Of a stretch of 64,000 nucleotides of DNA, positions 1 to 64,000 are shown one piece after another. How positions within the stretch are numbered: the stretch's first letter is position 1; every line of letters starts with the position of its first letter. Below the pieces are notes generated by a model. It was given only the letters and a program-made list of their open reading frames with translations. It was not told the origin of the DNA and did not search any database. Source of the stretch: Pseudoxanthomonas sp. J35 (GTDB taxonomy: Bacteria; Pseudomonadota; Gammaproteobacteria; Xanthomonadales; Xanthomonadaceae); NCBI RefSeq assembly GCF_000513995.1, contig NZ_AZVB01000022.1, positions 5,001-69,000 on the forward strand, read 5' to 3'. A program made the position numbers and the translations under genes.

Positions 1-511
1 GCAGGCGCTCGCGGATGCGTTCGCGGTGGCGTCCGAACAGGGCCGCCAGCGTGCCCAGCGAAGGCTCGAGCAGGGTTTCCAGGCGCTCGCGCACGCGGCG
101 TGCGAGCATCGGTGCCGAGCCGGCGGAGGAAACGGCCACCACCAGCGGGGCCCGGTCGACGACCGCGGGAACCTGGAAGGTGGACAGGGCCGCGTCATCG
201 ACCACGTTCACCAGGCGCCGGCGGCGGCCGGCCTCGGCGGCCAGGCCGGCATTGAAGGCAACGTCGTCGGTGGCGGCGACCACCAGCCACACCGCATCGA
301 GCCAGCCCGGGTCGAAGTCGCCGGCCAGGCGCTCGATGCGGCCGGCATCGAGCGCCTCGCGCAGTTCGGGATGCAGCACCTCATGCGCATGCAGGCGGAC
401 CAGGGCGCCGGCCTTGAGCAGCGCGGTGACCTTGCGCGCGGCGACTTCGCCGCCGCCCACCACCAGCACTTCGCGTCCTTCCAGTTCTGCGAACAGGGGA
501 TACAGCGCCAT
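1..511 (-). CDS. cysG: Siroheme synthase, N-terminal precorrin-2 dehydrogenase part (partial)
   Basis: The reading frame runs off the left edge, so only about 170 N-terminal residues are visible. It begins [21 protein letters not shown], followed by E-V-A-A-R-K, the Rossmann NAD-binding start typical of the CysG/Met8 precorrin-2 dehydrogenase domain (NAD-dependent oxidation of precorrin-2 and iron chelation to siroheme, needed for sulfite and nitrite reductases). The ATG at 511 is preferred because it matches the usual family N-terminus; an in-frame ATG at 541 would add ten residues. Whether the C-terminal uroporphyrinogen methyltransferase domain is present cannot be seen. Confidence 0.88.
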
Positions 512-589
512 GCGGCCCAGCCCTTGCGGAGACAGGCGCATCCTGTGGGCTGCGCGGGCGAATGTCGATGCCGCGCGCGGCGGAAGCGC

Positions 590-1438
590 TCAACCGGCGA
601 GGAAACCACCCAGCCAGGCGGCGACGCGCGGCGCCTGGTCCATATGCAGGTGGTGGCCACCCGGCAGCACGGTCGCCTCGGCGTGGGGCACTGCATCCAG
701 GTGCGCGCGCCGCAGCGGATCCGGGAAGTACGGCTGCGCCGGATCGGCGTAGAGGATGCGCAGCGGGCAGGTGACCGCGCCCAGCAGGTCCTGCACCTGC
801 GCTTCGTCCAGGCGGGTCGCCGCCGGCAGGGTGAGGCGCGGATCGCTGGACCAGACGTGGCCGCCGGGGACCTCGCGGGTGCCGCGTTCGACCAGCAGGC
901 GCGCATTGGCTTCGTCCAGCTGGCTGGCCTGCATGCGCGCGCGCACCGCTACGGCCAGGTCGGGGAAGACGCGCAGCGACTTCCCGGGCAGCGCGCGGGC
1001 GGCAGCCACGGCGTTGTGCAGGCGGCTGGCGGTGTTCTCCGGCGCTTCGGCCAGCGGACCGAGGTTTTCGATGAGCGCGAGCCGGTCCACCCGCGCCGGT
1101 GCGGCCGCGGCGACCAGGGTCGCGATCGCCGCCCCCATGGAATGGCCGAGCAGGGCGAAACGGTCCCAGCCCAGCGCATCGGCAGCGTCGAGGGTAGCGT
1201 GCAGATGGGTGGCCAGGCCGTACTCGGCGCCTGCCGGCAGGTGCGTGCTGCGGCCGTGGCCGGGCAGGTCGAGCAGCAGCAGGTCCAGTTCCGGCAGGTG
1301 CGGCAGCAGCGGCAGGAAGCTGGCAGCGTTGTCGAGCCAGCCATGCAGGGCGATCACCCGCGGCCTGCCGGGACGCTCCAGACGCAGGCCGGCCAGCTCG
1401 CCCCACGCCACCGGCAGGCGCAGTTCCCTCGGGTTCAC
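590..1438 (-). CDS. Alpha/beta hydrolase
   Basis: A 282-residue cytoplasmic alpha/beta-hydrolase. The oxyanion HGW motif is near residue 32, the nucleophile elbow G-H-S-M-G has Ser100, and a C-terminal G-G-H-H-L-H supplies the catalytic His. The GTG start at 1438 lies 4 bases after the hemH stop, so it is probably translated from the same transcript as ferrochelatase; the longer ATG start at 1492 would run into hemH. Substrate is unknown; esterase or lactonase activity on a small acyl substrate is the family expectation. Confidence 0.85.
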   Translation of the reverse strand: MNPRELRLPVAWGELAGLRLERPGRPRVIALHGWLDNAASFLPLLPHLPELDLLLLDLPGHGRSTHLPAGAEYGLATHLHATLDAADALGWDRFALLGHSMGAAIATLVAAAAPARVDRLALIENLGPLAEAPENTASRLHNAVAAARALPGKSLRVFPDLAVAVRARMQASQLDEANARLLVERGTREVPGGHVWSSDPRLTLPAATRLDEAQVQDLLGAVTCPLRILYADPAQPYFPDPLRRAHLDAVPHAEATVLPGGHHLHMDQAPRVAAWLGGFLAG

Positions 1439-1442
1439 CGGG

Positions 1443-2402
1443 TCACGGCTCGCAGGCGACGCGGCGCGCCAGCTGGGCCAGCGCGTCGGCATGCGACGGG
1501 TGGTCGTTCAGGCAGGGAATGTAGGACAGGCGCCCGCCCTTGGACTGGAAGTGTTCGGCCAGGCCGAGGGCCACCTCTTCCAGGGTCTCGATGCAGTCCA
1601 CGGCGAAACCCGGGCAGACCACGTCGACCTCGCGCACGCCGGCATCGGCCAGGCGGTCCAGCTCGGCGAGGGTCGACGGCTCCAGCCAGCGTTCGCGGCC
1701 GAAGCGCGACTGGAACGACATCGACCACTGCGACGGCTCCAGGCCCAGGCTGGCCGCCACCGCGTTGGCGCTGTCCGTGCAGCGCTGCGGGTACGGGTCG
1801 CCGGCATCGGCCAGCCGCTGCGGGATGCCGTGGAAGGAGAACAGGAGGTGGCGGCCGGCGCCGTGCTGGTGCCGGTAGCGGTTGACCGAGGCGGCCACCG
1901 CGGCCACCCAGGCCGGATCGGTCGAATAGTCCTCGACCAGGGTCACGTCCATGCCCTGGGTTTCCTCGGCGACCACGTCGGCGACCGAGGCGGTGGTGGT
2001 GGTGGAGTACTGCGGGTACAGCGGCAGCACGACCAGGCGGCGGACGCCTTCGGCGCGCAGCGCGCGCAGGGCGCCGCGCAGGGCCGGTGCGCCGTAGCGC
2101 ATCGCCGACAGCACCCGCCACTGCGGCAGGCGCGCGGCCACCGCCTCCGCCAGGCGCTGGGTGTAGACCAGCAGCGGCGAACCCTCGTCCAGCCAGATCC
2201 TGGCGTAGTTGGCCGCCGAGCGCGGACCGCGCAGCGGCAGGATCAGCCCGTGCAGCAGCGGCTTCCACAGCAGCGGCGGGATCGACACCACCCGCGGATC
2301 GCCAAGGAACTCGGCCAGGTACCGGCGCACGGCCGGCGCGGTGGGCGCGTCGGGCGTGCCCAGGTTGACCACGATCAGCGCGGTGTCGGGTGCGTCGGCC
2401 AT
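1443..2402 (-). CDS. hemH: Ferrochelatase
   Basis: Inserts Fe2+ into protoporphyrin IX, the last step of heme synthesis, at the inner face of the membrane. The 319-residue length is normal for the family. It starts [18 protein letters not shown], has the signature around L-F-S-F-H-G-I-P (metal-binding His) followed by G-D-P-Y, and the acidic motif [14 protein letters not shown] near residue 260. The ATG at 2402 is chosen; the 21-residue upstream extension looks non-native. It heads a two-gene unit with the hydrolase downstream, and lies divergent from the SYLF gene. Proximity to siroheme synthase groups two tetrapyrrole-metallation genes. Confidence 0.95.
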
Positions 2403-2545
2403 GGCCCATTCTGACAGAGAGGCCGCGCCGGGTCGCGGCCCCCTGTACGGACGGCGTGGCGTCATGGACGATTCATCGCCCGCTCATTAGCTTCGGTCGC
2501 ATCCGCGGCCGGGGAGCCGCATCAAGTCCATTCCGGAGCCATCGC

Positions 2546-3418
2546 ATGCCGCGTCTTCCGAAGATCCTCCTGGCGCTGACCCTCCTGTTCGCCGCCGGCC
2601 ACGTCGCCGCCGCGCCGTCGGAGGACGAGCGCGCACGCAACGCGGTGCGGGTGCTGGCCGAGATCCAGCAGATTCCCGAGCAGGCGATCCCGGACAAGCT
2701 GCTGGACGAGGCCCGCGCCATCGTGGTCATTCCCGACACGATCAAGGCCGGCCTGGTGCTCGGCGGCCGCCGCGGCCACGGCCTGATGTCGGTGAAGGCC
2801 GCCGACGGCACCTGGTCCAACCCGGTATTCGTGACCCTCACCGGCGGCAGCATCGGCTTCCAGGCCGGCGTGCAGTCGGCCGACGTGGTGCTGGTGTTCC
2901 GCAACGACCGCAGCCTCGACAACGTGGTCAACGGCAAGTTCACCCTCGGCGCCGACGCCGGCGTGGCGGCCGGCCCGGTCGGGCGCAACGCCGCCGCGGC
3001 CACCGACGGCCAGCTCAAGGCCGAGATCTGGTCGTGGTCGCGCGCCCGCGGCCTGTTCGCCGGCGTGTCGCTGGACGGCGCGGTGCTGCAGATCGACCGC
3101 GACGCCCAGGCCCGCATCTACGGACCCAACACCACCCCGCGCATGGTCTTCGAAGGCCGCGCCCAGGTCGCGCCGTCCGATGCGGTGGTCGCGTTCCGCG
3201 ACCAGCTGGAGGAAGCCACCCACAACGCGCGGGTCGCCCGTTCCGGCGGCGGCAGCGCCGCGGCGGCGCCCGCGCCCGTCAACCGGGTCGCCCAGCCGGT
3301 CGACACCGCGCAGACCCTGCCGGCGGTACCGGCGCAGCCGGCCGCCAACGCCCCGGCGCCGAGCCAGGGTTTCCAGCCGGTGGAAGACAGCGGCACCCGG
3401 ACCGAACCGCTGCCGTGA
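2546..3418 (+). CDS. SYLF-domain (YSC84-like) secreted lipid-binding protein
   Basis: 290 residues with a clear signal peptide (MPRLPKILLALTLLF..., cleavage probably after AAGHVAA). The mature part has the SYLF/Ysc84 pattern: A-V-R-V-L, I-P-D-x-A-x-A-I-V-V-I-P, G-L-V-L-G-G-R-R-G-H-G-L-M, and a beta-rich core ending D-A-Q-A-R-I-Y-G. The last 70 residues are a low-complexity Ala/Pro tail. SYLF domains bind phosphoinositides in eukaryotes; the bacterial periplasmic role is undefined. The ATG at 2546 directly precedes the signal peptide; the longer frame upstream overlaps the hemH promoter region. Confidence 0.85.
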   Translation: MPRLPKILLALTLLFAAGHVAAAPSEDERARNAVRVLAEIQQIPEQAIPDKLLDEARAIVVIPDTIKAGLVLGGRRGHGLMSVKAADGTWSNPVFVTLTGGSIGFQAGVQSADVVLVFRNDRSLDNVVNGKFTLGADAGVAAGPVGRNAAAATDGQLKAEIWSWSRARGLFAGVSLDGAVLQIDRDAQARIYGPNTTPRMVFEGRAQVAPSDAVVAFRDQLEEATHNARVARSGGGSAAAAPAPVNRVAQPVDTAQTLPAVPAQPAANAPAPSQGFQPVEDSGTRTEPLP

Positions 3419-3462
3419 GCCTGCGCTATCCTGTCCGCCCTCTCTAATTCTGCGAGCTTGCC

Positions 3463-3681
3463 ATGGGCGGTCTGAGCATCTGGCATTGGATCATTGTGCT
3501 GGTGGTGGTGCTGCTGGTGTTCGGCACCAAGCGCCTGCGCAATGCCGGCCGCGACCTGGGCGAAGCGGTCAAGGGCTTCAAAGAAGGCATGCGCGATCCG
3601 GAGAAGCCGGCCGGCCAGATCGGCGACGAGCGCCGGTCCGAGGAAAAGGCCGAGTCCGAGCGCGATCGCGCCCAGCACTGA
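3463..3681 (+). CDS. tatA: Sec-independent translocase subunit TatA
   Basis: A 72-residue protein with one N-terminal membrane helix ([13 protein letters not shown]), the F-G-T-K-R-L hinge, an amphipathic helix ([12 protein letters not shown]) and a charged C-tail. TatA oligomers form the passage for folded twin-arginine substrates across the inner membrane. First gene of tatA-tatB-tatC, with 21 bases to tatB. Length and motif order are canonical. Confidence 0.96.
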
Positions 3682-3702
3682 TCCCGCGTCGGTCACGCGC
3701 GG

Positions 3703-4143
3703 ATGTTCGATATCGGCTTCGGCGAACTGCTGCTGATCGCAGTGGTCGCGCTGGTGGTGCTTGGTCCGGAGCGGCTGCCCAAGGCAGCCCGCTTCGCCGG
3801 GCTGTGGGTGCGTCGCGCCCGCGCGCAGTGGTATTCGGTCAAGGCCGAACTGGAGCGCGAACTGGAGGCCGTGGAACTCAAGCGCAGCGTGCAGGAGACC
3901 CAGGCCGCCCTGAAGCAGGCGCAGGCGCGCCTGCAGGACGAGCTGGGCCAGGTGCAGGCCCCGGTGCAGGAAGGCCTGGACAGCGCCGGCCGGCAGCTGG
4001 ACGAGGTCCGGCGCCAGGTCGAGGACGCGCCCCCGGCCGCCGCCGATGCCGGCAGCGCGCCAGCCGGCGATCGCGCCCTCCCGGACGCAGGCGCCATCCC
4101 CCCACCGGACACGGAGCATGGCGATGAACCACGCCGGCCCTGA
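3703..4143 (+). CDS. tatB: Sec-independent translocase subunit TatB
   Basis: 146 residues. Starts M-F-D-I-G-F-G-E-L-L-L-I, the TatB-specific N-terminus with Glu8 in the membrane helix, then L-G-P-E-R-L-P and a long amphipathic, coiled-coil-prone segment (about residues 40-100) rich in Gln, Glu and Ala. With TatC it forms the twin-arginine signal-peptide receptor. Its 3' end overlaps the tatC start by 26 bases, so the two are probably translationally coupled. Confidence 0.96.
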   Translation: MFDIGFGELLLIAVVALVVLGPERLPKAARFAGLWVRRARAQWYSVKAELERELEAVELKRSVQETQAALKQAQARLQDELGQVQAPVQEGLDSAGRQLDEVRRQVEDAPPAAADAGSAPAGDRALPDAGAIPPPDTEHGDEPRRP

Positions 4144-4879
4144 GTCCGATACCGAAAGCAGCCTGATGGAGCATCTGCTGGAGCTGCGCACGCGCCTGCT
4201 GCGCGGGCTGGCCGGGCTGGTGCTGGTGCTGCTGCTGTTGCTGCCGTTCGCCAACAGGCTCTACGCCTGGCTGGCGGCGCCGCTGCTGGACAAGCTGCCG
4301 GCCGGCGGCCAGCTCATCGCGGTGCAGGTGGCCTCGCCGTTCTTCACCCCGCTCAAGCTGGCGTTCTTCGTCGCCCTGCTGGTGTCGGCGCCGTGGCTGC
4401 TGTACCAGGCCTGGGCCTTCGTCGCGCCGGGCCTGTACCAGCGCGAGAAACGCCTGGCGATGCCGCTGCTGGTGTCGGCGGTGACCCTGTTCTACGCCGG
4501 CTGCGCCTTCGCCTTCTTCGTGGTGCTGCCGGCGGTGTTCGGCTTCCTCGCCGCGATCAAGCCCGAGGGCGTGGCGATGATGACCGACATCAACGCCTAC
4601 CTGGACTTCGTGCTGGTGATCTTCCTGGCCTTCGGCGCCAGCTTCCAGCTGCCGGTGGCGCTGGTGATCCTGGTGGCGCTGGGCTGGGTCACGCCCGACC
4701 AGCTGCGCGCCGGGCGCGGCTACGCGATCGTCGGCATCTTCGTCCTGGCGGCGATCATCACCCCGCCGGACGTGGTCTCGCAGCTGCTGCTGGCCGTGCC
4801 GATGTGCCTGCTATACGAGGCCGGCATCGTCGCCTCGCGGGTGGTCGCGCGGCGCCACGCCGCGGACGCCGCCGACTGA
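4118..4879 (+). CDS. tatC: Sec-independent translocase subunit TatC
   Basis: 253 residues, six predicted membrane helices. The family start motif M-E-H-L-L-E-L-R-T-R-L is near residue 17, followed by the first helix rich in Leu/Val, the periplasmic segment F-F-T-P-L-K-L-A-F-F and the F-A-F-F-V-V-L-P helix. TatC binds the twin-arginine motif. Two in-frame ATGs (4118 and 4124) sit inside the end of tatB; 4118 is preceded by GGAG. The gene ends 9 bases from the convergent membrane-protein gene. Confidence 0.96.
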   Translation: MAMNHAGPESDTESSLMEHLLELRTRLLRGLAGLVLVLLLLLPFANRLYAWLAAPLLDKLPAGGQLIAVQVASPFFTPLKLAFFVALLVSAPWLLYQAWAFVAPGLYQREKRLAMPLLVSAVTLFYAGCAFAFFVVLPAVFGFLAAIKPEGVAMMTDINAYLDFVLVIFLAFGASFQLPVALVILVALGWVTPDQLRAGRGYAIVGIFVLAAIITPPDVVSQLLLAVPMCLLYEAGIVASRVVARRHAADAAD

Positions 4880-4888
4880 GGCCGGGCC

Positions 4889-5779
4889 TCAGGCCTCGAA
4901 CTGGCTGCTGGCCACCGCCGTCGCGACCGGCGCCGCCTGCCCGAACAGCTGGCTCCAGGCGGTGTGAACCGCACCGGCCAGCAGCGGCATCAGCACCGCC
5001 ATCATAAGCATCTGCGCGATCCACATCGCGACCACCGGCCCGGCCAGCAGCTGCACCACCAGGGTCAGCACCAGCACGCCGAAATAGATCGCGAAGATCG
5101 CGACCATCACCAGCAGCAGGAACACCGCCAGCGCCGGCAGGTTGCGCAGGCAGGCGCGCAGGCTGTCGCCCATCGCCGCCAGGCCGTCGCGGCGGTCGAA
5201 CAGGATCCGCGGCACCGCCACGAACACGGTCATCGCCACCGCCACCGCGGCGGCCAGGCCCAGCAGCAGCCACAGCAGGATGCGCCCGGAGGGCAGGCCG
5301 GCGACCAGCGCCTCGACTTCCTCGGGCGTTGGCTGCTGCCCGGCCTGGGCCATCGCATTGAGCTCCTCGCTGGCCTGGGCCAGCTGCTGCAGCTGCTGCG
5401 GCCCGACCAGGACCAGCAGCATCACGCCCAGCAGCAGGCCGGCGGCCACCTGCGGCAACAGGGTGGCCAGCAGCTGCGGCCAGCGGCCCTCGGTCCAGCC
5501 CTGCAGCAGGTGCCCCGGCAGGGCCGGGCGTCCGTGCGCGACCTCGCGCACCGCCCACAGCAGGCCGGCGAACAGCACCGGGCCGGCCAGCGCCACCAGC
5601 AGCTGCAGGATCGTGCCCAGCGCCGGCACCGCCAAGCCCAGGGTCACCACCAGCGAGGCCAGCAGGCCCCACAGCGCGCCCAGCGTGCCCAGCGCGACCG
5701 GCGCGCGGCGCAGCAGGGCGAAGCCACCCAGCACCCATTCGGCGCCGGCCGAAGCCGGCAGCTTGCGTATCGTGTCCAT
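4889..5779 (-). CDS. BPSS1780-type integral membrane protein
   Basis: A 296-residue polytopic membrane protein with about six hydrophobic helices, an N-terminal R-K-L-P-A-S-A-G-A-E-W motif and a C-terminal helical pair rich in Val/Leu/Met. This layout matches the uncharacterised BPSS1780 family of beta- and gammaproteobacteria. A soluble Gln/Glu-rich loop (about residues 125-160) separates two membrane blocks. Function unknown. It is transcribed after the glutamine amidotransferase gene, 93 bases apart, and converges on tatC. Confidence 0.7.
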   Translation of the reverse strand: MDTIRKLPASAGAEWVLGGFALLRRAPVALGTLGALWGLLASLVVTLGLAVPALGTILQLLVALAGPVLFAGLLWAVREVAHGRPALPGHLLQGWTEGRWPQLLATLLPQVAAGLLLGVMLLVLVGPQQLQQLAQASEELNAMAQAGQQPTPEEVEALVAGLPSGRILLWLLLGLAAAVAVAMTVFVAVPRILFDRRDGLAAMGDSLRACLRNLPALAVFLLLVMVAIFAIYFGVLVLTLVVQLLAGPVVAMWIAQMLMMAVLMPLLAGAVHTAWSQLFGQAAPVATAVASSQFEA

Positions 5780-5872
5780 CCTGTTCCCGTTGAGGCGCGG
5801 TCGCGAACCGGACGCGCGCCATGGATTATCGGTGATCGGCCGTCGGAATGCCGTGGCCGCGCGGGGTGTCCT

Positions 5873-6625
5873 TCAGGCCTGCGGCGCCGGCCGCCCCGCG
5901 CTGCCGCGCGCGTGCTGGACGAAGCGCCGCAGCAGGCGCCGGGCCTGCGGCGCGGCGCTGACCTCGCGGGCCACGGTGCGCGGGCAGCGGCCGTGGTTAC
6001 GCAGGCATTCGGCGCGGGCATGCACGTAGCCGCGCATGTGGTGGGTGGCGAACTCGGGGTGGAACTGCACGCCCCAGGCCCGCTCGCCCCAGCGGAAGGC
6101 GTGGCAGCCGTCCTGTTCGGAACGGGCCAGCACCGTGGCGCCCTCCGGCGGCCGCAGCACGGTCTGCAGGTGGGTGGCATGGGCGGCGAAGCGCGGCGGC
6201 ATCCCCGCGAACAGCGGGTCCTCGAACGCCGGCGGGTGCAGGTCGATGAACACGGTGCCGGACTCGCGCCCGGCCGGGTTGTAGTCGACCTCGCCACCCA
6301 GCGCGTGGGCCAGCAGCTGGTGGCCGTAGCAGATGCCCAGCAGCGGGGTGCCGTCCTGGACCGCCTCGCGGATCCAGCCGGCGGTGCGCTCGCTCCACTC
6401 GGCGCGGTCGGTGACGAAGGCGGCCGAGCCGCTGACGATCACCCCGGCCACGCTGGACGCCTCCGGCAGCGGGTCGCCGCGTTCGGCGTTGACCTCGACC
6501 ACCTCGCCCGCGCGCAGCCCGGCGGCGACCCGGATCCAGTGCGGGAAGCGCCCGTAACGCTTGAGGCTGCCCACCGGCTGGCCGGTTTCGACGATGAGGA
6601 AGGGCGCACGGCGGGCGGCATTCAC
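5873..6625 (-). CDS. Class I glutamine amidotransferase
   Basis: 250 residues. The triad-type GATase signature is complete: L-L-G-I-C-Y-G-H-Q-L-L-A-H-A-L-G-G with the nucleophilic Cys near residue 101, and G-V-Q-F-H-P-E-F with the catalytic His-Glu near residue 190. It is free-standing with no synthetase domain, like GuaA-related or YfeJ-like glutamine amidotransferases. It may hydrolyse Gln or gamma-glutamyl compounds; the acceptor is unknown. It is divergent from glyQ. Confidence 0.88.
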   Translation of the reverse strand: MNAARRAPFLIVETGQPVGSLKRYGRFPHWIRVAAGLRAGEVVEVNAERGDPLPEASSVAGVIVSGSAAFVTDRAEWSERTAGWIREAVQDGTPLLGICYGHQLLAHALGGEVDYNPAGRESGTVFIDLHPPAFEDPLFAGMPPRFAAHATHLQTVLRPPEGATVLARSEQDGCHAFRWGERAWGVQFHPEFATHHMRGYVHARAECLRNHGRCPRTVAREVSAAPQARRLLRRFVQHARGSAGRPAPQA

Positions 6626-6677
6626 GGGGGCGGGGACCGGCAGGAAAAAGTAGCTTCTGAAACGGTGGAAACCCGCA

Positions 6678-6700
6678 TGGCGCGGGGCCGGCCCTATACT
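6678..6700 (+). promoter_or_regulatory. Candidate sigma70 promoter of glyQS
   Basis: A TATACT -10 hexamer at 6695-6700 lies 31 bases before the glyQ ATG and would start a leader of about 25 bases. No good -35 box is present at the right spacing, so this rests on the -10 element and position alone. Confidence 0.35.
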
Positions 6701-6731
6701 AGCCCGCTTTTCCGCACCGCAATAAAAGCCG

Positions 6732-7631
<900 letters not shown>

Positions 7632-7712
7632 GCCCCTCGCCGCCTGCGGGCCAGGCGGACCGCGAAAGCGGCGCCCGGCCCGAGCCGAAACGTCATCCGG
7701 CGCGATGCGCCA

Positions 7713-7730
7713 CCTTCTCCCGGGAGAAGG
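7713..7730. repeat. Perfect 18-bp palindrome between glyQ and glyS
   Basis: CCTTCTCC-CG-GGAGAAGG reads identically on both strands and sits 20 bases before the glyS ATG. The GAGAAGG half could offer a weak Shine-Dalgarno-like element. It resembles short interspersed palindromes common in xanthomonad intergenic DNA, and could modulate glyS translation or simply be a repeat. Confidence 0.5.
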
Positions 7731-7749
7731 GCAAGCCTGAGGTCACGAA

Positions 7750-9846
7750 ATGAGCGAACAGAAACCCCTGCTGATCGAACTGGGCACCGAGGAGCTGCCG
7801 GTCAAGGCGCTGCCGGGCCTGGCCCAGGCCTTCTTCGACGGCGTGGTCGCGGCGCTGGGCAAGCGCGGCGTCGGCATGGAAGTGGGCGACGCCCGTCCGC
7901 TGTACACCCCGCGGCGCCTGGCGGTGCTGCTGCCGGGGGTGGCCACCGAACAGCCGGAGCAGCGCTCCGAGGTGCTCGGCCCCTACCTGAACATCGCGCT
8001 GGATGGCGAAGGCCGCCCGACCAAGGCGCTGGAAGGCTTCGCCGCCAAGGCCGGCCTGGACTGGACCGCGCTGGAGCGCACCACCGACGCCAAGGGCGAG
8101 CGCTTCGTGCACCGTTCGGTGAAGCCGGGCGCGCGCACCGTCGAGCTGCTGCCGGAGATCATCGCCGAGGCCATCGCGGGCATGCCGATCCCCAAGCCGA
8201 TGCGCTGGGGCGGCCACGACTACGCCTTCGCCCGGCCGGTGCACTGGCTGGTGGTGCTGCTGGGCGGCGACGTGGTCGACGTGGAAGTGCTGGGCGTGAA
8301 GTCCGACCGGATGAGCCGCGGCCATCGCTTCGAGCACGACAAGCCGGTATGGATCGGCCAGCCGGGGGACTACATGGACGCGCTGCAGGGCGCGCGCGTG
8401 CTGGTCGACCCGCAGGAGCGCCGCGCGCGCATCGTCGCCGAAGCGCGGAAGGCGGCTGGACAGGCCGGCGGCACCGCCCGCATCACCGAGGACAACCTCG
8501 AGCAGGTCGTGTGCCTGACCGAATGGCCGTCGGCCGTGCTGTGCAGCTTCGAGCGCGACTTCCTCGCCGTGCCGCAGGAAGCGCTGATCGAGACGATGGA
8601 GATCAACCAGAAGTTCTTCCCGGTGCTGGACGCCGGCGGCAGGCTGACCGAGCACTTCATCGGCATCGCCAACATCGAGTCGAAGGACGTGGCCGAGGTG
8701 CGCAAGGGCTACGAGCGCGTGATCCGCCCGCGCTTCGCCGACGCCAAGTTCTTCTTCGACGAGGACCTCAAGCAGGGCCTGCTGGCGATGGGCGAGGGCC
8801 TGAAGACCGTCACCTACCAGGCCAGGCTGGGCACGGTGGCCGACAAGGTCGCGCGCGTGGCCGCGCTGGCCGAGGCGATCGCCGCGCAGGTCGGTGCCGA
8901 TCCGGGGCAGGCGCGCCGCGCCGCGCAGCTGGGCAAGAACGACCTGCAGTCGCGCATGGTCAACGAGTTCCCCGAGCTGCAGGGCATCGCGGGCCGCCAC
9001 TACGCGCTGGCCGCCGGCGAGCCCACGGAAATCGCCATCGCCATCGACGAGGCGTACCAGCCGCGCTTCGCCGGCGACGACATCGCCCTGTCGCCGCTGG
9101 GCAAGGTGCTGGCCATCGCCGAGCGCCTTGACACCCTGGCCGGCGGTTTCGCCGCGGGCCTGAAGCCGACCGGCAACAAGGACCCGTTCGCCCTGCGCCG
9201 CAACGCGCTGGGCCTGGCGCGGACGCTGATCGAAAGCGGCTTCGACCTGTCGCTCAAGGACCTGCTGGCGAAGGCGGTGGAAGCCATCGGCCCGCTGCCC
9301 ACCGGCAAGGACGGCGCGACCACGTCCGCCGACGCCGGCGAGCTGTACGACTTCATCCTCGACCGCCTGCGCGGCTACTACGCCGACAAGGGCGTGCCGG
9401 CCGCGCACTTCAACGCGGTGGCGGAACTCAAGCCCGCCTCGCTGGCCGACTTCGACACCCGCATCGACGCGATCGGCACCTTCGCCGCGCTGCCGGAAGC
9501 CGAAGCCCTGGCCGCGGCCAACAAGCGCATCGGCAACATCCTGAAGAAGGCCGACGTCGCCATCCCGGCGATGGAAGACCCGGCGCTGTTCACCGAACCG
9601 GCCGAGCGCGCGCTCGGCGAGGCGGTGGAAGCGGCGCTGGGCGATACCGACGCGGCCCTGCACCAGCGCGACTACGTGCGCGTGCTCGAGCGCCTGGCAC
9701 GGGTGCGTCCGCAGGTCGACGCGTTCTTCGACCAGGTCATGGTCAACGCCGAGCAGCCCGAGGTCCGCGCCAACCGCCTGGCCCTGCTCAAGCGCCTGGC
9801 CGACCGCTTCGGCGCGGTCGCGGCGATCGGCCACCTGTCGAACTGA
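7750..9846 (+). CDS. glyS: Glycine--tRNA ligase beta subunit
   Basis: 698 residues, normal for the family. Starts [17 protein letters not shown], the conserved GlyS N-terminus, and contains the HD-like core and the C-terminal anticodon-binding (DALR) region. It pairs with glyQ immediately upstream to form the alpha2-beta2 enzyme that charges tRNA-Gly. A 9-bp stem hairpin follows 19 bases after the stop. Confidence 0.97.
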
Positions 9847-9864
9847 ACGAGGTGATGGAGGGTT

Positions 9865-9888
9865 AACGGGGCCTTGATCGGCCCCGTT
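9865..9888 (+). terminator. Hairpin after glyS, possible terminator or attenuator
   Basis: AACGGGGCC and GGCCCCGTT form a 9-bp perfect stem with a 6-base loop, in the 53-base gap before tamA. Only a short A/T follows, so it is a weak intrinsic terminator at best and may let some transcription through to tamA. Confidence 0.5.
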
Positions 9889-9899
9889 ATCCTGAGCGC

Positions 9900-11672
9900 A
9901 TGCGCCCTCGCCTGCTCCTCGCCCTGCTCCTGTGCCTGGTGGCCTGCCCCGCCTGGGCGCGGGGCACCATCGACCGCGTCGAGATCCGCGGTCTCGAGGA
10001 CCACGAGGCCATGGAGCACAACGTGCGCCTGGCGCTGGGCCTCACCGCGTCCATCGGCCAGGTGCAGGGCGAATCGCGGCTGGAGTTCCTGCTGCTGAGC
10101 GCCGAGCGCGAGGCGCGCCAGGCGCTGGAACCGTTCGGCTACTACTCGCCGGACATCGCCATCGACTCCACGCGCGACGCCGACAACCGCATCGTGGTGA
10201 CGGTGAACGTCGGCCTGGGCGAACCGGTGCGCGTGCGCGATGCCAACGTCGCCATCGCCGGCCCCGGCGGCGAGGATCCCTACCTGGGCGAGGACCTGGC
10301 CAAGTTCCGCCCCGCCGTGGGCGAGGCGTTCGACCACACCACCTACGAGGCCAGCCGCGATGCCATCACCCGGCGCCTGGCCGAGCGTGGCTACTTCGAC
10401 GCCGACTTCCTCGAGCGCGAGGTGCGGGTCACCCGCGCCGACCATGCCGCCGACATCGACCTGGTCTGGGACAGCGGCTTCCGCTACGACATGGGCCCGA
10501 CCACCTTCCACCAGGACTACTTCCGCCCCGGCCTGCTGGAGAAGCTGGTGACCTGGGAGGAAGGCAGCTACTTCCACCAGGGCAAGCTGGACCGGCTGCG
10601 CACCTCGCTGGTCAAGCTCGACTACTTCAGCGCGATCGACATCCAGCCGCGGCCGGACGACGCCACCGACGACCTGCGCGTGCCGATCGACGTCACCCTG
10701 GTGCGGGCCAAGCGCAACGTCTACACCGCCGGCCTCAGCTACGGCACCGAGAGCGGCATGGGCGTGCGCTTCGGCGTCGAACGGCGCTACGTCAACGACC
10801 GCGGCCACAAGCTGCTGTGGGACCTGGACTGGGCGCAGAACCGCAAGAACCTGCTGCTGCAGTACCGCATCCCCGCCTTCGCCTGGCTGGACGGCTGGTA
10901 CACCGGCGCGCTGGGCGCCTACGACGAGCAGACCGACTACATCGACCTGCGCAACATCAAGCTGATCGCCAGCCGCAGTGGCGAGATCACCGAACGGCTG
11001 ACCGCGGTGGCCTCGCTCAACGCGCTGCGCGAGCGCTGGAGCTACGACATGGACGTGGACACCGGCCAGCGCCTGTACACGTACTCCACCCTGCTGTACC
11101 CGGAGGTCACCGCCAACTACATCGGCGTGGACGACCGCCTGTTCCCGCGCAAGGGCATCAGCGGCAGCGTGTCGCTGCGCGGCGGCATCGGCGGCGCGGG
11201 TTCGGACACCAGCTTCCTGCAGGGCTGGGCCAGCGCCACCTGGTTCCAGGGCGTGGGTGCGGCGGACCGCTTCATCGTGCGCGGCGAAGCGGGCGCGACC
11301 TGGACCGACGACCTGATCGCGATGCCGCCGAGCCTGCGCTTCTTCGCCGGCGGCGACCGCAGCATCCGCGGCTACGCCTGGCGCGAGGTGGGCCCGCGCA
11401 CGCCGCCGCCGGACAACTTCGCCACCGGCGCGCGCTACGTGCTCACCGGTTCGGTCGAGTACGAGCACTACTTCAACGCCGGGCCGTGGGGCATGGCCGC
11501 GTTCATCGACGGCGGCGACGCCTTCGACGACAAGTTCGACCTGCACCTGGGCGTGGGCGTGGGTGCGCGCTGGCGCTCGCCGGTGGGCGCGGTGCGCATC
11601 GACATCGCCCACGGCCTGGATGACCCGGATTCCGGCTTCCAGCTGTACCTGAGCCTCGGGGCCAACCTGTGA
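9900..11672 (+). CDS. tamA: Translocation and assembly module outer-membrane protein TamA
   Basis: 590 residues with a signal peptide (MRPRLLLALLLCLV, cleavage near A-W-A). The N-terminal third holds POTRA-like repeats beginning I-D-R-V-E-I-R-G-L; the last 350 residues form a BamA-type beta-barrel (surface antigen domain) with the R-F-F-A-G-G-D-R-S-I-R-G-Y signature near residue 480. With TamB it supports outer-membrane protein and phospholipid traffic. The stop overlaps the tamB GTG by 4 bases, showing translational coupling. Confidence 0.92.
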   Translation: MRPRLLLALLLCLVACPAWARGTIDRVEIRGLEDHEAMEHNVRLALGLTASIGQVQGESRLEFLLLSAEREARQALEPFGYYSPDIAIDSTRDADNRIVVTVNVGLGEPVRVRDANVAIAGPGGEDPYLGEDLAKFRPAVGEAFDHTTYEASRDAITRRLAERGYFDADFLEREVRVTRADHAADIDLVWDSGFRYDMGPTTFHQDYFRPGLLEKLVTWEEGSYFHQGKLDRLRTSLVKLDYFSAIDIQPRPDDATDDLRVPIDVTLVRAKRNVYTAGLSYGTESGMGVRFGVERRYVNDRGHKLLWDLDWAQNRKNLLLQYRIPAFAWLDGWYTGALGAYDEQTDYIDLRNIKLIASRSGEITERLTAVASLNALRERWSYDMDVDTGQRLYTYSTLLYPEVTANYIGVDDRLFPRKGISGSVSLRGGIGGAGSDTSFLQGWASATWFQGVGAADRFIVRGEAGATWTDDLIAMPPSLRFFAGGDRSIRGYAWREVGPRTPPPDNFATGARYVLTGSVEYEHYFNAGPWGMAAFIDGGDAFDDKFDLHLGVGVGARWRSPVGAVRIDIAHGLDDPDSGFQLYLSLGANL

Positions 11673-14600
11673 GCGCGCCGGCCACGCCTCCGCCAGCGCC
11701 GCGTCCGCGCTTCTACCGGCGCCGGCGTTTCTGGGCCTGGTCGGGGCTGGGCGTGCTGGCCATGGTGGTCGGCGCGGTGGTGCTGCTGTACTGGCTGCTG
11801 CAGACCGTGGCCGGCCGCGACGTGCTGCTGGCGCAGGTGATCTCGCGCCTGCCGGTGGGGGCCACGCTGACCTGGGAGAAGGCCGAAGGCCCGCTGGCCG
11901 GGCCGCTGACCCTGCACAACCTGGATTTCCGCTACCAGGATTACCGCTTCACCGCGCGGCGCGCGCACCTGGATCCGGACATCCGTCCGCTGCTCGGCCG
12001 GCGCCTGCGCCTGGACGCCTTCGAGATCGAGGGTGCCACGCTCAACCTGATGCGCAGCGACGAGCCGTTCGAGCTGCCGCGCTGGCCCGAATCGCTGCCG
12101 GCGATCGAGATGCCGCTGGCGATCCAGGCCGACCGCATCGTCATCGACGGCCTCACCGTCAGCTCCGGCGGCGAGCACGTGATCGACATCCGCCACCTGC
12201 GCGGCGGCATCGACATCGCCAACGGCTTCCTGCACGCCGGGCAGCTGAAGATCGACAGCGACCTCGGCCTGTTCTCGGTACACGGCAACTACGAGCCGGT
12301 GAACGACTACCGCAGCGACCTGCTGGTCACCGCGGTGCTGCCGGTGGCGCACGGGCACAGCGCGCCGCGCTTCGGGCTGCTGGCACACGGCGACCTGTCG
12401 GGCATGGAAGTCGGCATCGGCGGCCGCGCGCCGAAGCCGCTGCGCGCCACGCTGACGCTCGGCGGCAACGAGGAAGCCCCCACCTGGCACCTGCTCGCGC
12501 GCAGCGAGGGCCTGGACCCGGCGCTGCTGACCACCGGCGAGCCGTCTTCGAACCCGGTGGAATTCGAGGTGCAGGCCAATGGCACCGGCGGCGCGGCCGA
12601 CCTCTCCGGCCGGATCGGCTTCGCCGACCAGCAGGTGACCATCGCGCCCTCGCACGTGCGCCTGCACGAGCAGGTGCTGGAGGTGGCGCCGCTGGCGCTG
12701 GAGCTGTATGGCGGCACCGCCCGCCTGCGCGGCCGCGCCGACTTCACCGATCCGGAGGACGGCCGGTTCCGCTTCGCCCTGGACGCGCGCGGCCTGGTGT
12801 TCGAAGCGGACGATCCGGCGACGCCGGCGATCGGCGTGGATGCGGCGCTGGGCCTGGCCGGTTCGATGAAGAACTGGGCCGCCTACGGCGACGCCAGCCT
12901 GCGCCGCGACGGCCAGCAGGCCGACCTGGTGCTGGACGTGCGCGGCGACGAGCGTCGCGCGCGCATCCACTCGCTGCAGGCGAGCATGCCCACCGGCACC
13001 CTGCGCGCCACCGGCGAGGCCGGCTGGGACCCGGTGCTGGACTGGGACCTGGCCCTGGCGCTGGACGGCTTCGACCCGGGCTACTTCGCGCCCGGCTGGG
13101 ACGGCAACGTCAACGGCCGCATCGCCACCACCGGCCGTGCGCGTGATGGCGGCGGCTTCGATGCGGATGCGCAGGTGCAGTCGCTCGGTGGCCGCCTGCG
13201 CGGGCGCGCGCTGTCCGGCAACGGCCGCTTCAGCCTGCGTGGCGAGGAAGGCGAGGGCGAACTGGCGCTGGGCCTGGGCCAGAGCCGCGTGCGGGCCAGC
13301 GGCCGCGTCGGCAACCGCATCGACGTGACCGCGCAGCTGGCGCCGCTGCGCATCGATGATGTGCTGCCCGACGGCGCCGGCGAGGTACAGGGTTCGCTGC
13401 AGCTGACCGGCACCCGCCAGGCGCCCGACCTGCAGGCCGACATACAGGCCCGCGGCGTGCGCTGGGAGGACTGGAGCGCCGGGGCGGTCGACCTGCGTGG
13501 CCGGCTGCCGTGGCGCGGCGCGCGCGGCGACCTGGTCCTGCAGGGCCGCGAACTGGAAATCGGCATCCCGCTGCGCCAGCTCGACGTGCATGCCCGTGGC
13601 GCGGTCGAGGACCTCGAGCTGCAGGTTTCCGCCGACAGCCCCGACGCGGCCGGGTTGCAGCTGGCCGGCCAGGTGCAACGGCGCGGCGCCGCCTGGCAGG
13701 GCTCGCTGGACCGCATCCGGATCGAACCTGCGCGTGGCAATGCCTGGACCCTGGACGCGCCGGCGGCCTTCAACGTGCAGGGCCAGCGCTGGCAGCTGCA
13801 GCCGGCCTGCCTGTCGACCCGCGGCTTCGGCGACGGGCAGCTGTGCGCACGCGCCGACTGGCCGCGCGAGGGACTGGTGGTGCACAGCGACCGCCTGCCG
13901 CTGACCCTGCTGCAGCCGTGGCTGCCCGACCAGGGCGGCCGCGCGCTGGTCCTGCGCGGCGAGCTGAGCCTGGACGCCAGCATCCGCCCGCAGGGCAACC
14001 GCTGGACCGGCGGCGTGCACCTGGCCTCGCTCGAAGGCGGCCTGCGCCTGGGCAACAACGCGCGCCGGGAGATGTTCCGCTACGACCAGTTCAGCCTCGA
14101 CCTGGACTTCGACCCGCAGAAGATCCACGGCCGCCTCGGCAGCGGCTTCCAGGGCAACGGCTACGTCGACGCGACCTTCGACACCGGCTGGGAACCGCAT
14201 TCGCCGCTGACCGGCGAGCTGTACACCTACATCTCGCAGCTGTTCTGGCTGGAGCTGTTCTCGCCGGACCTGGTGCGCCCGCGCGGCGTGATCCGCGGGC
14301 ACATGAGCCTCCGCGGCACGCGCAGCGAACCACTGATGGGCGGGCAGCTGCTGCTGGAGGATTTCCAGGGCGAACTGCCCGCACTGGGCCTGAGCCTCAG
14401 CGACGGCAAGGGCAGCGTCGACGCACAGCCGGATGGCTCGGCGACGGTGTCCGCCTCGGTCAACACCGGCGAGAAGCCGCTGATGCTCGACGGCCGCCTG
14501 TCCTGGTTCGGCCAGGCCACGCCGCTGGAGCTGCGCATCCACGGCCAGGACGTGCTGATCGCCGACACGCCGATGCTCAACGCCACCGCCAACCCGGACC

Positions 14601-15457
14601 TGCAGTTCAGCATGGACGGGCCGACCATGGTCCTGCGCGGCGAGGTCGAGGTGACCCGGGCGAAGGTCAACCTCGAGCGCTTCGAGCAGGGCGTGTCCGC
14701 CTCCGAGGACGTGGTGGTGGTCGATCCGGTGGATCCGGAGGAACAGCGCAGCGCGCCGCTGGACATGGAGCTGACCCTGGCCATCGCCGACAACGTCACC
14801 ATCACCGGCTACGGCCTCAACGGCACGATGAGCGGCCAGTTGCAGGTGCGTTCGCGGCCGGGCCACGAGATGTTCGCCACCGGCGCGCTGTCGGTCGGCG
14901 GCCGCTACCGCGCCTACGGCCAGGACCTGACCATCACCAACGGCCAGCTGACCTGGAGCAACGACCAGATCGCCGACCCGCGCATCAACCTGCGCGCCGA
15001 GCGCCCCATCGACGACGTGCTCGCCGGCATCGACGTGTCCGGCAGCGCCACCGCGCCGCAGCTCAACGTGTGGTCCAACCCGGCGATGCCGCAGTCGGAG
15101 GCGCTGGCCTACCTGATGCTGGGCCGCAGCCTGGAAGGCGTCACCCGCAGCCAGGCGCAGCAGGTCACCGCCACCTCCGCCGCGCTGTCGGCCGGCACCG
15201 GCCTGCTCGCCGCGCAGCTGGGCACGCGGCTGGGCTTCGACGACGCCGGGGTGATGCATTCGCGCGCGCTGGGCGGTTCGGTGGTCGGCATCGGCAAGTA
15301 CCTGTCGCCGCGCATCTACGTCGGCTACGGCGTGTCGATGGTCGGCGCCGGCCAGGTGGTGGTGCTGAAGTTCCTGCTCAACCGCGGCTTCGACGTGGAA
15401 CTGGAATCGAGCACGGTGGAAACGCGCGGCTCGGTCAACTGGCGCACCGAGCGCTGA
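11669..15457 (+). CDS. tamB: Translocation and assembly module inner-membrane protein TamB
   Basis: 1262 residues, within the usual TamB range. One N-terminal signal anchor (about residues 22-45), then a very long repetitive beta-strand region (the lipid-conducting AsmA-like groove) and the conserved C-terminal DUF490 domain with I-D-D-V-L-A-G-I-D-V-S-G-S and the M-L-G-R-S-L-E-G motif. It spans the periplasm to TamA. The GTG start overlaps the tamA stop (GTGA). Confidence 0.92.
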   Translation: MSAPATPPPAPRPRFYRRRRFWAWSGLGVLAMVVGAVVLLYWLLQTVAGRDVLLAQVISRLPVGATLTWEKAEGPLAGPLTLHNLDFRYQDYRFTARRAHLDPDIRPLLGRRLRLDAFEIEGATLNLMRSDEPFELPRWPESLPAIEMPLAIQADRIVIDGLTVSSGGEHVIDIRHLRGGIDIANGFLHAGQLKIDSDLGLFSVHGNYEPVNDYRSDLLVTAVLPVAHGHSAPRFGLLAHGDLSGMEVGIGGRAPKPLRATLTLGGNEEAPTWHLLARSEGLDPALLTTGEPSSNPVEFEVQANGTGGAADLSGRIGFADQQVTIAPSHVRLHEQVLEVAPLALELYGGTARLRGRADFTDPEDGRFRFALDARGLVFEADDPATPAIGVDAALGLAGSMKNWAAYGDASLRRDGQQADLVLDVRGDERRARIHSLQASMPTGTLRATGEAGWDPVLDWDLALALDGFDPGYFAPGWDGNVNGRIATTGRARDGGGFDADAQVQSLGGRLRGRALSGNGRFSLRGEEGEGELALGLGQSRVRASGRVGNRIDVTAQLAPLRIDDVLPDGAGEVQGSLQLTGTRQAPDLQADIQARGVRWEDWSAGAVDLRGRLPWRGARGDLVLQGRELEIGIPLRQLDVHARGAVEDLELQVSADSPDAAGLQLAGQVQRRGAAWQGSLDRIRIEPARGNAWTLDAPAAFNVQGQRWQLQPACLSTRGFGDGQLCARADWPREGLVVHSDRLPLTLLQPWLPDQGGRALVLRGELSLDASIRPQGNRWTGGVHLASLEGGLRLGNNARREMFRYDQFSLDLDFDPQKIHGRLGSGFQGNGYVDATFDTGWEPHSPLTGELYTYISQLFWLELFSPDLVRPRGVIRGHMSLRGTRSEPLMGGQLLLEDFQGELPALGLSLSDGKGSVDAQPDGSATVSASVNTGEKPLMLDGRLSWFGQATPLELRIHGQDVLIADTPMLNATANPDLQFSMDGPTMVLRGEVEVTRAKVNLERFEQGVSASEDVVVVDPVDPEEQRSAPLDMELTLAIADNVTITGYGLNGTMSGQLQVRSRPGHEMFATGALSVGGRYRAYGQDLTITNGQLTWSNDQIADPRINLRAERPIDDVLAGIDVSGSATAPQLNVWSNPAMPQSEALAYLMLGRSLEGVTRSQAQQVTATSAALSAGTGLLAAQLGTRLGFDDAGVMHSRALGGSVVGIGKYLSPRIYVGYGVSMVGAGQVVVLKFLLNRGFDVELESSTVETRGSVNWRTER

Positions 15458-15538
15458 GCGGCGCATGACCTGCGGCGGTTGTCGCCGGCGCCGCCGGCGG
15501 GCTAACGTCGGCGGTTTCCTCGATCCATGGAACCCTCG

Positions 15539-17671
15539 ATGAAGCCGATCCGGACCGCCCTGGCCCTTGCCTGCCTCGCCGCGCTGCCCGCCGCCCATGC
15601 CGACGAAGGCATGTGGATGCCCTCGCAGCTGCCGCAGATCGCCGCGCAGATGCGCCAGGCCGGTTTCGCCGGCGACCCGGCCGGGCTGGCCGACCTCACC
15701 GCCGCGCCGCTCAACGCGGTGGTGCGCGCCGGCGGCGGCACCGGCGCCTTCGTCTCCGCCGACGGCCTGGTGCTGACCAACCACCACGTCGCCTACGGCG
15801 TGATCCAGTACAACAGCAGCCCGCAGCGCAACCTGATCGACAACGGCTACATCGCCGCCGACCGCGCCGCCGAGCTGCCGGCCAACCCGGACTTCCGCGT
15901 ACTGGTCACCGTCGGCTTCGACCGGGTCACCGACGAGGTGCTGGCGCAGGCCCGCGGCAAGCAGGGTCGCGCCTACTACGACGCGGTCGACGCGGCCAGC
16001 AAGCGCATCGTCGCCGAGTGCGAGCGCGAGGCCGGCTACCGCTGCAGCATCGCCAACATGTACGCCGGCACCGACTTCTACCGGATCCGCCAGCTGGAGC
16101 TGCGCGACCTGCGCCTGGTCTATGCGCCGCCGCGCGCGATCGGCAACTACGGCGACGAGGTCGACAACTTCATGTGGCCGCGCCACAGCGGCGACTTCAC
16201 CCTGCTGCGCGCCTATGTCGGCCCCGATGGCAAGCCGGCGGCCTATTCGCCGGACAACGTGCCGTTCCAGCCGCCGTCGCACCTGCAGCTGGCGAAGGAC
16301 GGCCCGCGCGAGGGCGACTTCGCCATGCTCGCCGGCTATCCGGGCGTGACCTTCCGCCACCGCACCGCCGCCGAGTTCGCCGAGCAGGTGGAATGGACGT
16401 TGCCGGCACGCGTGGAGGTGATGGACGCGCTGCTGGCCGCGATCGACGCCTCCACCCGCGGCAATGCCGAGGCCGCCACGCGCTACGCCTCGCAGGTGCA
16501 GAGCCTGAAGAACAACCGCAAGCGCGCCGCCGGCGAGCTGGAAGGCCTGCGCCGCAGCGACGCGGTGCGCCAGCGCGCGCAGGACGAGAAGGCGATGCTG
16601 GCCGCCACCAGCGCCGCCGACCGCAGGCAGATCCAGGCGCTGGCCGAGGTCCTCGCCGCCGCCTCGGCCAGCCGCGAGCGCGACCTGCTGCTGGGCCTGG
16701 TCGCCTCGCAGACCCAGCTGCTGCGCTCGGCGCTGCAGCTGGAACGCCTGCGCATCGAATCGGCCAGGCCGGACGCCGAACGCGAGAAGGGTTTCCAGGC
16801 GCGCGACGTGGCGCTGATCGAAGGCATGCTGCGCCAGGTCCAGCGCCGCTTCGATCCGCAGGTGGAGAAGGCGCTGCTGCGTGAACTGCTGGGTCGCTAC
16901 CTGGCGCTGCCGCAGGCGCAGCGCGTGCCCGAGTTCGACGAGGCCTTCGGCCGCACCCCGGCCGAGCTGGAGCAGACTCTGGAGCGCCTGTACGCGGCCA
17001 CCGCCCTGGGTGGGGAAGCGGCGCGCCTGTCGCGGCTGGAGGCCGCCCGCCAGGGCCAGGCGATGGAAGCCGACCCGATGCTGGAACTGGCCGCGCGGCT
17101 GGTGCCGGCGCAGATCCGCCTGGAGGCCGAGCAGAAGGCCCGCGAGGGCGAACAGCTGCGCCTGCGCCCGGCCTACATGCACGCACTGGCGGCGTGGCGC
17201 GGGAAACAGGGTCGCCCGCTCTACCCCGACGCCAACGGCACCCTGCGGGTCAGTTACGGCAGCCTGCAGGGCCTGGAGCCGCGCGACGCGGTGAGCTACG
17301 CGCCGGTGACCACGGTGGCCGGCATCGTCCAGAAGAACACCGGGCAGGTCCCGTTCGACGCGCCGCAGCCGCTGCTGGACGCCATCGCGCGCGGCGACTT
17401 CGGCGACACCGCCGATCCGGCGCTGGGCACGCAGACGGTCAACTTCCTCACCAACCTCGACACTACCGGCGGCAACTCCGGCTCGCCGGTGCTCAACGCC
17501 CGCGGCGAGCTGATCGGCCTGAACTTCGACAGCAACTGGGAAGCGGTCAGCGCCAGCTGGTGGTTCGACCCGCGCTACAAGCGCGCCGTCCACGTCGACA
17601 TGCGCTACATGCGCTGGCTGATGGAAACGGTCTACCCTGCACCGCACGTGCTGCGGGAAATGGGGCTGTAA
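15539..17671 (+). CDS. S46-family dipeptidyl-peptidase (DPP7/DPP11-like)
   Basis: 710 residues with a signal peptide (MKPIRTALALACLAALPAAHA). The chymotrypsin-like S46 triad is visible: His in T-N-H-H-V-A-Y (about 82-83), Asp in H-S-G-D-F-T-L, and Ser647 in G-N-S-G-S-P-V. Fourteen to eighteen residues on, the motif N-F-D-S-N-W-E places Ser (residue 665) at the position that separates DPP7 (Gly, hydrophobic P1) from DPP11 (Arg or Ser, acidic P1). It likely releases dipeptides from peptides in the periplasm. The ATG at 15539 is preferred over 15527 because it opens the signal peptide. Confidence 0.9.
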   Translation: MKPIRTALALACLAALPAAHADEGMWMPSQLPQIAAQMRQAGFAGDPAGLADLTAAPLNAVVRAGGGTGAFVSADGLVLTNHHVAYGVIQYNSSPQRNLIDNGYIAADRAAELPANPDFRVLVTVGFDRVTDEVLAQARGKQGRAYYDAVDAASKRIVAECEREAGYRCSIANMYAGTDFYRIRQLELRDLRLVYAPPRAIGNYGDEVDNFMWPRHSGDFTLLRAYVGPDGKPAAYSPDNVPFQPPSHLQLAKDGPREGDFAMLAGYPGVTFRHRTAAEFAEQVEWTLPARVEVMDALLAAIDASTRGNAEAATRYASQVQSLKNNRKRAAGELEGLRRSDAVRQRAQDEKAMLAATSAADRRQIQALAEVLAAASASRERDLLLGLVASQTQLLRSALQLERLRIESARPDAEREKGFQARDVALIEGMLRQVQRRFDPQVEKALLRELLGRYLALPQAQRVPEFDEAFGRTPAELEQTLERLYAATALGGEAARLSRLEAARQGQAMEADPMLELAARLVPAQIRLEAEQKAREGEQLRLRPAYMHALAAWRGKQGRPLYPDANGTLRVSYGSLQGLEPRDAVSYAPVTTVAGIVQKNTGQVPFDAPQPLLDAIARGDFGDTADPALGTQTVNFLTNLDTTGGNSGSPVLNARGELIGLNFDSNWEAVSASWWFDPRYKRAVHVDMRYMRWLMETVYPAPHVLREMGL

Positions 17672-17717
17672 GCCATTCCTCCTCCCTGTCGGCACCCACC
17701 GCCAACAGGGAGGCCGC

Positions 17718-18272
17718 ATGCGCAGCTTCTTCTTCCTCGCCCTGCTGTTACTGGCGCCGGTCAGGCTGGCCACCGCCACGCCCGCGGACATCGCCGACAA
17801 CCCGCGCATGTGGGAGATCTTCCTGGCCGACCAGCAGGATCGCGGCCAGGACCAGGTCGACCGGGCGGCGGTGCGACGGCAGGACCAGGCACATCGCGAC
17901 GAGGTGCTGGCGATGCTGCGCGCAGGCACCCTGCGCACCTCGATCGACTACTTCAATGCCGGCATCGTGTTCCAGCATGGCGACACGATGGAGGATTCCC
18001 GCCTCGCGCTGGCATTGGCCCAGGTCGCGGTCGCACTCGATCCGGACAACGGACCCGCGCTGTGGCTGACCGCGGCGGCCTGGGACCGGCTGCTGATGAA
18101 GCGCGGTCTGCCGCAGTGGTACGGCACCCAGTACCACCAGCCCACGCCAGGCGGCCCGCCGGAGCTCTACCCGGTGGACGAGGCGGTGGTCAGCGACGAG
18201 GAGCGGGTCCGCCTCAACGTGCCGACCCTGGCCGAGGCACGCGCCCGCGCGGCGGCGATGGGCGCGGACTGA
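17718..18272 (+). CDS. Small secreted protein of unknown function
   Basis: 184 residues with a signal peptide ([15 protein letters not shown]). A GGGAGG Shine-Dalgarno lies just before the ATG. The body is helical with a TPR-like stretch ([19 protein letters not shown]) followed by L-P-Q-W-Y-G-T-Q-Y, a Y-G-T-Q motif reminiscent of DUF6624-type proteins. It ends in an Ala/Arg-rich helix. It stands alone between the S46 peptidase and tex. No function is assigned. Confidence 0.7.
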
Positions 18273-18312
18273 GGCGGATCGGGGGGCCAGGCGGGCGGCG
18301 CTTGTCAACGGC

Positions 18313-18341
18313 TTACATCGCCGGCGGCAGGGGGCGACAAT
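18313..18341 (+). promoter_or_regulatory. Candidate sigma70 promoter of tex
   Basis: TTACAT (18313-18318) and GACAAT (18336-18341) are separated by 17 bases and lie upstream of tex, giving a leader of about 30 bases. Both hexamers deviate from consensus; the spacing and position are right. Confidence 0.4.
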
Positions 18342-18378
18342 CGGTTTTCCGAATCTTTCCCCGCGAAAACCGCAGTCC

Positions 18379-20739
18379 ATGACCGAGATTTCACCCGCGC
18401 TCGCGCGCAAGATCGCCCAGACCATCGCCGAGGAGATCGGCGCGCAGACACAGCAGGTGCAGGCCGCCGTCGCGCTGCTCGACGAAGGCGCGACCGTGCC
18501 GTTCATCGCGCGCTACCGCAAGGAGGTCACCGGCGGCCTGGACGACACCCAGCTGCGCAACCTCGAGGTGCGCCTGGGCTACCTGCGCGAGATGGAGGAC
18601 CGCCGCGCGGCGATCCTGACGAGCATCGAGGAGCAGGGCAAGCTCACCGACGAACTGCGCGCGCAGATCGAGGAGGCCGACAGCAAGTCGCGCCTGGAAG
18701 ACCTGTACCTGCCTTACAAGCAGAAGCGCCGTACCCGCGCGCAGATCGCCCGCGAAGCCGGGCTGGAGCCGCTGGCCGACGGCCTGGTCGAGGATCCGAC
18801 CCGCGTTCCGGAGGAATTCGCCGCCGGCTTCGTCGACGCCGGGAAGGGCGTGGCCGACGCCAGGGCCGCGCTGGAAGGCGCGCGCGCGATCCTGATCGAG
18901 CGCTGGGGCGAGGACGCGACCCTGCTCGGTGAGCTGCGCGCGTGGCTGGAACGCGAAGGCGTGATCCGCTCCAAGGTGGTCGAGGGCAAGGAAGCGGCCG
19001 GCGAGAAGTACCGCGACTACTTCAACCACGCCGAACCGCTGGCGAAGATCCCCTCGCACCGCCTGCTGGCGTTGTTCCGCGGCCGCCGCGAGGAATTCCT
19101 GCAGCTGGACCTGGAGGCCGGCGCCGACGCGGACGCGGGCACCGCCTACGCCGAGGGCCGCATCGCCCTGCACGCCGGCATCGCCGACAGGGGCCGCCCG
19201 GCCGACGCCTGGCTGCGCAACGCCTGCCGCCTGGCCTGGCGCGCCAAGATCCACCTGCACCTGATGCTGGACCTGTTCAACCAGGCGCGCGAGAAGGCCG
19301 AGGCCGAAGCCATCGCCGTGTTCGGCGACAACCTCAAGGACCTGCTGCTGGCCGCGCCGGCCGGCCCGAAGGCGGTGCTGGGTCTGGACCCGGGCCTGCG
19401 CACCGGCGTCAAGGTCGCCGTGGTCGATCCCACCGGCAAGCTGGTCGCCACCGACACCATCTACCCGCATGAGCCCAAGCGGCAGTGGGACCAGTCGCTG
19501 GCCACGCTGCGCAGGCTGTGCCTCGCCCACGGCGTGCAGCTGGTCGCGATCGGCAACGGCACCGCCTCGCGCGAGACCGACAAGCTCGCCGGCGATCTGC
19601 TCAAGCTGGTGCCCGAGCTGAGGATGCAGAAGATCGTGGTCAGCGAGGCCGGCGCCTCGGTGTACTCGGCTTCGGAACTGGCGGCGAAGGAGTTCCCGAA
19701 CCTGGACGTGTCGCTGCGTGGCGCGGTGTCGATCGCGCGGCGCCTGCAGGATCCGCTGGCGGAGCTGGTGAAGATCGAGCCCAAGGCGATCGGTGTCGGC
19801 CAGTACCAGCACGACGTCGACCAGTTCCGCCTGGCGCGCGCGCTCGACGCCAAGGTCGAGGACTGCGTGAACGCGGTCGGCGTGGACGTGAACACCGCTT
19901 CGGCCGCGCTGCTGGCACGCGTGTCCGGCCTGACCCCGACCGTGGCCGAGAACATCGTCGCCTTCCGCGACCAGAACGGCGCCTTCCCCTCGCGCAAGGC
20001 CCTGCTCAAGGTGCCGCGCCTGGGCGAGAAGACCTTCGAGCAGTGCGCCGGCTTCCTGCGCATCGCCGACGGCGAGCAGCCGCTGGACGCGTCGGCGGTG
20101 CACCCGGAAGCCTATCCGGTGGTCGAGCGCATCCTTGCCGGCAGCGGCAAGCAGGTGAAGCAGATCATCGGCGACACCGCGTTCCTGCGCTCGCTCAAGC
20201 CGGAGCAGTTCACCGACGAGAAGTTCGGCCTGCCGACGGTGCGCGACATCCTGAAGGAGCTGGAGAAGCCCGGCCGCGACCCGCGCCCCGAATTCAAGGC
20301 GGCGAAGTTCGCCGACGGCGTGGAGGACATCAAGGACCTGCGCCCGGGCATGATCCTCGAGGGCGTGGTCAGCAACGTCGCCGCGTTCGGTGCCTTCGTC
20401 GACATCGGCGTGCACCAGGACGGCCTGGTCCACATCTCCGCGCTGAGCGACCGCTACGTCAAGGACCCGCGCGACGTGGTCAAGGCCGGCGACATCGTCA
20501 AGGTGAAGGTGCTGGAGGTGGACGTGGCGCGCAAGCGCATCGCCCTCACCTGCCGCATGAGCGACGAACCGGGCCAGGCCAGCGCGCGCGACGCGCGTGG
20601 CGGCGACCGCGATGCGCGCGGTCCGCGTGGCGGCAACGACCGCGGCCGCGGCGGCAACGCCGGCCGTGGGCCGCAGCAGCAGGCCGCGCCGTTCAACAGC
20701 GCCATGGCCGACGCGCTGAAGAACCTGCGCCGCAACTGA
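18379..20739 (+). CDS. tex: Tex-family RNA-binding transcription accessory protein
   Basis: 786 residues, typical of Tex. Segments in order: N-terminal helical domain with [10 protein letters not shown], the YqgF-like fold starting [11 protein letters not shown] near 340, helix-hairpin-helix motifs around 510-560 ([13 protein letters not shown]), and an S1 RNA-binding domain at about 655-725 ([17 protein letters not shown]). The C-tail is rich in Arg-Gly-Asp, which may add RNA affinity. Tex binds nucleic acid and affects transcription and stress survival. Confidence 0.95.
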
Positions 20740-20751
20740 CCGGCCGCAACA

Positions 20752-20784
20752 GGCGGAAGGGCCGGCATTGCCGGCCCTTCCGCC
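20752..20784. terminator. Bidirectional hairpin between tex and the AhpD-like gene
   Basis: Arms of 15 perfect base pairs (20752-20766 and 20770-20784) with a 3-base loop lie between the convergent genes, 13 bases after the tex stop and 24 bases after the opposing stop. There is no T-run on either side, so termination may depend on stem strength or Rho. Confidence 0.6.
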
Positions 20785-20808
20785 ATCCAGGCGCCTCGCG
20801 ACGGCGTC

Positions 20809-21168
20809 TTACGCCGCTTCGGCCGCCTTGCGGAACTCGTCGTAGGCGGCCTGGGCATTGGCCGCGTACATCAGCGACGGGCCACCGCCCATGTACACCG
20901 CCACACCCAGCATCTCGCGGAACTCCTCCGGGGTGGTGCCCAGGCGCACCAGCGCCCTGGCGTGGAAGCCCAGGCAGCCGTCGCAGCGGTTGGCTACGCC
21001 GATGGCCATGGCGATCAGCTCCTTGGTCTTCCCGTCCAGCACGCCTGGCGCCATCGCCGCCTTGCTGAGGTCTCCAAAGCCCTGCATTACATCGGCGTTG
21101 TGGGTGCGCAGCGCGGTCAGGTTGCGGGAGATGTCGCGGGTCAGTTCGGTATAGCTGGCGGCATTCAT
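20809..21168 (-). CDS. Carboxymuconolactone decarboxylase-family (AhpD-like) protein
   Basis: 119 residues, one CMD domain. The redox motif is R-C-D-G-C-L-G-F-H (CxxC plus downstream His) near residues 62-68, as in AhpD-type alkylhydroperoxidases. The C-terminal G-V-A-V-Y-M-G-G-G-P-S-L-M-Y is also family-typical. Likely a small thiol-dependent peroxidase or disulfide reductase. It is divergent from the ArsR/YgaV-like regulator and its promoter shares the same palindrome, so it is probably controlled by it. Confidence 0.88.
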   Translation of the reverse strand: MNAASYTELTRDISRNLTALRTHNADVMQGFGDLSKAAMAPGVLDGKTKELIAMAIGVANRCDGCLGFHARALVRLGTTPEEFREMLGVAVYMGGGPSLMYAANAQAAYDEFRKAAEAA

Positions 21169-21195
21169 GGCGATGTCCGGTGTGGAAGTGGCGCC

Positions 21196-21223
21196 AGTAT
21201 ATTAGTCATTGCTAATTTAGCAA
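21196..21223 (-). promoter_or_regulatory. Promoter of the AhpD-like gene, overlapping the shared operator
   Basis: On the minus strand TTGCTA (21223-21218) and TATACT (21201-21196) are separated by 16 bases, giving a start about 20 bases before the ATG. The -35 box is one arm of the 21208-21224 palindrome. Confidence 0.55.
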
Positions 21224-21224
21224 T
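21208..21224. promoter_or_regulatory. Palindromic operator for the ArsR/YgaV-like repressor
   Basis: ATTGCTAA-T-TTAGCAAT is a perfect inverted repeat with 8-base arms in the 74-base divergent intergenic region. Each arm supplies the -35 box of one of two divergent promoters, so a bound dimer would block both. Its AT-rich sequence stands out from the GC-rich surroundings. Confidence 0.65.
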
Positions 21225-21236
21225 ACCTGATATGAT
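21209..21236 (+). promoter_or_regulatory. Promoter of the ArsR-rhodanese operon, possibly leaderless
   Basis: TTGCTA (21209-21214) and TATGAT (21231-21236) are 16 bases apart. The predicted start, 6-7 bases after the -10, falls on the ATG at 21243. No Shine-Dalgarno precedes this ATG, so the message is probably leaderless. Confidence 0.55.
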
Positions 21237-21242
21237 GCCCGC

Positions 21243-21560
21243 ATGAGCCAACCGTTCACTTCGAAGGACCGTGCCTTCCTCCGCCAGGGCGCCGGCGAGG
21301 CCGCGGCCATGCTGCGCACCCTCGGCCACGAGCAGCGCCTGCTGGTGCTGTGCCTGCTGATCGGCCATGGCGAGCTCAACGTCAGCCAGCTGCTGGAGCA
21401 GGTGGAGCTGAGCCAGTCGGCGCTGTCCCAGCATCTGGCGCGGATGCGCGCCGACGGCCTGGTCGACTGCCGGCGCGAAGGCCAGGCCGTCTACTACCGC
21501 ATCGCCGACCCGCGCGTGGCCACCCTGGTGGGCGCGCTCAAGTCCGTGTTCTGCCCCTGA
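21243..21560 (+). CDS. ArsR-family repressor, YgaV/BigR-like sulfide or redox sensor
   Basis: 105 residues with a winged helix-turn-helix; the recognition helix is L-S-Q-S-A-L-S-Q-H-L-A-R. Cys37 (V-L-C-L-L) and Cys104 (V-F-C-P) match the two sensing cysteines of BigR/SqrR/YgaV proteins, which form a per- or polysulfide bridge and leave DNA. The gene next door encodes a YgaP-like rhodanese, the same pair as E. coli ygaVP. It likely represses itself and the divergent AhpD-like gene through the palindrome at 21208-21224. An extra cysteine, Cys76, is present. Confidence 0.85.
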   Translation: MSQPFTSKDRAFLRQGAGEAAAMLRTLGHEQRLLVLCLLIGHGELNVSQLLEQVELSQSALSQHLARMRADGLVDCRREGQAVYYRIADPRVATLVGALKSVFCP

Positions 21561-21568
21561 GGAACCCC

Positions 21569-22093
21569 ATGAGAACCATCGATGCCCGCACCGCCCGTTC
21601 CCTGCTCGACCAGGGCGCGCTGCTGGTGGACATCCGCGAACCCGACGAACACGCGCGCGAGCGCATTCCCGGTGCCTGCTGCATTCCGCTGGCCCGGCTC
21701 GCCTCGGCGCCGGAACTGGCCGGCACGCGGGGGCGCGCCGTGGTGTTCCACTGCCGCTCCGGCATGCGTACCCGGGCCAACTCCGAGGTTCTGGAAGCGG
21801 CCGCCGGTGGCTGCGACGCCTACGTGGTCGAGGGTGGTCTGGATGCCTGGAAGCAGGCCGGCCTGCCCGTGCAGCGCGACGCCCGCGCGCCGCTGGAGTT
21901 GATGCGCCAGGTACAGATCGCCGCCGGCGGGCTGGCCCTGTCCGGCACGGTGCTGGCGGCCTCGGTCTCGCCGTGGTTCCTGCTGGTGCCGGGCATGGTC
22001 GGGCTGGGCCTGGTGTTCGCCGGGCTCACCGGCTTCTGCGGCATGGCCCACCTGCTGGCGCGCATGCCCTGGAACCGCGCCCGGCCGATGTAG
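21569..22093 (+). CDS. Membrane-anchored rhodanese, YgaP-like
   Basis: 174 residues. The N-terminal rhodanese domain (about 1-110) has the active-site loop F-H-C-R-S-G-M-R-T with Cys62. The C-terminal DUF2892-type part has two membrane helices (about 122-140 and 143-162). This is the YgaP architecture: a cytoplasmic sulfurtransferase tethered to the inner membrane. It starts 8 bases after the ArsR stop, in one operon. Likely role: transfer or removal of sulfane sulfur during sulfide stress. Confidence 0.88.
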   Translation: MRTIDARTARSLLDQGALLVDIREPDEHARERIPGACCIPLARLASAPELAGTRGRAVVFHCRSGMRTRANSEVLEAAAGGCDAYVVEGGLDAWKQAGLPVQRDARAPLELMRQVQIAAGGLALSGTVLAASVSPWFLLVPGMVGLGLVFAGLTGFCGMAHLLARMPWNRARPM

Positions 22094-22100
22094 CCGGCGC

Positions 22101-22145
22101 CTGCAACTTCCCGTGCGCGCCGGGAAAACCGCCGCGGCGCGCTAC
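22101..22145 (-). repeat. GTAG-headed REP hairpin downstream of the RAYT gene
   Basis: Read on the minus strand it begins GTAG at 22145-22142 (overlapping the RAYT stop codon), then a stem TTCCCG/CGGGAA (22126-22121 with 22113-22108, 7-base loop) and the tail G-T-T-G-C-A-G-G-C-G. The copy at 22677-22710 has the same plan and the opposite orientation. It also lies between convergent genes. Confidence 0.65.
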
Positions 22146-22612
22146 ACCCAGGCGCAGTCCCAGAACGGGTAGTCGCGGATGTCATCCACCAGGCGCGCGC
22201 GCAGCGGCTCGGCGATGATGTAGCGGGCCACGGTACGCAGGTCGTCCTCGCGGCGCAGCTGCCGGTCGTGGAAGGCCGGTTCCCATAACGGGCCGGCGCG
22301 CGACAGCACGCGGTTCACCTGCACGCCGGTGACCGACTTCATCCGCTGCACCACCTTCTCCAGTGGATCGCGCTGCCCGACCTGCAGCAGCCAGTGCGCC
22401 TGGTCGGGCATCAGCACCCAGGCCAGCAGCGTGGCGTCGCCGTGCGCCAGCGGCTGGCGGAAAGCGCGCACCGCCTCGCAACCGACATGGAAGTTCGAGA
22501 ACCAGGCCTGGCGGTCGCGGGTGGCGACGCTGACGTGGTAGGCCTGCCCGGGGATGGACAGCCCGCGCTGCCGCACCACGCGCAATCCCTGGAACCGGTC
22601 CTCGGTATGCAT
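22142..22612 (-). CDS. REP-associated tyrosine transposase (RAYT), metal-site variant
   Basis: Y1-transposase fold, about 156 residues from the ATG at 22612 (in-frame ATGs at 22618 and 22627 are possible). The family segment M-P-x-H-x-H is here M-P-D-Q-A-H-W-L-L: the first metal-binding His of the HUH motif is Gln. The catalytic Tyr region A-R-Y-I-I-A-E-P-L-R-A is intact. RAYTs nick single-stranded REP DNA at GTAG. The gene is flanked by two inverted GTAG hairpins, as in known RAYT loci. The His-to-Gln change suggests reduced or altered nicking. Confidence 0.85.
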   Translation of the reverse strand: MHTEDRFQGLRVVRQRGLSIPGQAYHVSVATRDRQAWFSNFHVGCEAVRAFRQPLAHGDATLLAWVLMPDQAHWLLQVGQRDPLEKVVQRMKSVTGVQVNRVLSRAGPLWEPAFHDRQLRREDDLRTVARYIIAEPLRARLVDDIRDYPFWDCAWV

Positions 22613-22654
22613 GTCCATGGACCGCATCCTTGCAAGCGGCCCGTGGGCGGAACA

Positions 22655-22668
22655 GCGGACTGGTCCGC
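22655..22668. repeat. Palindrome GCGGAC-TG-GTCCGC upstream of the RAYT gene
   Basis: A perfect inverted repeat with 6-base arms sits just before the GTAG element at 22677 and shares the outer C-A-G-C-G-G-A and T-C-C-G-C-T-G segments, so alternative hairpins can form. It lies in the RAYT leader. Confidence 0.45.
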
Positions 22669-22676
22669 AATCCGCT

Positions 22677-22710
22677 GTAGGAATTTTCCACGGCGGAAAG
22701 TTGCGGGCGA
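22677..22710 (+). repeat. GTAG-headed REP hairpin upstream of the RAYT gene
   Basis: GTAG at 22677-22680, stem TTTCC/GGAAA (22685-22689 with 22695-22699, 5-base loop), then G-T-T-G-C-G-G-G-C-G. It is the inverted partner of the 22101-22145 element; the two GTAG ends face the RAYT gene. Confidence 0.65.
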
Positions 22711-22750
22711 AAAGGTCCACCGCGAGCACAGGGCGCACGGCCCCGCAGGC

Positions 22751-23715
22751 TTACTCGGCCCACTCCTGGTCGGTGGTGAACACGATCGTCAGCCAGCGGT
22801 CCGCCGACTCCGGGCCGATCGCCTCGCCGACTTCGTCGCGCAGCGGTCCCAGGCTTCCAGTGCCCGCGGCGGTGCGCCGCGCGGCACGATGAAGTACAGC
22901 TCGATCTGGCGGCCGCGACCGACCCGCGCCACGTACGACCGGAACGACAGGAAGCCTTCGCGGCGCACCACCTCCGCTGCCACCGCGTCGACCTGCTGCT
23001 TCAGCTCCAGCGGCGTGACCAGCAGGATGTCGGCGATCGCGCTGCGCACCGCACCCAGCGGCACCGGGATCACCACCAGGCACACCAGCGCCAGCACCGC
23101 CGGATCCACGTATGGCGCCATCCATGCCCAGCGCGTGCCCTGCATCGTCTTGCCGATGGCGAAGACCGCCAGCAGCGCGCCGCTGATCGCCGCCGACACC
23201 AGCCAGCCGCGTGCCTCCATCGCCACCGGCTGCGAACCGATGCGGCGGTTCGCGCGCAGCGCATAGGCGGCCATCGCGATGCTGATCGCGACCGTGGCCA
23301 CGGCATAGACGATGGCCTGGCCGAAGTGCAGCTCGCGGCCGCCATCGAGGAAGCTGCCGATGGCGTTGACCAGCGCGTACGCGGCCGCGGCGGACATCAG
23401 CAAGCCGGTGGCACCCAGCACCATCGGTTCCAGGTGCCAGAAGCCCATGGTGAAGCGCTCGGCGAGGCGGCGGTCCTGCGGATCGTCGGCGGCGTAGCCG
23501 GCGATGAGGCGCGCGACCAGCAGCGCCGCGGCGCTGGTGATGCCGTCGGCCAGCGAGTAGATGCCGTCGAACACGATCGCGTACGAACCGGACAGCAGGC
23601 CGACGACGATGCCCACCGCCGCGACCAGGCCGGTGGCCGCGATCGAGCGGCGCAGGACGCGCTGTTCACCGCCACCGGGCGGCGGCTCCTGCACGGGGCC
23701 GGACGCTTCGCTCAT
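22751..23715 (-). pseudogene. Cation diffusion facilitator transporter with an apparent frameshift
   Basis: The frame from 23715 gives a CDF-type protein: N-terminal region, then membrane helices (I-V-V-G-L-L-S-G-S-Y-A-I-V-F-D-G, with S-L-A-D-G-I-T-S-A-A-A-L-L as the metal-binding helix), and a cytoplasmic C-domain. Near 22845-22850 it loses the family C-terminus. The neighbouring frame continues with P-L-R-D-E-V-G-E-A-I-G...W-L-T-I-V-F-T-T-D-Q-E-W-A to a stop at 22751. One missing C in GGGACC would explain it. Otherwise the protein ends at 22789 with 308 residues. This could be a sequencing error or a real truncation of the last 30 residues. Confidence 0.7.
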
Positions 23716-23772
23716 GGGGCGCAGCCTGCACCTTGCGGCGCCGTGGCGCCACTGCGTCGCGCCGGGCGGCGG

Positions 23773-25662
23773 TCAGGCCACCCGGCTGCGACGCAGGCGT
23801 TCCAGATGCACCAGCAGCAGCGAGATCGCCGCCGGTGTCATGCCGGGGATGCGTTGGGCCTGCCCGATCGTCTGCGGCCGCACCCGCTCCAGTTTCTGCT
23901 GCACTTCCGCGGACAGGCCGCGTACGGCGGCGTAGTCGAAGTCCGCGGGGATGGCGGTGTCCTCGTGGCGCTGCTGGCGCGCGATCTCGTCGCGCTGGCG
24001 GTCGAGGTAGCCGGCGTACTTCACCGCGATCTCGACCTGCTCGGCCACCTGCGCGTCGTCCACGCCCGGGCCCAGCGCCGGCACCCGCATCAGCGCGGCA
24101 TAGCCGAGCTCCGGGCGCTTGATCAGGTCCAGCGCGCTGGTCTCGCGGCTCACCGCCACGCCCAGCACCGCCTCGACCTCGCGGCCGATGGCGTTGGCCG
24201 GCGTCGCCCACAGCGCGCGCAGGCGCGCGGTCTCGCGCTCGATCGCCTCGCGCTTGGCCTCGAAGCGCGACCAGCGCGCGTCGTCGACCACGCCCAGCTC
24301 GCGGCCGCGCGGGGTCAGGCGCAGGTCGGCGTTGTCTTCGCGCAGCTGCAGCCGGTACTCGGCGCGGCTGGTGAACATGCGGTACGGCTCGTTGGTGCCG
24401 TGGGTGATCAGGTCGTCGACCAGCACGCCCAGGTAGGCCTCGTCGCGGCGCGGCGCCCAGCCTTCCTGGTCGCGTACGTGGCGGGCGGCGTTGATGCCGG
24501 CCAGCAGCCCCTGCGCGGCCGCCTCCTCATAGCCGGTGGTGCCGTTGATCTGCCCGGCGAAGAACAGGCCGGACACGGCCTTGGTCTCCAGCGTGGCCTT
24601 CAGCCCACGCGGGTCGAAGAAGTCGTATTCGATCGCGTAGCCGGGACGGGTGATGTGCGCGTTCCCGAAGCCGCGGATCGAACGCACCAGCTCCAGCTGC
24701 ACGTCGAACGGCAGCGATGTGGAGATGCCGTTGGGATAGATCTCCACCACGTCCAGCCCCTCCGGCTCGACGAAGATCTGGTGGCTGGGCTTGTCGGCGA
24801 AGCGCACCACCTTGTCCTCGATCGAGGGGCAGTAGCGCGGGCCGATGCCCTCGATCTGGCCGGTGTACAGCGGCGAGCGGTCCAGCGCGCCGCGGATGAT
24901 CTCGTGGGTGCGCTCGGTGGTGTGGGTGATCCAGCACGAAACCTGGCGCGGGTGGTCGGCCACGTCGCCGAGGAACGACATCACCGGCATCGGGTCGTCG
25001 CCGGACTGCTCGTCCATCACCGCGTAGTCGAGCGTGCGCCCGTCGATGCGCGGCGGGGTGCCGGTCTTGAGCCGGTCCACCACGAACGGGCGCTCGCGCA
25101 GGCGCGCGGCCAGGGTGGCCGACGGCGGGTCGCCCATGCGCCCGGCGGCGTAGGTGGTCGGACCGATGTGGACCTTGCCGGCGAGGAACGTACCGGCGGT
25201 CAGGACCACGGCCGGCGCGTCGAAGCGCAGGCCGGTCTGGGTGATCGCGCCGCGCACGGCGTCGCCCTCGATCACGAGGTCGTCGACCGCCGCCTGGAAC
25301 ACGGTCAGGTTGGGCTGGTTCTCGACCATGCGCCGGATCGCCGCACGGTACAGCGCGCGGTCGGCCTGGCAGCGGGTCGCGCGCACCGCCGGGCCCTTGG
25401 ACGCGTTGAGCGTGCGCCACTGGATGCCGGCCAGGTCGGCGGCGCGGGCCATGGCTCCGCCGAGGGCGTCGATCTCCTTGACCAGGTGGCCCTTGCCGAT
25501 GCCGCCGATTGCCGGGTTGCAGCTCATCGCGCCCACGGTCTCGATGTTGTGGGTCAGCAGCAGGGTGCGCGCGCCGGAGCGGGCCGAGGCCAGCGCGGCT
25601 TCGGTGCCGGCGTGGCCGCCGCCGATCACGATGACGTCGTACTGGTGGAAGGAGCGGGTCAT
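23773..25662 (-). CDS. mnmG: tRNA uridine-5-carboxymethylaminomethyl(34) synthesis enzyme
   Basis: 629 residues from the ATG at 25662, the usual MnmG/GidA length; the longer frame upstream is rejected because it leaves the family N-terminus [22 protein letters not shown]-binding [22 protein letters not shown] and the catalytic-region C-W-I-T-H-T are present. With MnmE it modifies U34 of several tRNAs. Its TAGAAT -10 candidate (25711-25706) overlaps the region of the divergent sigma54-like promoter. Confidence 0.97.
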
Positions 25663-25705
25663 GCGGGTATCCGGGAAGCGCCTGGGGGGCCGGCGCCGGA
25701 CGGCA

Positions 25706-25711
25706 ATTCTA
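25706..25711 (-). promoter_or_regulatory. Candidate -10 element of mnmG
   Basis: TAGAAT on the minus strand, 44 bases before the mnmG ATG. A -35 box at standard spacing is poor (AAGTCC), so strength is doubtful. The upstream half overlaps the plus-strand sigma54-like element, so the two promoters would compete. Confidence 0.35.
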
Positions 25712-25732
25712 CGCCCGGGGGTGTCCGTGGAC

Positions 25733-25748
25733 TTGGCACGCTTCCTGC
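25733..25748 (+). promoter_or_regulatory. Sigma54 (RpoN)-type promoter
   Basis: TTGGCACG-CTTC-CTGC: the invariant -24 GG (25735-25736) and -12 GC (25747-25748) are separated by exactly 10 bases, and the match to TGGCACG-N4-TTGC differs at one base. It reads away from mnmG into a gene-free stretch that ends in a strong terminator. No enhancer-binding site was identified. Confidence 0.55.
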
Positions 25749-25759
25749 GATAGCCATCA

Positions 25760-25879
25760 CGTGCACCCATCGCGGCAATGCGTCGGGGGCGCGGGCTGGA
25801 ATTGGAACAGGGGCCAGCCACGCGCGCGATGGGGAAGCCGAGGGGCCGGCAGTCGGGGGACTGCCGGCCCCGTTTTTTT
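25760..25879 (+). ncRNA. Candidate small RNA driven by the sigma54-like promoter
   Basis: About 120 bases from the predicted start (12 bases after the -12 GC) to the T-run. No plausible coding frame ends inside it: the frame from the ATG at 25778 runs straight through the terminator. The 5' part holds unpaired GGA-containing stretches (CTGGAATTGGAACAG, GATGGGGAAG), and the 3' end is a 13-bp terminator stem. A stand-alone RNA is inferred from promoter plus terminator without a gene; no homologue is known to me. Confidence 0.5.
25842..25879 (+). terminator. Strong intrinsic terminator of the candidate small RNA
   Basis: A 13-bp perfect stem (25842-25854 with 25859-25871), GGGG loop, then G and seven T's (25873-25879). 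It is the best intrinsic terminator seen in the window. Confidence 0.85.
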
Positions 25880-25912
25880 GCCCGGCGCCAGCCAAACCGT
25901 GACCGGGTCCGC

Positions 25913-25947
25913 AAAAAGCGACAGCCCGGCCAGGGGACCGGGCTGTC
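25913..25947 (-). terminator. Intrinsic terminator facing the small-RNA terminator
   Basis: On the minus strand GACAGCCCGG (25947-25938) pairs with CCGGGCTGTC (25929-25920) around an 8-base loop, followed by GC and five T's (25917-25913). It ends transcripts coming leftward from the lipoprotein gene, whose stop is 156 bases upstream. Confidence 0.75.
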
Positions 25948-26102
25948 TTGGGGGCGCCGATGTCCGACAGGGCCGGAACAGGGGGGATCCAGATTTCCCT
26001 GCCGGACATCGACGTGGACTTGCCGGGCAGGTCACAACCTGACGTGCCCTGTCACGTGCGGGCTAAGCTTGCGTCCACCGTCCCGGCAACGCAAGCGCTT
26101 TT
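25948..26102 (-). ncRNA. Structured 3' region of the lipoprotein transcript, possible 3'-derived small RNA
   Basis: Between the lipoprotein stop and the terminator are two further inverted repeats: 8-base arms at 26089-26096 and 26067-26074 directly after the stop, and 12-base arms at 25997-26008 and 25961-25972 whose single mismatch is a G-U pair only on the minus-strand RNA. A TTGCCG...TTAGCC pair 17 bases apart could be an internal promoter. The asymmetry of the wobble pair favours a minus-strand RNA function. Confidence 0.4.
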
Positions 26103-26900
26103 TCAGGGCTCATTCGTGTCGCGCGTCCCACTACGCTGCGGTCGCGAGTTGCCACTGGGCGCCGGGCGCGGGGCCGGGGCACTGCGCGGGGCCGCATCGC
26201 TGCGCGGCGCCTGGCGGAACTCGCCGCCGCTGCGGGGCTGCGGCTGCGGCGAGACCGGACGCGTCGCCACCGGCGCGACGTTGCCGCCATTGCCCGGGAA
26301 ACGGCGGCGGACCGCGGTGTCGGTACCACCCTGCGGCGGATCGACCCGGTAACCGGTGCCGGTCGGCGGCACCGGTCGCATGCCGCCACCCGTGTACGGG
26401 CCCGGGCCACCGCCCATCCCCGGCTGCGGAGCGGCGATGCTGCCGGTTCCCGGCTGCGGGCGCCGCCGCGGCTGGTCCTCCTCGCTGCCGCGGCGCAGCC
26501 GCTCCAGATCGCGCCATGGCGCGCGGTTGAGCGGGGGCGGCGTATGGCCGGCCGTCGGCGGCGGCCGGTCGGGGCGGCCGTCATGGTCGCCGCCGTGGTG
26601 GCCGGGCCCCGGCGGAGCCGGCGCATGCGGGTGGTAGTGCGGCGGACGGTAGTAGTAACCGGGATAGCCGTACCCGTAGTAATAGGAGGGATGGCCGTAG
26701 CCCAGGCCGAACGACCAGCCGGGCCGGTAGCGGTAGGCGTAGGGCACGCCGTATCCGTAACCGTAGCTGCCGTAGACCGTGCCGTACCCGGAGTAGTCGT
26801 AACCGGTGTAGTAACCGCCGCCATCGTCGACGTACCCGTAGGTGGTGCAGCCGGCCAGGGCCAGCGCACAGGCCAGGCCGGTAAACACTCGCAGTTTCAT
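26103..26900 (-). CDS. Tyr/Gly/Pro-rich lipoprotein
   Basis: 265 residues from the ATG at 26900, preceded by a G-rich Shine-Dalgarno. The signal ends in the lipobox L-A-G-C, so Cys is lipidated. Residues about 20-90 are an extreme Tyr/Gly stretch (Y-G-Y-G-Y and P-Y-A-Y-R-Y types), followed by a His/Pro segment and a long Pro/Arg/Gly tail. Such composition suggests an unstructured envelope-surface protein. No enzymatic domain is visible. Long frames extending to 27479 are rejected. Confidence 0.75.
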   Translation of the reverse strand: MKLRVFTGLACALALAGCTTYGYVDDGGGYYTGYDYSGYGTVYGSYGYGYGVPYAYRYRPGWSFGLGYGHPSYYYGYGYPGYYYRPPHYHPHAPAPPGPGHHGGDHDGRPDRPPPTAGHTPPPLNRAPWRDLERLRRGSEEDQPRRRPQPGTGSIAAPQPGMGGGPGPYTGGGMRPVPPTGTGYRVDPPQGGTDTAVRRRFPGNGGNVAPVATRPVSPQPQPRSGGEFRQAPRSDAAPRSAPAPRPAPSGNSRPQRSGTRDTNEP

Positions 26901-27035
26901 GGCGGTTCCCCCCCTCGGGCTTGGATGGCCAGCTTCGTGGCGGCGCTTTGAATCCGTGCTTAACCCGGCCGGGTGCCCCGTCGTTTCGCCACACGATGAC
27001 GGGTCCGGCCGTGGTCGATACGTTAACCTTGGCCC

Positions 27036-27992
27036 ATGCCAGTCGACCTTCCCGCTGCCGACGACGTCCTCGCCGCCGCTGCCCGGATCGCCGGCCATGC
27101 CAGCGTCACCCCCGTGCTGCGTTCGCGCGTGCTCGACGGCATGGCCGGCTGCGAACTGCACTTCAAGGCCGAACACCTGCAGCGCGGCGGCGCCTTCAAG
27201 TTCCGCGGCGCCTGCAATGCCGTGTGGTCGCTTTCCGACGGGGAGGCCGCACGCGGCGTGGTCACCCATTCCTCGGGCAACCATGGCGCGGCGCTGGCGC
27301 TGGCCGCGCGCAGCCGCGGTATTCCCTGCCACGTGGTCGTGCCCGAAGGCGCGGTGGCAGCCAAGCTGGCCAACATCGAACGCCATGGCGCGACCGTGTG
27401 GCGCTGCGAAGCCACCCTCGCCGCGCGCGAGGCGACCTGTGCGCGGATCCAGGCGGAGACGGGCGCGCAGCTGGTCCATCCCTACGCCGATGCGCGGGTG
27501 ATCGCCGGCCAGGGCACGGCCACGGTCGAGCTGGTCGGCCAGGCCGGCGCGCTGGACACCCTCGTGGTCCCGGTGGGCGGTGGAGGCCTGGCCGCGGGCA
27601 CCGCGCTGGCGCTGGCCACGGTCGCGCCGCGCTGCCGGCTGGTGCTGGCCGAACCGGCCGGCGCCGACGACACCGCCCGTTCGCTGGCCGCCGGCGAGCG
27701 CCAGACCGACCTGGTCCCCGATACCGTCTGCGACGGCCTGCGTGCCAGCCTCGGCGCGCCCAACTTCGCCCTGTTGCGGGCCTGGGGCACCGAGGCGGTG
27801 GTGGTCGACGACGCCGCCACGATCGCGGCGATGCGGCTGGCCTGGCAGGTGCTCAAGCAGGTCGTCGAACCGTCCTCGGCGATCGCCCTGGCGGCGGTGC
27901 TGGCACAGCCGGCGCGCTTCGCCGGCCAGCGCGTCGGCGTGGTCTTCACCGGCGGCAACGTCGACCTGGGGGCGTTGCCGTGGCGCGGCTGA
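27036..27992 (+). CDS. PLP-dependent threonine/serine dehydratase or serine racemase-like enzyme
   Basis: 318 residues, fold-type II PLP enzyme. The Schiff-base Lys lies in G-A-F-K-F-R-G-A (about residue 54); H-S-S-G-N-H-G-A-A-L-A holds the substrate loop, and V-G-G-G-G-L-A-A-G binds the PLP phosphate. No regulatory ACT domain follows, as in catabolic dehydratases and serine racemases. It probably deaminates threonine or serine. The downstream gene overlaps it by 13 bases. Confidence 0.88.
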   Translation: MPVDLPAADDVLAAAARIAGHASVTPVLRSRVLDGMAGCELHFKAEHLQRGGAFKFRGACNAVWSLSDGEAARGVVTHSSGNHGAALALAARSRGIPCHVVVPEGAVAAKLANIERHGATVWRCEATLAAREATCARIQAETGAQLVHPYADARVIAGQGTATVELVGQAGALDTLVVPVGGGGLAAGTALALATVAPRCRLVLAEPAGADDTARSLAAGERQTDLVPDTVCDGLRASLGAPNFALLRAWGTEAVVVDDAATIAAMRLAWQVLKQVVEPSSAIALAAVLAQPARFAGQRVGVVFTGGNVDLGALPWRG

Positions 27993-28594
27993 GCCGCGGC
28001 CGCAAGGCGCGGCGCGGCTTCTTCGGCTGGCTGTGGCGGCTGGCGCTGCTGGCGCTGCTGTGGCTTGCCGGCGTGGCCGCCTGGATCGTCTGGGTCGGCC
28101 AGCGCGACCAGGCCACGCGCGCCGACGCGATCATCGTGCTCGGCGCCGCCGCGTACCACAAGAATCCCTCGCCCGTGTTCCGCGAGCGCATCCGCCACGG
28201 CCTGGACCTGTACCGCCGCGGCTATGCGCCGGTGCTGGTGTTCACCGGCGGCTACGGCAACGGCGCGCCGTTCGCCGAATCGCAGGTGGCGCGCCGCTAC
28301 GCGCTGCAGCAGGGCATTCCCGAGTCGGCGATCCTGATCGAATCGGCCTCGCGCAACACCCGCGAGAACCTGTTGCAGGCGCGCATGCTGATGCAGCAGA
28401 ACGACCTGCACCGGGTCATCGTGGTCAGCGATCCGCTGCACATGGCACGCGCGCTGCGGCTGTCGCGGCGGCTGGGCATCGACGCGGTCGGCTCGCCCAC
28501 GCCCAGCACCCGCTTCCGCACGGTGCAGACGCAGTGGCGCTTCCTGCTGCAGGAGGTCTACTTCTTCCACCGCGACCTGGTGCTGCGCGACTGA
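27980..28594 (+). CDS. DUF218 (YdcF/ElyC/SanA-like) membrane protein
   Basis: 204 residues from a GTG at 27980 inside the end of the dehydratase gene. A basic N-terminus precedes one membrane helix (about 15-38). The DUF218 core follows: A-D-A-I-I-V-L-G-A-A, F-R-E-R-I-R-H-G-L-D-L-Y, V-F-T-G-G-Y-G-N-G and V-V-S-D-P-L-H-M-A-R-A. Relatives influence envelope integrity and lipid-carrier homeostasis. The exact function is unknown. Confidence 0.85.
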   Translation: MARLSRGRKARRGFFGWLWRLALLALLWLAGVAAWIVWVGQRDQATRADAIIVLGAAAYHKNPSPVFRERIRHGLDLYRRGYAPVLVFTGGYGNGAPFAESQVARRYALQQGIPESAILIESASRNTRENLLQARMLMQQNDLHRVIVVSDPLHMARALRLSRRLGIDAVGSPTPSTRFRTVQTQWRFLLQEVYFFHRDLVLRD

Positions 28595-28649
28595 TCCCGC
28601 GGGCGGCCGCGGCGTATCATGGCCGCCCCCGCAGAACCGGAATCCCCCG

Positions 28650-29078
28650 ATGAAGATCGACGGCACCCGCCGCCAGGACCGCGCGATCGAGCTGGTGCTC
28701 GCCTACTACGCCGCGTTCAACCGCGGCGACCGCGAGGCGATGCTCGCGCTGCTCGCCGACGACGTCGTCCACGACCTCAACCAGGGCGCCCGCGAGACCG
28801 GCAAGGAAGCATTCGCCGCCTTCATGCGGCGCATGGACGCCAGCTACCGCGAGCAGCTGCACGATATCGTGGTGATGGCAACCCAGGACGGCGGCCGCGC
28901 CGCCGCCGAATACGTGGTCCACGGCGAGTACCTGCGCGACGACGAAGGCCTGCCGCCGGCCCGCGGCCAGAAGTACGTGCTGCCCGGCGGCGCGTTCTTC
29001 GACATCCGCGACGACCGCATCGCGCGGGTCAGCAACTACTACAACCTGCAGGACTGGATCGCGCAGGTTGGGGGGTGA
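28650..29078 (+). CDS. NTF2-like/SnoaL-type protein (ketosteroid isomerase-related)
   Basis: 142 residues forming a single NTF2-like cone: L-A-Y-Y-A-A-F-N-R-G-D, L-A-D-D-V-V-H-D-L-N-Q, G-A-F-F-D-I-R-D-D-R-I-A-R-V-S-N-Y-Y-N. Such proteins bind small hydrophobic ligands or isomerise steroids. The Asp/Tyr pattern fits the ketosteroid isomerase-related subgroup. Single gene; no context for the ligand. Confidence 0.82.
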   Translation: MKIDGTRRQDRAIELVLAYYAAFNRGDREAMLALLADDVVHDLNQGARETGKEAFAAFMRRMDASYREQLHDIVVMATQDGGRAAAEYVVHGEYLRDDEGLPPARGQKYVLPGGAFFDIRDDRIARVSNYYNLQDWIAQVGG

Positions 29079-29080
29079 GA

Positions 29081-29191
29081 GCCGGGATTGGGGATTCGTA
29101 AGAGCCCCTAGCCCGGACAGGCGGAGCGCATCCGGGTGGCCTCTCCCGGACCCCCACCCTGCTGGGCGATGGGCTTGCGGAGCCGCAGGCC
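29081..29191. repeat. Xanthomonad intergenic repeat between the NTF2-like gene and bioC
   Basis: This short gap has the G-G-G-A-T-T-G-G-G-G-A-T-T-C-G-T type sequence familiar from xanthomonad intergenic DNA and a hairpin CCCGGA/TCCGGG (29112-29117 with 29131-29136, 13-base loop). It separates convergent genes and may act as a terminator. Confidence 0.45.
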
Positions 29192-30079
29192 TCAGGGGGT
29201 GTTGCGGCGGCGGATCGGGATCTTCGACAGCGGCACCGCGGCGATCTCGTGGCCGCCCTCGCGGATCGGCGCGCCCGGCGCCGGCGCCCAGGCCTGCGCG
29301 TAGATCACTTCCCAGGTGCTGGGCAGGCGCCCGTCGGCGTCGCGCAGCGGTTCGTAGGCCGCGGCCGCGGCGGCGAAACGCGCGCGCCCGGTGAGGCTGC
29401 GCCGGCGCGAGGCCAGCGCGTTGGTCGCGCCGATCGCGCGCAGCTCGCGCATCAGCGCCGGCAGGTCCGGATAGGTCAGGGTGAACAGGTCGCGGTCCAG
29501 CACCGGGTCGCGGAAGCCGGCCGCCATCAGCGCATCGCCGAACTGCGCGATCGAGGCGAACGGGCTCACGTGCGGCGCCGCGTCGGCCCCGGCGAAGGCG
29601 CCGCGCAGCTCGGACAGCGTCTCCGGGCCGAAACTCGAGCACAGCAGCAGGCCTTCGGGCTTGAGCACGCGGCGGAAGCCGGCGAACACCGCCGGCAGGT
29701 CGTCGACCCACTGCAGGCACAGGTTGCTGAAGATCACGTCGACGCTGCCCTCGGCCAGCGGCAGCGCGCGCGCATCGGCGCAGACGCGCGCGAACGGCTT
29801 CCACCAGCCGGCCTGGCGCTTCGCCTCGCGCAGCATCGGCAGGGCCAGGTCCAGCGCGATCACCCGCGCCTTCGGCCAGCGCTTGCGGATCGCCGCGGCG
29901 GCATGGCCGGTGCCGCTGCCGACGTCGAGCACGACTTCCGGCTGGCGGTCGTCGAGGTAGTCGAGCGAACCGAGCAGGCGCGTGCGCACCTCGGCCTGCA
30001 GCGCCGCGGCCGCGTCGTAGCCGGCGGCCGCGCGCGAGAAGGCGCGGCGCACGTGGCGGGGGTCGAACAGCGGGTCCAT
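29192..30079 (-). CDS. bioC: Malonyl-ACP O-methyltransferase
   Basis: 295 residues from the ATG at 30079 (an ATG at 30109 would overlap bioH by 14 bases). The N-terminus M-D-P-L-F-D-P-R-H-V-R-R-A-F-S-R-A-A is typical of BioC, and motif I L-D-V-G-S-G-T-G-H-A binds SAM. BioC methylates malonyl-ACP to start pimelate synthesis for biotin. It follows bioH by 16 bases in one operon, giving the entry and exit steps of the same pathway. Confidence 0.93.
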   Translation of the reverse strand: MDPLFDPRHVRRAFSRAAAGYDAAAALQAEVRTRLLGSLDYLDDRQPEVVLDVGSGTGHAAAAIRKRWPKARVIALDLALPMLREAKRQAGWWKPFARVCADARALPLAEGSVDVIFSNLCLQWVDDLPAVFAGFRRVLKPEGLLLCSSFGPETLSELRGAFAGADAAPHVSPFASIAQFGDALMAAGFRDPVLDRDLFTLTYPDLPALMRELRAIGATNALASRRRSLTGRARFAAAAAAYEPLRDADGRLPSTWEVIYAQAWAPAPGAPIREGGHEIAAVPLSKIPIRRRNTP

Positions 30080-30095
30080 GGGCGGCACGGCGACG

Positions 30096-30860
30096 TCAGG
30101 GGGCGCCATTGTCGGCGAAAGCACGCAGCTCCGCCGCGACCGCGTCCACATGGCCGAGGAACGGTGCGTGCCCGGCGCCGGCCAGTTCGACGAAGCGCGA
30201 TTGCGGCGCCAGCGCGGCGGCGGCGGCCATGCCGCGCGGATCGACCAGGCGGTCGCGGCGGCCGGCCAGCCACAGGCTGGGCACGCGCAGGCGCGGCAGG
30301 CTGCGGCGCAGGTCGGTGCCGTCGAGCAGGGCCAGGCCGTCGCGCAGCGCCTGCGGATCCGGCTGGCCGCGCGCGCGCAGCAGTTCGCGCAGGGTCTTCA
30401 GTTCGGCGCGGCCATGCTCGGAGCCGAGCGTGTCCAGGGCGATGAAGCGGTCCAGCGTGCCGGCGTAGTCCTCGGCCAGGTCGTGGCCGAAGCGTTCGAA
30501 CACCTCGCGCGGCACCGCATGCGGCCAGTCATCGCCGTGCACGAAGCGCGGCGTCGCCGCGACCATCACCAGCCCGCGCACGGTCGGCAGGGTCGCCGCC
30601 GCGCGCAGCGCGAACAGCCCGCCCAGCGACCAGCCCAGCCAGATCGCCGGCGGCGTGCGGCTGGCAACCGTGCTGGCTACCAGGGCCAGGTCCAGGCGCT
30701 CGTCCGGATCGCGGCTCAGCCCGTGCCCCGGCAGGTCGACCAGGTGCAGGCGGAAGTGCGGCGCCAGGCGCTCGGCCAACGGCGCGAACACGCCGCCGTG
30801 CAGCGCCCAGCCATGGATCAGGACCAGGTCCGGGCCGCTGCCGAGGGTTTCGATATGCAT
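30096..30860 (-). CDS. bioH: Pimeloyl-ACP methyl ester carboxylesterase
   Basis: 254 residues. Alpha/beta hydrolase with H-G-W-A-L-H-G-G (oxyanion), G-W-S-L-G-G with Ser78, a catalytic Asp in A-G-R-R-D-R-L-V, and His in G-A-G-H-A-P-F. BioH frees pimeloyl-ACP from the methyl ester that BioC started. It is directly upstream of bioC and 24 bases downstream of the PEBP-family gene; bioF and bioB are not in the window. Confidence 0.93.
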   Translation of the reverse strand: MHIETLGSGPDLVLIHGWALHGGVFAPLAERLAPHFRLHLVDLPGHGLSRDPDERLDLALVASTVASRTPPAIWLGWSLGGLFALRAAATLPTVRGLVMVAATPRFVHGDDWPHAVPREVFERFGHDLAEDYAGTLDRFIALDTLGSEHGRAELKTLRELLRARGQPDPQALRDGLALLDGTDLRRSLPRLRVPSLWLAGRRDRLVDPRGMAAAAALAPQSRFVELAGAGHAPFLGHVDAVAAELRAFADNGAP

Positions 30861-30884
30861 GCGTCGCGGCGGCGTCGCGCGGCC

Positions 30885-31499
30885 TCAGCCGCGCAGCGCC
30901 TGGTTGAGCGTGTAGGTGCCGTACACCGCGGCCTCGCCCAGCACGTGGCCCTGCATCGCCCGCAGCACGTCGGCGGCGGTGAAGCGCGCCGGCAGCTGCA
31001 GCGCCGGCACGTCCAGGGCGAACAGGCGGAAGAAATAGCGGTGCACGCGCAGGTCGTTGAACGGCGGATACGGGCCGTCGTAGCCGAAGTAGTCGCCGCG
31101 CATCTGCGCGTCGCCGGCGAACCAGCCGGTGTAATCGTTCAGGCCCTGGCGCGAACCGGCGGGGCCGGCCGGCTGCTGCTTGCCGCCGGTGGTGACGCCG
31201 TCGCTGCAGCTGCCGGCGGCGATTTCGCGCACGTCCGCGGCGATGTCGGCCACCACCCAGTGGATGAAGTCGCCGCGCGGCTGCTCGACCGGGATCTGCA
31301 GGTCCTCGCGACCCACGGTTTCCGGCACCGTCGGTGCGTCCGGATCGATGCACAGCAGGGCGAAGGAACGGGTGCCCCCGGGCACGCCGTCCCAGGCCAG
31401 GTGCGGGTTGCGGTTGCCGGCGAAGCCATCGGGCTGGCCCATGGCGAACTCGGCCGGGATCGCCGCCCGCGCTTCGAAACTGTCGCTCCAGATACGCAT
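30885..31499 (-). CDS. YbhB/YbcL-family (PEBP) protein
   Basis: 204 residues from the ATG at 31499, which has a GAGGAG Shine-Dalgarno. PEBP hallmarks are present: N-P-H-L-A-W-D, C-I-D-P-D-A-P, F-I-H-W-V-V and the P-Y-P-P-F-N-D region followed by Y-F-F-R-L-F-A. Bacterial members are of unknown function, resembling the Raf-kinase-inhibitor fold that binds phospholipid headgroups. It lies directly upstream of bioH-bioC. Confidence 0.88.
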   Translation of the reverse strand: MRIWSDSFEARAAIPAEFAMGQPDGFAGNRNPHLAWDGVPGGTRSFALLCIDPDAPTVPETVGREDLQIPVEQPRGDFIHWVVADIAADVREIAAGSCSDGVTTGGKQQPAGPAGSRQGLNDYTGWFAGDAQMRGDYFGYDGPYPPFNDLRVHRYFFRLFALDVPALQLPARFTAADVLRAMQGHVLGEAAVYGTYTLNQALRG

Positions 31500-31518
31500 G
31501 CGTGGCTCCTCTGCGGGA

Positions 31519-33579
31519 TCAGGATTCAACGTAGCCCAGGCGCACGGCGACCGGGGTCAACCGCGCGAACGGCGCGGCGAGCTGGTCGGCGTAGGCGCGC
31601 CAGCGGCCCGGCGGCAGGCGCCGCTGCGCGGCCGGCGGTGGCGCCAGCTTGAGGCCGCCGAGCGCCTTGCCGAGCACCTCGGCCAGCGCCTGCTGCGCGT
31701 CGACGATGCCGTCCACGCGCAGCAGCACGTGCGGATACAGGTCCTGCTCGTCGAGGTCGGCCAGCTGCTCCAGGCCCTGCGCCAGCCATTCGGCCGCCGC
31801 GTCGGGGTTCTCCAGCGCCAGCGGCACCGGAGACCCGGTGGCCAGCCAGTCCAGCAGCATGTCGCGCGGGTCGCGCACCACCGCCAGCAGCAGGCCTTCG
31901 GGCAGGTGCGGGCGCAGCGCCAGCAGCAGTGCGTTGTCCCACCAGGTCAGCCAGTCGACGGCGTTGCCGCCGGCGGCGCCGCGCGCCGGCAGGTGTTCGC
32001 GCCAGCGCGCGACCAGCGCGGCCGGATCGGCGCTGCCGTTGCGCAGCGCGTGCGCGGCCTGCGGGCTGCGCAGCGGGTCTTCCGGCGCCTGCGGGGTGTA
32101 GCGGTCGCGCAGGACCGCGGCGCCAAGCGTGTCCACCACCCGTTCCACGCCCGAGCCGGGCAGGCCCCAGACCAGGATCGGCCGCGGCGCGTCCGGGGTG
32201 GGCGTGGCCAGCGCCGGCCACTCCTCGACGGCCGGGGCCAGCGGGGGCAGCGCCAGGCGGCTGGCACGCATGCCGTCGTGCAGCGACTGCCATTGCGCCA
32301 CCGCCTCGGCGGTGCGGCCGGCGCGGTCGAGCAGGCGCCCGACCCAGCTGCCCATCGCGGCGCGGCTGGCCGGATCCTGCGGGCGCGCGGCGATGGCGCG
32401 GGCGCGGGCGATGGCGGCATCCGGATCGCGCGACAGCAGCGCCTCCACCAGGAACTGTTCGGCCAGCGCATGGCCCGGCTGCACTTGCAGCAGGCGTTCG
32501 GCCAGGCGCATCGCCCCGTCCAGATCGGCGGCGCGGTCGCGCGCGACCATCGCCGTCTCCAGCGCCATGATGCTGCCCGGCAGGGCCTCGAGCCAGCGCG
32601 ACAGCACCGCCTCGCCGTCCTCGCTGCCCGGTTCCTCCATGGACAGCCGCACCGCCCACAGGTCGTTGACCAGCGGATGCCGGGCCAGTGCTTCCTCGAG
32701 GGTCGCCTGGGCCACGGCGCGGTCGTCGCGGCCGGCCCACAGCTGCATCAGCGCCTGCAGGACGAAACGGTCCGGCGCGTGCAGCAGGCTCTCCTGCAGC
32801 AGCTCCAGGGCCTGTTCCGCACGGCCGGCGCGGAACGCGTAAAGGCCGGCCAGGCGGCGCAGCGACGGGTTGGACAGCTTCGGGTCGTCCAGCAGCGGCG
32901 CAAGCAGTTCGACGGCCTCCCCGGGGCGGTCCTGCCCGGCGGCCAGCTGCGCCAGCAGCGGCTGCAGCGCGCGCGCATCCGGCAGCAGCGCGGAGACCTT
33001 GCGGAAAGCCTGCTCGGCGAAGGCCCAGTGGGACTTGGCCAGGTAGGCGAAGCCCAGCACCGACAGCAGCTGCGGATCGTCCGGCAGCACCTTGCTGGCC
33101 GAGGACGCCAGCGCCAGCGCGCGGTCCGGGTTGCCGCGGCGCAGCGCCAGCAGCGCGTCCAACCCGAGCAGGCGCGGATCGTCCTCGGCGGCGATGCGGG
33201 CGGCGGTGCGGCTCAGCCGCTCGGCCTCGTCCAGGTCACCGCGGGCCAGGGCGACGTGGGCCTTGGCCAGGTAGGACGGCAGGTGGTTCGGATCCAGCTC
33301 CAGGCCCTGGGCCAGCGCATCACCGGCCTCGGCCACGCCGCCGCTGCGCAGCAGCAGGCTGGCGCGCTCGAAGTGCAGGCCCGCGTCCTCCGGCGCCAGC
33401 AGGATCGCCTGGTCCAGCGCGAACAGGGCGGCGGCCGGGTCGCCGGCGCGGGCCAGGGCCAGCGCCAGGGTGCGCTGCGCCACGGCGTCGTCCGGGGCGC
33501 GGGCGGCCCAGTCCTGGGCCAGGGCCAGCGCTTCGTCGACGGCATCGCGCCGCAGCGCGTCTTGGATACGGTCCAGCAT
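31519..33579 (-). CDS. TPR protein with a C-terminal sulfotransferase-like domain
   Basis: 686 residues. Roughly the first 440 are tetratricopeptide-like repeats (for example L-A-L-A-R-A-G-D-P-A-A-A-L-F-A-L-D-Q-A). From about 465 a sulfotransferase-like fold appears: V-W-G-L-P-G-S-G-V-E-R-V-V matches the PAPS 5' loop but lacks the usual Arg and Thr/Ser-Thr, and V-V-R-D-P-R-D matches the 3' phosphate motif. The catalytic competence is doubtful. It stands upstream of the PEBP gene on the same strand, 19 bases apart. Role unknown. Confidence 0.8.
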   Translation of the reverse strand: MLDRIQDALRRDAVDEALALAQDWAARAPDDAVAQRTLALALARAGDPAAALFALDQAILLAPEDAGLHFERASLLLRSGGVAEAGDALAQGLELDPNHLPSYLAKAHVALARGDLDEAERLSRTAARIAAEDDPRLLGLDALLALRRGNPDRALALASSASKVLPDDPQLLSVLGFAYLAKSHWAFAEQAFRKVSALLPDARALQPLLAQLAAGQDRPGEAVELLAPLLDDPKLSNPSLRRLAGLYAFRAGRAEQALELLQESLLHAPDRFVLQALMQLWAGRDDRAVAQATLEEALARHPLVNDLWAVRLSMEEPGSEDGEAVLSRWLEALPGSIMALETAMVARDRAADLDGAMRLAERLLQVQPGHALAEQFLVEALLSRDPDAAIARARAIAARPQDPASRAAMGSWVGRLLDRAGRTAEAVAQWQSLHDGMRASRLALPPLAPAVEEWPALATPTPDAPRPILVWGLPGSGVERVVDTLGAAVLRDRYTPQAPEDPLRSPQAAHALRNGSADPAALVARWREHLPARGAAGGNAVDWLTWWDNALLLALRPHLPEGLLLAVVRDPRDMLLDWLATGSPVPLALENPDAAAEWLAQGLEQLADLDEQDLYPHVLLRVDGIVDAQQALAEVLGKALGGLKLAPPPAAQRRLPPGRWRAYADQLAAPFARLTPVAVRLGYVES

Positions 33580-33642
33580 CGGGGGCGTTCGTTCCGGGGA
33601 AAACCCGCAGTTTACCCCGGCCCCGGCCCGCCGCCGCCCGCT

Positions 33643-34638
33643 TCAGCCCGGCGGCAGCGCCGCGCCCAGGCGGTCGGCCACCCAGCGCTCGGCGAAACCG
33701 TCGCCGGCCAGGTTCTCGACGAAGGCGCAATGGCCGCCCCAGCGCGCCAGCTCCAGCTCGACGGTGGCCGGCAGGCGCCACTGGCGGAAGTGTTCGACCG
33801 GGATCACCGGGTCGTCCTCGGCCATGAGGATGCTCGCCGGCACCGCCAGCCCGGCCAGCCGGTCGCCGGCGATGGAATAGCTCTCGAAGTACTCCTCGAC
33901 CGTGCCGAAGCCGGCGTGCTGGCGGGCCAGCCAGCCGATCAGGCCGCGCATGTCCATCGCCAGGGTCGCGTCGTCATAGCCGAAGCGTTCCGGGAACAGC
34001 TCGCGCTTGCGCACCAGCGAGCTGCGCCACTTGCGGCGGAAGTACCAGTCGTAGAACTGCGGCGCGCGCTCCATGCTGTCCATGGTCGCGGCCGGGTCGA
34101 CCAGCGGGCAGACCACGGCGATGTGGCGCAGCGGCAGGCCGGCGTCGGCGGCGCGCAGGCCCAGGCGCAGGGCGTGGTTGCCGCCCAGCGAGAAGCCGGC
34201 CACCACCAGGTCGCGTACCTGCAGGCGGCGGACCATGTCCACGGCCGCGTGCACCACCTCGCCGATCCGGTTGGAGTGGAACAGTTCCTCGTTGAGGTGG
34301 TGGGTGTCGCCATGGTCGCGGAAGTTCAGGCGGAACACGTCCAGGCCGTCGGCCAGCAGGCGCGCGGCGGTCAGGCGCATGTAGCCGGACTCGGCGCTGC
34401 CTTCCCAGCCGTGCAGCAGCAGCGCGGTACCGCGCGGGCGCCGCCCGGGGACGGTGCTGTGCCAGCCCTGCAGGCGCGCGCCGTTGCCGCCATCGAGGAT
34501 GTGCTCGGTGGTGGTGGCGCCGAGCGCCGACAGCGCGCGCAGGCCGCGGCGCTGGCGCAGGCCGCAGGAACCGAGCACCGACTGCAGGTGCGGATTGCGC
34601 AGGAGGCGGGGCGGCTGGTAGTCGGTGGCCTTGAGCAT
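33643..34638 (-). CDS. YheT-family alpha/beta hydrolase
   Basis: 331 residues from the ATG at 34638. The N-terminal R-N-P-H-L-Q-S-V motif is characteristic of YheT/EMB8-type hydrolases. Catalytic elements: L-L-L-H-G-W-E-G-S, nucleophile G-F-S-L-G-G-N, Asp in A-E-D-D-P-V-I-P, and His in W-G-G-H-C-A-F. Likely an esterase on lipid-derived substrates. It is downstream of the acyltransferase on the same strand with a 51-base gap. Confidence 0.9.
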   Translation of the reverse strand: MLKATDYQPPRLLRNPHLQSVLGSCGLRQRRGLRALSALGATTTEHILDGGNGARLQGWHSTVPGRRPRGTALLLHGWEGSAESGYMRLTAARLLADGLDVFRLNFRDHGDTHHLNEELFHSNRIGEVVHAAVDMVRRLQVRDLVVAGFSLGGNHALRLGLRAADAGLPLRHIAVVCPLVDPAATMDSMERAPQFYDWYFRRKWRSSLVRKRELFPERFGYDDATLAMDMRGLIGWLARQHAGFGTVEEYFESYSIAGDRLAGLAVPASILMAEDDPVIPVEHFRQWRLPATVELELARWGGHCAFVENLAGDGFAERWVADRLGAALPPG

Positions 34639-34689
34639 CGCCCCAAATCTTGCACCGCAACATGCGCGGCGCAAGTGCGGAAGCCTGAT

Positions 34690-35484
34690 TCAGCTTTCCA
34701 TTGCCGCGACGATACGCTCGCGGGACAGCTCGGCGATGCGGCGGCGGCCTTCCACGTTCCCCGGCAGGATCGGCTCGAGGAAGTGCACCTCGGCCAGCCG
34801 TGCGCGCCCGCCGAGCAGGCGCAGGAAGTTCTGCAGGAAGTTCTCGCGCGGGGCGAAGGCCACGGTGGTCTGGGCCGAGCCCTTCTCGCCGTAGCGCAGC
34901 GCCACCGGCTGCACCGGCACCTGAGCCTCGACCGCGGCCATGAAGATGCGGGCGTGGAACGGGCCGACCTCGCGCCCGTCGCGGGTGCGGCCTTCCGGGA
35001 ACACGCCCACCGAGCGGCCCTCGCGCAGGCGCTGCGTCATCGCCTCGAGTACGCCGCTGAGCGAATCGGAGCTGCCGCGCTGGTGGTAGATGGTCTGGCC
35101 GAGGGTGGCCAGCCAGCCGACCAGCGGCCAGCTGGCGATCTCGCGCTTGGCGACGAAGCCCATCATCCGCTGGCTGTGCAGGATCTCAATGTCCAGCCAG
35201 CTGACGTGGTTGGCCACGAACAGGGTGGCGCCCGGCAGCGGCTGGCCGAAGCGGCGCAGGCGGAAGCCGAACACGCGCATCAGCCCGGCCGACCAGGCCC
35301 GCACCGCACGGTCGCCCAGGGTTTCCGGCCCCCACGGGATGCGCGCCAGCACCGGGATCTGGCAGACCAGGGTCGGCGGCAGCAGCACCAGCAGGTGCAG
35401 CAGCAGCAGCGGGACGCGGTAGAGGTAACGGAAGGCGCGCGCGAGGCCGGAATCGCCGGCGGCGCGTGGGGAGGCGTGATCCAT
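34690..35484 (-). CDS. 1-acyl-sn-glycerol-3-phosphate acyltransferase-like (PlsC) protein
   Basis: 264 residues from the ATG at 35484. An N-terminal hydrophobic helix (about 22-45) anchors it. The acyltransferase blocks are V-A-N-H-V-S-W-L-D-I-E (H-x4-D) near 95 and F-P-E-G-R-T near 167. It makes phosphatidic acid from lysophosphatidic acid, or acylates another lipid. No paralogue is in view to decide which. Confidence 0.88.
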   Translation of the reverse strand: MDHASPRAAGDSGLARAFRYLYRVPLLLLHLLVLLPPTLVCQIPVLARIPWGPETLGDRAVRAWSAGLMRVFGFRLRRFGQPLPGATLFVANHVSWLDIEILHSQRMMGFVAKREIASWPLVGWLATLGQTIYHQRGSSDSLSGVLEAMTQRLREGRSVGVFPEGRTRDGREVGPFHARIFMAAVEAQVPVQPVALRYGEKGSAQTTVAFAPRENFLQNFLRLLGGRARLAEVHFLEPILPGNVEGRRRIAELSRERIVAAMES

Positions 35485-35609
35485 GGACGCGCACGATACC
35501 GGATGGCCGGGCGCCCTGCGCAGTCCCCCGCGGCGCGGCGGCGCCCACCGCGGCCGCGGCCCGGAGGCTTGCGGGGTGGCAGGATCGCGTTCCACGTCCG
35601 GCCCCCGGC

Positions 35610-36041
35610 TCAGGCCTGCGCGGCCACCGGCACCACCGCCAGGGTCAGCCGCGAGACGCAGACCAGGCGCCCACGCCCGTCCTCGATGCGGATGTCCCAG
35701 ACCTGGGTGCTGCGCCCCACGTGCACCGCCTTGGCCGTGCCGGTCACCGTGCCCTCGCGCACCGCGCGCAGGTGGTTGGCATTGATCTCCAGCCCCACCG
35801 CCTGCTGCAGCCGGGTGTCCAGGCACAGGTTTCCGGCGCTGCTGCCGAGGGTCTCGGCGAGCACCACCGAGGCGCCGCCATGCAGCAGCCCGTACGGCTG
35901 GCGGGTGCGCGCGTCGACCGGCATCGTCGCCTGCACCCAGTCCGGGCCGGCGGCGGTGAAGACGATGCCCAGGTGCTCGATCAGGGTGCCCTGGCTGAGC
36001 CGGTTGAGTTCCTCGATCTGGACGGGGGCTCGGAAGACCAT
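35610..36041 (-). CDS. Hotdog-fold acyl-CoA thioesterase (YdiI/PaaI-like)
   Basis: 143 residues from the ATG at 36041. The hotdog helix contains L-L-H-G-G-A-S-V-V-L-A-E-T-L-G-S with the catalytic Glu, as in YdiI/MenI thioesterases; the N-terminal T-L-I-E-H-L-G-I motif is also typical. It hydrolyses aromatic or acyl-CoA thioesters. The gene lies 70 bases downstream of the phospholipase D gene on the same strand. Confidence 0.88.
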   Translation of the reverse strand: MVFRAPVQIEELNRLSQGTLIEHLGIVFTAAGPDWVQATMPVDARTRQPYGLLHGGASVVLAETLGSSAGNLCLDTRLQQAVGLEINANHLRAVREGTVTGTAKAVHVGRSTQVWDIRIEDGRGRLVCVSRLTLAVVPVAAQA

Positions 36042-36111
36042 GGTAGGGCCTGTCGCGGGAGGGGGCGGGATTATCGCCGGGGCCCCGCGCCGGTGTCGCG
36101 CGGCGGGGCCT

Positions 36112-38082
36112 TCAGAGGATGGGAACGAGGCCGGCGCCAAAGGCGGTCAGCATCCGCGTGAGGATCGACTTCGGGCCGAGGCTGACCTCGGGGAAGTCGC
36201 CGACCGGCGCGTAGCAGCGGTGGAAGTCCGGATCGCGGCGCGGCAGCGGCGCCGGGCACTCCGGGCCGGGCTGGAACTCGTAGTTGGTGGCATAGCGCCA
36301 CGGCCACAGGTCCAGCACCGGCGAAGCCTCCAGCACCTTGCCCATGCTGTAGTTGAGGCCGGACAGCACCGGCGGCCGCGCGCGCGGACCCACCGTCCAG
36401 GAATTGGCCGGGGCGATGTCGCGCTCGATGCTGCGCGCCAGCGCCTCGGCGAAGACGGGATCCTCGATCACCACCACCGCCTCGGTGTTGTAGTTCTCGC
36501 TGCGCGGATCGAAGTTGTGGGTGCCGACCACGGCGATGCGGCGGTCGATCACCATCGACTTGGCGTGCACGCCCATGCGCGGGCCGTCGCCGCGCACCGG
36601 CACCGGGCGGTTGGCCGGCGCGCTGGTGCGCAGCAGCGACGGACGCGTCTCGGTACGCAGCTTGTCCTCGACGCGGCCGTCGTCGCCGCGGCCTGGGCCC
36701 GAGCCGGATCCGGAACCGGACCCGGCGAGGCTGCCCAGGCTGCCGGGCACCTCGCTGCGCGCGGTGGTCGGCGTGGGCGCGGACGGATCGCCCGGCCACC
36801 ACGCCCCCAGCGACACCGCCACCGGCGGATCGGCCGGGAACGGCTTGTATTCGAAGATGTCGAAGCCCAGCTCGCGCACGTTGCGGCGCTTGTACTTGTA
36901 GGTGAGCGCGTAGACGATCGGGTTGTCGGTCGCCGCCAGGCTGTTGGTCGACACCACCACGCGCGGCGGTTCGGCGGCCTTGCGCAGGCCGCGGAACACC
37001 TCCAGCGCGCTGTCCGACAGCACCAGGTACGGCGTCTGCAGCAGGATCTCGCTGCGCGCGTTGGCCAGCAGTTCGGCCAGCCCGGGCGCACCGGCTTCCG
37101 GATCCGGGCCTTCGTGGTGCTTGGCCGGCAGGTCGGCCAGGTAGGAGACCTTGCCCACCGGCAGCGCGCGGCTGACGAGGCGTTCGCGCACCAGGTCCTG
37201 GTCGGCGGCGGCCTGCGACATCAGCTCGACCCGCTCCGGCACCGCCGGCCGCGACGGCGGCATCTCCGGCACGCCCTGCTGCAGCAGCACCTTCGCCACG
37301 TCGTCCAGCCGCTCCACCGGCACGCTGCGCGGGTCGGTCCAGTACTCGGCGAAGTTGCGCTCCATGCCGCGCACCACCGGCCCGGCAACCAGCACGTCGC
37401 GGTCGCGGAAGTTGTACTCGGCGTCCCAGTCGTAATAGTCGTCCTGGTAGTTGCGCCCCCCGGTGATCGCCACCGCGCCGTCCACCACCAGCAGCTTGTT
37501 GTGCATGCGCTGGTTGAAGCGGCGGAAGCAGCACAGCACGCTGGCCGCGTAGTGCATGTAGTTCGGCTTGGCGCGGTTGAAGGTCGGGTTGTAGATGCGC
37601 AGCTCCAGGTTCGAGTGCGCGCCGGACAGCGCCGCCAGGATCTGCAGGTCGGCGATCGCCGACAGCTGGTCGATCAGCAGCCGCACCTTCACTCCGCGCC
37701 GCGCCGCGGCCAGCAGCTCGTCGATGACCAGGCGCGCGCTGTCGTCCTTGTCGAAGATGTAGGTCTGCAGGTCGATGCGGCGGGTGGCGCTGCGCAGCAG
37801 GTTGATCCGGGCCAGCAGCGCGTCGCCGCCGGTGTCCAGGATCAGCGCGTAGTGGCGCGGGCCCTGCCCGGGCCTGGCCTGCGACTGGGCGAAGGCGGAT
37901 CCGGCGAGGGCGTGCAGTTCCGAGGGCGTGGCGCAGCGGTCGGCGCGGTCGCATTCCACGGCGGTGTCGCGCGCGGACACGGCGATCGCGGCGGCGCGCT
38001 CGTGCTGGGCGGGGCCGATCGTGCTGCAGGCGGTGGCCGACAACAGCAGGAGCAGGCCGAGCAGTCGGGCCGCGAGGTTCAC
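36112..38082 (-). CDS. Phospholipase D-superfamily lipoprotein (cardiolipin synthase-like)
   Basis: 656 residues. The GTG at 38082 overlaps the yceI stop (GTGA); the longer frame through yceI is rejected. The lipobox S-A-T-A-C is near residue 18, so the protein is probably lipid-anchored. Two HKD motifs are intact: H-N-K-L-L-V-V-D with G-G-R-N-Y, and H-A-K-S-M-V-I-D with G-T-H-N-F-D-P-R-S. A Gly-Ser/Gly-Pro linker (G-S-G-S-G-S-G-P-G) precedes the second. It likely transfers phosphatidyl groups outside the inner membrane. Confidence 0.88.
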   Translation of the reverse strand: MNLAARLLGLLLLLSATACSTIGPAQHERAAAIAVSARDTAVECDRADRCATPSELHALAGSAFAQSQARPGQGPRHYALILDTGGDALLARINLLRSATRRIDLQTYIFDKDDSARLVIDELLAAARRGVKVRLLIDQLSAIADLQILAALSGAHSNLELRIYNPTFNRAKPNYMHYAASVLCCFRRFNQRMHNKLLVVDGAVAITGGRNYQDDYYDWDAEYNFRDRDVLVAGPVVRGMERNFAEYWTDPRSVPVERLDDVAKVLLQQGVPEMPPSRPAVPERVELMSQAAADQDLVRERLVSRALPVGKVSYLADLPAKHHEGPDPEAGAPGLAELLANARSEILLQTPYLVLSDSALEVFRGLRKAAEPPRVVVSTNSLAATDNPIVYALTYKYKRRNVRELGFDIFEYKPFPADPPVAVSLGAWWPGDPSAPTPTTARSEVPGSLGSLAGSGSGSGSGPGRGDDGRVEDKLRTETRPSLLRTSAPANRPVPVRGDGPRMGVHAKSMVIDRRIAVVGTHNFDPRSENYNTEAVVVIEDPVFAEALARSIERDIAPANSWTVGPRARPPVLSGLNYSMGKVLEASPVLDLWPWRYATNYEFQPGPECPAPLPRRDPDFHRCYAPVGDFPEVSLGPKSILTRMLTAFGAGLVPIL

Positions 38083-38660
38083 TCCGCGCGTTCCTGCAAC
38101 TGCAGGCTGGCCAGCAGCCAGACCTTGTCGGCGAGCGCCACCTGCCATTCGCGCATGCCGTAGTCGCTGCGCTGGATGCTGCCGCTGACCTGGATCGGGC
38201 AGTCGCGGCCCGGCCGGGCGCAGGCCGACGGCGCGATCTCCAGCGACTGCGGCCGGGTAACGCCGCGCAGGGTCAGTTCGCCGCGCAGCGTGCCACCGTC
38301 GCGCAGCAGGTCGGACGTGTAGGATTCGGACACGAATTCCATCCACGGATGGCGCACGGTGTCGAAGAAACTGGCTCCGCGCATCCATGCAGTGTAGCGC
38401 GGGCGCTCCGGGATCATCGCCTCGGAGGTGGCCACCTGCAGCCGGACGCGGTGCCGCCCGTCCGGCAGGTGTTCGACCACGCCGTCGAAGCGCGGGAATT
38501 CGCCGGCGATGCGCTGGCCGAAGCGGGTCCGTACCTCGAAGCCCAGCCAGCTCTGCCCGTGGTTGAAGGTGGAAGGCGCGGGCGCGTCCTGCGCCCGGGC
38601 CAGGGCTGCGACCAGCACCAGGGCCGCTACCGCCAGCCTCGCCCCCTTCCACGCGCGCAT
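38079..38660 (-). CDS. YceI-family periplasmic protein
   Basis: 193 residues with a signal peptide (MRAWKGARLAVAALVLVAALARA). The mature part shows the lipocalin-like YceI barrel: S-W-L-G-F-E-V-R-T-R-F-G, R-F-D-G-V-V-E-H-L, S-Y-T-S-D-L-L-R-D-G, and G-E-L-T-L-R-G-V-T-R-P. YceI proteins bind long-chain isoprenoids or lipid-like molecules. It overlaps the phospholipase gene by 4 bases, suggesting a shared envelope-lipid function. Confidence 0.88.
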   Translation of the reverse strand: MRAWKGARLAVAALVLVAALARAQDAPAPSTFNHGQSWLGFEVRTRFGQRIAGEFPRFDGVVEHLPDGRHRVRLQVATSEAMIPERPRYTAWMRGASFFDTVRHPWMEFVSESYTSDLLRDGGTLRGELTLRGVTRPQSLEIAPSACARPGRDCPIQVSGSIQRSDYGMREWQVALADKVWLLASLQLQERAE

Positions 38661-38664
38661 GGAA

Positions 38665-39162
38665 TCAGGGCCACCAGAACGCCGCCAGGCGGCCCACGCC
38701 CGGTTCGATGGGGGGACCGGCCGGCAGGGAGAGCACCGCCACGGCTGCCGCCGGCATGCCGCGGTAATCGCCGGACTGGCCGCTGTGCAGCAGCGCCACC
38801 AGCCGTTCCAGGCCGGGGTTGTGCCCGACCACCAGCAGCCGCTCGACCTCGGCGTGGGCCTGCAGCAGGCCGAACAGGGTGCCGGGCGTGGCCTCGTAGA
38901 TCGACGGCTCCAGCCGCTGCTCGGCGTAGCCGGTGATCGCCAGCACCGCCTCGAGGGTCTCTCGGGTGCGCCGCGCGGGCGAGCACAGGACCCGGTCCGG
39001 CACCAGCCCGCGTTCGGCCAGCCAGCGCCCGGCGGCTTCGGCTTCGGCCAGGCCCTGCGCCGACAGCGGACGGTCGATGTCGGCCTGGCCGGGCGCGGCG
39101 GGCTCGGCGTGGGCGTGTCGCAGCAGGATCAGTTCGCGCACCGGGAGGGTTCCTTCGTTCAT
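38665..39162 (-). CDS. sixA: SixA-type phosphohistidine phosphatase
   Basis: 165 residues from the ATG at 39162, which overlaps the parA stop (ATGA). Histidine-phosphatase motifs: L-L-R-H-A-H-A-E at the N-terminus, [10 protein letters not shown], and V-V-G-H-N-P-G-L-E. Size and missing acid-phosphatase extensions fit SixA, which dephosphorylates His on HPt or PTS proteins. It ends 4 bases before yceI. Confidence 0.85.
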
Positions 39163-39788
39163 GCCTTCAACCACTTCAACAGGGGCTCCCAGTCGGCCTG
39201 GTGCTCGCGTACCTGGGCCGATTGGTAGTCGAACAGGCTGCGGCCGAGGCCGACCATGACCACGTAGGCCTGGGTATCGCGCAGCTGCGCCACCACCGGA
39301 TACGGCCAGGTCTGCAGCATCGCCAGCGCCTGCTGGCTGGCATTGGTCCAGGGCTTGCTGCGGTTGAGTACCAGCCCCACCGGCAGCTTGCGCTGGTGGA
39401 TCCGCGGCACCTTGGCCATGGTGTTGAGGAAGGCGACCGTGGCCTCGATGTCCAGCGCCGAGGGCTGCACCGGTACCACCACCGCGTCGGCGTGCTGGAG
39501 GAACCCGTCCAGGTCCTCGGCCAGGGCGCCGGCGGGGGCGTCGACCACCACCCGGTCGGCATCGTCCGGCAGCCAGCTGCGCCAGGCGCGGCGGCGGCTG
39601 CCGTCGATCGGCAGCACCGCGCTGTCCAGTCCGGCGCGACGTTCCGCCCAGCGCGTCGCCGAGCGCTGCGGGTCGGCGTCCACCAGCACGGTGCGCAGGC
39701 CCTGCAGGGCCGAGTGCGCGGCAAGATGGGTGGCGATGGTGGTCTTGCCCACTCCCCCCTTGGAACCGGCCACCAGGATCGTCTTCAT
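39159..39788 (-). CDS. ParA-family ATPase
   Basis: 209 residues from the ATG at 39788. It has the deviant Walker A K-G-G-V-G-K-T-T near residue 9, D-A-D-P-Q-R-S (Walker A' region) and V-V-V-D-A-P-A-G (Walker B). No parB follows. It is coupled to sixA, so it is an orphan ParA/MinD-like positioning ATPase rather than a plasmid partition gene. The AAA+ ATPase gene is divergent, 113 bases away. Confidence 0.88.
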
Positions 39789-39901
39789 GCGGTCGCTGCC
39801 TCCGGATTGGCTGCCCGCAGGGTACACCGGCCCCTCGTGGAGGCGATAGGAAGGCCCGCCCCGGCGCTGCTATCGTGATCCGGCGCCGTCCAGGAAACCC
39901 C

Positions 39902-41380
39902 ATGAGCCAACTGCAGGACCTGACCGCCCTGATCCGGGCCAACACCCCGCTGATTGTGATCGAGACCCGCGACGAGGAGCGGGTGGTGGAACTGTTCCGG
40001 CAGTCGCTTCTGCACGTGTGGCGCGCCCTGCACCGCTGGACGATCACCGAGGGTCTGCGCCGCCTGGACCTGGACCGGGAGGACCCGGCCGAGGGTCCGC
40101 CCGACGCCTCCTACGCGCTGCGCGCCATCCAGGCCGCGGAGCAGCGCGGCATCTACCTGCTGCTCGATTTCCACCCCTACCTCGGCTATGCCAGCCACCA
40201 GCGCCTGCTGCGGGACATCGTCCAGCGCCGCGGCTGCGAACCGCACGTGCTGGTGCTGGTCGGCGCGAAGGTGGAACTGCCGGCCGAACTGGAAGCGCTG
40301 GCGGTGCGTTTCCGCCCGCGCATGCCCGACCAGGCGGCGCTGCTGAAGCTGGTGCGCGAGGAGGCCGTCGCCTACGCGAAGGAACACGGCGGCCGCCGGG
40401 TGGAGGCCGAGGAAGATGCCGTGCGCCAGATCGTGCGCCACCTGCAGGGCCTGGACCTGCACGACGCGCGCCGCATCACCCGCCAGCTGATCCACGGCGA
40501 CGGCGCACTCACCGCCTCGGACCTGCCGCAGCTGGCCCAGCTGAAGTTCGAGCTGCTCAACCGCAGCGGCCACCTGCATTACGAATACGACACCGCCGGC
40601 TTCGACGACGTGGCCGGCGCGCGCCGGCTCAAGCGCTGGATCTCGCAGCGCCGCGCCGCCTTCGCCGGCAACCCGCCGCCGGGGCTGGATCCGCCGCGCG
40701 GGGTGCTGCTGCTGGGCGTGCAGGGCTGCGGCAAGTCACTGCTGGCCAAGGCCATCGCCGGCGGCTTCGGCGTGCCGCTGCTGCGTCTGGACTTCGGCAC
40801 CCTCTACGCCAAGTACCACGGCGAGACCGAGCAGAACCTGCGCGCCGCGCTGGCCTCGGCCGACCAGCTCGCGCCCTGCGTGCTGTGGATCGACGAGATC
40901 GAGAAGGGCGTGGCCGCCGACGCCGGCGATGGCGGGGTGTCGCGCCGCGTGCTCGGCTACCTGCTGACCTGGATGGCCGAGCGCAGGTCGCCGGTGTTCC
41001 TGGTCTCCACCGCCAACCAGGTCCGGCACCTGCCGGCGGAACTGCTGCGCAAGGGCCGTTTCGACGAGATCTTCTTCGTCGACCTGCCCGATCCGGACAC
41101 GCGCGTGGAACTGCTGCGCCTGCACCTGGCCTCGCGCGGACTGGAGCCGGAGGGCTTCGCCCTGCCGGCGCTGGCCGCGGCGGCCAATGGCTTTTCCGGC
41201 GCGGAAATCGAGCAGGCCATCGTCTCCGGCCTGTACGCGGCACACGCCGAACAGCGCGCGCTGGACACCGACCTGTTGATGCAGGAGATCCGCGGCACCC
41301 GTCCGCTGTCGGTGCTGATGGCCGAACAGGTCGCCGCGCTGCGCGCCTGGGCGCTGGAACGGACGGTGCCGGCGGACTGA
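39902..41380 (+). CDS. Ycf46-like AAA+ ATPase
   Basis: 492 residues from the ATG at 39902. The N-terminal 200 residues form a helical domain (L-T-A-L-I-R-A-N-T-P-L-I-V-I-E-T-R-D-E) seen in Ycf46-type proteins. The AAA+ core has Walker A L-G-V-Q-G-C-G-K-S-L, Walker B C-V-L-W-I-D-E-I-E-K-G, sensor 1 S-T-A-N-Q, and the Arg finger region R-K-G-R-F-D-E. Function unknown; cyanobacterial relatives affect photosynthesis regulation. It is isolated and divergent from parA-sixA. Confidence 0.85.
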   Translation: MSQLQDLTALIRANTPLIVIETRDEERVVELFRQSLLHVWRALHRWTITEGLRRLDLDREDPAEGPPDASYALRAIQAAEQRGIYLLLDFHPYLGYASHQRLLRDIVQRRGCEPHVLVLVGAKVELPAELEALAVRFRPRMPDQAALLKLVREEAVAYAKEHGGRRVEAEEDAVRQIVRHLQGLDLHDARRITRQLIHGDGALTASDLPQLAQLKFELLNRSGHLHYEYDTAGFDDVAGARRLKRWISQRRAAFAGNPPPGLDPPRGVLLLGVQGCGKSLLAKAIAGGFGVPLLRLDFGTLYAKYHGETEQNLRAALASADQLAPCVLWIDEIEKGVAADAGDGGVSRRVLGYLLTWMAERRSPVFLVSTANQVRHLPAELLRKGRFDEIFFVDLPDPDTRVELLRLHLASRGLEPEGFALPALAAAANGFSGAEIEQAIVSGLYAAHAEQRALDTDLLMQEIRGTRPLSVLMAEQVAALRAWALERTVPAD

Positions 41381-41424
41381 GCCACCGGCGCTGCACCCGG
41401 GCGGCGGGCGTGGAAGCTCGCGCC

Positions 41425-42342
41425 TCAGCCGACCACGCGGCCCAGCAGCCAGGCCCAGGCCGGCAGGGTCAGCAGGCACAGCACGATGCCGTAGCCGACC
41501 AGGGCCGCGCACAGCCGCGGGGCCAGGCCGTGGGCCATCGCCAGCGCCGCGGCCGAGACCATGGTCGGCATCGCCGATTCGAGCACGTTGGCCTGCAGCA
41601 TCAGCGGTGGCATGCCGAACAGCAGCGACAGCGGCAACGCGATCGCCGGCATCACCAGCAGCTTCAGCGCCAGGCCGGTGGCCAGCGGGCCGAGTTCCTC
41701 GCGCGGCAGGCGCAGGCGGATCGACAGGCCCACCGCCAGCATCACCAGCGGCAGCATCGCGTCGGCCAGGCGCTGCAGGCCGGAACCGATCCAGTGCGGC
41801 GGCTGTTCCGGCATCACCGTCAGGCCCAGCAGCAGCGCCCACACCGGCGGGAAGCGGGCGATGCGCAGGGCGACCTGGCGCGGCCCCGGCGGTGCGTCGC
41901 CGCTGTAGCGCGCACAGATGTACAGGCCCACCGTCGACAGCAGCATGAAGGTGCCGAACTGGTCGTACACCACCGCGTACTGGACCGCGTCCTCGCCCAG
42001 CAGCGCGCGCATCATCGGGTAGCCGAGGAAGCTGGAGTTGCACAGCCCCACGCACAGCAGCAGCACCGCGTACTGCTCGCGCCCGAAGTTCCACAGCCGT
42101 GCCGCCGCGGTCACCAGCGCCCAGGTGGCGCCCATCAGGATCCACGGGGTCAGCGCCACGCCCAGCAGCGACCACTGCAGGTGCAGCTGCGGCACGTAGA
42201 TCAGCACCGCCGCCGGCAGGCACACGTACAGCACCACCAGGTTCAGCACCTCGGAGGCGTTGTGCGGCAGCAGGGTGGTCCTGCCCATGGCCATGCCCAG
42301 GGCGAGCATGGCCAGGATCAGCGCGAATGCATCGAAAGCCAT
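41425..42342 (-). CDS. AEC-family auxin-efflux-type transporter
   Basis: 305 residues with about ten membrane helices, two inverted halves. Family features: L-N-L-V-V-L-Y-V-C-L-P-A-A-V-L in helix 2 and G-Y-P-M-M-R-A-L in the middle. Bacterial AEC members export malonate, malate or lysine-type substrates; the ligand here is unknown. It follows the 2OG-oxygenase gene by 9 bases, in one operon. Confidence 0.88.
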   Translation of the reverse strand: MAFDAFALILAMLALGMAMGRTTLLPHNASEVLNLVVLYVCLPAAVLIYVPQLHLQWSLLGVALTPWILMGATWALVTAAARLWNFGREQYAVLLLCVGLCNSSFLGYPMMRALLGEDAVQYAVVYDQFGTFMLLSTVGLYICARYSGDAPPGPRQVALRIARFPPVWALLLGLTVMPEQPPHWIGSGLQRLADAMLPLVMLAVGLSIRLRLPREELGPLATGLALKLLVMPAIALPLSLLFGMPPLMLQANVLESAMPTMVSAAALAMAHGLAPRLCAALVGYGIVLCLLTLPAWAWLLGRVVG

Positions 42343-42351
42343 CGTTCCGGC

Positions 42352-43056
42352 TCAGCCGCGGCGCAGCCACCCGGTGATGCTGTAGCGCGGGCAGCCCGCC
42401 CAGGGCGCCACCAGGCTGACCTCGTGCGGTTGCGGCACGCGGAACAGGCTCAGCGAGTTCCACAGCGGGGTGAAGGTGTCGATCACCCGGCTCTCCGTGG
42501 GATCGAGGAAATGCAGCAGGCCGCCCCAGTCCGGCTTCCAGCCGTGCGACAGGTTGATCACGTAGGCGAAGGCGCGGTCCTCGTCGCTGGCGTGGTCGCT
42601 GTGCGAACGCAGGAAGTGGCCGTGGCGGTAGCGCACGCCGATCGCGCTGGTCATGCGGATTTCCGCGTCGCCGGTCAGCTGGCGAGCGAAGGCGATGAAC
42701 TCGGGGCTGTTGAGGAAATCCAGCACCGCGTGCAGGACCAGCTGCGGGTCGCGGCCCTCGCGGCGCGCGTCGATCATCCGGTAGCGGTCGAAATAGAACT
42801 CGAAGCCGTCGCGCGCGCGCGCGGTGGCGGCCTGCAGCAGGCGCGCGTCGTCCCCGCTGCCCGGCGCCGCCTCGCGCGGCAGTCCCGGCGGCAGCTCGGC
42901 GCCGGTGCGCTGGGCGATCTCCCACGGCACCTCGTCGCGCAGGCACTGGTGCAGGCGTGCGGCGGCGTCTTCCTGCAGGAAACCCGGGATCTGCACCCGG
43001 CCGTGGGCGCGCAGGCGCGCGCGCCAGGGCTCGAGCTGGAGGTCGTTGCTGATCAT
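42352..43056 (-). CDS. 2-oxoglutarate/Fe(II)-dependent oxygenase
   Basis: 234 residues. The Fe(II) triad is H-S-D (L-R-S-H-S-D-H) and the distal His in P-Q-P-H-E-V-S; the 2OG-binding Arg is in R-Y-S-I-T-G-W. This resembles prolyl-4-hydroxylase-type 2OG oxygenases. The hydroxylated substrate (amino acid, protein or small molecule) is unknown. It is the first gene of a two-gene unit with the AEC transporter. Confidence 0.85.
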   Translation of the reverse strand: MISNDLQLEPWRARLRAHGRVQIPGFLQEDAAARLHQCLRDEVPWEIAQRTGAELPPGLPREAAPGSGDDARLLQAATARARDGFEFYFDRYRMIDARREGRDPQLVLHAVLDFLNSPEFIAFARQLTGDAEIRMTSAIGVRYRHGHFLRSHSDHASDEDRAFAYVINLSHGWKPDWGGLLHFLDPTESRVIDTFTPLWNSLSLFRVPQPHEVSLVAPWAGCPRYSITGWLRRG

Positions 43057-43131
43057 GGTCGCGCCGGACCGCGCCTGCGTGGTGGAAACGCGCCTATTGT
43101 CGCACGCGCCCCGCGGGGCGCGGCCCGGCGG

Positions 43132-43761
43132 TCAGGGCCAGGCCGGCGGATTGGCCTGCCAGTAGGCCTGCACTTCGGCCAGGGTCGCGCGGTCTTCCTC
43201 GCGCCAGTCCGGCAGCAGGCGGGCATAGGCGGACGTGCCGGACCACTGCTGCGGCTCGGTGCGCACCGCGGCGGCGTACCAGCTGGCCGCTTCGGCCTTG
43301 CGGCCCACCTTCCAAAGCGCCATCGCCAGGGTCGGCGGCTGCCACGACGGCGTACTCGGCCAGCCGCCGAGCAGCGACTGCCACTGTTCCAGGGCGCGCC
43401 CGGGCTCGCCGGCGCGGTACAGGTCCCAGGCGTAGTTCCAGGTCACCGCGCGGGCCAGGCGCTGGTTGCTGGCGGCGGCCTTCTGCGCGGCGCGGTACAG
43501 CTCCTCGCCCAGCTCCATGCGGCCGGAACGCATCGCCACGCGCGCCAGCTGCGCGCGCGACTCCACGTCCGAAGACCTGCGCGCGATGTTGGCGGCGAGC
43601 CGATCCACCACCGCGTCGCCGTCGCCCTGCACGGCGACGATGGCGCGGGTCGTGTGTGGATCCTCGTCGAAGTAGAACTCCTTCGGTGCCGGCAGGCTCT
43701 GCGCCTGCGCCAGCAGCGCGCACAGGGCCAAGGCGGCCGCGAGCGGTAAACGCAACTTCAT
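43132..43761 (-). CDS. Periplasmic TPR-like protein
   Basis: 209 residues with a signal peptide (MKLRLPLAAALALCALLAQAQS). The body is built of helical repeats (A-A-Q-K-A-A-A-S-N-Q-R-L-A-R-A-V, E-P-G-R-A-L-E-Q-W-Q-S-L-L-G-G-W) resembling TPR or SEL1-type scaffolds. No catalytic motif. It is divergent from the indolepyruvate oxidoreductase. Function unknown. Confidence 0.7.
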   Translation of the reverse strand: MKLRLPLAAALALCALLAQAQSLPAPKEFYFDEDPHTTRAIVAVQGDGDAVVDRLAANIARRSSDVESRAQLARVAMRSGRMELGEELYRAAQKAAASNQRLARAVTWNYAWDLYRAGEPGRALEQWQSLLGGWPSTPSWQPPTLAMALWKVGRKAEAASWYAAAVRTEPQQWSGTSAYARLLPDWREEDRATLAEVQAYWQANPPAWP

Positions 43762-43855
43762 GACTTCATCCCCGGGAACTGACTGCCTCCCCTTGCCTGC
43801 ATCCTAACCGCTGCAACGCACAGTGGACGAGTGCGGCTCATCACAGAATGGCGCT

Positions 43856-43864
43856 TGTTATGAT
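43856..43864 (+). promoter_or_regulatory. Extended -10 promoter of the indolepyruvate oxidoreductase
   Basis: TGT-TATGAT at 43856-43864 gives a start near 43871 and a leader of about 40 bases before the ATG at 43911. The -35 region is weak, which fits an extended -10 promoter. Confidence 0.45.
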
Positions 43865-43910
43865 GCGGCGCCGGGCCGGCGAGGCCCGGTTCCGCCAGAC
43901 AGGGCCCGCC

Positions 43911-46900
43911 ATGACCAGTACTGCCGAACTGACCTCGCCTTCTTCCGCGAACCTGCCCGGCCTGGACACGTTCGACGCCGACTACACCCTCGAGCACAAG
44001 TACACGCGCCGCGACGGCCGCATCTACCTCAGCGGCGTGCAGGCGCTGGTGCGGCTGCCGCTGATGCAGCAGCTGCGCGATGCCGCCGCGGGCCTGGATA
44101 CCGCCGGTTTCATCAGCGGTTACCGGGGCAGCCCGCTGGGCGGTTTCGACCTGGAACTGTGGCGCGCGCGCAGGCACCTGGAGGCGGCGAAGGTGCGCTT
44201 CCAGCCCGGCCTCAACGAGGACCTGGGCGCGACCATGGTCTGGGGCACGCAGCAGACCAACCTGTTCCCCGGGGCCAGGGTCGATGGCGTCTACGCCATG
44301 TGGTACGGCAAGGGCCCGGGCGTGGACCGCTGCGGCGACGTGTTCAAGCACGGCAATGCCGCCGGCACCTCGAGACATGGCGGCGTGCTGGCGCTGGCCG
44401 CCGACGACCACGCCTGCCGCAGCTCGACCCTGCCGCATGGCAGCGAGGACGAGTTCGTCAGCGCGATGATGCCGGTGCTCAACCCCGCCGGCGTGCAGGA
44501 CATCCTCGACCTGGGCCTGGTCGGCTGGGCGATGAGCCGCTATACCGGCCGCTGGATCGGCTTCAAGACCATCGCCGAGACGGTGGAGTCCTCCGCCTCG
44601 GTGGACGTGGACCCGTTCGCGCGCCGGATCGTGCTGCCGGAGGATTTCGAGCTGCCGCCGGGCGGGCTCAACATCCGTTGGCCGGATCCGCCGCTGGAGC
44701 AGGAGATGCGCCTGCACCGCTACGCGATCCGCGCCGCGCAGGCCTTCGCCCGCGCCAACCGCATCGACCGGATCGTGCTGGATTCGCCGCGCGCGCGGCT
44801 GGGCATCGTCACCACCGGCAAGAGCTACCTGGACGTGCTGCAGGCCCTGGAATACCTGGGCCTGGACGAGGAAGCCTGCCGCGACATCGGCATCCGCGTG
44901 TACAAGGTCGGCATGACCTGGCCGCTGGAGCCGCAGGGCATCGCCGCCTTCGCCCGCGGGCTGGAGGACATCGTCGTGGTGGAGGAAAAGCGGGCCTTCA
45001 TCGAGCGGCAGATGAAGGAGCAGTTCTACAACTGGCCGGAGGCCTGGGGCCGGCGCCCGAGCATCGTCGGCAAGTACGACGAGGCCGGGGAGTGGATCCT
45101 GCCGTCCACCGGCGAGCTGACCCCGGCCACCATCGCCGGGGTGATCGGCCGCCGCATCCAGCGCTTTTTCACGACCGAATCCATCGAGCAGCGCCTGCGC
45201 TGGATGGAGGAGAAGGAGGCGGAGATGGCGCTGCCGCGCGCCAACTTCCCGCGCGTGCCGCACTACTGTTCCGGCTGCCCGCACAACACCAGCACCCGCG
45301 TGCCGGAAGGCTCTCGCGCGCTGGCGGGCATCGGCTGCCACTACATGGTCACGTGGATGGACCGCTCCACCGACACCTTCACCCACATGGGCGGCGAAGG
45401 CGTCACCTGGGCCGGGCAGGCGCCATTCACCGACACGCCGCACGTGTTCCAGAACCTCGGCGACGGCACCTATTTCCACAGCGGCTCGCTGGCGATCCGC
45501 CAGGCGGTCGCCGCGAAGGTGAACATCACCTACAAGATCCTCTACAACGACGCGGTGGCGATGACCGGCGGTCAGCCGGTGGACGGCCAGCTGAGCGTGC
45601 CGGACATCGCCTGGCAGATGCGCGCCGAGGGCATCGACACGATCGTCCTGGTCAGCGACGACATCGGCAAGTGGTCCAGGCGCGAGCTGTTCCCCGCCGG
45701 CGTCGAGTTCCACGACCGCAGCGAGCTGGACGCGGTGCAGAAGCGCCTGCGCGAGGTGAAGGGCGTCTCGATCCTGATCTACGACCAGACCTGCGCCACC
45801 GAGAAGCGCCGCCGCCGCAAGCGCGGCAAGCTCGAGGACCCGGCCAAGCGGGTGATGGTCAACACCCTGGTCTGCGAAGGCTGCGGCGACTGCGGGCAGA
45901 AGAGCTTCTGCGTGTCGGTGCTGCCGAAGGAAACCGAGTTCGGACGCAAGCGCGAGATCGACCAGTCCAACTGCAACAAGGACTACTCCTGCGTGCAGGG
46001 CTTCTGCCCCAGCTTCGTCACCTTGCACGGCGGCAAGCCGCGCAAGGGGCCGCGCGCCGAGGCCGCGGCGCTGCTGCAGGACCTGCCCGAACCGGCGTTC
46101 CGCACGCGCCTGGACCGGCCCTGGAACATCCTGATCACCGGCGTCGGCGGCACCGGCGTGGTCACCATCGGCGCGCTGCTGGGCATGGCCGGGCACCTGG
46201 AAGGCAAGGGTGCCACCGTCCTCGACCAGACCGGCCTGGCGCAGAAGGGCGGCGCGGTGACCACCCACGTGCGCCTGGCGCGCACCCCGGAAGACATCCA
46301 CGCCGTGCGCATCGCCGCCGGCGAGGCCGACCTGGTGCTGGGCTGCGACATGGTCGTGGTCAACGACTACTGGGCGCTGTCCAAGGTGCGCGGCGAACGC
46401 TCGGAGGTGGTGCTCAACACCTACGAGGCGATGCCCGGCACCTTCACCACGCGCCCGGACCTGCACTTCCCGGCGGCGGACATCATCGCCGGCGTGCGCC
46501 TGGCCCTGGGCGGGCGCGAACCGCGCCTGCTCGACGCCACCCAGCTGGCCACCGCCCTGCTCGGCGACGCCATCGCCAGCAACCTGTTCATGCTCGGCTA
46601 CGCCTGGCAGCTGGGCCTGGTGCCGGTGTCGCACGGCGCGCTGATGCGGGCGATCGAACTCAACGGCGCCGCCGTGGAGATGAACCGCCAGGCCTTCGCC
46701 TGGGGCCGCCTGGCCGCGGTCGATCCGCACGCGGTGGCCAAGGCCGCCGGCCTGGTCAGCAACCCGATGACCGGGGACGAGCGCAGCGCCGACGGCCTGC
46801 ACCAGCTGCCGCCGGGCGACTGGGAAGGCAGCGAGTTCGGCAGCATCAGCGCGCCGCGCCCGGCGCGTGCCGACCGCAACCTGCGCGGCCTGCCCGAACG

Positions 46901-47651
46901 CGGCGCCGCCGCGGCCGAAGGCGCCTCGCCGCTGGATGCGGCGACCGGCGAGGTCACCGCCCTGCCGCTGGACGACCTGCGCCTGTCGCGCAGCCTCGAC
47001 GAACTCATCGCGCGCCGCGAACGCTTCCTCACCGACTACCAGGACGCCGCCTATGCGCGCCGCTACAGCGAGATGGTGGCGAAGGTGCGCGCCGCCGAGA
47101 ACCTGAAGGCGCCGGGCTCCACCGCGCTCACCGAGGCGGTGGCGCGCTACGCGTTCAAGCTGATGGCGTACAAGGACGAGTACGAGGTGGCGCGGCTGTA
47201 CACCAGCGGCGATTTCCAGCGCCGCCTGCAGCAGCAGTTCGAGGGCGACTACACCCTGCGTTTCCACCTGGCGCCGCCGCTGCTGGCGAAGAAGGACGCG
47301 CAGGGCCGCCTGGTCAAGCGCGAGTACGGGCCGTGGATGTTCACCGCGTTCCGCTGGCTGGCGAAACTGCGATTCCTGCGCGGCACCGCGTTCGATCCGT
47401 TCGGCCGCACAGCCGAACGGCGCATGGAGCGCCAGCTGGTCGCCGACTACTTCGCCATCGTCGAGCGCCTGCTCGCCCGCCTCGACGCCGGCAACCTGGA
47501 GCTGGCCACGCGCATCGCCAGCATCCCCGAGCAGATCCGCGGCTACGGCCACGTCAAGGAAGCGCACCTGCACAGGGCCAAGGCGCGCGAGGCCGAACTG
47601 CTGCAGGACTGGGACAGCCGGCTGCGGGTGGTCAGCCGCGACGCGGCCTAG
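43911..47651 (+). CDS. Fused indolepyruvate:ferredoxin oxidoreductase
   Basis: 1246 residues from the ATG at 43911, the ATG preceded by the family N-terminus T-F-D-A-D-Y-T-L-E-H-K. It joins the pyrimidine, TPP-binding and transferase-type domains of IorA (A-G-I-G-C-H-Y-M, G-D-G-T-Y-F-H-S-G) with the ferredoxin-like cysteine cluster (C-E-G-C-G-D-C-G) and the gamma-type IorB domain (G-V-G-G-T-G-V-V-T). It oxidatively decarboxylates aryl pyruvates to aryl-acetyl-CoA. It is single-gene and aerobic-type, without a separate ferredoxin gene nearby. Confidence 0.92.
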   Translation: MTSTAELTSPSSANLPGLDTFDADYTLEHKYTRRDGRIYLSGVQALVRLPLMQQLRDAAAGLDTAGFISGYRGSPLGGFDLELWRARRHLEAAKVRFQPGLNEDLGATMVWGTQQTNLFPGARVDGVYAMWYGKGPGVDRCGDVFKHGNAAGTSRHGGVLALAADDHACRSSTLPHGSEDEFVSAMMPVLNPAGVQDILDLGLVGWAMSRYTGRWIGFKTIAETVESSASVDVDPFARRIVLPEDFELPPGGLNIRWPDPPLEQEMRLHRYAIRAAQAFARANRIDRIVLDSPRARLGIVTTGKSYLDVLQALEYLGLDEEACRDIGIRVYKVGMTWPLEPQGIAAFARGLEDIVVVEEKRAFIERQMKEQFYNWPEAWGRRPSIVGKYDEAGEWILPSTGELTPATIAGVIGRRIQRFFTTESIEQRLRWMEEKEAEMALPRANFPRVPHYCSGCPHNTSTRVPEGSRALAGIGCHYMVTWMDRSTDTFTHMGGEGVTWAGQAPFTDTPHVFQNLGDGTYFHSGSLAIRQAVAAKVNITYKILYNDAVAMTGGQPVDGQLSVPDIAWQMRAEGIDTIVLVSDDIGKWSRRELFPAGVEFHDRSELDAVQKRLREVKGVSILIYDQTCATEKRRRRKRGKLEDPAKRVMVNTLVCEGCGDCGQKSFCVSVLPKETEFGRKREIDQSNCNKDYSCVQGFCPSFVTLHGGKPRKGPRAEAAALLQDLPEPAFRTRLDRPWNILITGVGGTGVVTIGALLGMAGHLEGKGATVLDQTGLAQKGGAVTTHVRLARTPEDIHAVRIAAGEADLVLGCDMVVVNDYWALSKVRGERSEVVLNTYEAMPGTFTTRPDLHFPAADIIAGVRLALGGREPRLLDATQLATALLGDAIASNLFMLGYAWQLGLVPVSHGALMRAIELNGAAVEMNRQAFAWGRLAAVDPHAVAKAAGLVSNPMTGDERSADGLHQLPPGDWEGSEFGSISAPRPARADRNLRGLPERGAAAAEGASPLDAATGEVTALPLDDLRLSRSLDELIARRERFLTDYQDAAYARRYSEMVAKVRAAENLKAPGSTALTEAVARYAFKLMAYKDEYEVARLYTSGDFQRRLQQQFEGDYTLRFHLAPPLLAKKDAQGRLVKREYGPWMFTAFRWLAKLRFLRGTAFDPFGRTAERRMERQLVADYFAIVERLLARLDAGNLELATRIASIPEQIRGYGHVKEAHLHRAKAREAELLQDWDSRLRVVSRDAA

Positions 47652-47661
47652 GCCGCGCCGG

Positions 47662-47703
47662 CGCCGCTCCGGGAGCGTGGCGCGGGTCCGCGCCGGAGCG
47701 GCG
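47662..47703. terminator. Hairpin after the indolepyruvate oxidoreductase
   Basis: 11-bp stem (47662-47672 with 47693-47703) around a 20-base loop, between this gene and the convergent small secreted-protein gene. No T-run; a Rho-dependent or bidirectional role is possible. Confidence 0.4.
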
Positions 47704-47723
47704 GGAGGCCACGCCTGCCGCCC

Positions 47724-48146
47724 TCAGTCGCCGGCTTCCGGCCGGGCGCCGTCCGGCGCCGCCGGGGCGCCCCGGTCGAGGCCGTCCAGCAGCGCCTGGC
47801 CGGCCTCGGCCATGTCCGCCTCCCAGGCCTGCCAGTCGGCCCGCGTCCGCATCGCGCCGTGGACATTGCGAAGGAACCGGACCGCGACCAGCGGGTCCCT
47901 GGCGGCCTCCTTGCGGGCGAAGGCCCAGCGCTTGGCGTAGCCGGGCCAGGCCTCCTGCAGCCGCTGCACGGGCGCGGGCAAGGTGGCGACATCCACCGGC
48001 TCGATGACCACCATGCGGATCTGCAGCGGGGCATCCGGAGCGGTTGCCGGCAGCAGCCCCGGGCTTCCGAACGCGAACGCCAGCACGGCGCCCGCGATGA
48101 CGGCCCTGCCGCGCCTGGCGGGAGCTGGCCTGGGTGACTTGTACAT
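47724..48146 (-). CDS. Small exported protein of unknown function
   Basis: 140 residues from the ATG at 48146. A basic N-terminus precedes a hydrophobic stretch (A-V-I-A-G-A-V-L-A-F-A-F-G), a signal peptide or anchor. The mature part has V-Q-R-L-Q-E-A-W-P-G-Y-A-K-R-W-A-F and R-F-L-R-N-V-H-G-A-M-R-T, then helices. No recognised domain. Its gene is alone between two divergent or convergent neighbours. Confidence 0.6.
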   Translation of the reverse strand: MYKSPRPAPARRGRAVIAGAVLAFAFGSPGLLPATAPDAPLQIRMVVIEPVDVATLPAPVQRLQEAWPGYAKRWAFARKEAARDPLVAVRFLRNVHGAMRTRADWQAWEADMAEAGQALLDGLDRGAPAAPDGARPEAGD

Positions 48147-48325
48147 CTCTCGCTTCCGTTGCGGAGTCGTTCCCACACCCCGGTTGTCGCACCTGCGCCA
48201 GGGTCGGGGAACCAGAATTATCGCGAACTGGAAGCCTACCCACACTCGGGTGAAGTCCCAATGCAACCCGACGCGGGCCACCAGGAAGACCGGGGGCGGG
48301 CCTCCCGGGCCCGGTTGCGGGGGCC

Positions 48326-49336
48326 TCAGCCCGCGGGCACCGGACCGGTCGACTGGCGCAGCTGCAGCGAGTACGGCATCCGCACCATGCGCCCGGCGCT
48401 GCGGTCGCGGATGGCGTTGAGCAGCTGCACCGTGGCCACCTGGCCCATGTCGCGGGTGGGCTGCTGCACGGTGGTGATGGCCGGGAAGATCTGCTGCGAG
48501 ATCGGGGTATTGTCGAAACCGCACACCGACACGTCGGCCGGCACTCGCAGGCCCAGCTCGCTGGCCGCACGCATCACACCGGCGGCCATGTCGTCGTTGG
48601 CGGCGAAGATCGCGGTGGGCCGCTCCGGCAGGGTCAGCAGGTGGCGGCCGGCGGCCAGGCCCGAATCGAACGAGAACTCGCCGTCGACCACCAGGCCCGG
48701 GTCGTAGCGCAGGCCAGCGCGGCGCAGCGCGGTGCGGTAGCCGGCCAGGCGCCATTCGCTGGCACCATGGTCCGGATGGCCGCGGACGTGGGCGATGCGC
48801 TGGTGGCCCAGGGCGATCAGGTGGGCCATGAGCTCGCACACCGCCTCGTGCTCGTCCAGGGTGACGCCGGTGCGGCCCTCGCGGTCCTTCGGCGAGATGC
48901 ACGAGAACGGGATCCCGCGCTGGTCGAGGCGGTCGAGCAGGGCCTGGCTGTCGGTCAGCGGCGGGGTGAGGATCAGCCCGTCCAGGCGCGAGGCCACCAC
49001 CAGCGCATCGACCGTGTCGAGGAAGTCCGGGCTGCGGTAGCTGACCGGCTGCATCACCATGCCGTAGTGGTGACTCTCGCAGGCCTCCACTACGCCGGTG
49101 AGGATCTCCATCAGGTAGTTCGGCGAAGGGTTGTCGTACAGCAGCGCGACCAGGTACGAGCGGTTGCCGGCGAGGCTGCGCGCGGACGGATCGGGCCGGT
49201 AGTTGAGCGCGCCCACCGTCTCCAGGACCCGTGCGCGGGTGGCATCGCGCACCCCGGGCTCGTTGTTGAGCACCCGCGACACCGTCTTCATGGAGACGCC
49301 CGCCTGCCTGGCGACGTCCTCGATCCTGACCCGCAT
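48326..49336 (-). CDS. LacI-family transcriptional regulator of the sugar operon
   Basis: 336 residues. The N-terminal HTH R-I-E-D-V-A-R-Q-A-G-V-S-M-K-T-V-S-R-V-L-N is canonical, followed by the hinge A-R-S-L-A-G and a periplasmic-binding-like sugar domain. An ATG at 49348 would add M-E-G-V. It is the last gene of GH3-SSS-LacI on the same strand and most likely binds the operator at 53760-53773, releasing on a glucose or oligosaccharide signal. Confidence 0.9.
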   Translation of the reverse strand: MRVRIEDVARQAGVSMKTVSRVLNNEPGVRDATRARVLETVGALNYRPDPSARSLAGNRSYLVALLYDNPSPNYLMEILTGVVEACESHHYGMVMQPVSYRSPDFLDTVDALVVASRLDGLILTPPLTDSQALLDRLDQRGIPFSCISPKDREGRTGVTLDEHEAVCELMAHLIALGHQRIAHVRGHPDHGASEWRLAGYRTALRRAGLRYDPGLVVDGEFSFDSGLAAGRHLLTLPERPTAIFAANDDMAAGVMRAASELGLRVPADVSVCGFDNTPISQQIFPAITTVQQPTRDMGQVATVQLLNAIRDRSAGRMVRMPYSLQLRQSTGPVPAG

Positions 49337-49395
49337 CACCCCCTCCATCCATGGCCGGCAACGGGCCGGCGCTGGCGCCGGCCGCGGCCGCCACG

Positions 49396-50958
49396 TCACC
49401 AGAACAGTGCGTAGAGCGCGGCCAGGATCGCGACGACCCCGAGCGCGGCGATATTGAAACCGGCTGACGTCGAATAGTCGACATCGGCGGTCTGGATCAG
49501 GCCGCTGCCGGCCTGCTGCGGACGCGTCGCCAGCGACACCACCACCGCCAGCGCCAGCGCCAGCAGGAACACCAGGCCGACGCGGTCGATGAACGGCAGC
49601 GCCGGCCAGGCCAGCTTCAGCACCACCGACAGCGCGAACGAGCCGATCGCCGCGGCCAGCGCGCCGGCTTCGTTGGCGCGCTTCCAGAACAGGCCCAGCA
49701 CGAAGATCACCACGATGCCGGGGGTGAAGAAGCCGGTGTACTCCTGGATGTACTGGAAGGCCTGGTCGAAGCTGCCCAGCAGCGGCCGCGCGGCCAGGAT
49801 CGCCGCCAGCACCGACACCGCCGCGGCGACGCGACCCACCCGCACCAGGTGCGCCTGGCCGGCCTGCGGCCGCGACTTGGCGTAGAAGTCCAGGGTGAAG
49901 ATGGTCGCCACCGAATTGATCTTGGAGGCCAGCGAGGCCACGATCGCCCCCACCAGCGCGGCGAACACCAGGCCGAGCACGCCGCCGGGCAGCAGCCGCA
50001 TCATCGTCGGATAGGCCTGGTCGGGCTTGGCCAGTTCCGGCGCCAGCACCACCGCGGCGATGCCCGGCAGCACCACCACCAGCGGCATCAGCAGCTTCAG
50101 GAACGCGGCGAACACCACGCCCTTCTGCGCTTCGCGGATGTCCTTCGCCGCCAGCGCACGCTGGATGATGTACTGGTTGAAGCCCCAGTAACTGATGTTC
50201 ATGATCCACATGCCGCCGACCAGCACGCTGATGCCCGGCAGGTCCTTGTAGAACGGGTTGTCCCGGTCGAGGATCATCTCGAAGTGGCCGGGGTGTTCGG
50301 CCCACAGCCTCGAGAAACCGGCCACGACGCTGCCGTCGCCGATGTGGTCGAGCGTGATCCCGGTGACCAGCAGGCCGCCGAGCACCAGCAGGGTCACCTG
50401 CACGATGTCGGTCAGCGCCACCGCCTTGAGGCCGCCGTACAGCTGGTAGGCCAGCGCGAACAGGCCCAGCAGGGCCAGCGCCAGCATCTGCTCCATGCCG
50501 GTCACCTGCGCCACCGCGATCGAACCCAGCCACAGGATCGAGGTCAGGTTCACGAACACGTACAGGCCCAGCCAGAACACCGCCATCAGCGTGCGGATGC
50601 GCGTGCCGTAACGTTCCTCGAGGAACTGCGGCATGGTGTAGATGCGGTTGCGCAGGAAGACCGGCAGGAAGAACTTGCCGACGATCAGCAGCGTCGCCGC
50701 CGCCATCCACTCGTAGGAGGCGATCGCCAGGCCGATGGCATAGCCGGACCCGGACATGCCGATGATCTGCTCGGCGGAGATGTTCGCCGCGATCAGCGAG
50801 GCGCCGATCGCCCACCACGGCAGCGAACGGCTGGCGAGGAAGTAGTCGGTGGTCGATTTCTGGTGCCCGGCCTTCTCGCGCGAAACCCACTGCGCCAGCA
50901 CGAAGATGCCCGCCAGGTAGGCGAGCACGATCACCATGTCCAGTGTTGCCAGCTTCAT
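49396..50958 (-). CDS. Sodium/solute symporter (SSS family), probably sugar
   Basis: 520 residues from the ATG at 50958, with about thirteen or fourteen membrane helices. Family features: A-A-N-I-S-A-E-Q-I-I-G-M-S-G (Na+ site region), G-G-L-K-A-V-A-L-T-D-I-V-Q and the fifth-helix Y-W-G-F-N-Q-Y-I-I-Q-R. It resembles SGLT-type glucose transporters. Downstream of the GH3 gene (134 bases) and upstream of the LacI gene, it likely imports the glucose the GH3 enzyme frees. Confidence 0.9.
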   Translation of the reverse strand: MKLATLDMVIVLAYLAGIFVLAQWVSREKAGHQKSTTDYFLASRSLPWWAIGASLIAANISAEQIIGMSGSGYAIGLAIASYEWMAAATLLIVGKFFLPVFLRNRIYTMPQFLEERYGTRIRTLMAVFWLGLYVFVNLTSILWLGSIAVAQVTGMEQMLALALLGLFALAYQLYGGLKAVALTDIVQVTLLVLGGLLVTGITLDHIGDGSVVAGFSRLWAEHPGHFEMILDRDNPFYKDLPGISVLVGGMWIMNISYWGFNQYIIQRALAAKDIREAQKGVVFAAFLKLLMPLVVVLPGIAAVVLAPELAKPDQAYPTMMRLLPGGVLGLVFAALVGAIVASLASKINSVATIFTLDFYAKSRPQAGQAHLVRVGRVAAAVSVLAAILAARPLLGSFDQAFQYIQEYTGFFTPGIVVIFVLGLFWKRANEAGALAAAIGSFALSVVLKLAWPALPFIDRVGLVFLLALALAVVVSLATRPQQAGSGLIQTADVDYSTSAGFNIAALGVVAILAALYALFW

Positions 50959-51047
50959 CCGCGTCCTCTCCCCGGTTGCGAGCGGTAGGCCTGGGAGAGG
51001 GCACGGGCGCAGCGACGCGCGACGGTGTCGCGGCACCGCGGAGAACC

Positions 51048-51083
51048 GGCCCGCGCCGCCGCCCTCCCGGGACGGCGCGGGCC
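51048..51083 (-). other. Intercistronic hairpin between the GH3 and symporter genes
   Basis: 11-bp stem (51048-51058 with 51073-51083) 10 bases after the GH3 stop, inside the operon. Without a T-run it may stabilise the upstream mRNA or set the GH3:symporter ratio rather than stop transcription. Confidence 0.45.
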
Positions 51084-51092
51084 TTCAGGCGG

Positions 51093-53672
51093 TTACTGCG
51101 GGCAGGACAGGGTGTGCTCGACCTCGCCGACCGCGGCCAGCGACACCTGCGATACCGACAGCGTGGTCGCCGCGTCGCTGCGCAGGCGCAGCAGCACGTC
51201 GAGGCTGGCGGTGTCCGCGCCGGCGGCAGCGAAGCACTTCAGCGGGATGCCCAGCGTGGTCCACTGCCCGGCCGGGAGCGCCGCCAGCGTCTCGCGCAGC
51301 GGCAACGGCTGGCTGGCGCCGGCGGCGGCGGTGATCGAGCCGCTGGCCGGGATCGCGTCCGGGCGCAGGGTCAGCGCCAGCATCACGTCGCCGTTGGTCT
51401 CGCGGGCCAGGTCCTGCGCCGGCGTGGCGGCGATCGCCACCGCCGCCGGCTGCGCGCCGGACCAGGTGAAGCGGCGCGCGTCTTCCTGGCGCTGGTGGTC
51501 GACCGCGGCCACGGCGAGGCTGCCATCGGCCAGCGCCGTCGGCACGGTGGCCACCGGCGTGGCCTGGCCCTGCGCGTCCTCCAGTTGCAGCGCCAGGCCG
51601 CTGGCGAGCTGGCCGCGGGCGAAGTACACGCCGGCCGGCGCCTGCAGGCCCTGGATGCCGGAGTCTTCCGGCAGCGGCGCCAGGTCGCCGTTGTCGGCGT
51701 AGGTCAGGCCGTAACCGAAGGCGAACTGCGGCTGGTAGCCGGGCCTGTTGACCGCCGCGTCCACCGCGTTGCGCGGCCAGGAGAAGCTGAGCTTGCCCTT
51801 GAAGTCGTGGTTGACGCTGCCGTCGGGCTTGCGCAGCAGCACGTCGGCCACGCCGGCACCCTCGGAGCCGGGCAGCCACGCCGCGACGAAGGCGTCGGCG
51901 GCGTTGATCTCGCGGTTGAGCCACAGCGGCCGGCCGCTGATGAACACCGCCACCACCGGGATGCCGTCGGCCTTGAGCTTGCGGATCAGCTCCAGGTCGC
52001 TGTCGTCGCCGGGCTTGAACAGCAGGTTGGGGATGTCGCCCTGGAACTCGGCGTAGGGCTCCTCGCCGAACACGACGATGACCGCGTCGGGCTTCGACCT
52101 GTAGTTGCCGTCCACCGCCAGCTCGGCCTTGCCGCCGGCGGCGCGCACGGCGCGCTCGACGCCTTCCCAGATCGTGTCGGCGTTGGGGAAGTCGGCGCGG
52201 GTGGTGCCGCTGCCCTGCCAGTTGAGGGTCCAGCCGCCGGTCTGCTTGCTCATGTTGTGGGCGGCGTCGCCGGCCACGAGGATGCGCTGGTTGGCGCGCA
52301 ACGGCAGCACGCCGCCCTGGTTCTTCAGCAGCACCAGCGACTCGCGCACCGCCTGGCGGGCGACCTCGCGGTGCTCCGGCGCCCCGAGCAGTTCGAACTT
52401 GCCGCCCAGCGCGCGCTGCGAGGGCCTGGGCTTGTCGAACAGGCCAAGGTTGAACTTCACCCGCAGGATGCGGCGCACCGCGTCGTCCAGGCGTTCCATC
52501 GGCAGGGTGCCGTCGCGCACCGCGGCCAGGGTGCTCTCGTACATGCCCTTCCAGCTGTCCGGCGCCATCGCCATGTCCAGGCCGGCGGCGAAGGTGGCCG
52601 GGCAGTTGCTGGCGGTGCAGCCGGGGAGCTGGCCGTGGCCGTTCCAGTCGCCGACGACGAAGCCGCCGAAGGCGAAGCGGCCCTTGAGCACGTCGGTCAG
52701 CAGCGGCTTGTGCCCGTGCAGCTTGGTCCCGTGGAAGCTGTTGAACGAGGCCATCACCGACTGCGCACCGGCCTCGATCGCGGTCTTGTAGCCGGCCGCG
52801 TGCACGTCGCGCAGCTCGGCCTCGCTGACCTGGGTGTCGCCCTGGTCGCGGCCGCCGCTGGTGCCGCCGTCGCCGACGAAGTGCTTCACCGAGACCATCA
52901 CGTGGCGGTCGTCGAGGAAGCCCGGCTCGCCCGGCTTGCCCTGCAGGCCTTCGACCATGGCCCTGGCGAACTGCGCGACGACCTCCGGGTTCTCCGAGTA
53001 GCCCTCGTAGGCGCGGCCCCAGCGCACATCCTGCGGAACCGCCACGGTCGGGGCGAAAGCCCACTCCATGCCCGTGGTGCGGGTCTCCAGGGCGGTGATC
53101 TCGCCGATCCGGCGCAGCAGCTCGGGGTTGCGGGTGGCGCCGAGGCCGACGTTGTGCGGGAACAGGGTGGCGCCGACCACGTTGCTCTGGCCATGCATGG
53201 CGTCGATGCCCCAGATCACCGGGATCGGCTTGCCGCCGCCGGAGGTGTCCATCGACGCCTCCCAGAAGGCGTCGGCCAGGGCCAGCCATTCGGCCGGTTT
53301 CGCGTTGTACTTGCCGCCCGGGTCGGAGCTGCCGCCGGCGAGGATCGAGCCGAGGCGGTACTTGCGCACGTCGTCCGGGGTGATCGAGGCGATGTCGCCC
53401 TGCACGATCTGGCCGACCTTCTCCTCGAGGGTCATCGACGCGAGCAGGTCGTCGACCTTCTTCTCGAGCTCCGGATCGGCCGGCAACGGCCAGGCCAGCT
53501 GCGGCCAGGCCTCCGGATGGATGGTGCCGTCGGCGGCGGAAGCGGTGGCATCGGCATCGCCGGCCGCAGCGGCCGGTTCGGGTGCGCGGTCGCAGGCGGC
53601 CAGCAGGACCAGGGCCAGGGCGGCGGCCAGGCCATTGCGGATGCGCACGGGCGCGGCGGCTTCGGAACTCAT
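51093..53672 (-). CDS. GH3 beta-glucosidase lipoprotein
   Basis: 859 residues from the ATG at 53672. The signal ends L-L-A-A-C, a lipobox, so it is an envelope lipoprotein. GH3 barrel with G-I-D-A-M-H-G, K-H-F-V-G-D-G, and the nucleophile Asp in F-V-V-G-D-W-N-G-H-G; the C-terminal (alpha/beta)6 and fibronectin-like parts follow, plus a further about 170-residue extension ending H-T-L-S-C-P. Similar enzymes release glucose from beta-glucans or cello-oligosaccharides in the periplasm. First gene of the operon. Confidence 0.92.
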   Translation of the reverse strand: MSSEAAAPVRIRNGLAAALALVLLAACDRAPEPAAAAGDADATASAADGTIHPEAWPQLAWPLPADPELEKKVDDLLASMTLEEKVGQIVQGDIASITPDDVRKYRLGSILAGGSSDPGGKYNAKPAEWLALADAFWEASMDTSGGGKPIPVIWGIDAMHGQSNVVGATLFPHNVGLGATRNPELLRRIGEITALETRTTGMEWAFAPTVAVPQDVRWGRAYEGYSENPEVVAQFARAMVEGLQGKPGEPGFLDDRHVMVSVKHFVGDGGTSGGRDQGDTQVSEAELRDVHAAGYKTAIEAGAQSVMASFNSFHGTKLHGHKPLLTDVLKGRFAFGGFVVGDWNGHGQLPGCTASNCPATFAAGLDMAMAPDSWKGMYESTLAAVRDGTLPMERLDDAVRRILRVKFNLGLFDKPRPSQRALGGKFELLGAPEHREVARQAVRESLVLLKNQGGVLPLRANQRILVAGDAAHNMSKQTGGWTLNWQGSGTTRADFPNADTIWEGVERAVRAAGGKAELAVDGNYRSKPDAVIVVFGEEPYAEFQGDIPNLLFKPGDDSDLELIRKLKADGIPVVAVFISGRPLWLNREINAADAFVAAWLPGSEGAGVADVLLRKPDGSVNHDFKGKLSFSWPRNAVDAAVNRPGYQPQFAFGYGLTYADNGDLAPLPEDSGIQGLQAPAGVYFARGQLASGLALQLEDAQGQATPVATVPTALADGSLAVAAVDHQRQEDARRFTWSGAQPAAVAIAATPAQDLARETNGDVMLALTLRPDAIPASGSITAAAGASQPLPLRETLAALPAGQWTTLGIPLKCFAAAGADTASLDVLLRLRSDAATTLSVSQVSLAAVGEVEHTLSCPQ

Positions 53673-53759
53673 CACGGTCTTCCCTCCGGTCGGTCTCGCG
53701 GCGCCTGATGTCCCCGGGCGCACTGGTGGCACTGACGGCCGCAGAGGCTTTGCCACAGA

Positions 53760-53774
53760 TGGCAGCGCTGTCAA
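53760..53774 (-). promoter_or_regulatory. LacI-type operator overlapping a TTGACA -35 box
   Basis: TGGCAGCGCTGTCA (53760-53773) is a near-perfect palindrome of the T-G-x-C-A-G-C-G-C-T-G-x-C-A class used by LacI proteins. On the minus strand its outer half is TTGACA (53774-53769), a consensus -35. The -10 is poor. Binding would block the GH3 operon promoter. Confidence 0.6.
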
Positions 53775-54094
53775 CCGCACGGCGAGCGCCATGCCCTGCC
53801 GTCATGGGGCCGCTGCGGCGACGGCATGCTCCGGCAATGGTGGAAGCGGGCGGAAAAGGCGGAGATTCCGGGCAGATCGGCGGTTGGCGGCGGCCTCGGA
53901 GGCTGCAACGGCAAGCGCGTTCGCAGCGGCCCGGGCTGCTGCATCGCAGCAGCCCATTGCGATGGCCGGACCGCCGGCCGCGGCCTGCCCGGTGACCGGC
54001 CAGGCCCTGCCTCCCGACCCTGGCCGACCCGGCACGGGCGTGCACGGACGCATGCTTCCGGCTCCGCGGCTTCCGGAGCCGGCTCGTCCCTCTC
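53775..54094. other. Gene-free stretch between the GH3 operon and cytochrome c
   Basis: No convincing gene on either strand; open frames here are antisense shadows or have no start with a ribosome site. A 9-bp inverted repeat (C-C-G-G-C-T-C-C-G and its complement, about 54057-54082) overlaps the -35 region of the cytochrome promoter. No other structure was noticed. Confidence 0.5.
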
Positions 54095-54100
54095 TATAAT
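54072..54100 (+). promoter_or_regulatory. Promoter of the cytochrome c gene
   Basis: A perfect TATAAT (54095-54100) lies 45 bases before the start codon. The -35 is poor (TCCGGA or TTCCGG) and sits in a hairpin arm, so an activator may help. An anaerobic FNR-type box was not seen. Confidence 0.45.
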
Positions 54101-54145
54101 CGCCGGCAGCTGTGGCCGGCCGCGCCACTCGCCATAGGATGGGAT

Positions 54146-54661
54146 GTGCGTAACTACGACCTGGAATTCCTGAAGCGCTTCTCGATGGTGATCGGCCTGC
54201 TGGGCCTGGTCACCCTGGGCCTGATCCTCCTGGCCAGCCACCTGCACGGCCGGATTCCGCCGGAAGTGTCGCCGACGGCTGCCAAGCGCACCGCCGAGCG
54301 CATCGCCCCGGTCGGCGCGGTCTACGCCGGCGACACCGGCGCCGCCGCGCAGGCTGCCGCCGCCGCGGCCGCCGCGGCCAAGGCCGCCTCGCAGGTGGCC
54401 TACGGCGGCACCACCGACGGCTCGGTGATCTTCCAGAACCTGTGCGGCGCCTGCCACACCGGTGGCGTGGGCGGCGCCCCGACCCTGGACCGTGGCCACT
54501 GGAACGCGCGCATCGCCCAGGGCACCGACACCCTGTACAAGCACGCGATCGAGGGCTTCACCGGTTCGGCCGGCGTGATGCCGCCGAAGGGTGGCAACCC
54601 GGCACTGACCGACGAGCAGGTGCAGGCGACGGTCGACTGGATGATCTCCAACCTCAAGTAA
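54146..54661 (+). CDS. Membrane-anchored c-type cytochrome (cytochrome c5-like)
   Basis: 171 residues from a GTG at 54146. One N-terminal membrane helix (about 14-30), an Ala-rich flexible linker (about 65-82), then a single heme domain with C-G-A-C-H and the sixth-ligand Met in G-V-M-P-P-K-G-G-N. The linker lets the heme domain swing in the periplasm. It probably carries electrons to a terminal oxidase. A terminator follows. Confidence 0.9.
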   Translation: MRNYDLEFLKRFSMVIGLLGLVTLGLILLASHLHGRIPPEVSPTAAKRTAERIAPVGAVYAGDTGAAAQAAAAAAAAAKAASQVAYGGTTDGSVIFQNLCGACHTGGVGGAPTLDRGHWNARIAQGTDTLYKHAIEGFTGSAGVMPPKGGNPALTDEQVQATVDWMISNLK

Positions 54662-54679
54662 GCCGCGTTTCTTCCCGCC

Positions 54680-54709
54680 AACGCCGCCTCCGGGCGGCGT
54701 TGTCGTTTT
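54680..54709 (+). terminator. Intrinsic terminator after the cytochrome gene
   Basis: AACGCCGCC and GGCGGCGTT form a 9-bp stem with a TCCG loop, followed by GTCGTTTT. It separates the cytochrome gene from the nuclease gene. Confidence 0.75.
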
Positions 54710-54729
54710 CAGACATGCAGGATCCGCCC

Positions 54730-56445
54730 ATGCACGCCCCCCGTATCCCGACGGCCCTGTCCCTGCTGCTGGCCTTCGCCCCGGCCATCGCGCTGGCAGG
54801 GCCTGCCACCGCCATCGGCCAGCTGCGCGCCAGCGCGGCGGATCCGGCGAAGGTCGCGTTCACCGCGACGGTCAGCGCCGACTTCCGTGAAGGCCTCGGC
54901 GGCGTGTTCGTGCAGGACGGCGGCGACGGCGACGGCGACCCGGCCACGCCCGACGGCCTGTTCGTGCGCCCCGCCGAAGGCGTGCAGTTCCCCGACGGCG
55001 TGGCCGCCGGGCGCGAGTGCCGCTTCCACGGCCGGCTGGTCGAGGAGAAGCGCGGCGGCAGCCGTGCCACGGTGCTGCTGGCCGAACGCATCGACCGCTG
55101 CCGCCCCGCCCAGCCGGTCACGGCGCTCACGCTGGACGCGCTGCCGCAGGACTGGGCCGCGCTGGACGGGATGCGCGTGCGCATCGAGGCGCCGCTGTTC
55201 GTGGCCGGCACCGACGCGCTGGCGCGCTACGGCGAGCTGGCGGTGTCCTTCGACGGGCGCCTGTGGCAGCCCAGCGAACTGGCCCGCCCGGGCACGCCGG
55301 AACATGCTGGACTGGCCGCGCGCAACGCGCGCGTGCGCCTGCTGCTGGACGACGGCAGCCAGGCGCGCGATCCACGGCAGGTGCCCTATCTCGACGACGG
55401 CGCGACGCCGCGCGTCGGCGACGTGGTGCTGGGCGCCGAAGGCGTGGTCGAACAGCGCCACGGCAGCTGGCGCCTGCAGCTGGACCGCCCGCTGCGCTTC
55501 GAAGCGGCGCAGCGCCCGGGGCCGCCGCAGGTGCCCGGGAACGTCCGCGTGGCCGCCTTCAACCTGGAGAACCTGTTCAACGGCGACGGCCGCGGCGGCG
55601 GTTTCCCGACCCCGCGCGGCGCGAAGACGGAGCAGGCGTTCGAGGCACAGCTGGCCAAGCTGGTCGCCACCGTGCACGGGCTCGATCCGGACGTGGCCGC
55701 GCTGATGGAACTGGAGAACGACGGCTACGGCGAGGATTCGAGCATCGCCCGGCTGGTGCGCGAGCTCAACGCCGGAGGCGCGCAGTGGCGCTTCGTCGAC
55801 GCCGGTCGCGGCCCGGGCGCGGACACGATCCGCGTCGGCATCATCTACCGCGCAGACCGCCTGGTCCCGCGCGGCAAGCCGGCGGTGCTGGAAGGCGGCC
55901 CGTTCGGCGAACGCAGCCGCGTGCCGCTGGCCCAGGCGTTCAGGCGCAAGGGCGGCGGCAGGGAATTCGTCGTCGTCGCCAACCACTTCAAGTCCAAGGG
56001 CTGCAGCGAGGCGACCGGCGACAACGCCGACCGCAAGGACGGGCAGGGCTGCTGGAACGCGCTGCGCCTGGATTCAGCGCAGCGCCTGCACGCCTGGCTG
56101 CAGTCGGCGCCGCTGGGCAAGGGGCGCGAACGCGTGGTGATCCTCGGCGACTTCAACGCCTACGCGATGGAGGACCCGGTGCACTGGCTGCGCGAGGACG
56201 CCGGCTGGACCGACGCCTTCGCCGCCGCCGGCGTCGAACGTCCGTGGAGCTACGTATACCAGGGCCTCAGCGGACGCCTGGACCACGCCCTGCTGAGCCC
56301 GGCGCTGGTGCCGCACCTGCGCGGCGCGGCCGAATGGCACGTCAACGCCGACGAGCCGGACGACGCCGGCTACGCGGGACGCAACGTCCCCGGGCCGTGG
56401 CGCAGCTCGGACCATGATCCGTTGCTGCTGGGGTTCGACCTCTGA
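54730..56445 (+). CDS. Secreted ExeM/NucH-like endonuclease/exonuclease/phosphatase-family nuclease
   Basis: 571 residues from the ATG at 54730 (AGGA upstream), signal peptide MHAPRIPTALSLLLAFAPAIALA. An N-terminal OB-fold-like region (about 30-270) precedes the EEP nuclease domain with F-N-L-E-N-L-F, A-L-M-E-L-E-N, N-H-F-K-S-K, L-G-D-F-N-A-Y and S-S-D-H-D-P-L-L-L-G-F. Relatives are extracellular DNases that feed on or remodel DNA in biofilms. An ATG at 54715 is also in frame. Confidence 0.88.
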   Translation: MHAPRIPTALSLLLAFAPAIALAGPATAIGQLRASAADPAKVAFTATVSADFREGLGGVFVQDGGDGDGDPATPDGLFVRPAEGVQFPDGVAAGRECRFHGRLVEEKRGGSRATVLLAERIDRCRPAQPVTALTLDALPQDWAALDGMRVRIEAPLFVAGTDALARYGELAVSFDGRLWQPSELARPGTPEHAGLAARNARVRLLLDDGSQARDPRQVPYLDDGATPRVGDVVLGAEGVVEQRHGSWRLQLDRPLRFEAAQRPGPPQVPGNVRVAAFNLENLFNGDGRGGGFPTPRGAKTEQAFEAQLAKLVATVHGLDPDVAALMELENDGYGEDSSIARLVRELNAGGAQWRFVDAGRGPGADTIRVGIIYRADRLVPRGKPAVLEGGPFGERSRVPLAQAFRRKGGGREFVVVANHFKSKGCSEATGDNADRKDGQGCWNALRLDSAQRLHAWLQSAPLGKGRERVVILGDFNAYAMEDPVHWLREDAGWTDAFAAAGVERPWSYVYQGLSGRLDHALLSPALVPHLRGAAEWHVNADEPDDAGYAGRNVPGPWRSSDHDPLLLGFDL

Positions 56446-56464
56446 GCGTGGGCGGCGCGCTGGC

Positions 56465-56540
56465 GTAGCAGCGGGCTTGCCGGGCATCCCTGCGGGATGG
56501 CCTGGTCGGATGCGAGGCAGCGGGGCAAGCCCCGCTCTAC
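56465..56540. repeat. Pair of inverted GTAG (SMAG-like) REP elements
   Basis: GTAG at 56465-56468 heads a degenerate A-G-C-G-G-G-C-T-T-G-C-C element, and on the minus strand GTAG at 56540-56537 heads AGCGGGGC-TT-GCCCCGCT (56536-56519). Between them is a hairpin CATCCC/GGGATG. The layout is that of a bacterial interspersed mosaic element. It separates the nuclease gene from the convergent M20 gene. Confidence 0.75.
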
Positions 56541-56577
56541 AGGAGCACGGCCGTGGACAGCCCTTCTCCCACCCGGA

Positions 56578-57906
56578 TCAGCCGGCCGTGCCGTGCAGGT
56601 AGTCCAGGCTCACCTGCAGCAGCGCGCGGAAGCCGACATCCAGCGCGGTCTCGTCCAGGGTGAACTCGGGCGAGTGGTTGCTCGGCGCGGTGGCCGGATC
56701 GATGCCCTTCGCCGTCGCGCCGACGAAGAAGAACATCGCCGGCGCCTCCCGGCCGTAGAACGAGAAATCCTCGGCGCCCATCGTCAGCGGCGGCTCGAAC
56801 ACGTTGTCCGCGCCGACCACCGCCTGCAGGCTCGGCAGCATCCGCGCGGTGAGTGCCGGGTCGTTGATCGTGGCCGGGTTGCTGTCGCCGTCGGGGATCC
56901 TGGTCTCGACCGTGGCGCCATGCGCCGCAGCCACGTGCGCGGCGACGTTGCCCAGGTCGGCGAAGATCCTCTCGCGCATGCCCGCGTCGAAGGTGCGGAT
57001 GGTGCCGATCAGCTCCACGTCGTCGGGGATGATGTTGTAGCGGATGCCGCCCTTGATCGCGCCGAACGTCACCACCGCCGGCAGCTTCGCGATGTCGGTG
57101 CGGCGCGAGACGATGCTCTGCGCGGTGCCGACCAGGTCCGCCGCCGCCACGATCGGGTCGATCCCGCCCCACGGCCGCGAGCCGTGGGTCTGCCGGCCCT
57201 TCACCTTGATGCTGAAGCGGTCCGACGCGGCCATCAGCGGACCGCCGCGCACGGCGATCTGTCCGGCCTGCACCGTCGAGAACACGTGCAGGCCGAACAC
57301 CGCCTCGGGCCTGAAGTCGTCGAAGATGCCTTCGGCCAGCATCAGCGACGCGCCGCCCTCCTCGCCCGGTGGCGCGCCTTCCTCCGCCGGCTGGAACACC
57401 AGCATGACCTCGCCGGGCAGGCTCTCGCGCATCGACACCAGCGCGCGCGCCACGCCCAGCAGGATGCCGGTGTGCGCATCGTGGCCGCAGGCGTGCATCA
57501 CCCCGACCGTCTCCCCGCGGAACTCGGCCGTGGCCTTCGAGGCGAACGGCAGCCCGGTGCGCTCGGCCACCGGCAGCGCGTCCATGTCCGCGCGCAGGGC
57601 GATCCGCGGCCCGGGCCTGCCACCTTTGATGACCGCGACCACGCCGTGGTGCGCGATGCCGGTCTTCGGCTCCAGGCCCATCCTGCGCAGCTCTTCCGCG
57701 ACGACCCTGGCGGTGCGCTCCTCGCGGTTGGACAGCTCCGGGTGCTGGTGGAAGTCGCGGCGCCAGTCGATCACCTGCTGGCGCAGCTTCGCCGCCGCCT
57801 CGGCCACCTCGGGACGTTGCGCCGGTTGCGCGCCGGCCAGGCCGGGCAGGGCGAGGCCGAGGGCGCAGGCCAGCAGGGAAACACGGCAACGGGCGGTCAG
57901 GGACAT
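56578..57906 (-). CDS. M20-family secreted amidohydrolase
   Basis: 442 residues with a signal peptide (MSLTARCRVSLLACALGLAL...). M20 metal site: M-H-A-C-G-H-D-A-H-T-G with upstream R-A-D-M-D-A-L-P-V-A, and E-E-G (general base) in F-Q-P-A-E-E-G-A. It resembles hippurate/N-acyl-amino-acid hydrolases (HipO-like) that free amino acids from N-acyl forms. It stands alone, convergent with the nuclease gene and divergent from the TSUP gene. Confidence 0.9.
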   Translation of the reverse strand: MSLTARCRVSLLACALGLALPGLAGAQPAQRPEVAEAAAKLRQQVIDWRRDFHQHPELSNREERTARVVAEELRRMGLEPKTGIAHHGVVAVIKGGRPGPRIALRADMDALPVAERTGLPFASKATAEFRGETVGVMHACGHDAHTGILLGVARALVSMRESLPGEVMLVFQPAEEGAPPGEEGGASLMLAEGIFDDFRPEAVFGLHVFSTVQAGQIAVRGGPLMAASDRFSIKVKGRQTHGSRPWGGIDPIVAAADLVGTAQSIVSRRTDIAKLPAVVTFGAIKGGIRYNIIPDDVELIGTIRTFDAGMRERIFADLGNVAAHVAAAHGATVETRIPDGDSNPATINDPALTARMLPSLQAVVGADNVFEPPLTMGAEDFSFYGREAPAMFFFVGATAKGIDPATAPSNHSPEFTLDETALDVGFRALLQVSLDYLHGTAG

Positions 57907-58038
57907 CGCGCGACTCCTGGGGACGTTGGACCGATGCTAACCGTTGCGACGCACGTTGCCGAAGCCGGGGCCCACACCGCCTAGAATCACGTCCGTGGCC
58001 ATCGCATGGTCGCCCTGTCCTCCCCCCGGATATCCCCG

Positions 58039-58824
58039 ATGGCCGACCCCGCCCTGCAGCTGTTGCTGCTGCTGTTCCTCGCCGCCGTGCTGGCCGGCTT
58101 CGTCGACGCCATCGCCGGCGGCGGCGGCATGGTCACCCTGCCGGCGATGCTGCTGGCCGGCATCCCGCCGCTGCAGGCGCTCGGCACCAACAAGCTGCAG
58201 TCGCTGTTCGGCTCCGGCTCGGCCAGCTGGACCTACGCCCGCCACGGCCATGTCGACCTGCGCGGACAGCTGCCGATGGGCATCGCGGCCGCCGTCGGCG
58301 CCATGGCCGGCGCGCTGGCCGCCACCGTGGTTCCGTCCACCTGGCTGCGCGCGGTGCTGCCGTTCCTGCTGGCCGGCATCGCCGTGTACTTCGCGCTCAA
58401 GCCGGACATCGGCGCCGTCGAACGCCAGCGGCGCATGGGTCCGCGCCTGTTCGCCCTCGGCTTCGTGCCCGCGGTGGGCTTCTACGACGGCATCTTCGGC
58501 CCGGGCACCGGCTCGTTCCTGATGCTCGGCTTCGTCGGCCTGGCCGGCTTCGGCCTGCTCAAGGCCACCGCCCACACCAAGTTCCTCAACTTCGGCTCAA
58601 ACGTCGGCGCCTTCGCCGTGTTCCTGGCCACCGGCTCGGTGCTGTGGAAGGTCGGCCTGCTGATGGGCGCCGGCCAGTTCCTCGGCGCGCGCGCCGGCTC
58701 GCGCTTCGCCATGAAGCACGGCAGCCGCGTCATCCGCCCCCTGCTGGTGACCGTGTCGCTGCTGCTGGCCCTGCGCCTGCTGGCCGACCCCGCGCATCCG
58801 GTGCGTGCCTGGCTGGGGATCTGA
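58039..58824 (+). CDS. TSUP-family (TauE/SafE) membrane transporter
   Basis: 261 residues from the ATG at 58039 (an ATG at 58006 is possible). Eight or so membrane helices with F-V-D-A-I-A-G-G-G-G-M-V-T-L-P and F-Y-D-G-I-F-G-P-G-T-G-S-F, the repeated D-x-x-x-G-x-G-x-G family signatures. It exports sulfite, sulfonates or related anions. It is alone, with REP elements after it. Confidence 0.9.
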   Translation: MADPALQLLLLLFLAAVLAGFVDAIAGGGGMVTLPAMLLAGIPPLQALGTNKLQSLFGSGSASWTYARHGHVDLRGQLPMGIAAAVGAMAGALAATVVPSTWLRAVLPFLLAGIAVYFALKPDIGAVERQRRMGPRLFALGFVPAVGFYDGIFGPGTGSFLMLGFVGLAGFGLLKATAHTKFLNFGSNVGAFAVFLATGSVLWKVGLLMGAGQFLGARAGSRFAMKHGSRVIRPLLVTVSLLLALRLLADPAHPVRAWLGI

Positions 58825-58844
58825 CCCCAGCCCCGCCAGCCCCT

Positions 58845-58866
58845 GTAGAGTCGGGCTTGCCCGACT
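58845..58866 (+). repeat. GTAG (SMAG-like) REP element
   Basis: GTAG followed by AGTCGGGC-TT-GCCCGACT, a perfect 8-bp stem, 20 bases after the TSUP stop. Opposes the element at 58947-58968. Confidence 0.8.
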
Positions 58867-58946
58867 GCCCACGTCGGACACCCAAACGCCCGCGAAGAAC
58901 AGGGAAGCAAACGTCCTGATGGACCCCACGCCTCCAGATGTGTGGG

Positions 58947-58968
58947 AGCGGGGCAAGCCCCGCTCTAC
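58947..58968 (-). repeat. GTAG (SMAG-like) REP element, inverted partner
   Basis: On the minus strand GTAG (58968-58965) then AGCGGGGC-TT-GCCCCGCT, a perfect 8-bp stem. Same family as 56519-56540 and 58845-58866. Confidence 0.8.
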
Positions 58969-59053
58969 AGGAAGCGCTGCGCCCTGAAGCCCCTCACTCC
59001 GGGAGAGAATGGGCGAGCGAAGCCACGACCCCAATACGCCCGAAGACGCGGTG

Positions 59054-59145
59054 GCGCGGGGGTATGTCGCAAGCGGCACATGGATGTGCCGCGGTCGCGC
59101 GTTGGAGCAGGACGCGGAACCGCGCGATGCGGCATACCCCCGCGC
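59054..59145. repeat. Long nested inverted repeat
   Basis: Outer arms of 18 bases (59054-59071 and 59128-59145) pair with one mismatch; they hold GCGCGGGGGTATG and its complement. Inside, 9-base arms GCGGCACAT/ATGTGCCGC with a GG loop (59073-59092) form a second perfect hairpin, and a 7-base TCGCGCG/CGCGCGA pair lies beside it. Outer homology extends a few bases further. The core resembles repeats frequent in xanthomonad genomes. Confidence 0.75.
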
Positions 59146-59179
59146 TGCCGCGGCTCCGTCCGAAGCCGCCCACCTCAAC

Positions 59180-59239
59180 GCCTTTGCCTTTGCCTTTGCC
59201 GTTGCCGTTGCTGTTGCTGCTGTCTCCGCTGTTGCTGCT
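59180..59239 (+). repeat. Decaying GCCTTT/GCTGTT hexanucleotide tract
   Basis: Three GCCTTT units, two GCCGTT, then GCTGTT, GCTGCT, GTCTCC, GCTGTT, GCTGCT: an imperfect 6-base microsatellite of 60 bases drifting from GCCTTT to GCTGCT. It lies 51 bases before the end of the thiolase gene. It could form slipped structures. Confidence 0.75.
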
Positions 59240-59290
59240 ACAGCCGCGCAGCACGCCCGGTCACATGACAATGACCGGAAGCCACGCCCA

Positions 59291-60469
59291 CTACACCCGC
59301 TCGAAGATCGCCGCGATGCCCTGGCCGCCGCCGATGCACATCGTCGCCAGGCCGTAACGGCCACCGGTGCGGTGCAGCTCGTGGACCAGCTTCACCGTGA
59401 TGATCGCGCCCGTCGCACCGACCGGATGGCCCAGCGAAATCCCGCTGCCGTTCGGATTGGTCTTCGCCGGATCGAAACCCAGCGCATCGGCCACCGCACA
59501 GGCCTGCGCCGCGAACGCCTCGTTGGACTCGACCACGTCCAGGTCCCCGACCGTCAGTCCCGCCCGCGCCAGCGCCGTGCGCGTCGCCGGCACCGGGCCC
59601 ATGCCCATGTACAGCGGCTCCACCCCCGCATGCGCGTACGCGACCAGCCGCGCCAGCGGCTTCAGCCCGTGCCGCTGCACCGCCGCGCCCGTGGCCAGCA
59701 CCACCGAGGCTGCGCCATCGTTGATGCCCGACGCATTGCCCGCCGTCACCGTGCCCTCGGCCTTGAACACCGGGCGCAGCCCCGCCAGGTCCTCGCCGCT
59801 GACCTCCGCGCGCACGTGCTCGTCCACGCGGAACTCGGTTTCCTTGCCGCGGCGACCTACCTTCACCGGCACGATCTGCCCTTCGAAGCGGCCCTCCGCG
59901 ATCGCCCGCGCCGCGCGCCGGTGGCTTTCCAGTGCCACCGCGTCCTGCCGCGCCCGGTCGATGCCGTGGCGTTCGGCCACGTTCTCCGCGGTGATGCCCA
60001 TCAGCACCTTGTCGAACGGATCCTTCAGGCCCTCGTTGAGCGCATCGACCATCACCGCATCGCCGAGCTTGCGGCCCCAGCGCTGGCTCGGCACGTGGAA
60101 CGGCACCCGGCTCATCGACTCGGCACCGCCGGCCAGCGCCACCTCGCAATCGCCCAGCAGCAGCGACTGCGCCGCCGACACGATCGCCTGCAGGCCCGAA
60201 CCGCACAGCCGGTTCACCGTGAACGCCGGCGTCTCCACCGGCACGCCCGCCTTTACCGCGATCACCCGGCCCAGGTAGGCATCGGCCGGCTCGCTGGGCA
60301 GCACTTGCCCGTAGACCGCATGACCAATCACAGCGGGCTCGATGCCCGCGCGGGCGATCGCCTCGCGCGCCGTCGCCACGCCCAGGTCCGAGGGCGGCAC
60401 CTCGCGCAGGCTGCCGCCGAAGGTGCCGATGGCCGTGCGCACGGCCGAGACAACGAATACGCCGGTCAT
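59291..60469 (-). CDS. Acetyl-CoA C-acyltransferase (thiolase)
   Basis: 392 residues from the ATG at 60469. Thiolase motifs: N-R-L-C-G-S-G-L-Q-A-I with the acyl-Cys (near 87), G-A-E-S-M-S-R, N-E-A-F-A, G-H-P-V-G-A-T-G and C-I-G-G-G-Q-G with the second Cys. It thiolytically shortens 3-ketoacyl-CoA or condenses acetyl-CoA. Last gene of the acyl-CoA operon, 14 bases after the SDR gene. Confidence 0.93.
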   Translation of the reverse strand: MTGVFVVSAVRTAIGTFGGSLREVPPSDLGVATAREAIARAGIEPAVIGHAVYGQVLPSEPADAYLGRVIAVKAGVPVETPAFTVNRLCGSGLQAIVSAAQSLLLGDCEVALAGGAESMSRVPFHVPSQRWGRKLGDAVMVDALNEGLKDPFDKVLMGITAENVAERHGIDRARQDAVALESHRRAARAIAEGRFEGQIVPVKVGRRGKETEFRVDEHVRAEVSGEDLAGLRPVFKAEGTVTAGNASGINDGAASVVLATGAAVQRHGLKPLARLVAYAHAGVEPLYMGMGPVPATRTALARAGLTVGDLDVVESNEAFAAQACAVADALGFDPAKTNPNGSGISLGHPVGATGAIITVKLVHELHRTGGRYGLATMCIGGGQGIAAIFERV

Positions 60470-60483
60470 GGGATCCCTCGCGG

Positions 60484-61377
60484 TCAGGCGGTAACGCCGG
60501 GCTTGGCATGCCGCTGCGCGCTGGCCACCTCGCGCTCGGCCTGGGTGAAGCCGTAGTCGGGCACGACCTGGCCGGTGGTGTCCGAGACCGCGTCCCACGC
60601 CGCGATCAGCCGTTCGCCCGCGTCGTCGCCACCGCCGATGTAGCAGCCTCCGGTCAGGGTCACGTGGGCGCGGGCGAAATGCCCCGCGCCGGCGCAGAGG
60701 ATCGCGCGCGTCGGCGCGTCATCCACCACCAGCGGCAACAGCGCCGGACTGACCAGCGACGGATCCAGCGCGTCCAGCTGCTCCTGCGGCAGGATGCCTT
60801 CCATCATCCGCGTGTACGCGGTCGGCGCCAGGCAGTTGACCTTGATCCCGTACTTGGCGCCCTCGATGGCCAGGGTCTGCATCAGTCCGACCAGGGCCAT
60901 CTTCGCCGCGCCGTAGTTGGCCTGGCCGAAGTTGCCGTACAGGCCGCTGGACGAGGTGGTCATGACGATGCGGCCGGACTTCTGTTCGCGCATCACCTCC
61001 CACACTGCCTTGCAGCAGATCGCCGCGCCCATCAGGTGCACGTCCAGCACCAGGCGGAAGTCGGCCAGGTCCATCTTGGCGAAGCTCTTGTCGCGCAGGA
61101 TGCCGGCGTTGTTGATGAGGATGTCGATCCGGCCCCACGCATCCAGCGCGCGCTGGACCATCGCCGCGACCGCGGCCTCGTCGGTCACCGAACCCGCCAC
61201 CGCGATCGCCTCGCCGCCAGCCGCGCGGATCTCCGTGGCGACCGCCTCGGCGGCTTCCAGGCCCAGGTCGTTGACCAGTACCTTCGCGCCCTTGCGCGCC
61301 AGGTAGAGCGCATGCTGGCGACCCAGGCCGCCGCCGGCGCCGGTAACGATCGCTGTCCTTCCCTTCAGTGGCATCAT
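60484..61377 (-). CDS. Short-chain dehydrogenase, 3-hydroxyacyl-CoA type
   Basis: 297 residues. SDR cofactor motif T-G-A-G-G-G-L-G-R, N-N-A-G-I-L-R-D-K-S-F-A-K-M, and catalytic S-S-S-G-L-Y-G...Y-G-A-A-K. The sequence resembles the dehydrogenase domain of multifunctional enzyme type 2 (17beta-HSD4), which oxidises D-3-hydroxyacyl-CoA. Upstream of the thiolase and downstream of the TetR gene in one operon. Confidence 0.9.
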   Translation of the reverse strand: MMPLKGRTAIVTGAGGGLGRQHALYLARKGAKVLVNDLGLEAAEAVATEIRAAGGEAIAVAGSVTDEAAVAAMVQRALDAWGRIDILINNAGILRDKSFAKMDLADFRLVLDVHLMGAAICCKAVWEVMREQKSGRIVMTTSSSGLYGNFGQANYGAAKMALVGLMQTLAIEGAKYGIKVNCLAPTAYTRMMEGILPQEQLDALDPSLVSPALLPLVVDDAPTRAILCAGAGHFARAHVTLTGGCYIGGGDDAGERLIAAWDAVSDTTGQVVPDYGFTQAEREVASAQRHAKPGVTA

Positions 61378-61423
61378 CGAACTCCCGTGTGTCGTGAGGC
61401 ACGGAACGGGAGCGCGCCGGCGC

Positions 61424-62194
61424 TCAGCCGGATCTGGTACGCGTGCCGTTCCGCGGTTTGCAGATGGTCTTGAAGCCGGCGGCCATGAACTTCGCCATGC
61501 GCGCCTTCACCGCTTCGTAGTCGTCCGAGCGGCACAGCCCGCCGGAGAGGCGGTCGATGCGCCCGGTGCGCGCCAGGGTCAGCATCAGCGCGCCGGTGAC
61601 GAAGTGGTAACCCCAGAAGATGTCTTCCTCGGCCGCCTCCGGCAGCGCGCGCCTGAGCAGGCCGATCAGGCGCAGCACCACCGGGTCGAAGTGCTGGTCC
61701 ATCAGCTCGCCGCCGTGGCGGGTGTTGGACATCAGCGCGCCGAGCGCGCCGTAGTTCTTCCAGGCCTCGCCGCCCTGGCTGTACAGGTCCAGGTCGGTGT
61801 CGAGGAACGCGCGCAGCGCGCCTTCCACCGTCGGCCTGCCGTTGCAGGCCTTCTCGTACGCGTCCAGCGCCTGCATGCGCGCGCTGCTGGTGACGCCGGC
61901 GCGGCGCGCGATTACCGCATCGAACAGGGTCTGCTTGTCGTTGAAGTAGTAGTTGACCAGGGTGTGGTGCACGCCCACCCGCTCGGCCACGTCCTTCAGC
62001 GTGACCCCGTACAGCCCGTCGCGCGAGAACAGGTGCTCGGCCGCATCGAGGATCTGCTCGGTCATCTCCGCGCGCTGCGCCGCCTTGGTCGTGCGCGCGG
62101 CCCGGGTGGCGCCGGTCTTCTTCGCGCCACCCCGCCGGGATCCGGACGTCGTCGCCTTTGCTGGCACCCTGCAGCCTCCCATGCCGCTCCGCAT
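61424..62194 (-). CDS. TetR-family regulator of the acyl-CoA operon
   Basis: 256 residues from the ATG at 62194 (62182 also possible). A basic Gly/Ala/Arg N-tail precedes the HTH L-F-S-R-D-G-L-Y-G-V-T-L-K-D-V-A-E-R-V-G-V-H-H-T-L. The ligand domain follows. Its place inside the operon (after the ligase, before the SDR) suggests autoregulation by an acyl-CoA, as with FadR/PsrA-type TetR proteins. Confidence 0.88.
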   Translation of the reverse strand: MRSGMGGCRVPAKATTSGSRRGGAKKTGATRAARTTKAAQRAEMTEQILDAAEHLFSRDGLYGVTLKDVAERVGVHHTLVNYYFNDKQTLFDAVIARRAGVTSSARMQALDAYEKACNGRPTVEGALRAFLDTDLDLYSQGGEAWKNYGALGALMSNTRHGGELMDQHFDPVVLRLIGLLRRALPEAAEEDIFWGYHFVTGALMLTLARTGRIDRLSGGLCRSDDYEAVKARMAKFMAAGFKTICKPRNGTRTRSG

Positions 62195-62212
62195 ATGCGC
62201 CGGCCGGAGACA

Positions 62213-63832
62213 TCACGCCTCCCGTCGCCACTGCGCGCCGCCGAACTCGGCCCTCAGCCGCATTTTGTCAATTTTGCCGGTCGCTGCCAAAGGCATCCGT
62301 TCCACCCGGATGATCTCCTCCGGCATCCACCACGACGGCACCGCGCCGCGCAGCGCCTCCAGCAGCTCCGCGTCGCCGGTGCCGGTGTCCGCGCGCATCT
62401 CCACCAGCAGTACCGGCCGCTCGCCCCACTTCGGGTGCGCCCGCCCGATCACCGCGGCCAGCGACACGCCCGGCAGCCGGCCGACGATCTCCTCGATCTC
62501 GGCCGGGTTGATCCACTCGCCGCCGGACTTGATCAGGTCCTTGGCGCGGCCGGTGATGACCAGGTTGCCGCGCTCGTCGATGCGCGCCAGGTCGCCGGTG
62601 GGGAACCAGCCGTCGGCGTCCACCGCCGGATCGATCTGGCCGAAGTAACGGTACACCACGCTGGCCCCGCGCACGCGCAGGTGGCCTTCACATCCGCGCT
62701 GCTGCGGCAGCGGCACGCCCTCGGCGTCGGTCAGCAGCAGGTCCAGGCCCAGTGCCGGGCGCCCGGACAGGTGCGCGGCACGTCCAGGATCATCGGGCAG
62801 GGCGACGGTACCGGTGGGCGACAGCTCGGTCATGCCCCAGCTGGTCTGCACCGCCACGCCCAGGCGCTGTTCGATGCGCTGCATCAGCGCCGGCGGCAGC
62901 GGCGCGCCGCCGACCAGTACGCGCTGCAACGAAGGCACGTCGCCGCCGTGGGTATCCAGGTGGTCGACCAGGCCCAGCCACACGGTGGCCACGCCGATGG
63001 CCACGGTCACGTTCTCCTCGCGGATCAGCTTCGCCAGGCTGGCGCCATCGAGATGGCGGCCCGGCAGGACCAGCTTCGCGCCCACCGCCGGCGCGGCGAA
63101 CGGCACGCCCCAGGCGTTGGCATGGAACATCGGCACGGCCAGCAGCACGCTGTCGCGCTGCGACAGGGCCATGGTGTCGGCCTGCAGCGCGCGCAGGGTG
63201 TGCAGGAACACGCCCCGATGCGTGTAGGTCACGCCTTTCGGCGCGCCGGTGGTGCCGGAGGTGAAGCACAGGCCGCAAGGCATGCGCTCGTCGAACCCGC
63301 CCCACTCGGCTTCCTGGCGCGGCGCACCGCTGTCGGCCTGGAGCAGGTGCTCCAGCGATTCGACCACCGGCGCGGCGTCGCCGCGCCCGGCGACGCCGTC
63401 GATCGAGAGGATGCGCTCGAGGGTGCCCGTGCGCGCGGCAATCGCTTCAGCCAGCGGCGCCAGGTCCGCGGACGCGACCAGCACGCGCGCACCGGACTGT
63501 CCCAGCATCGCCGCCAGGTGCACTTCGGCTACGCGCGGGTTGAGCGTCTGGCAGACCGCGCCCATGCCCATCACCGCGTACCAGGCCTCCATGTGCGCCT
63601 GGGTGTTCCAGGCCAGCGTGGCGACCACGTCGCCGGGGCCGACACCCATGCCGGCCAGCAGCGCCGAAACATCGCGGCTGCGACGCTGCAGCCCGGCGTA
63701 GTCGATCCGCGTGGTGCTGCCACCATCGCCCGCCGTGACCACCTCGACCCCCGGGTGCCACTTGGCGCCATGCTCGAGGAACCTGTCGATGGTCAGCGCC
63801 CAGGGCTGCATCTCGCCATGGATCACGGACAT
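62213..63832 (-). CDS. Fatty-acid--CoA ligase
   Basis: 539 residues from the ATG at 63832. AMP-binding motifs: F-T-S-G-T-T-G-A-P-K-G-V (P-loop), Y-T-H-R, S-W-G-M-T-E-L-S-P and W-F-P-T-G-D-L-A-R-I-D (adenylation core), then G-R-A-K-D-L-I-K-S-G-G-E-W. It activates medium- or long-chain fatty acids for the SDR and thiolase that follow. The start overlaps the upstream gene by 10 bases. Confidence 0.92.
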   Translation of the reverse strand: MSVIHGEMQPWALTIDRFLEHGAKWHPGVEVVTAGDGGSTTRIDYAGLQRRSRDVSALLAGMGVGPGDVVATLAWNTQAHMEAWYAVMGMGAVCQTLNPRVAEVHLAAMLGQSGARVLVASADLAPLAEAIAARTGTLERILSIDGVAGRGDAAPVVESLEHLLQADSGAPRQEAEWGGFDERMPCGLCFTSGTTGAPKGVTYTHRGVFLHTLRALQADTMALSQRDSVLLAVPMFHANAWGVPFAAPAVGAKLVLPGRHLDGASLAKLIREENVTVAIGVATVWLGLVDHLDTHGGDVPSLQRVLVGGAPLPPALMQRIEQRLGVAVQTSWGMTELSPTGTVALPDDPGRAAHLSGRPALGLDLLLTDAEGVPLPQQRGCEGHLRVRGASVVYRYFGQIDPAVDADGWFPTGDLARIDERGNLVITGRAKDLIKSGGEWINPAEIEEIVGRLPGVSLAAVIGRAHPKWGERPVLLVEMRADTGTGDAELLEALRGAVPSWWMPEEIIRVERMPLAATGKIDKMRLRAEFGGAQWRREA

Positions 63833-64000
63833 CCAGGCGCTCCGGCGGGCAGCGGCGGCGCGGCGATGCCGACGTTCCAGTGCCAGGGCAGCCCGCCCTG
63901 CGCGCGACGACGGCACACGACCCCCTCCACGAGTTCGTACATGCCCGGCATCAGGTGTTCGCCCGGCACCGGCGCATCCTCGAAGGCCATGTAGGCGCGC
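63823..64000 (-). CDS. C-terminus of an unidentified gene upstream of the acyl-CoA ligase (partial)
   Basis: The frame enters from the right edge and stops at 63823, overlapping the ligase start by 10 bases, so it belongs to the same operon. The visible end reads R-A-Y-M-A-F-E-D-A-P-V-P-G-E-H-L-M-P-G, M-Y-E-L-V-E-G and a tail with L-P-W-H-W-N-V. I do not recognise it. The operon position suggests a fatty-acid or CoA-related enzyme. Confidence 0.5.
   Translation of the reverse strand, partial: RAYMAFEDAPVPGEHLMPGMYELVEGVVCRRRAQGGLPWHWNVGIAAPPLPAGAPGCP

What the first reader, a model, noticed from the sequence alone, without database searches (positions are those of the whole stretch)
25733..25879. 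Candidate sigma54-driven small RNA divergent from mnmG
A GG-N10-GC sigma54 element, one base off TGGCACG-N4-TTGC, points away from mnmG into a coding-free stretch and is followed about 100 bases later by a 13-bp terminator stem with seven T's. Promoter plus terminator with no gene between is the classic sign of a small RNA. Sigma54 control would tie it to nitrogen, carbon or motility signals through an enhancer-binding protein. A match this good to the -24/-12 pattern is expected about once by chance in 64 kb, so the terminator and the empty interval carry much of the weight.
Basis: partly seen in the sequence, partly recalled or inferred. Interest (0 to 1): 0.72.

Follow-up and report, generated by a model that had tools for sequence, protein, structure and literature searches.

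The report
Sigma54 small RNA and its partner
The spot holds a small RNA already known from this bacterial family (asX1), apparently switched on by the special sigma54 promoter, and next to it lies a second, apparently uncatalogued RNA whose exposed loop matches it letter for letter, which suggests a built-in RNA on/off pair.

Summary
The interval is a real small RNA gene, but a known one: window 25764-25877 (+) matches Rfam asX1 (RF02235), 110.2 bits against a cut-off of 70. The sigma54 element (25734-25748) is not chance: GG-N10-GC stands 12-16 nt before the asX1 model start in 116 of 116 fetched Xanthomonadaceae loci. A site scoring 10-11 of 11 lies in the same place in 78 of 81 order-wide loci, against 27 of 1620 shuffles.

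Beyond the finding, an RNA without an Rfam match lies opposite asX1 (about 26059-25913, minus). It has its own promoter (86 of 104 loci; at most 3 in shuffles) and a covarying hairpin (13 of 18 pairs with double changes). Its C-rich loop, GGAUCCCCCCUGUUCC, is complementary to the asX1 loop GGAACAGGGG: 9-10 nt in 110 of 111 loci. In four distant loci the sigma54 RNA is little more than an 8-12-nt anti-loop plus a terminator.

Best reading: a sigma54-switched antagonist RNA for a constitutive C-loop RNA, conserved across the order. Expression, sigma54 dependence, pairing in cells and targets are untested.

The parts
25734..25748 (+). sigma54 -24/-12 promoter element TGGCACGCTTCCTGC of asX1
   Evidence: position; GG-N10-GC in 116 of 116 loci; 78 of 81 order-wide loci score 10-11 of 11
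25760..25879 (+). asX1 small RNA (Rfam RF02235); start inferred 12 nt after the GC; the Rfam model matches 25764-25877
   Evidence: 110.2 bits; terminator
25798..25813 (+). asX1 loop GGAATTGGAACAGGGG; its last 10 letters are complementary to the loop of the opposite RNA
25842..25879 (+). asX1 intrinsic terminator, 13-pair stem and T run
26066..26094 (-). sigma70-like promoter of the second RNA: TTGCGT (26094-26089), 17 nt, CAAGCT (26071-26066)
   Evidence: 86 of 104 loci with TTGNNN-N15-19-YANNCT; 200 shuffles mean 0.4, maximum 3
25913..26059 (-). second small RNA without Rfam match, convergent with asX1 and co-oriented with mnmG (start inferred from the -10)
26025..26051 (-). hairpin 1 of the second RNA (TGAC...GCGTC...GAC motif; hairpin judged by eye and by single-sequence folding, not by a covariation count)
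25956..26013 (-). hairpin 2 of the second RNA with the C-rich apical loop
   Evidence: 13 of 18 pairs with compensatory changes
25975..25990 (-). apical sequence GGATCCCCCCTGTTCC; CCCCTGTTCC is the exact complement of asX1 GGAACAGGGG
25913..25947 (-). intrinsic terminator of the second RNA
   Evidence: 12 pairs, then GCTTTTTGCG; position
23773..25662 (-). mnmG (gidA) coding region, the usual neighbour
   Evidence: frame; start codon; synteny

Best explanation
The locus encodes a two-RNA switch. RNA 1 is asX1, transcribed from a sigma54 promoter and therefore, by the general rule for sigma54, only when some enhancer-binding protein is active. RNA 2, without an Rfam match, is transcribed on the other strand from a sigma70-like promoter and presents a C-rich loop (UCCCCCCUGU closed by GGA/UCC), of the kind that pairs with G-rich ribosome-binding sites. 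When the sigma54 signal is on, asX1 is made and its loop GGAACAGGGG pairs with CCCCUGUUCC of RNA 2. This blocks or titrates RNA 2 and relieves whatever it represses. Shown by sequence comparison: asX1 membership, the conserved sigma54 element, the structure, strand and promoter of RNA 2, and the conserved complementarity. Inferred: sigma54 dependence in the cell, pairing in the cell, the direction of control (asX1 as antagonist rather than the reverse), and the target mRNAs, which are unknown.
For: asX1: 110.2 bits; 16 of 17 same-genus genomes; 352 of 395 family genomes. Sigma54: 116 of 116; 78 of 81 order-wide loci at 10-11 of 11 against 27 of 1620 shuffles; rpoN domain PF04552 in 38 of 40 genomes searched, two copies in the window's genome. 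RNA 2: 365 of 395 family genomes; within 700 nt of asX1 in 114 of 116 family loci, 112 on the opposite strand and 2 on the same strand; 95.0% of cells paired, 13 of 18 pairs with double changes, 0 of 500 shuffles as high on any of five measures; with partners slid, pairing falls to 31-58%; many G-U cells in the minus sense, which fixes the strand; more stable fold in the minus sense in 95 of 108 loci; own promoter in 86 of 104 loci. Pairing: 9-10 nt in 110 of 111 family loci against 31 of 1110 shuffles with 9 or more; CAGGGG is the commonest hexamer of the sigma54 RNA, in 71 of 81 order-wide loci; the next is in 46; in L141, L142, L216 and L227 the sigma54 RNA is very short and carries CAGGGGGAATC, the same, CAGGGGGAATCC and CAGGGGGA, i.e. 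11, 11, 12 and 8 nt. Independence: in L048 and L049 asX1 is inverted relative to RNA 2 and mnmG, yet promoter and loops are kept; in L130 the pair stands without mnmG.
Against: No transcript data were seen for RNA 2, and no rpoN-mutant data for either RNA. Order-wide pairing is short in most loci: 76 of 81 have 6 nt or more, but 609 of 1620 shuffles do too; 49 of 81 have 7 or more against 174 of 1620. Five of 81 loci have under 6 nt (L144, L168, L181, L200, L217). Three of 81 order-wide sigma54 sites score under 10, among them L216, one of the short-RNA examples (9 of 11). A terminator after RNA 2 passes a strict test in only 12 of 65 family loci (mirror control 1 of 65) and 7 of 76 scan loci (mirror control 9 of 76), so in many genomes RNA 2 may run on into mnmG. 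43 of 395 family genomes lack an asX1 hit and 30 of 395 lack an RNA 2 hit. In L013 (genome G010, 87% complete) asX1 and its promoter are present but RNA 2 is absent from the 397 nt that follow and from the genome search. rpoN is kept in all but two of the 40 genomes checked, which include many without the pair, so losing the pair does not follow losing rpoN. In the predicted folds part of each seed is paired. No convincing mRNA target was found. The loci are related, so per-locus counts are not independent.
Confidence: 0.7

Rival explanations
1. asX1 is a sigma54-driven small RNA that acts on its own mRNA targets or sequesters a protein such as RsmA/CsrA through its GGA-bearing loop; the match to the opposite RNA is incidental or secondary.
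For: The asX1 loop carries GGA in a hairpin. Most order-wide loci share only 6-7 complementary nt (62 of 81). Four loci keep a sigma54 site of 10 or 11 but have under 6 complementary nt (L168, L181, L200, L217). L013 has asX1 without RNA 2 nearby.
Against: The commonest hexamer of the sigma54 RNA across the order is exactly the complement of the loop core (71 of 81). The shortest sigma54 RNAs lack the GGAAC part and keep CAGGGGGA(ATC) instead. GGA alone would not call for CAGGGG.
Confidence: 0.14
2. The second element is a leader or attenuator of mnmG rather than a free RNA, and asX1 is a cis-antisense RNA that controls mnmG.
For: The element lies upstream of mnmG on the same strand in 117 of 121 family loci with at least 700 nt after it and in 75 of 80 scan loci, the other five ending within about 430 nt. 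Strict terminators after it are uncommon.
Against: The window and several other loci have a strong terminator right after it. mnmG has -10-like sequence near its start codon (read by eye). The pair occurs without mnmG in L130. asX1 lies on the mnmG strand in L048 and L049.
Confidence: 0.08
3. The reverse direction: RNA 2 is the sponge and asX1 is the working regulator.
For: Complementarity is symmetric. asX1 is the one with the conditional promoter.
Against: C-rich loops are a common seed for ribosome-binding sites (recalled; [quoted passage not shown]
Confidence: 0.08

Closest known systems
Rfam asX1 (RF02235), Xanthomonadaceae sRNA
   Same: Full-length match over the gathering cut-off with the family structure. 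asX1 expression is reported in Xylella (PMC12189769, passages) and X. campestris (PMC4652430, passages).
   Different: The sigma54 promoter and the partner RNA are not mentioned in the passages I saw. asX1-like RNAs extend beyond the reach of the Rfam model.
CJnc190/CJnc180 of Campylobacter jejuni (abstract and section list of PMC8687705)
   Same: Two RNAs of one locus; [quoted passage not shown]
   Different: There the antagonist is described as cis-encoded and antisense. Here the predicted RNAs do not overlap and match only through loops; the antagonist has a sigma54-type promoter.
sigma54-driven sRNAs: GlmY (listing abstract of PMC7073468), CrcZ/CrcY (passage of PMC8657755)
   Same: GlmY is a decoy sRNA; CrcZ and CrcY are transcribed from RpoN-dependent promoters and antagonise Hfq-Crc. 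(That GlmY is sigma54-driven is recalled.)
   Different: GlmY and CrcZ work on proteins (RapZ, Hfq-Crc). asX1 would work on an RNA by base pairing. No sequence kinship was tested.
C-rich-loop sRNAs such as sX13 of Xanthomonas (loop type recalled; PMC3771888 searched by terms only)
   Same: RNA 2 has an exposed run of C in a hairpin loop.
   Different: RNA 2 matches no Rfam family at its cut-off, sX13 included.

Membership tests
Rfam asX1 (RF02235) | covariance-model score at or above the gathering cut-off | tested here: met
   110.2 bits against 70, model positions 1-115 of 115
Rfam asX1 (RF02235) | expressed as a discrete RNA | not testable with these tools
   reported for relatives only (passages of PMC12189769 and PMC4652430)
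sigma54-dependent small RNA | -24/-12 element (GG-N10-GC) at the right distance from the RNA start, conserved | tested here: met
   116 of 116 loci; 78 of 81 order-wide
sigma54-dependent small RNA | rpoN in the same genome | tested here: met
   two copies in the window's genome
sigma54-dependent small RNA | enhancer sites for a known enhancer-binding protein | tested here: inconclusive
   dyad scan over 116 loci confounded by mnmG coding conservation and high G+C
sigma54-dependent small RNA | loss of the RNA in an rpoN mutant | not testable with these tools
   no such data seen
sRNA sponge / anti-sRNA | conserved complementarity to the seed of another sRNA | tested here: met
   9-10 nt in 110 of 111 family loci; CAGGGG in 71 of 81 order-wide; five of 81 have under 6 nt
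sRNA sponge / anti-sRNA | changes level or activity of the other sRNA | not testable with these tools
   needs mutants
cis-encoded antisense RNA of mnmG | overlap with the mnmG transcript on the opposite strand, conserved | tested here: inconclusive
   opposite orientation is the rule, but asX1 is on the mnmG strand in L048 and L049 and the pair lacks mnmG in L130; transcript overlap not known
C-rich-loop trans-acting sRNA (for RNA 2) | structured RNA with own promoter and exposed C-rich loop | tested here: met
C-rich-loop trans-acting sRNA (for RNA 2) | terminator after the RNA, conserved | tested here: inconclusive
   present in the window; strict test 12 of 65 against mirror 1, and 7 of 76 against mirror 9
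C-rich-loop trans-acting sRNA (for RNA 2) | pairs with ribosome-binding sites of mRNAs | not tested
   only an exact 11-mer screen for anti-loop sites was run

The most novel reading that the evidence does not exclude
An order-wide RNA-RNA switch in Lysobacterales: a sigma54-controlled RNA whose conserved task is to neutralise a neighbouring, uncatalogued C-loop regulatory RNA by loop-loop pairing. In a few distant lineages it is reduced to a sigma54 promoter, an 8-12-nt anti-loop and a terminator. This would couple an enhancer-binding-protein signal directly to release of a whole set of mRNAs.
Probability: 0.6. Interest if true: 0.75.

Novelty: new variant of a known kind. Interest (0 to 1): 0.62.

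Why it matters
asX1 is widespread in the family (352 of 395 genomes), and I met no function or control for it in the passages that I could read. A conserved sigma54 promoter says when to look for it, and a matching RNA next door says what it probably acts on. If right, it is a compact, testable case of a sigma54-switched RNA that silences another RNA, kept across the order that includes Dyella, Luteibacter, Rhodanobacter and Arenimonas as well as Xanthomonas and Xylella (asX1 reports).

Tried and rejected
Chance promoter: rejected. Second element as a plus-strand copy of asX1: rejected, because its G-U pairs and greater stability lie on the minus strand and its promoter reads that way. Element restricted to the window's genus: rejected. 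Element spread beyond the order: in 369 class genomes the exact 16-mer occurs in 6, of which 5 are in the order and 1 (G866) is outside it and was not followed up; this test misses diverged copies. Enhancer sites: the dyad scan over 116 loci was inconclusive; the top dyad ACGA-N5-TCGT lies in mnmG coding sequence as judged by eye. Target search: GGAACAGGGGG occurs 53 times in 17 same-genus genomes against 14 for the reversed pattern, 16 of the 53 being RNA 2 itself by position; of the other 37 sites I compared the 22 that were given as loci, and only three flank pairs were alike; none convinced me.

Corrections and rows dropped: mis-registered 8 of 116 promoters (a nearby decoy scored higher); one search corrects this. 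The 65 sequences of the hairpin alignment were hand-picked for diversity from 116 (66 chosen, L110 missed by the pattern). In one search, 5 of 116 family loci were left out because the loop pattern was not found in them, 7 of 88 loci because mnmG or the loop pattern was not found, 12 of 116 because hairpin 1 was not recognised. One search stopped with a script error after its first two patterns; redid the promoter test. The controls are single-letter shuffles, those keep dinucleotides. One search scores TGGCAYG-N4-YTGC, TGGCACG-N4-TTGC.

Literature: none of the listed titles, abstract starts or passages that I saw deals with sigma54 control of asX1 or with RNA 2. These lists are capped (for example 25 of 106 papers, 12 of 122, 20 of 36, 15 of 43). 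The founding asX1 paper (Schmidtke 2012, PMC3300014) is not held, so prior mention there cannot be excluded. PMC8657755, PMC3744752, PMC7694677, PMC7280030 and PMC3771888 were only searched by terms; in PMC7280030 (RpoN1/RpoN2 of X. campestris) the terms sRNA, small RNA, noncoding and asX had no hits in the main text.

Full report
What was claimed and what is there. All three are present: TGGCACGCTTCCTGC at 25734-25748 and a 13-pair terminator with seven T at 25842-25879. The interval is a known small RNA: 25764-25877 matches Rfam asX1, RF02235, at 110.2 bits over all 115 model positions, the only Rfam match in the 64 kb at curated cut-offs. The RNA itself is therefore not new.

The sigma54 promoter is real by comparison. 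I fetched 116 asX1 loci from Xanthomonadaceae: the same genus, one other genus in depth, and one or a few representatives of other genera with hits. All 116 have GG-N10-GC 12-16 nt before the asX1 model start. The nine fixed motif positions average 1.96 bits of information, against 0.32 for positions -20 to -2 and 0.47 for the 14 nt after the motif. The sigma54 domain of rpoN is found in 38 of 40 genomes searched and twice in the window's genome. G049 lacks rpoN, and neither asX1 nor the second RNA was found in it; the other genome without an rpoN hit, G029, is 82% complete and has the second RNA. No enhancer site could be assigned.

A second RNA. The asX1 loop letters GGAACAGGG recur downstream on the same strand, in 109 of 116 loci at first look. 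On the minus strand this is a hairpin with the apical sequence GGATCCCCCCTGTTCC, whose GGA and CCCCCTGTTCC parts hardly vary. Allowing two errors, it lies within 700 nt of asX1 in 114 of 116 loci: 112 on the opposite strand and 2 on the same strand. The two without it are L043, where the contig ends and the genome has it on another contig, and L013, where the following 397 nt lack it and so does the search of that 87%-complete genome. In 65 aligned loci the hairpin has 18 pairs, 13 with changes on both sides; 95.0% of cells pair, and none of 500 shuffles is as high on any of the five measures. Its many G-U pairs exist only in the minus sense, and that sense folds more stably in 95 of 108 loci. 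A promoter of the form TTGNNN-N15-19-YANNCT stands before it in 86 of 104 loci (200 shuffles: mean 0.4, maximum 3). In the window it is followed by a 12-pair terminator with five T. No Rfam family reaches its cut-off there. A model built from it finds it in 365 of 395 family genomes, usually once.

The pair is order-wide. The records with taxon names are Lysobacterales genera or families (Dyella, Luteibacter, Rhodanobacter, Frateuria, Tahibacter, Dokdonella, Arenimonas and others). Some metagenome records are labelled only Proteobacteria, Pseudomonadota or Gammaproteobacteria, and one bears the label Eremiobacteraeota. In 75 of the 80 it lies upstream of mnmG on the same strand; in the other five the locus ends within about 430 nt of it. 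In 81 of 88 loci the interval up to mnmG could be cut out; in 78 of these 81 the opposite strand carries a sigma54 site scoring 10 or 11 of 11 (27 of 1620 shuffles), followed by asX1-like sequence in most as read by eye. So asX1-like RNAs reach further than the Rfam model: in a 151-genome order sample all 24 Rfam matches were in the window's own family (strict filters).

The loops match. In the family, 110 of 111 loci have 9-10 consecutive nucleotides of asX1 complementary to their own second-RNA loop (31 of 1110 shuffles reach 9). Order-wide the match is shorter: 49 of 81 have 7 or more (174 of 1620 shuffles), and 5 of 81 have fewer than 6. Yet the commonest hexamer of the sigma54 RNA across the order is CAGGGG, in 71 of 81 loci (the next is in 46), the exact complement of the loop core CCCCUG. 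In L141, L142, L216 and L227 the sigma54 RNA is very short, and what it keeps is CAGGGGGAATC, CAGGGGGAATC, CAGGGGGAATCC and CAGGGGGA, in a different register on the same loop, followed by a hairpin and a T run as read by eye (the L216 promoter scores 9 of 11). This is the best hint that pairing with the neighbour is its job.

The two genes move independently. In L048 and L049 asX1 is inverted relative to the second RNA and mnmG, with promoter and loop kept. In L130 the pair is followed by an erpA-like gene (judged from its sequence) rather than mnmG. mnmG is therefore a usual neighbour and probably not the object; 117 of 121 family loci with at least 700 nt after the loop have it, so an mnmG role is not excluded.

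Mechanism. Most likely the second RNA is a constitutive C-loop regulator and asX1 a sigma54-switched antagonist. Shown by comparison: family membership, promoters, structure, strand and complementarity. Not shown: expression here, sigma54 dependence, pairing in cells, direction of control, targets. A simple target screen gave only weak leads.

Against this reading: strict terminators after the second RNA are found in 12 of 65 family loci (mirror control 1) and 7 of 76 scan loci (mirror control 9), so it may read into mnmG in many genomes. 43 of 395 family genomes lack an asX1 hit, although 6 of 12 such genomes that have the second RNA show a sigma54 site with an asX1-like loop. L013 has asX1 without the second RNA. 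Loci are related, so counts overstate independence.

Novelty. asX1 is known. I found no account of its sigma54 promoter or of the second RNA in what I saw of the held literature (capped lists), and the founding paper is not held. The closest arrangement that I read about is CJnc190/CJnc180 (abstract of PMC8687705).

Noticed in passing
window 28443-28457 (+): The only other sigma54-like site in the window at 10 of 11 with GG and GC intact (TGGCACGCGCGCTGC); it lies inside ORFs and is probably chance.
   Followed up: no
L048 and L049 (genus g3): asX1 with its promoter is inverted between the second RNA and mnmG; L116 of the same genus has the usual orientation.
   Followed up: partly
L130: The RNA pair is followed by an erpA-like gene rather than mnmG.
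   Followed up: partly
L013 1614-1898: asX1 and its promoter are intact, but the second RNA is missing; an imperfect inverted repeat fills the stretch (read by eye), perhaps an insertion or assembly end.
   Followed up: no
L168, L181, L200, L217: Loci that keep a sigma54 site of 10-11 but whose RNA matches the C-rich loop by under 6 nt; they may use another contact.
   Followed up: no
L268 around 1501 and L276: An 11-nt anti-loop site GGAACAGGGGG just after an L-serine dehydratase-like gene, conserved between two genomes of the genus; possible target leader.
   Followed up: partly
L271 and L287: Anti-loop 11-mer about 50 nt upstream of a small Cys/His-rich protein start in two closely related genomes.
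   Followed up: no
window 22142-22738 (-): ORF that looks like a REP-associated transposase (RAYT), judged by eye from its sequence.
   Followed up: no
window 55431-55518 (+): tRNA-Ala (GGC), the only tRNA gene found in the window.
   Followed up: no
window 26103-27479 (-): The ORF upstream of the second RNA contains a lipoprotein-like start and Tyr/Gly-rich repeats; a similar gene lies upstream in L130 (by eye).
   Followed up: no
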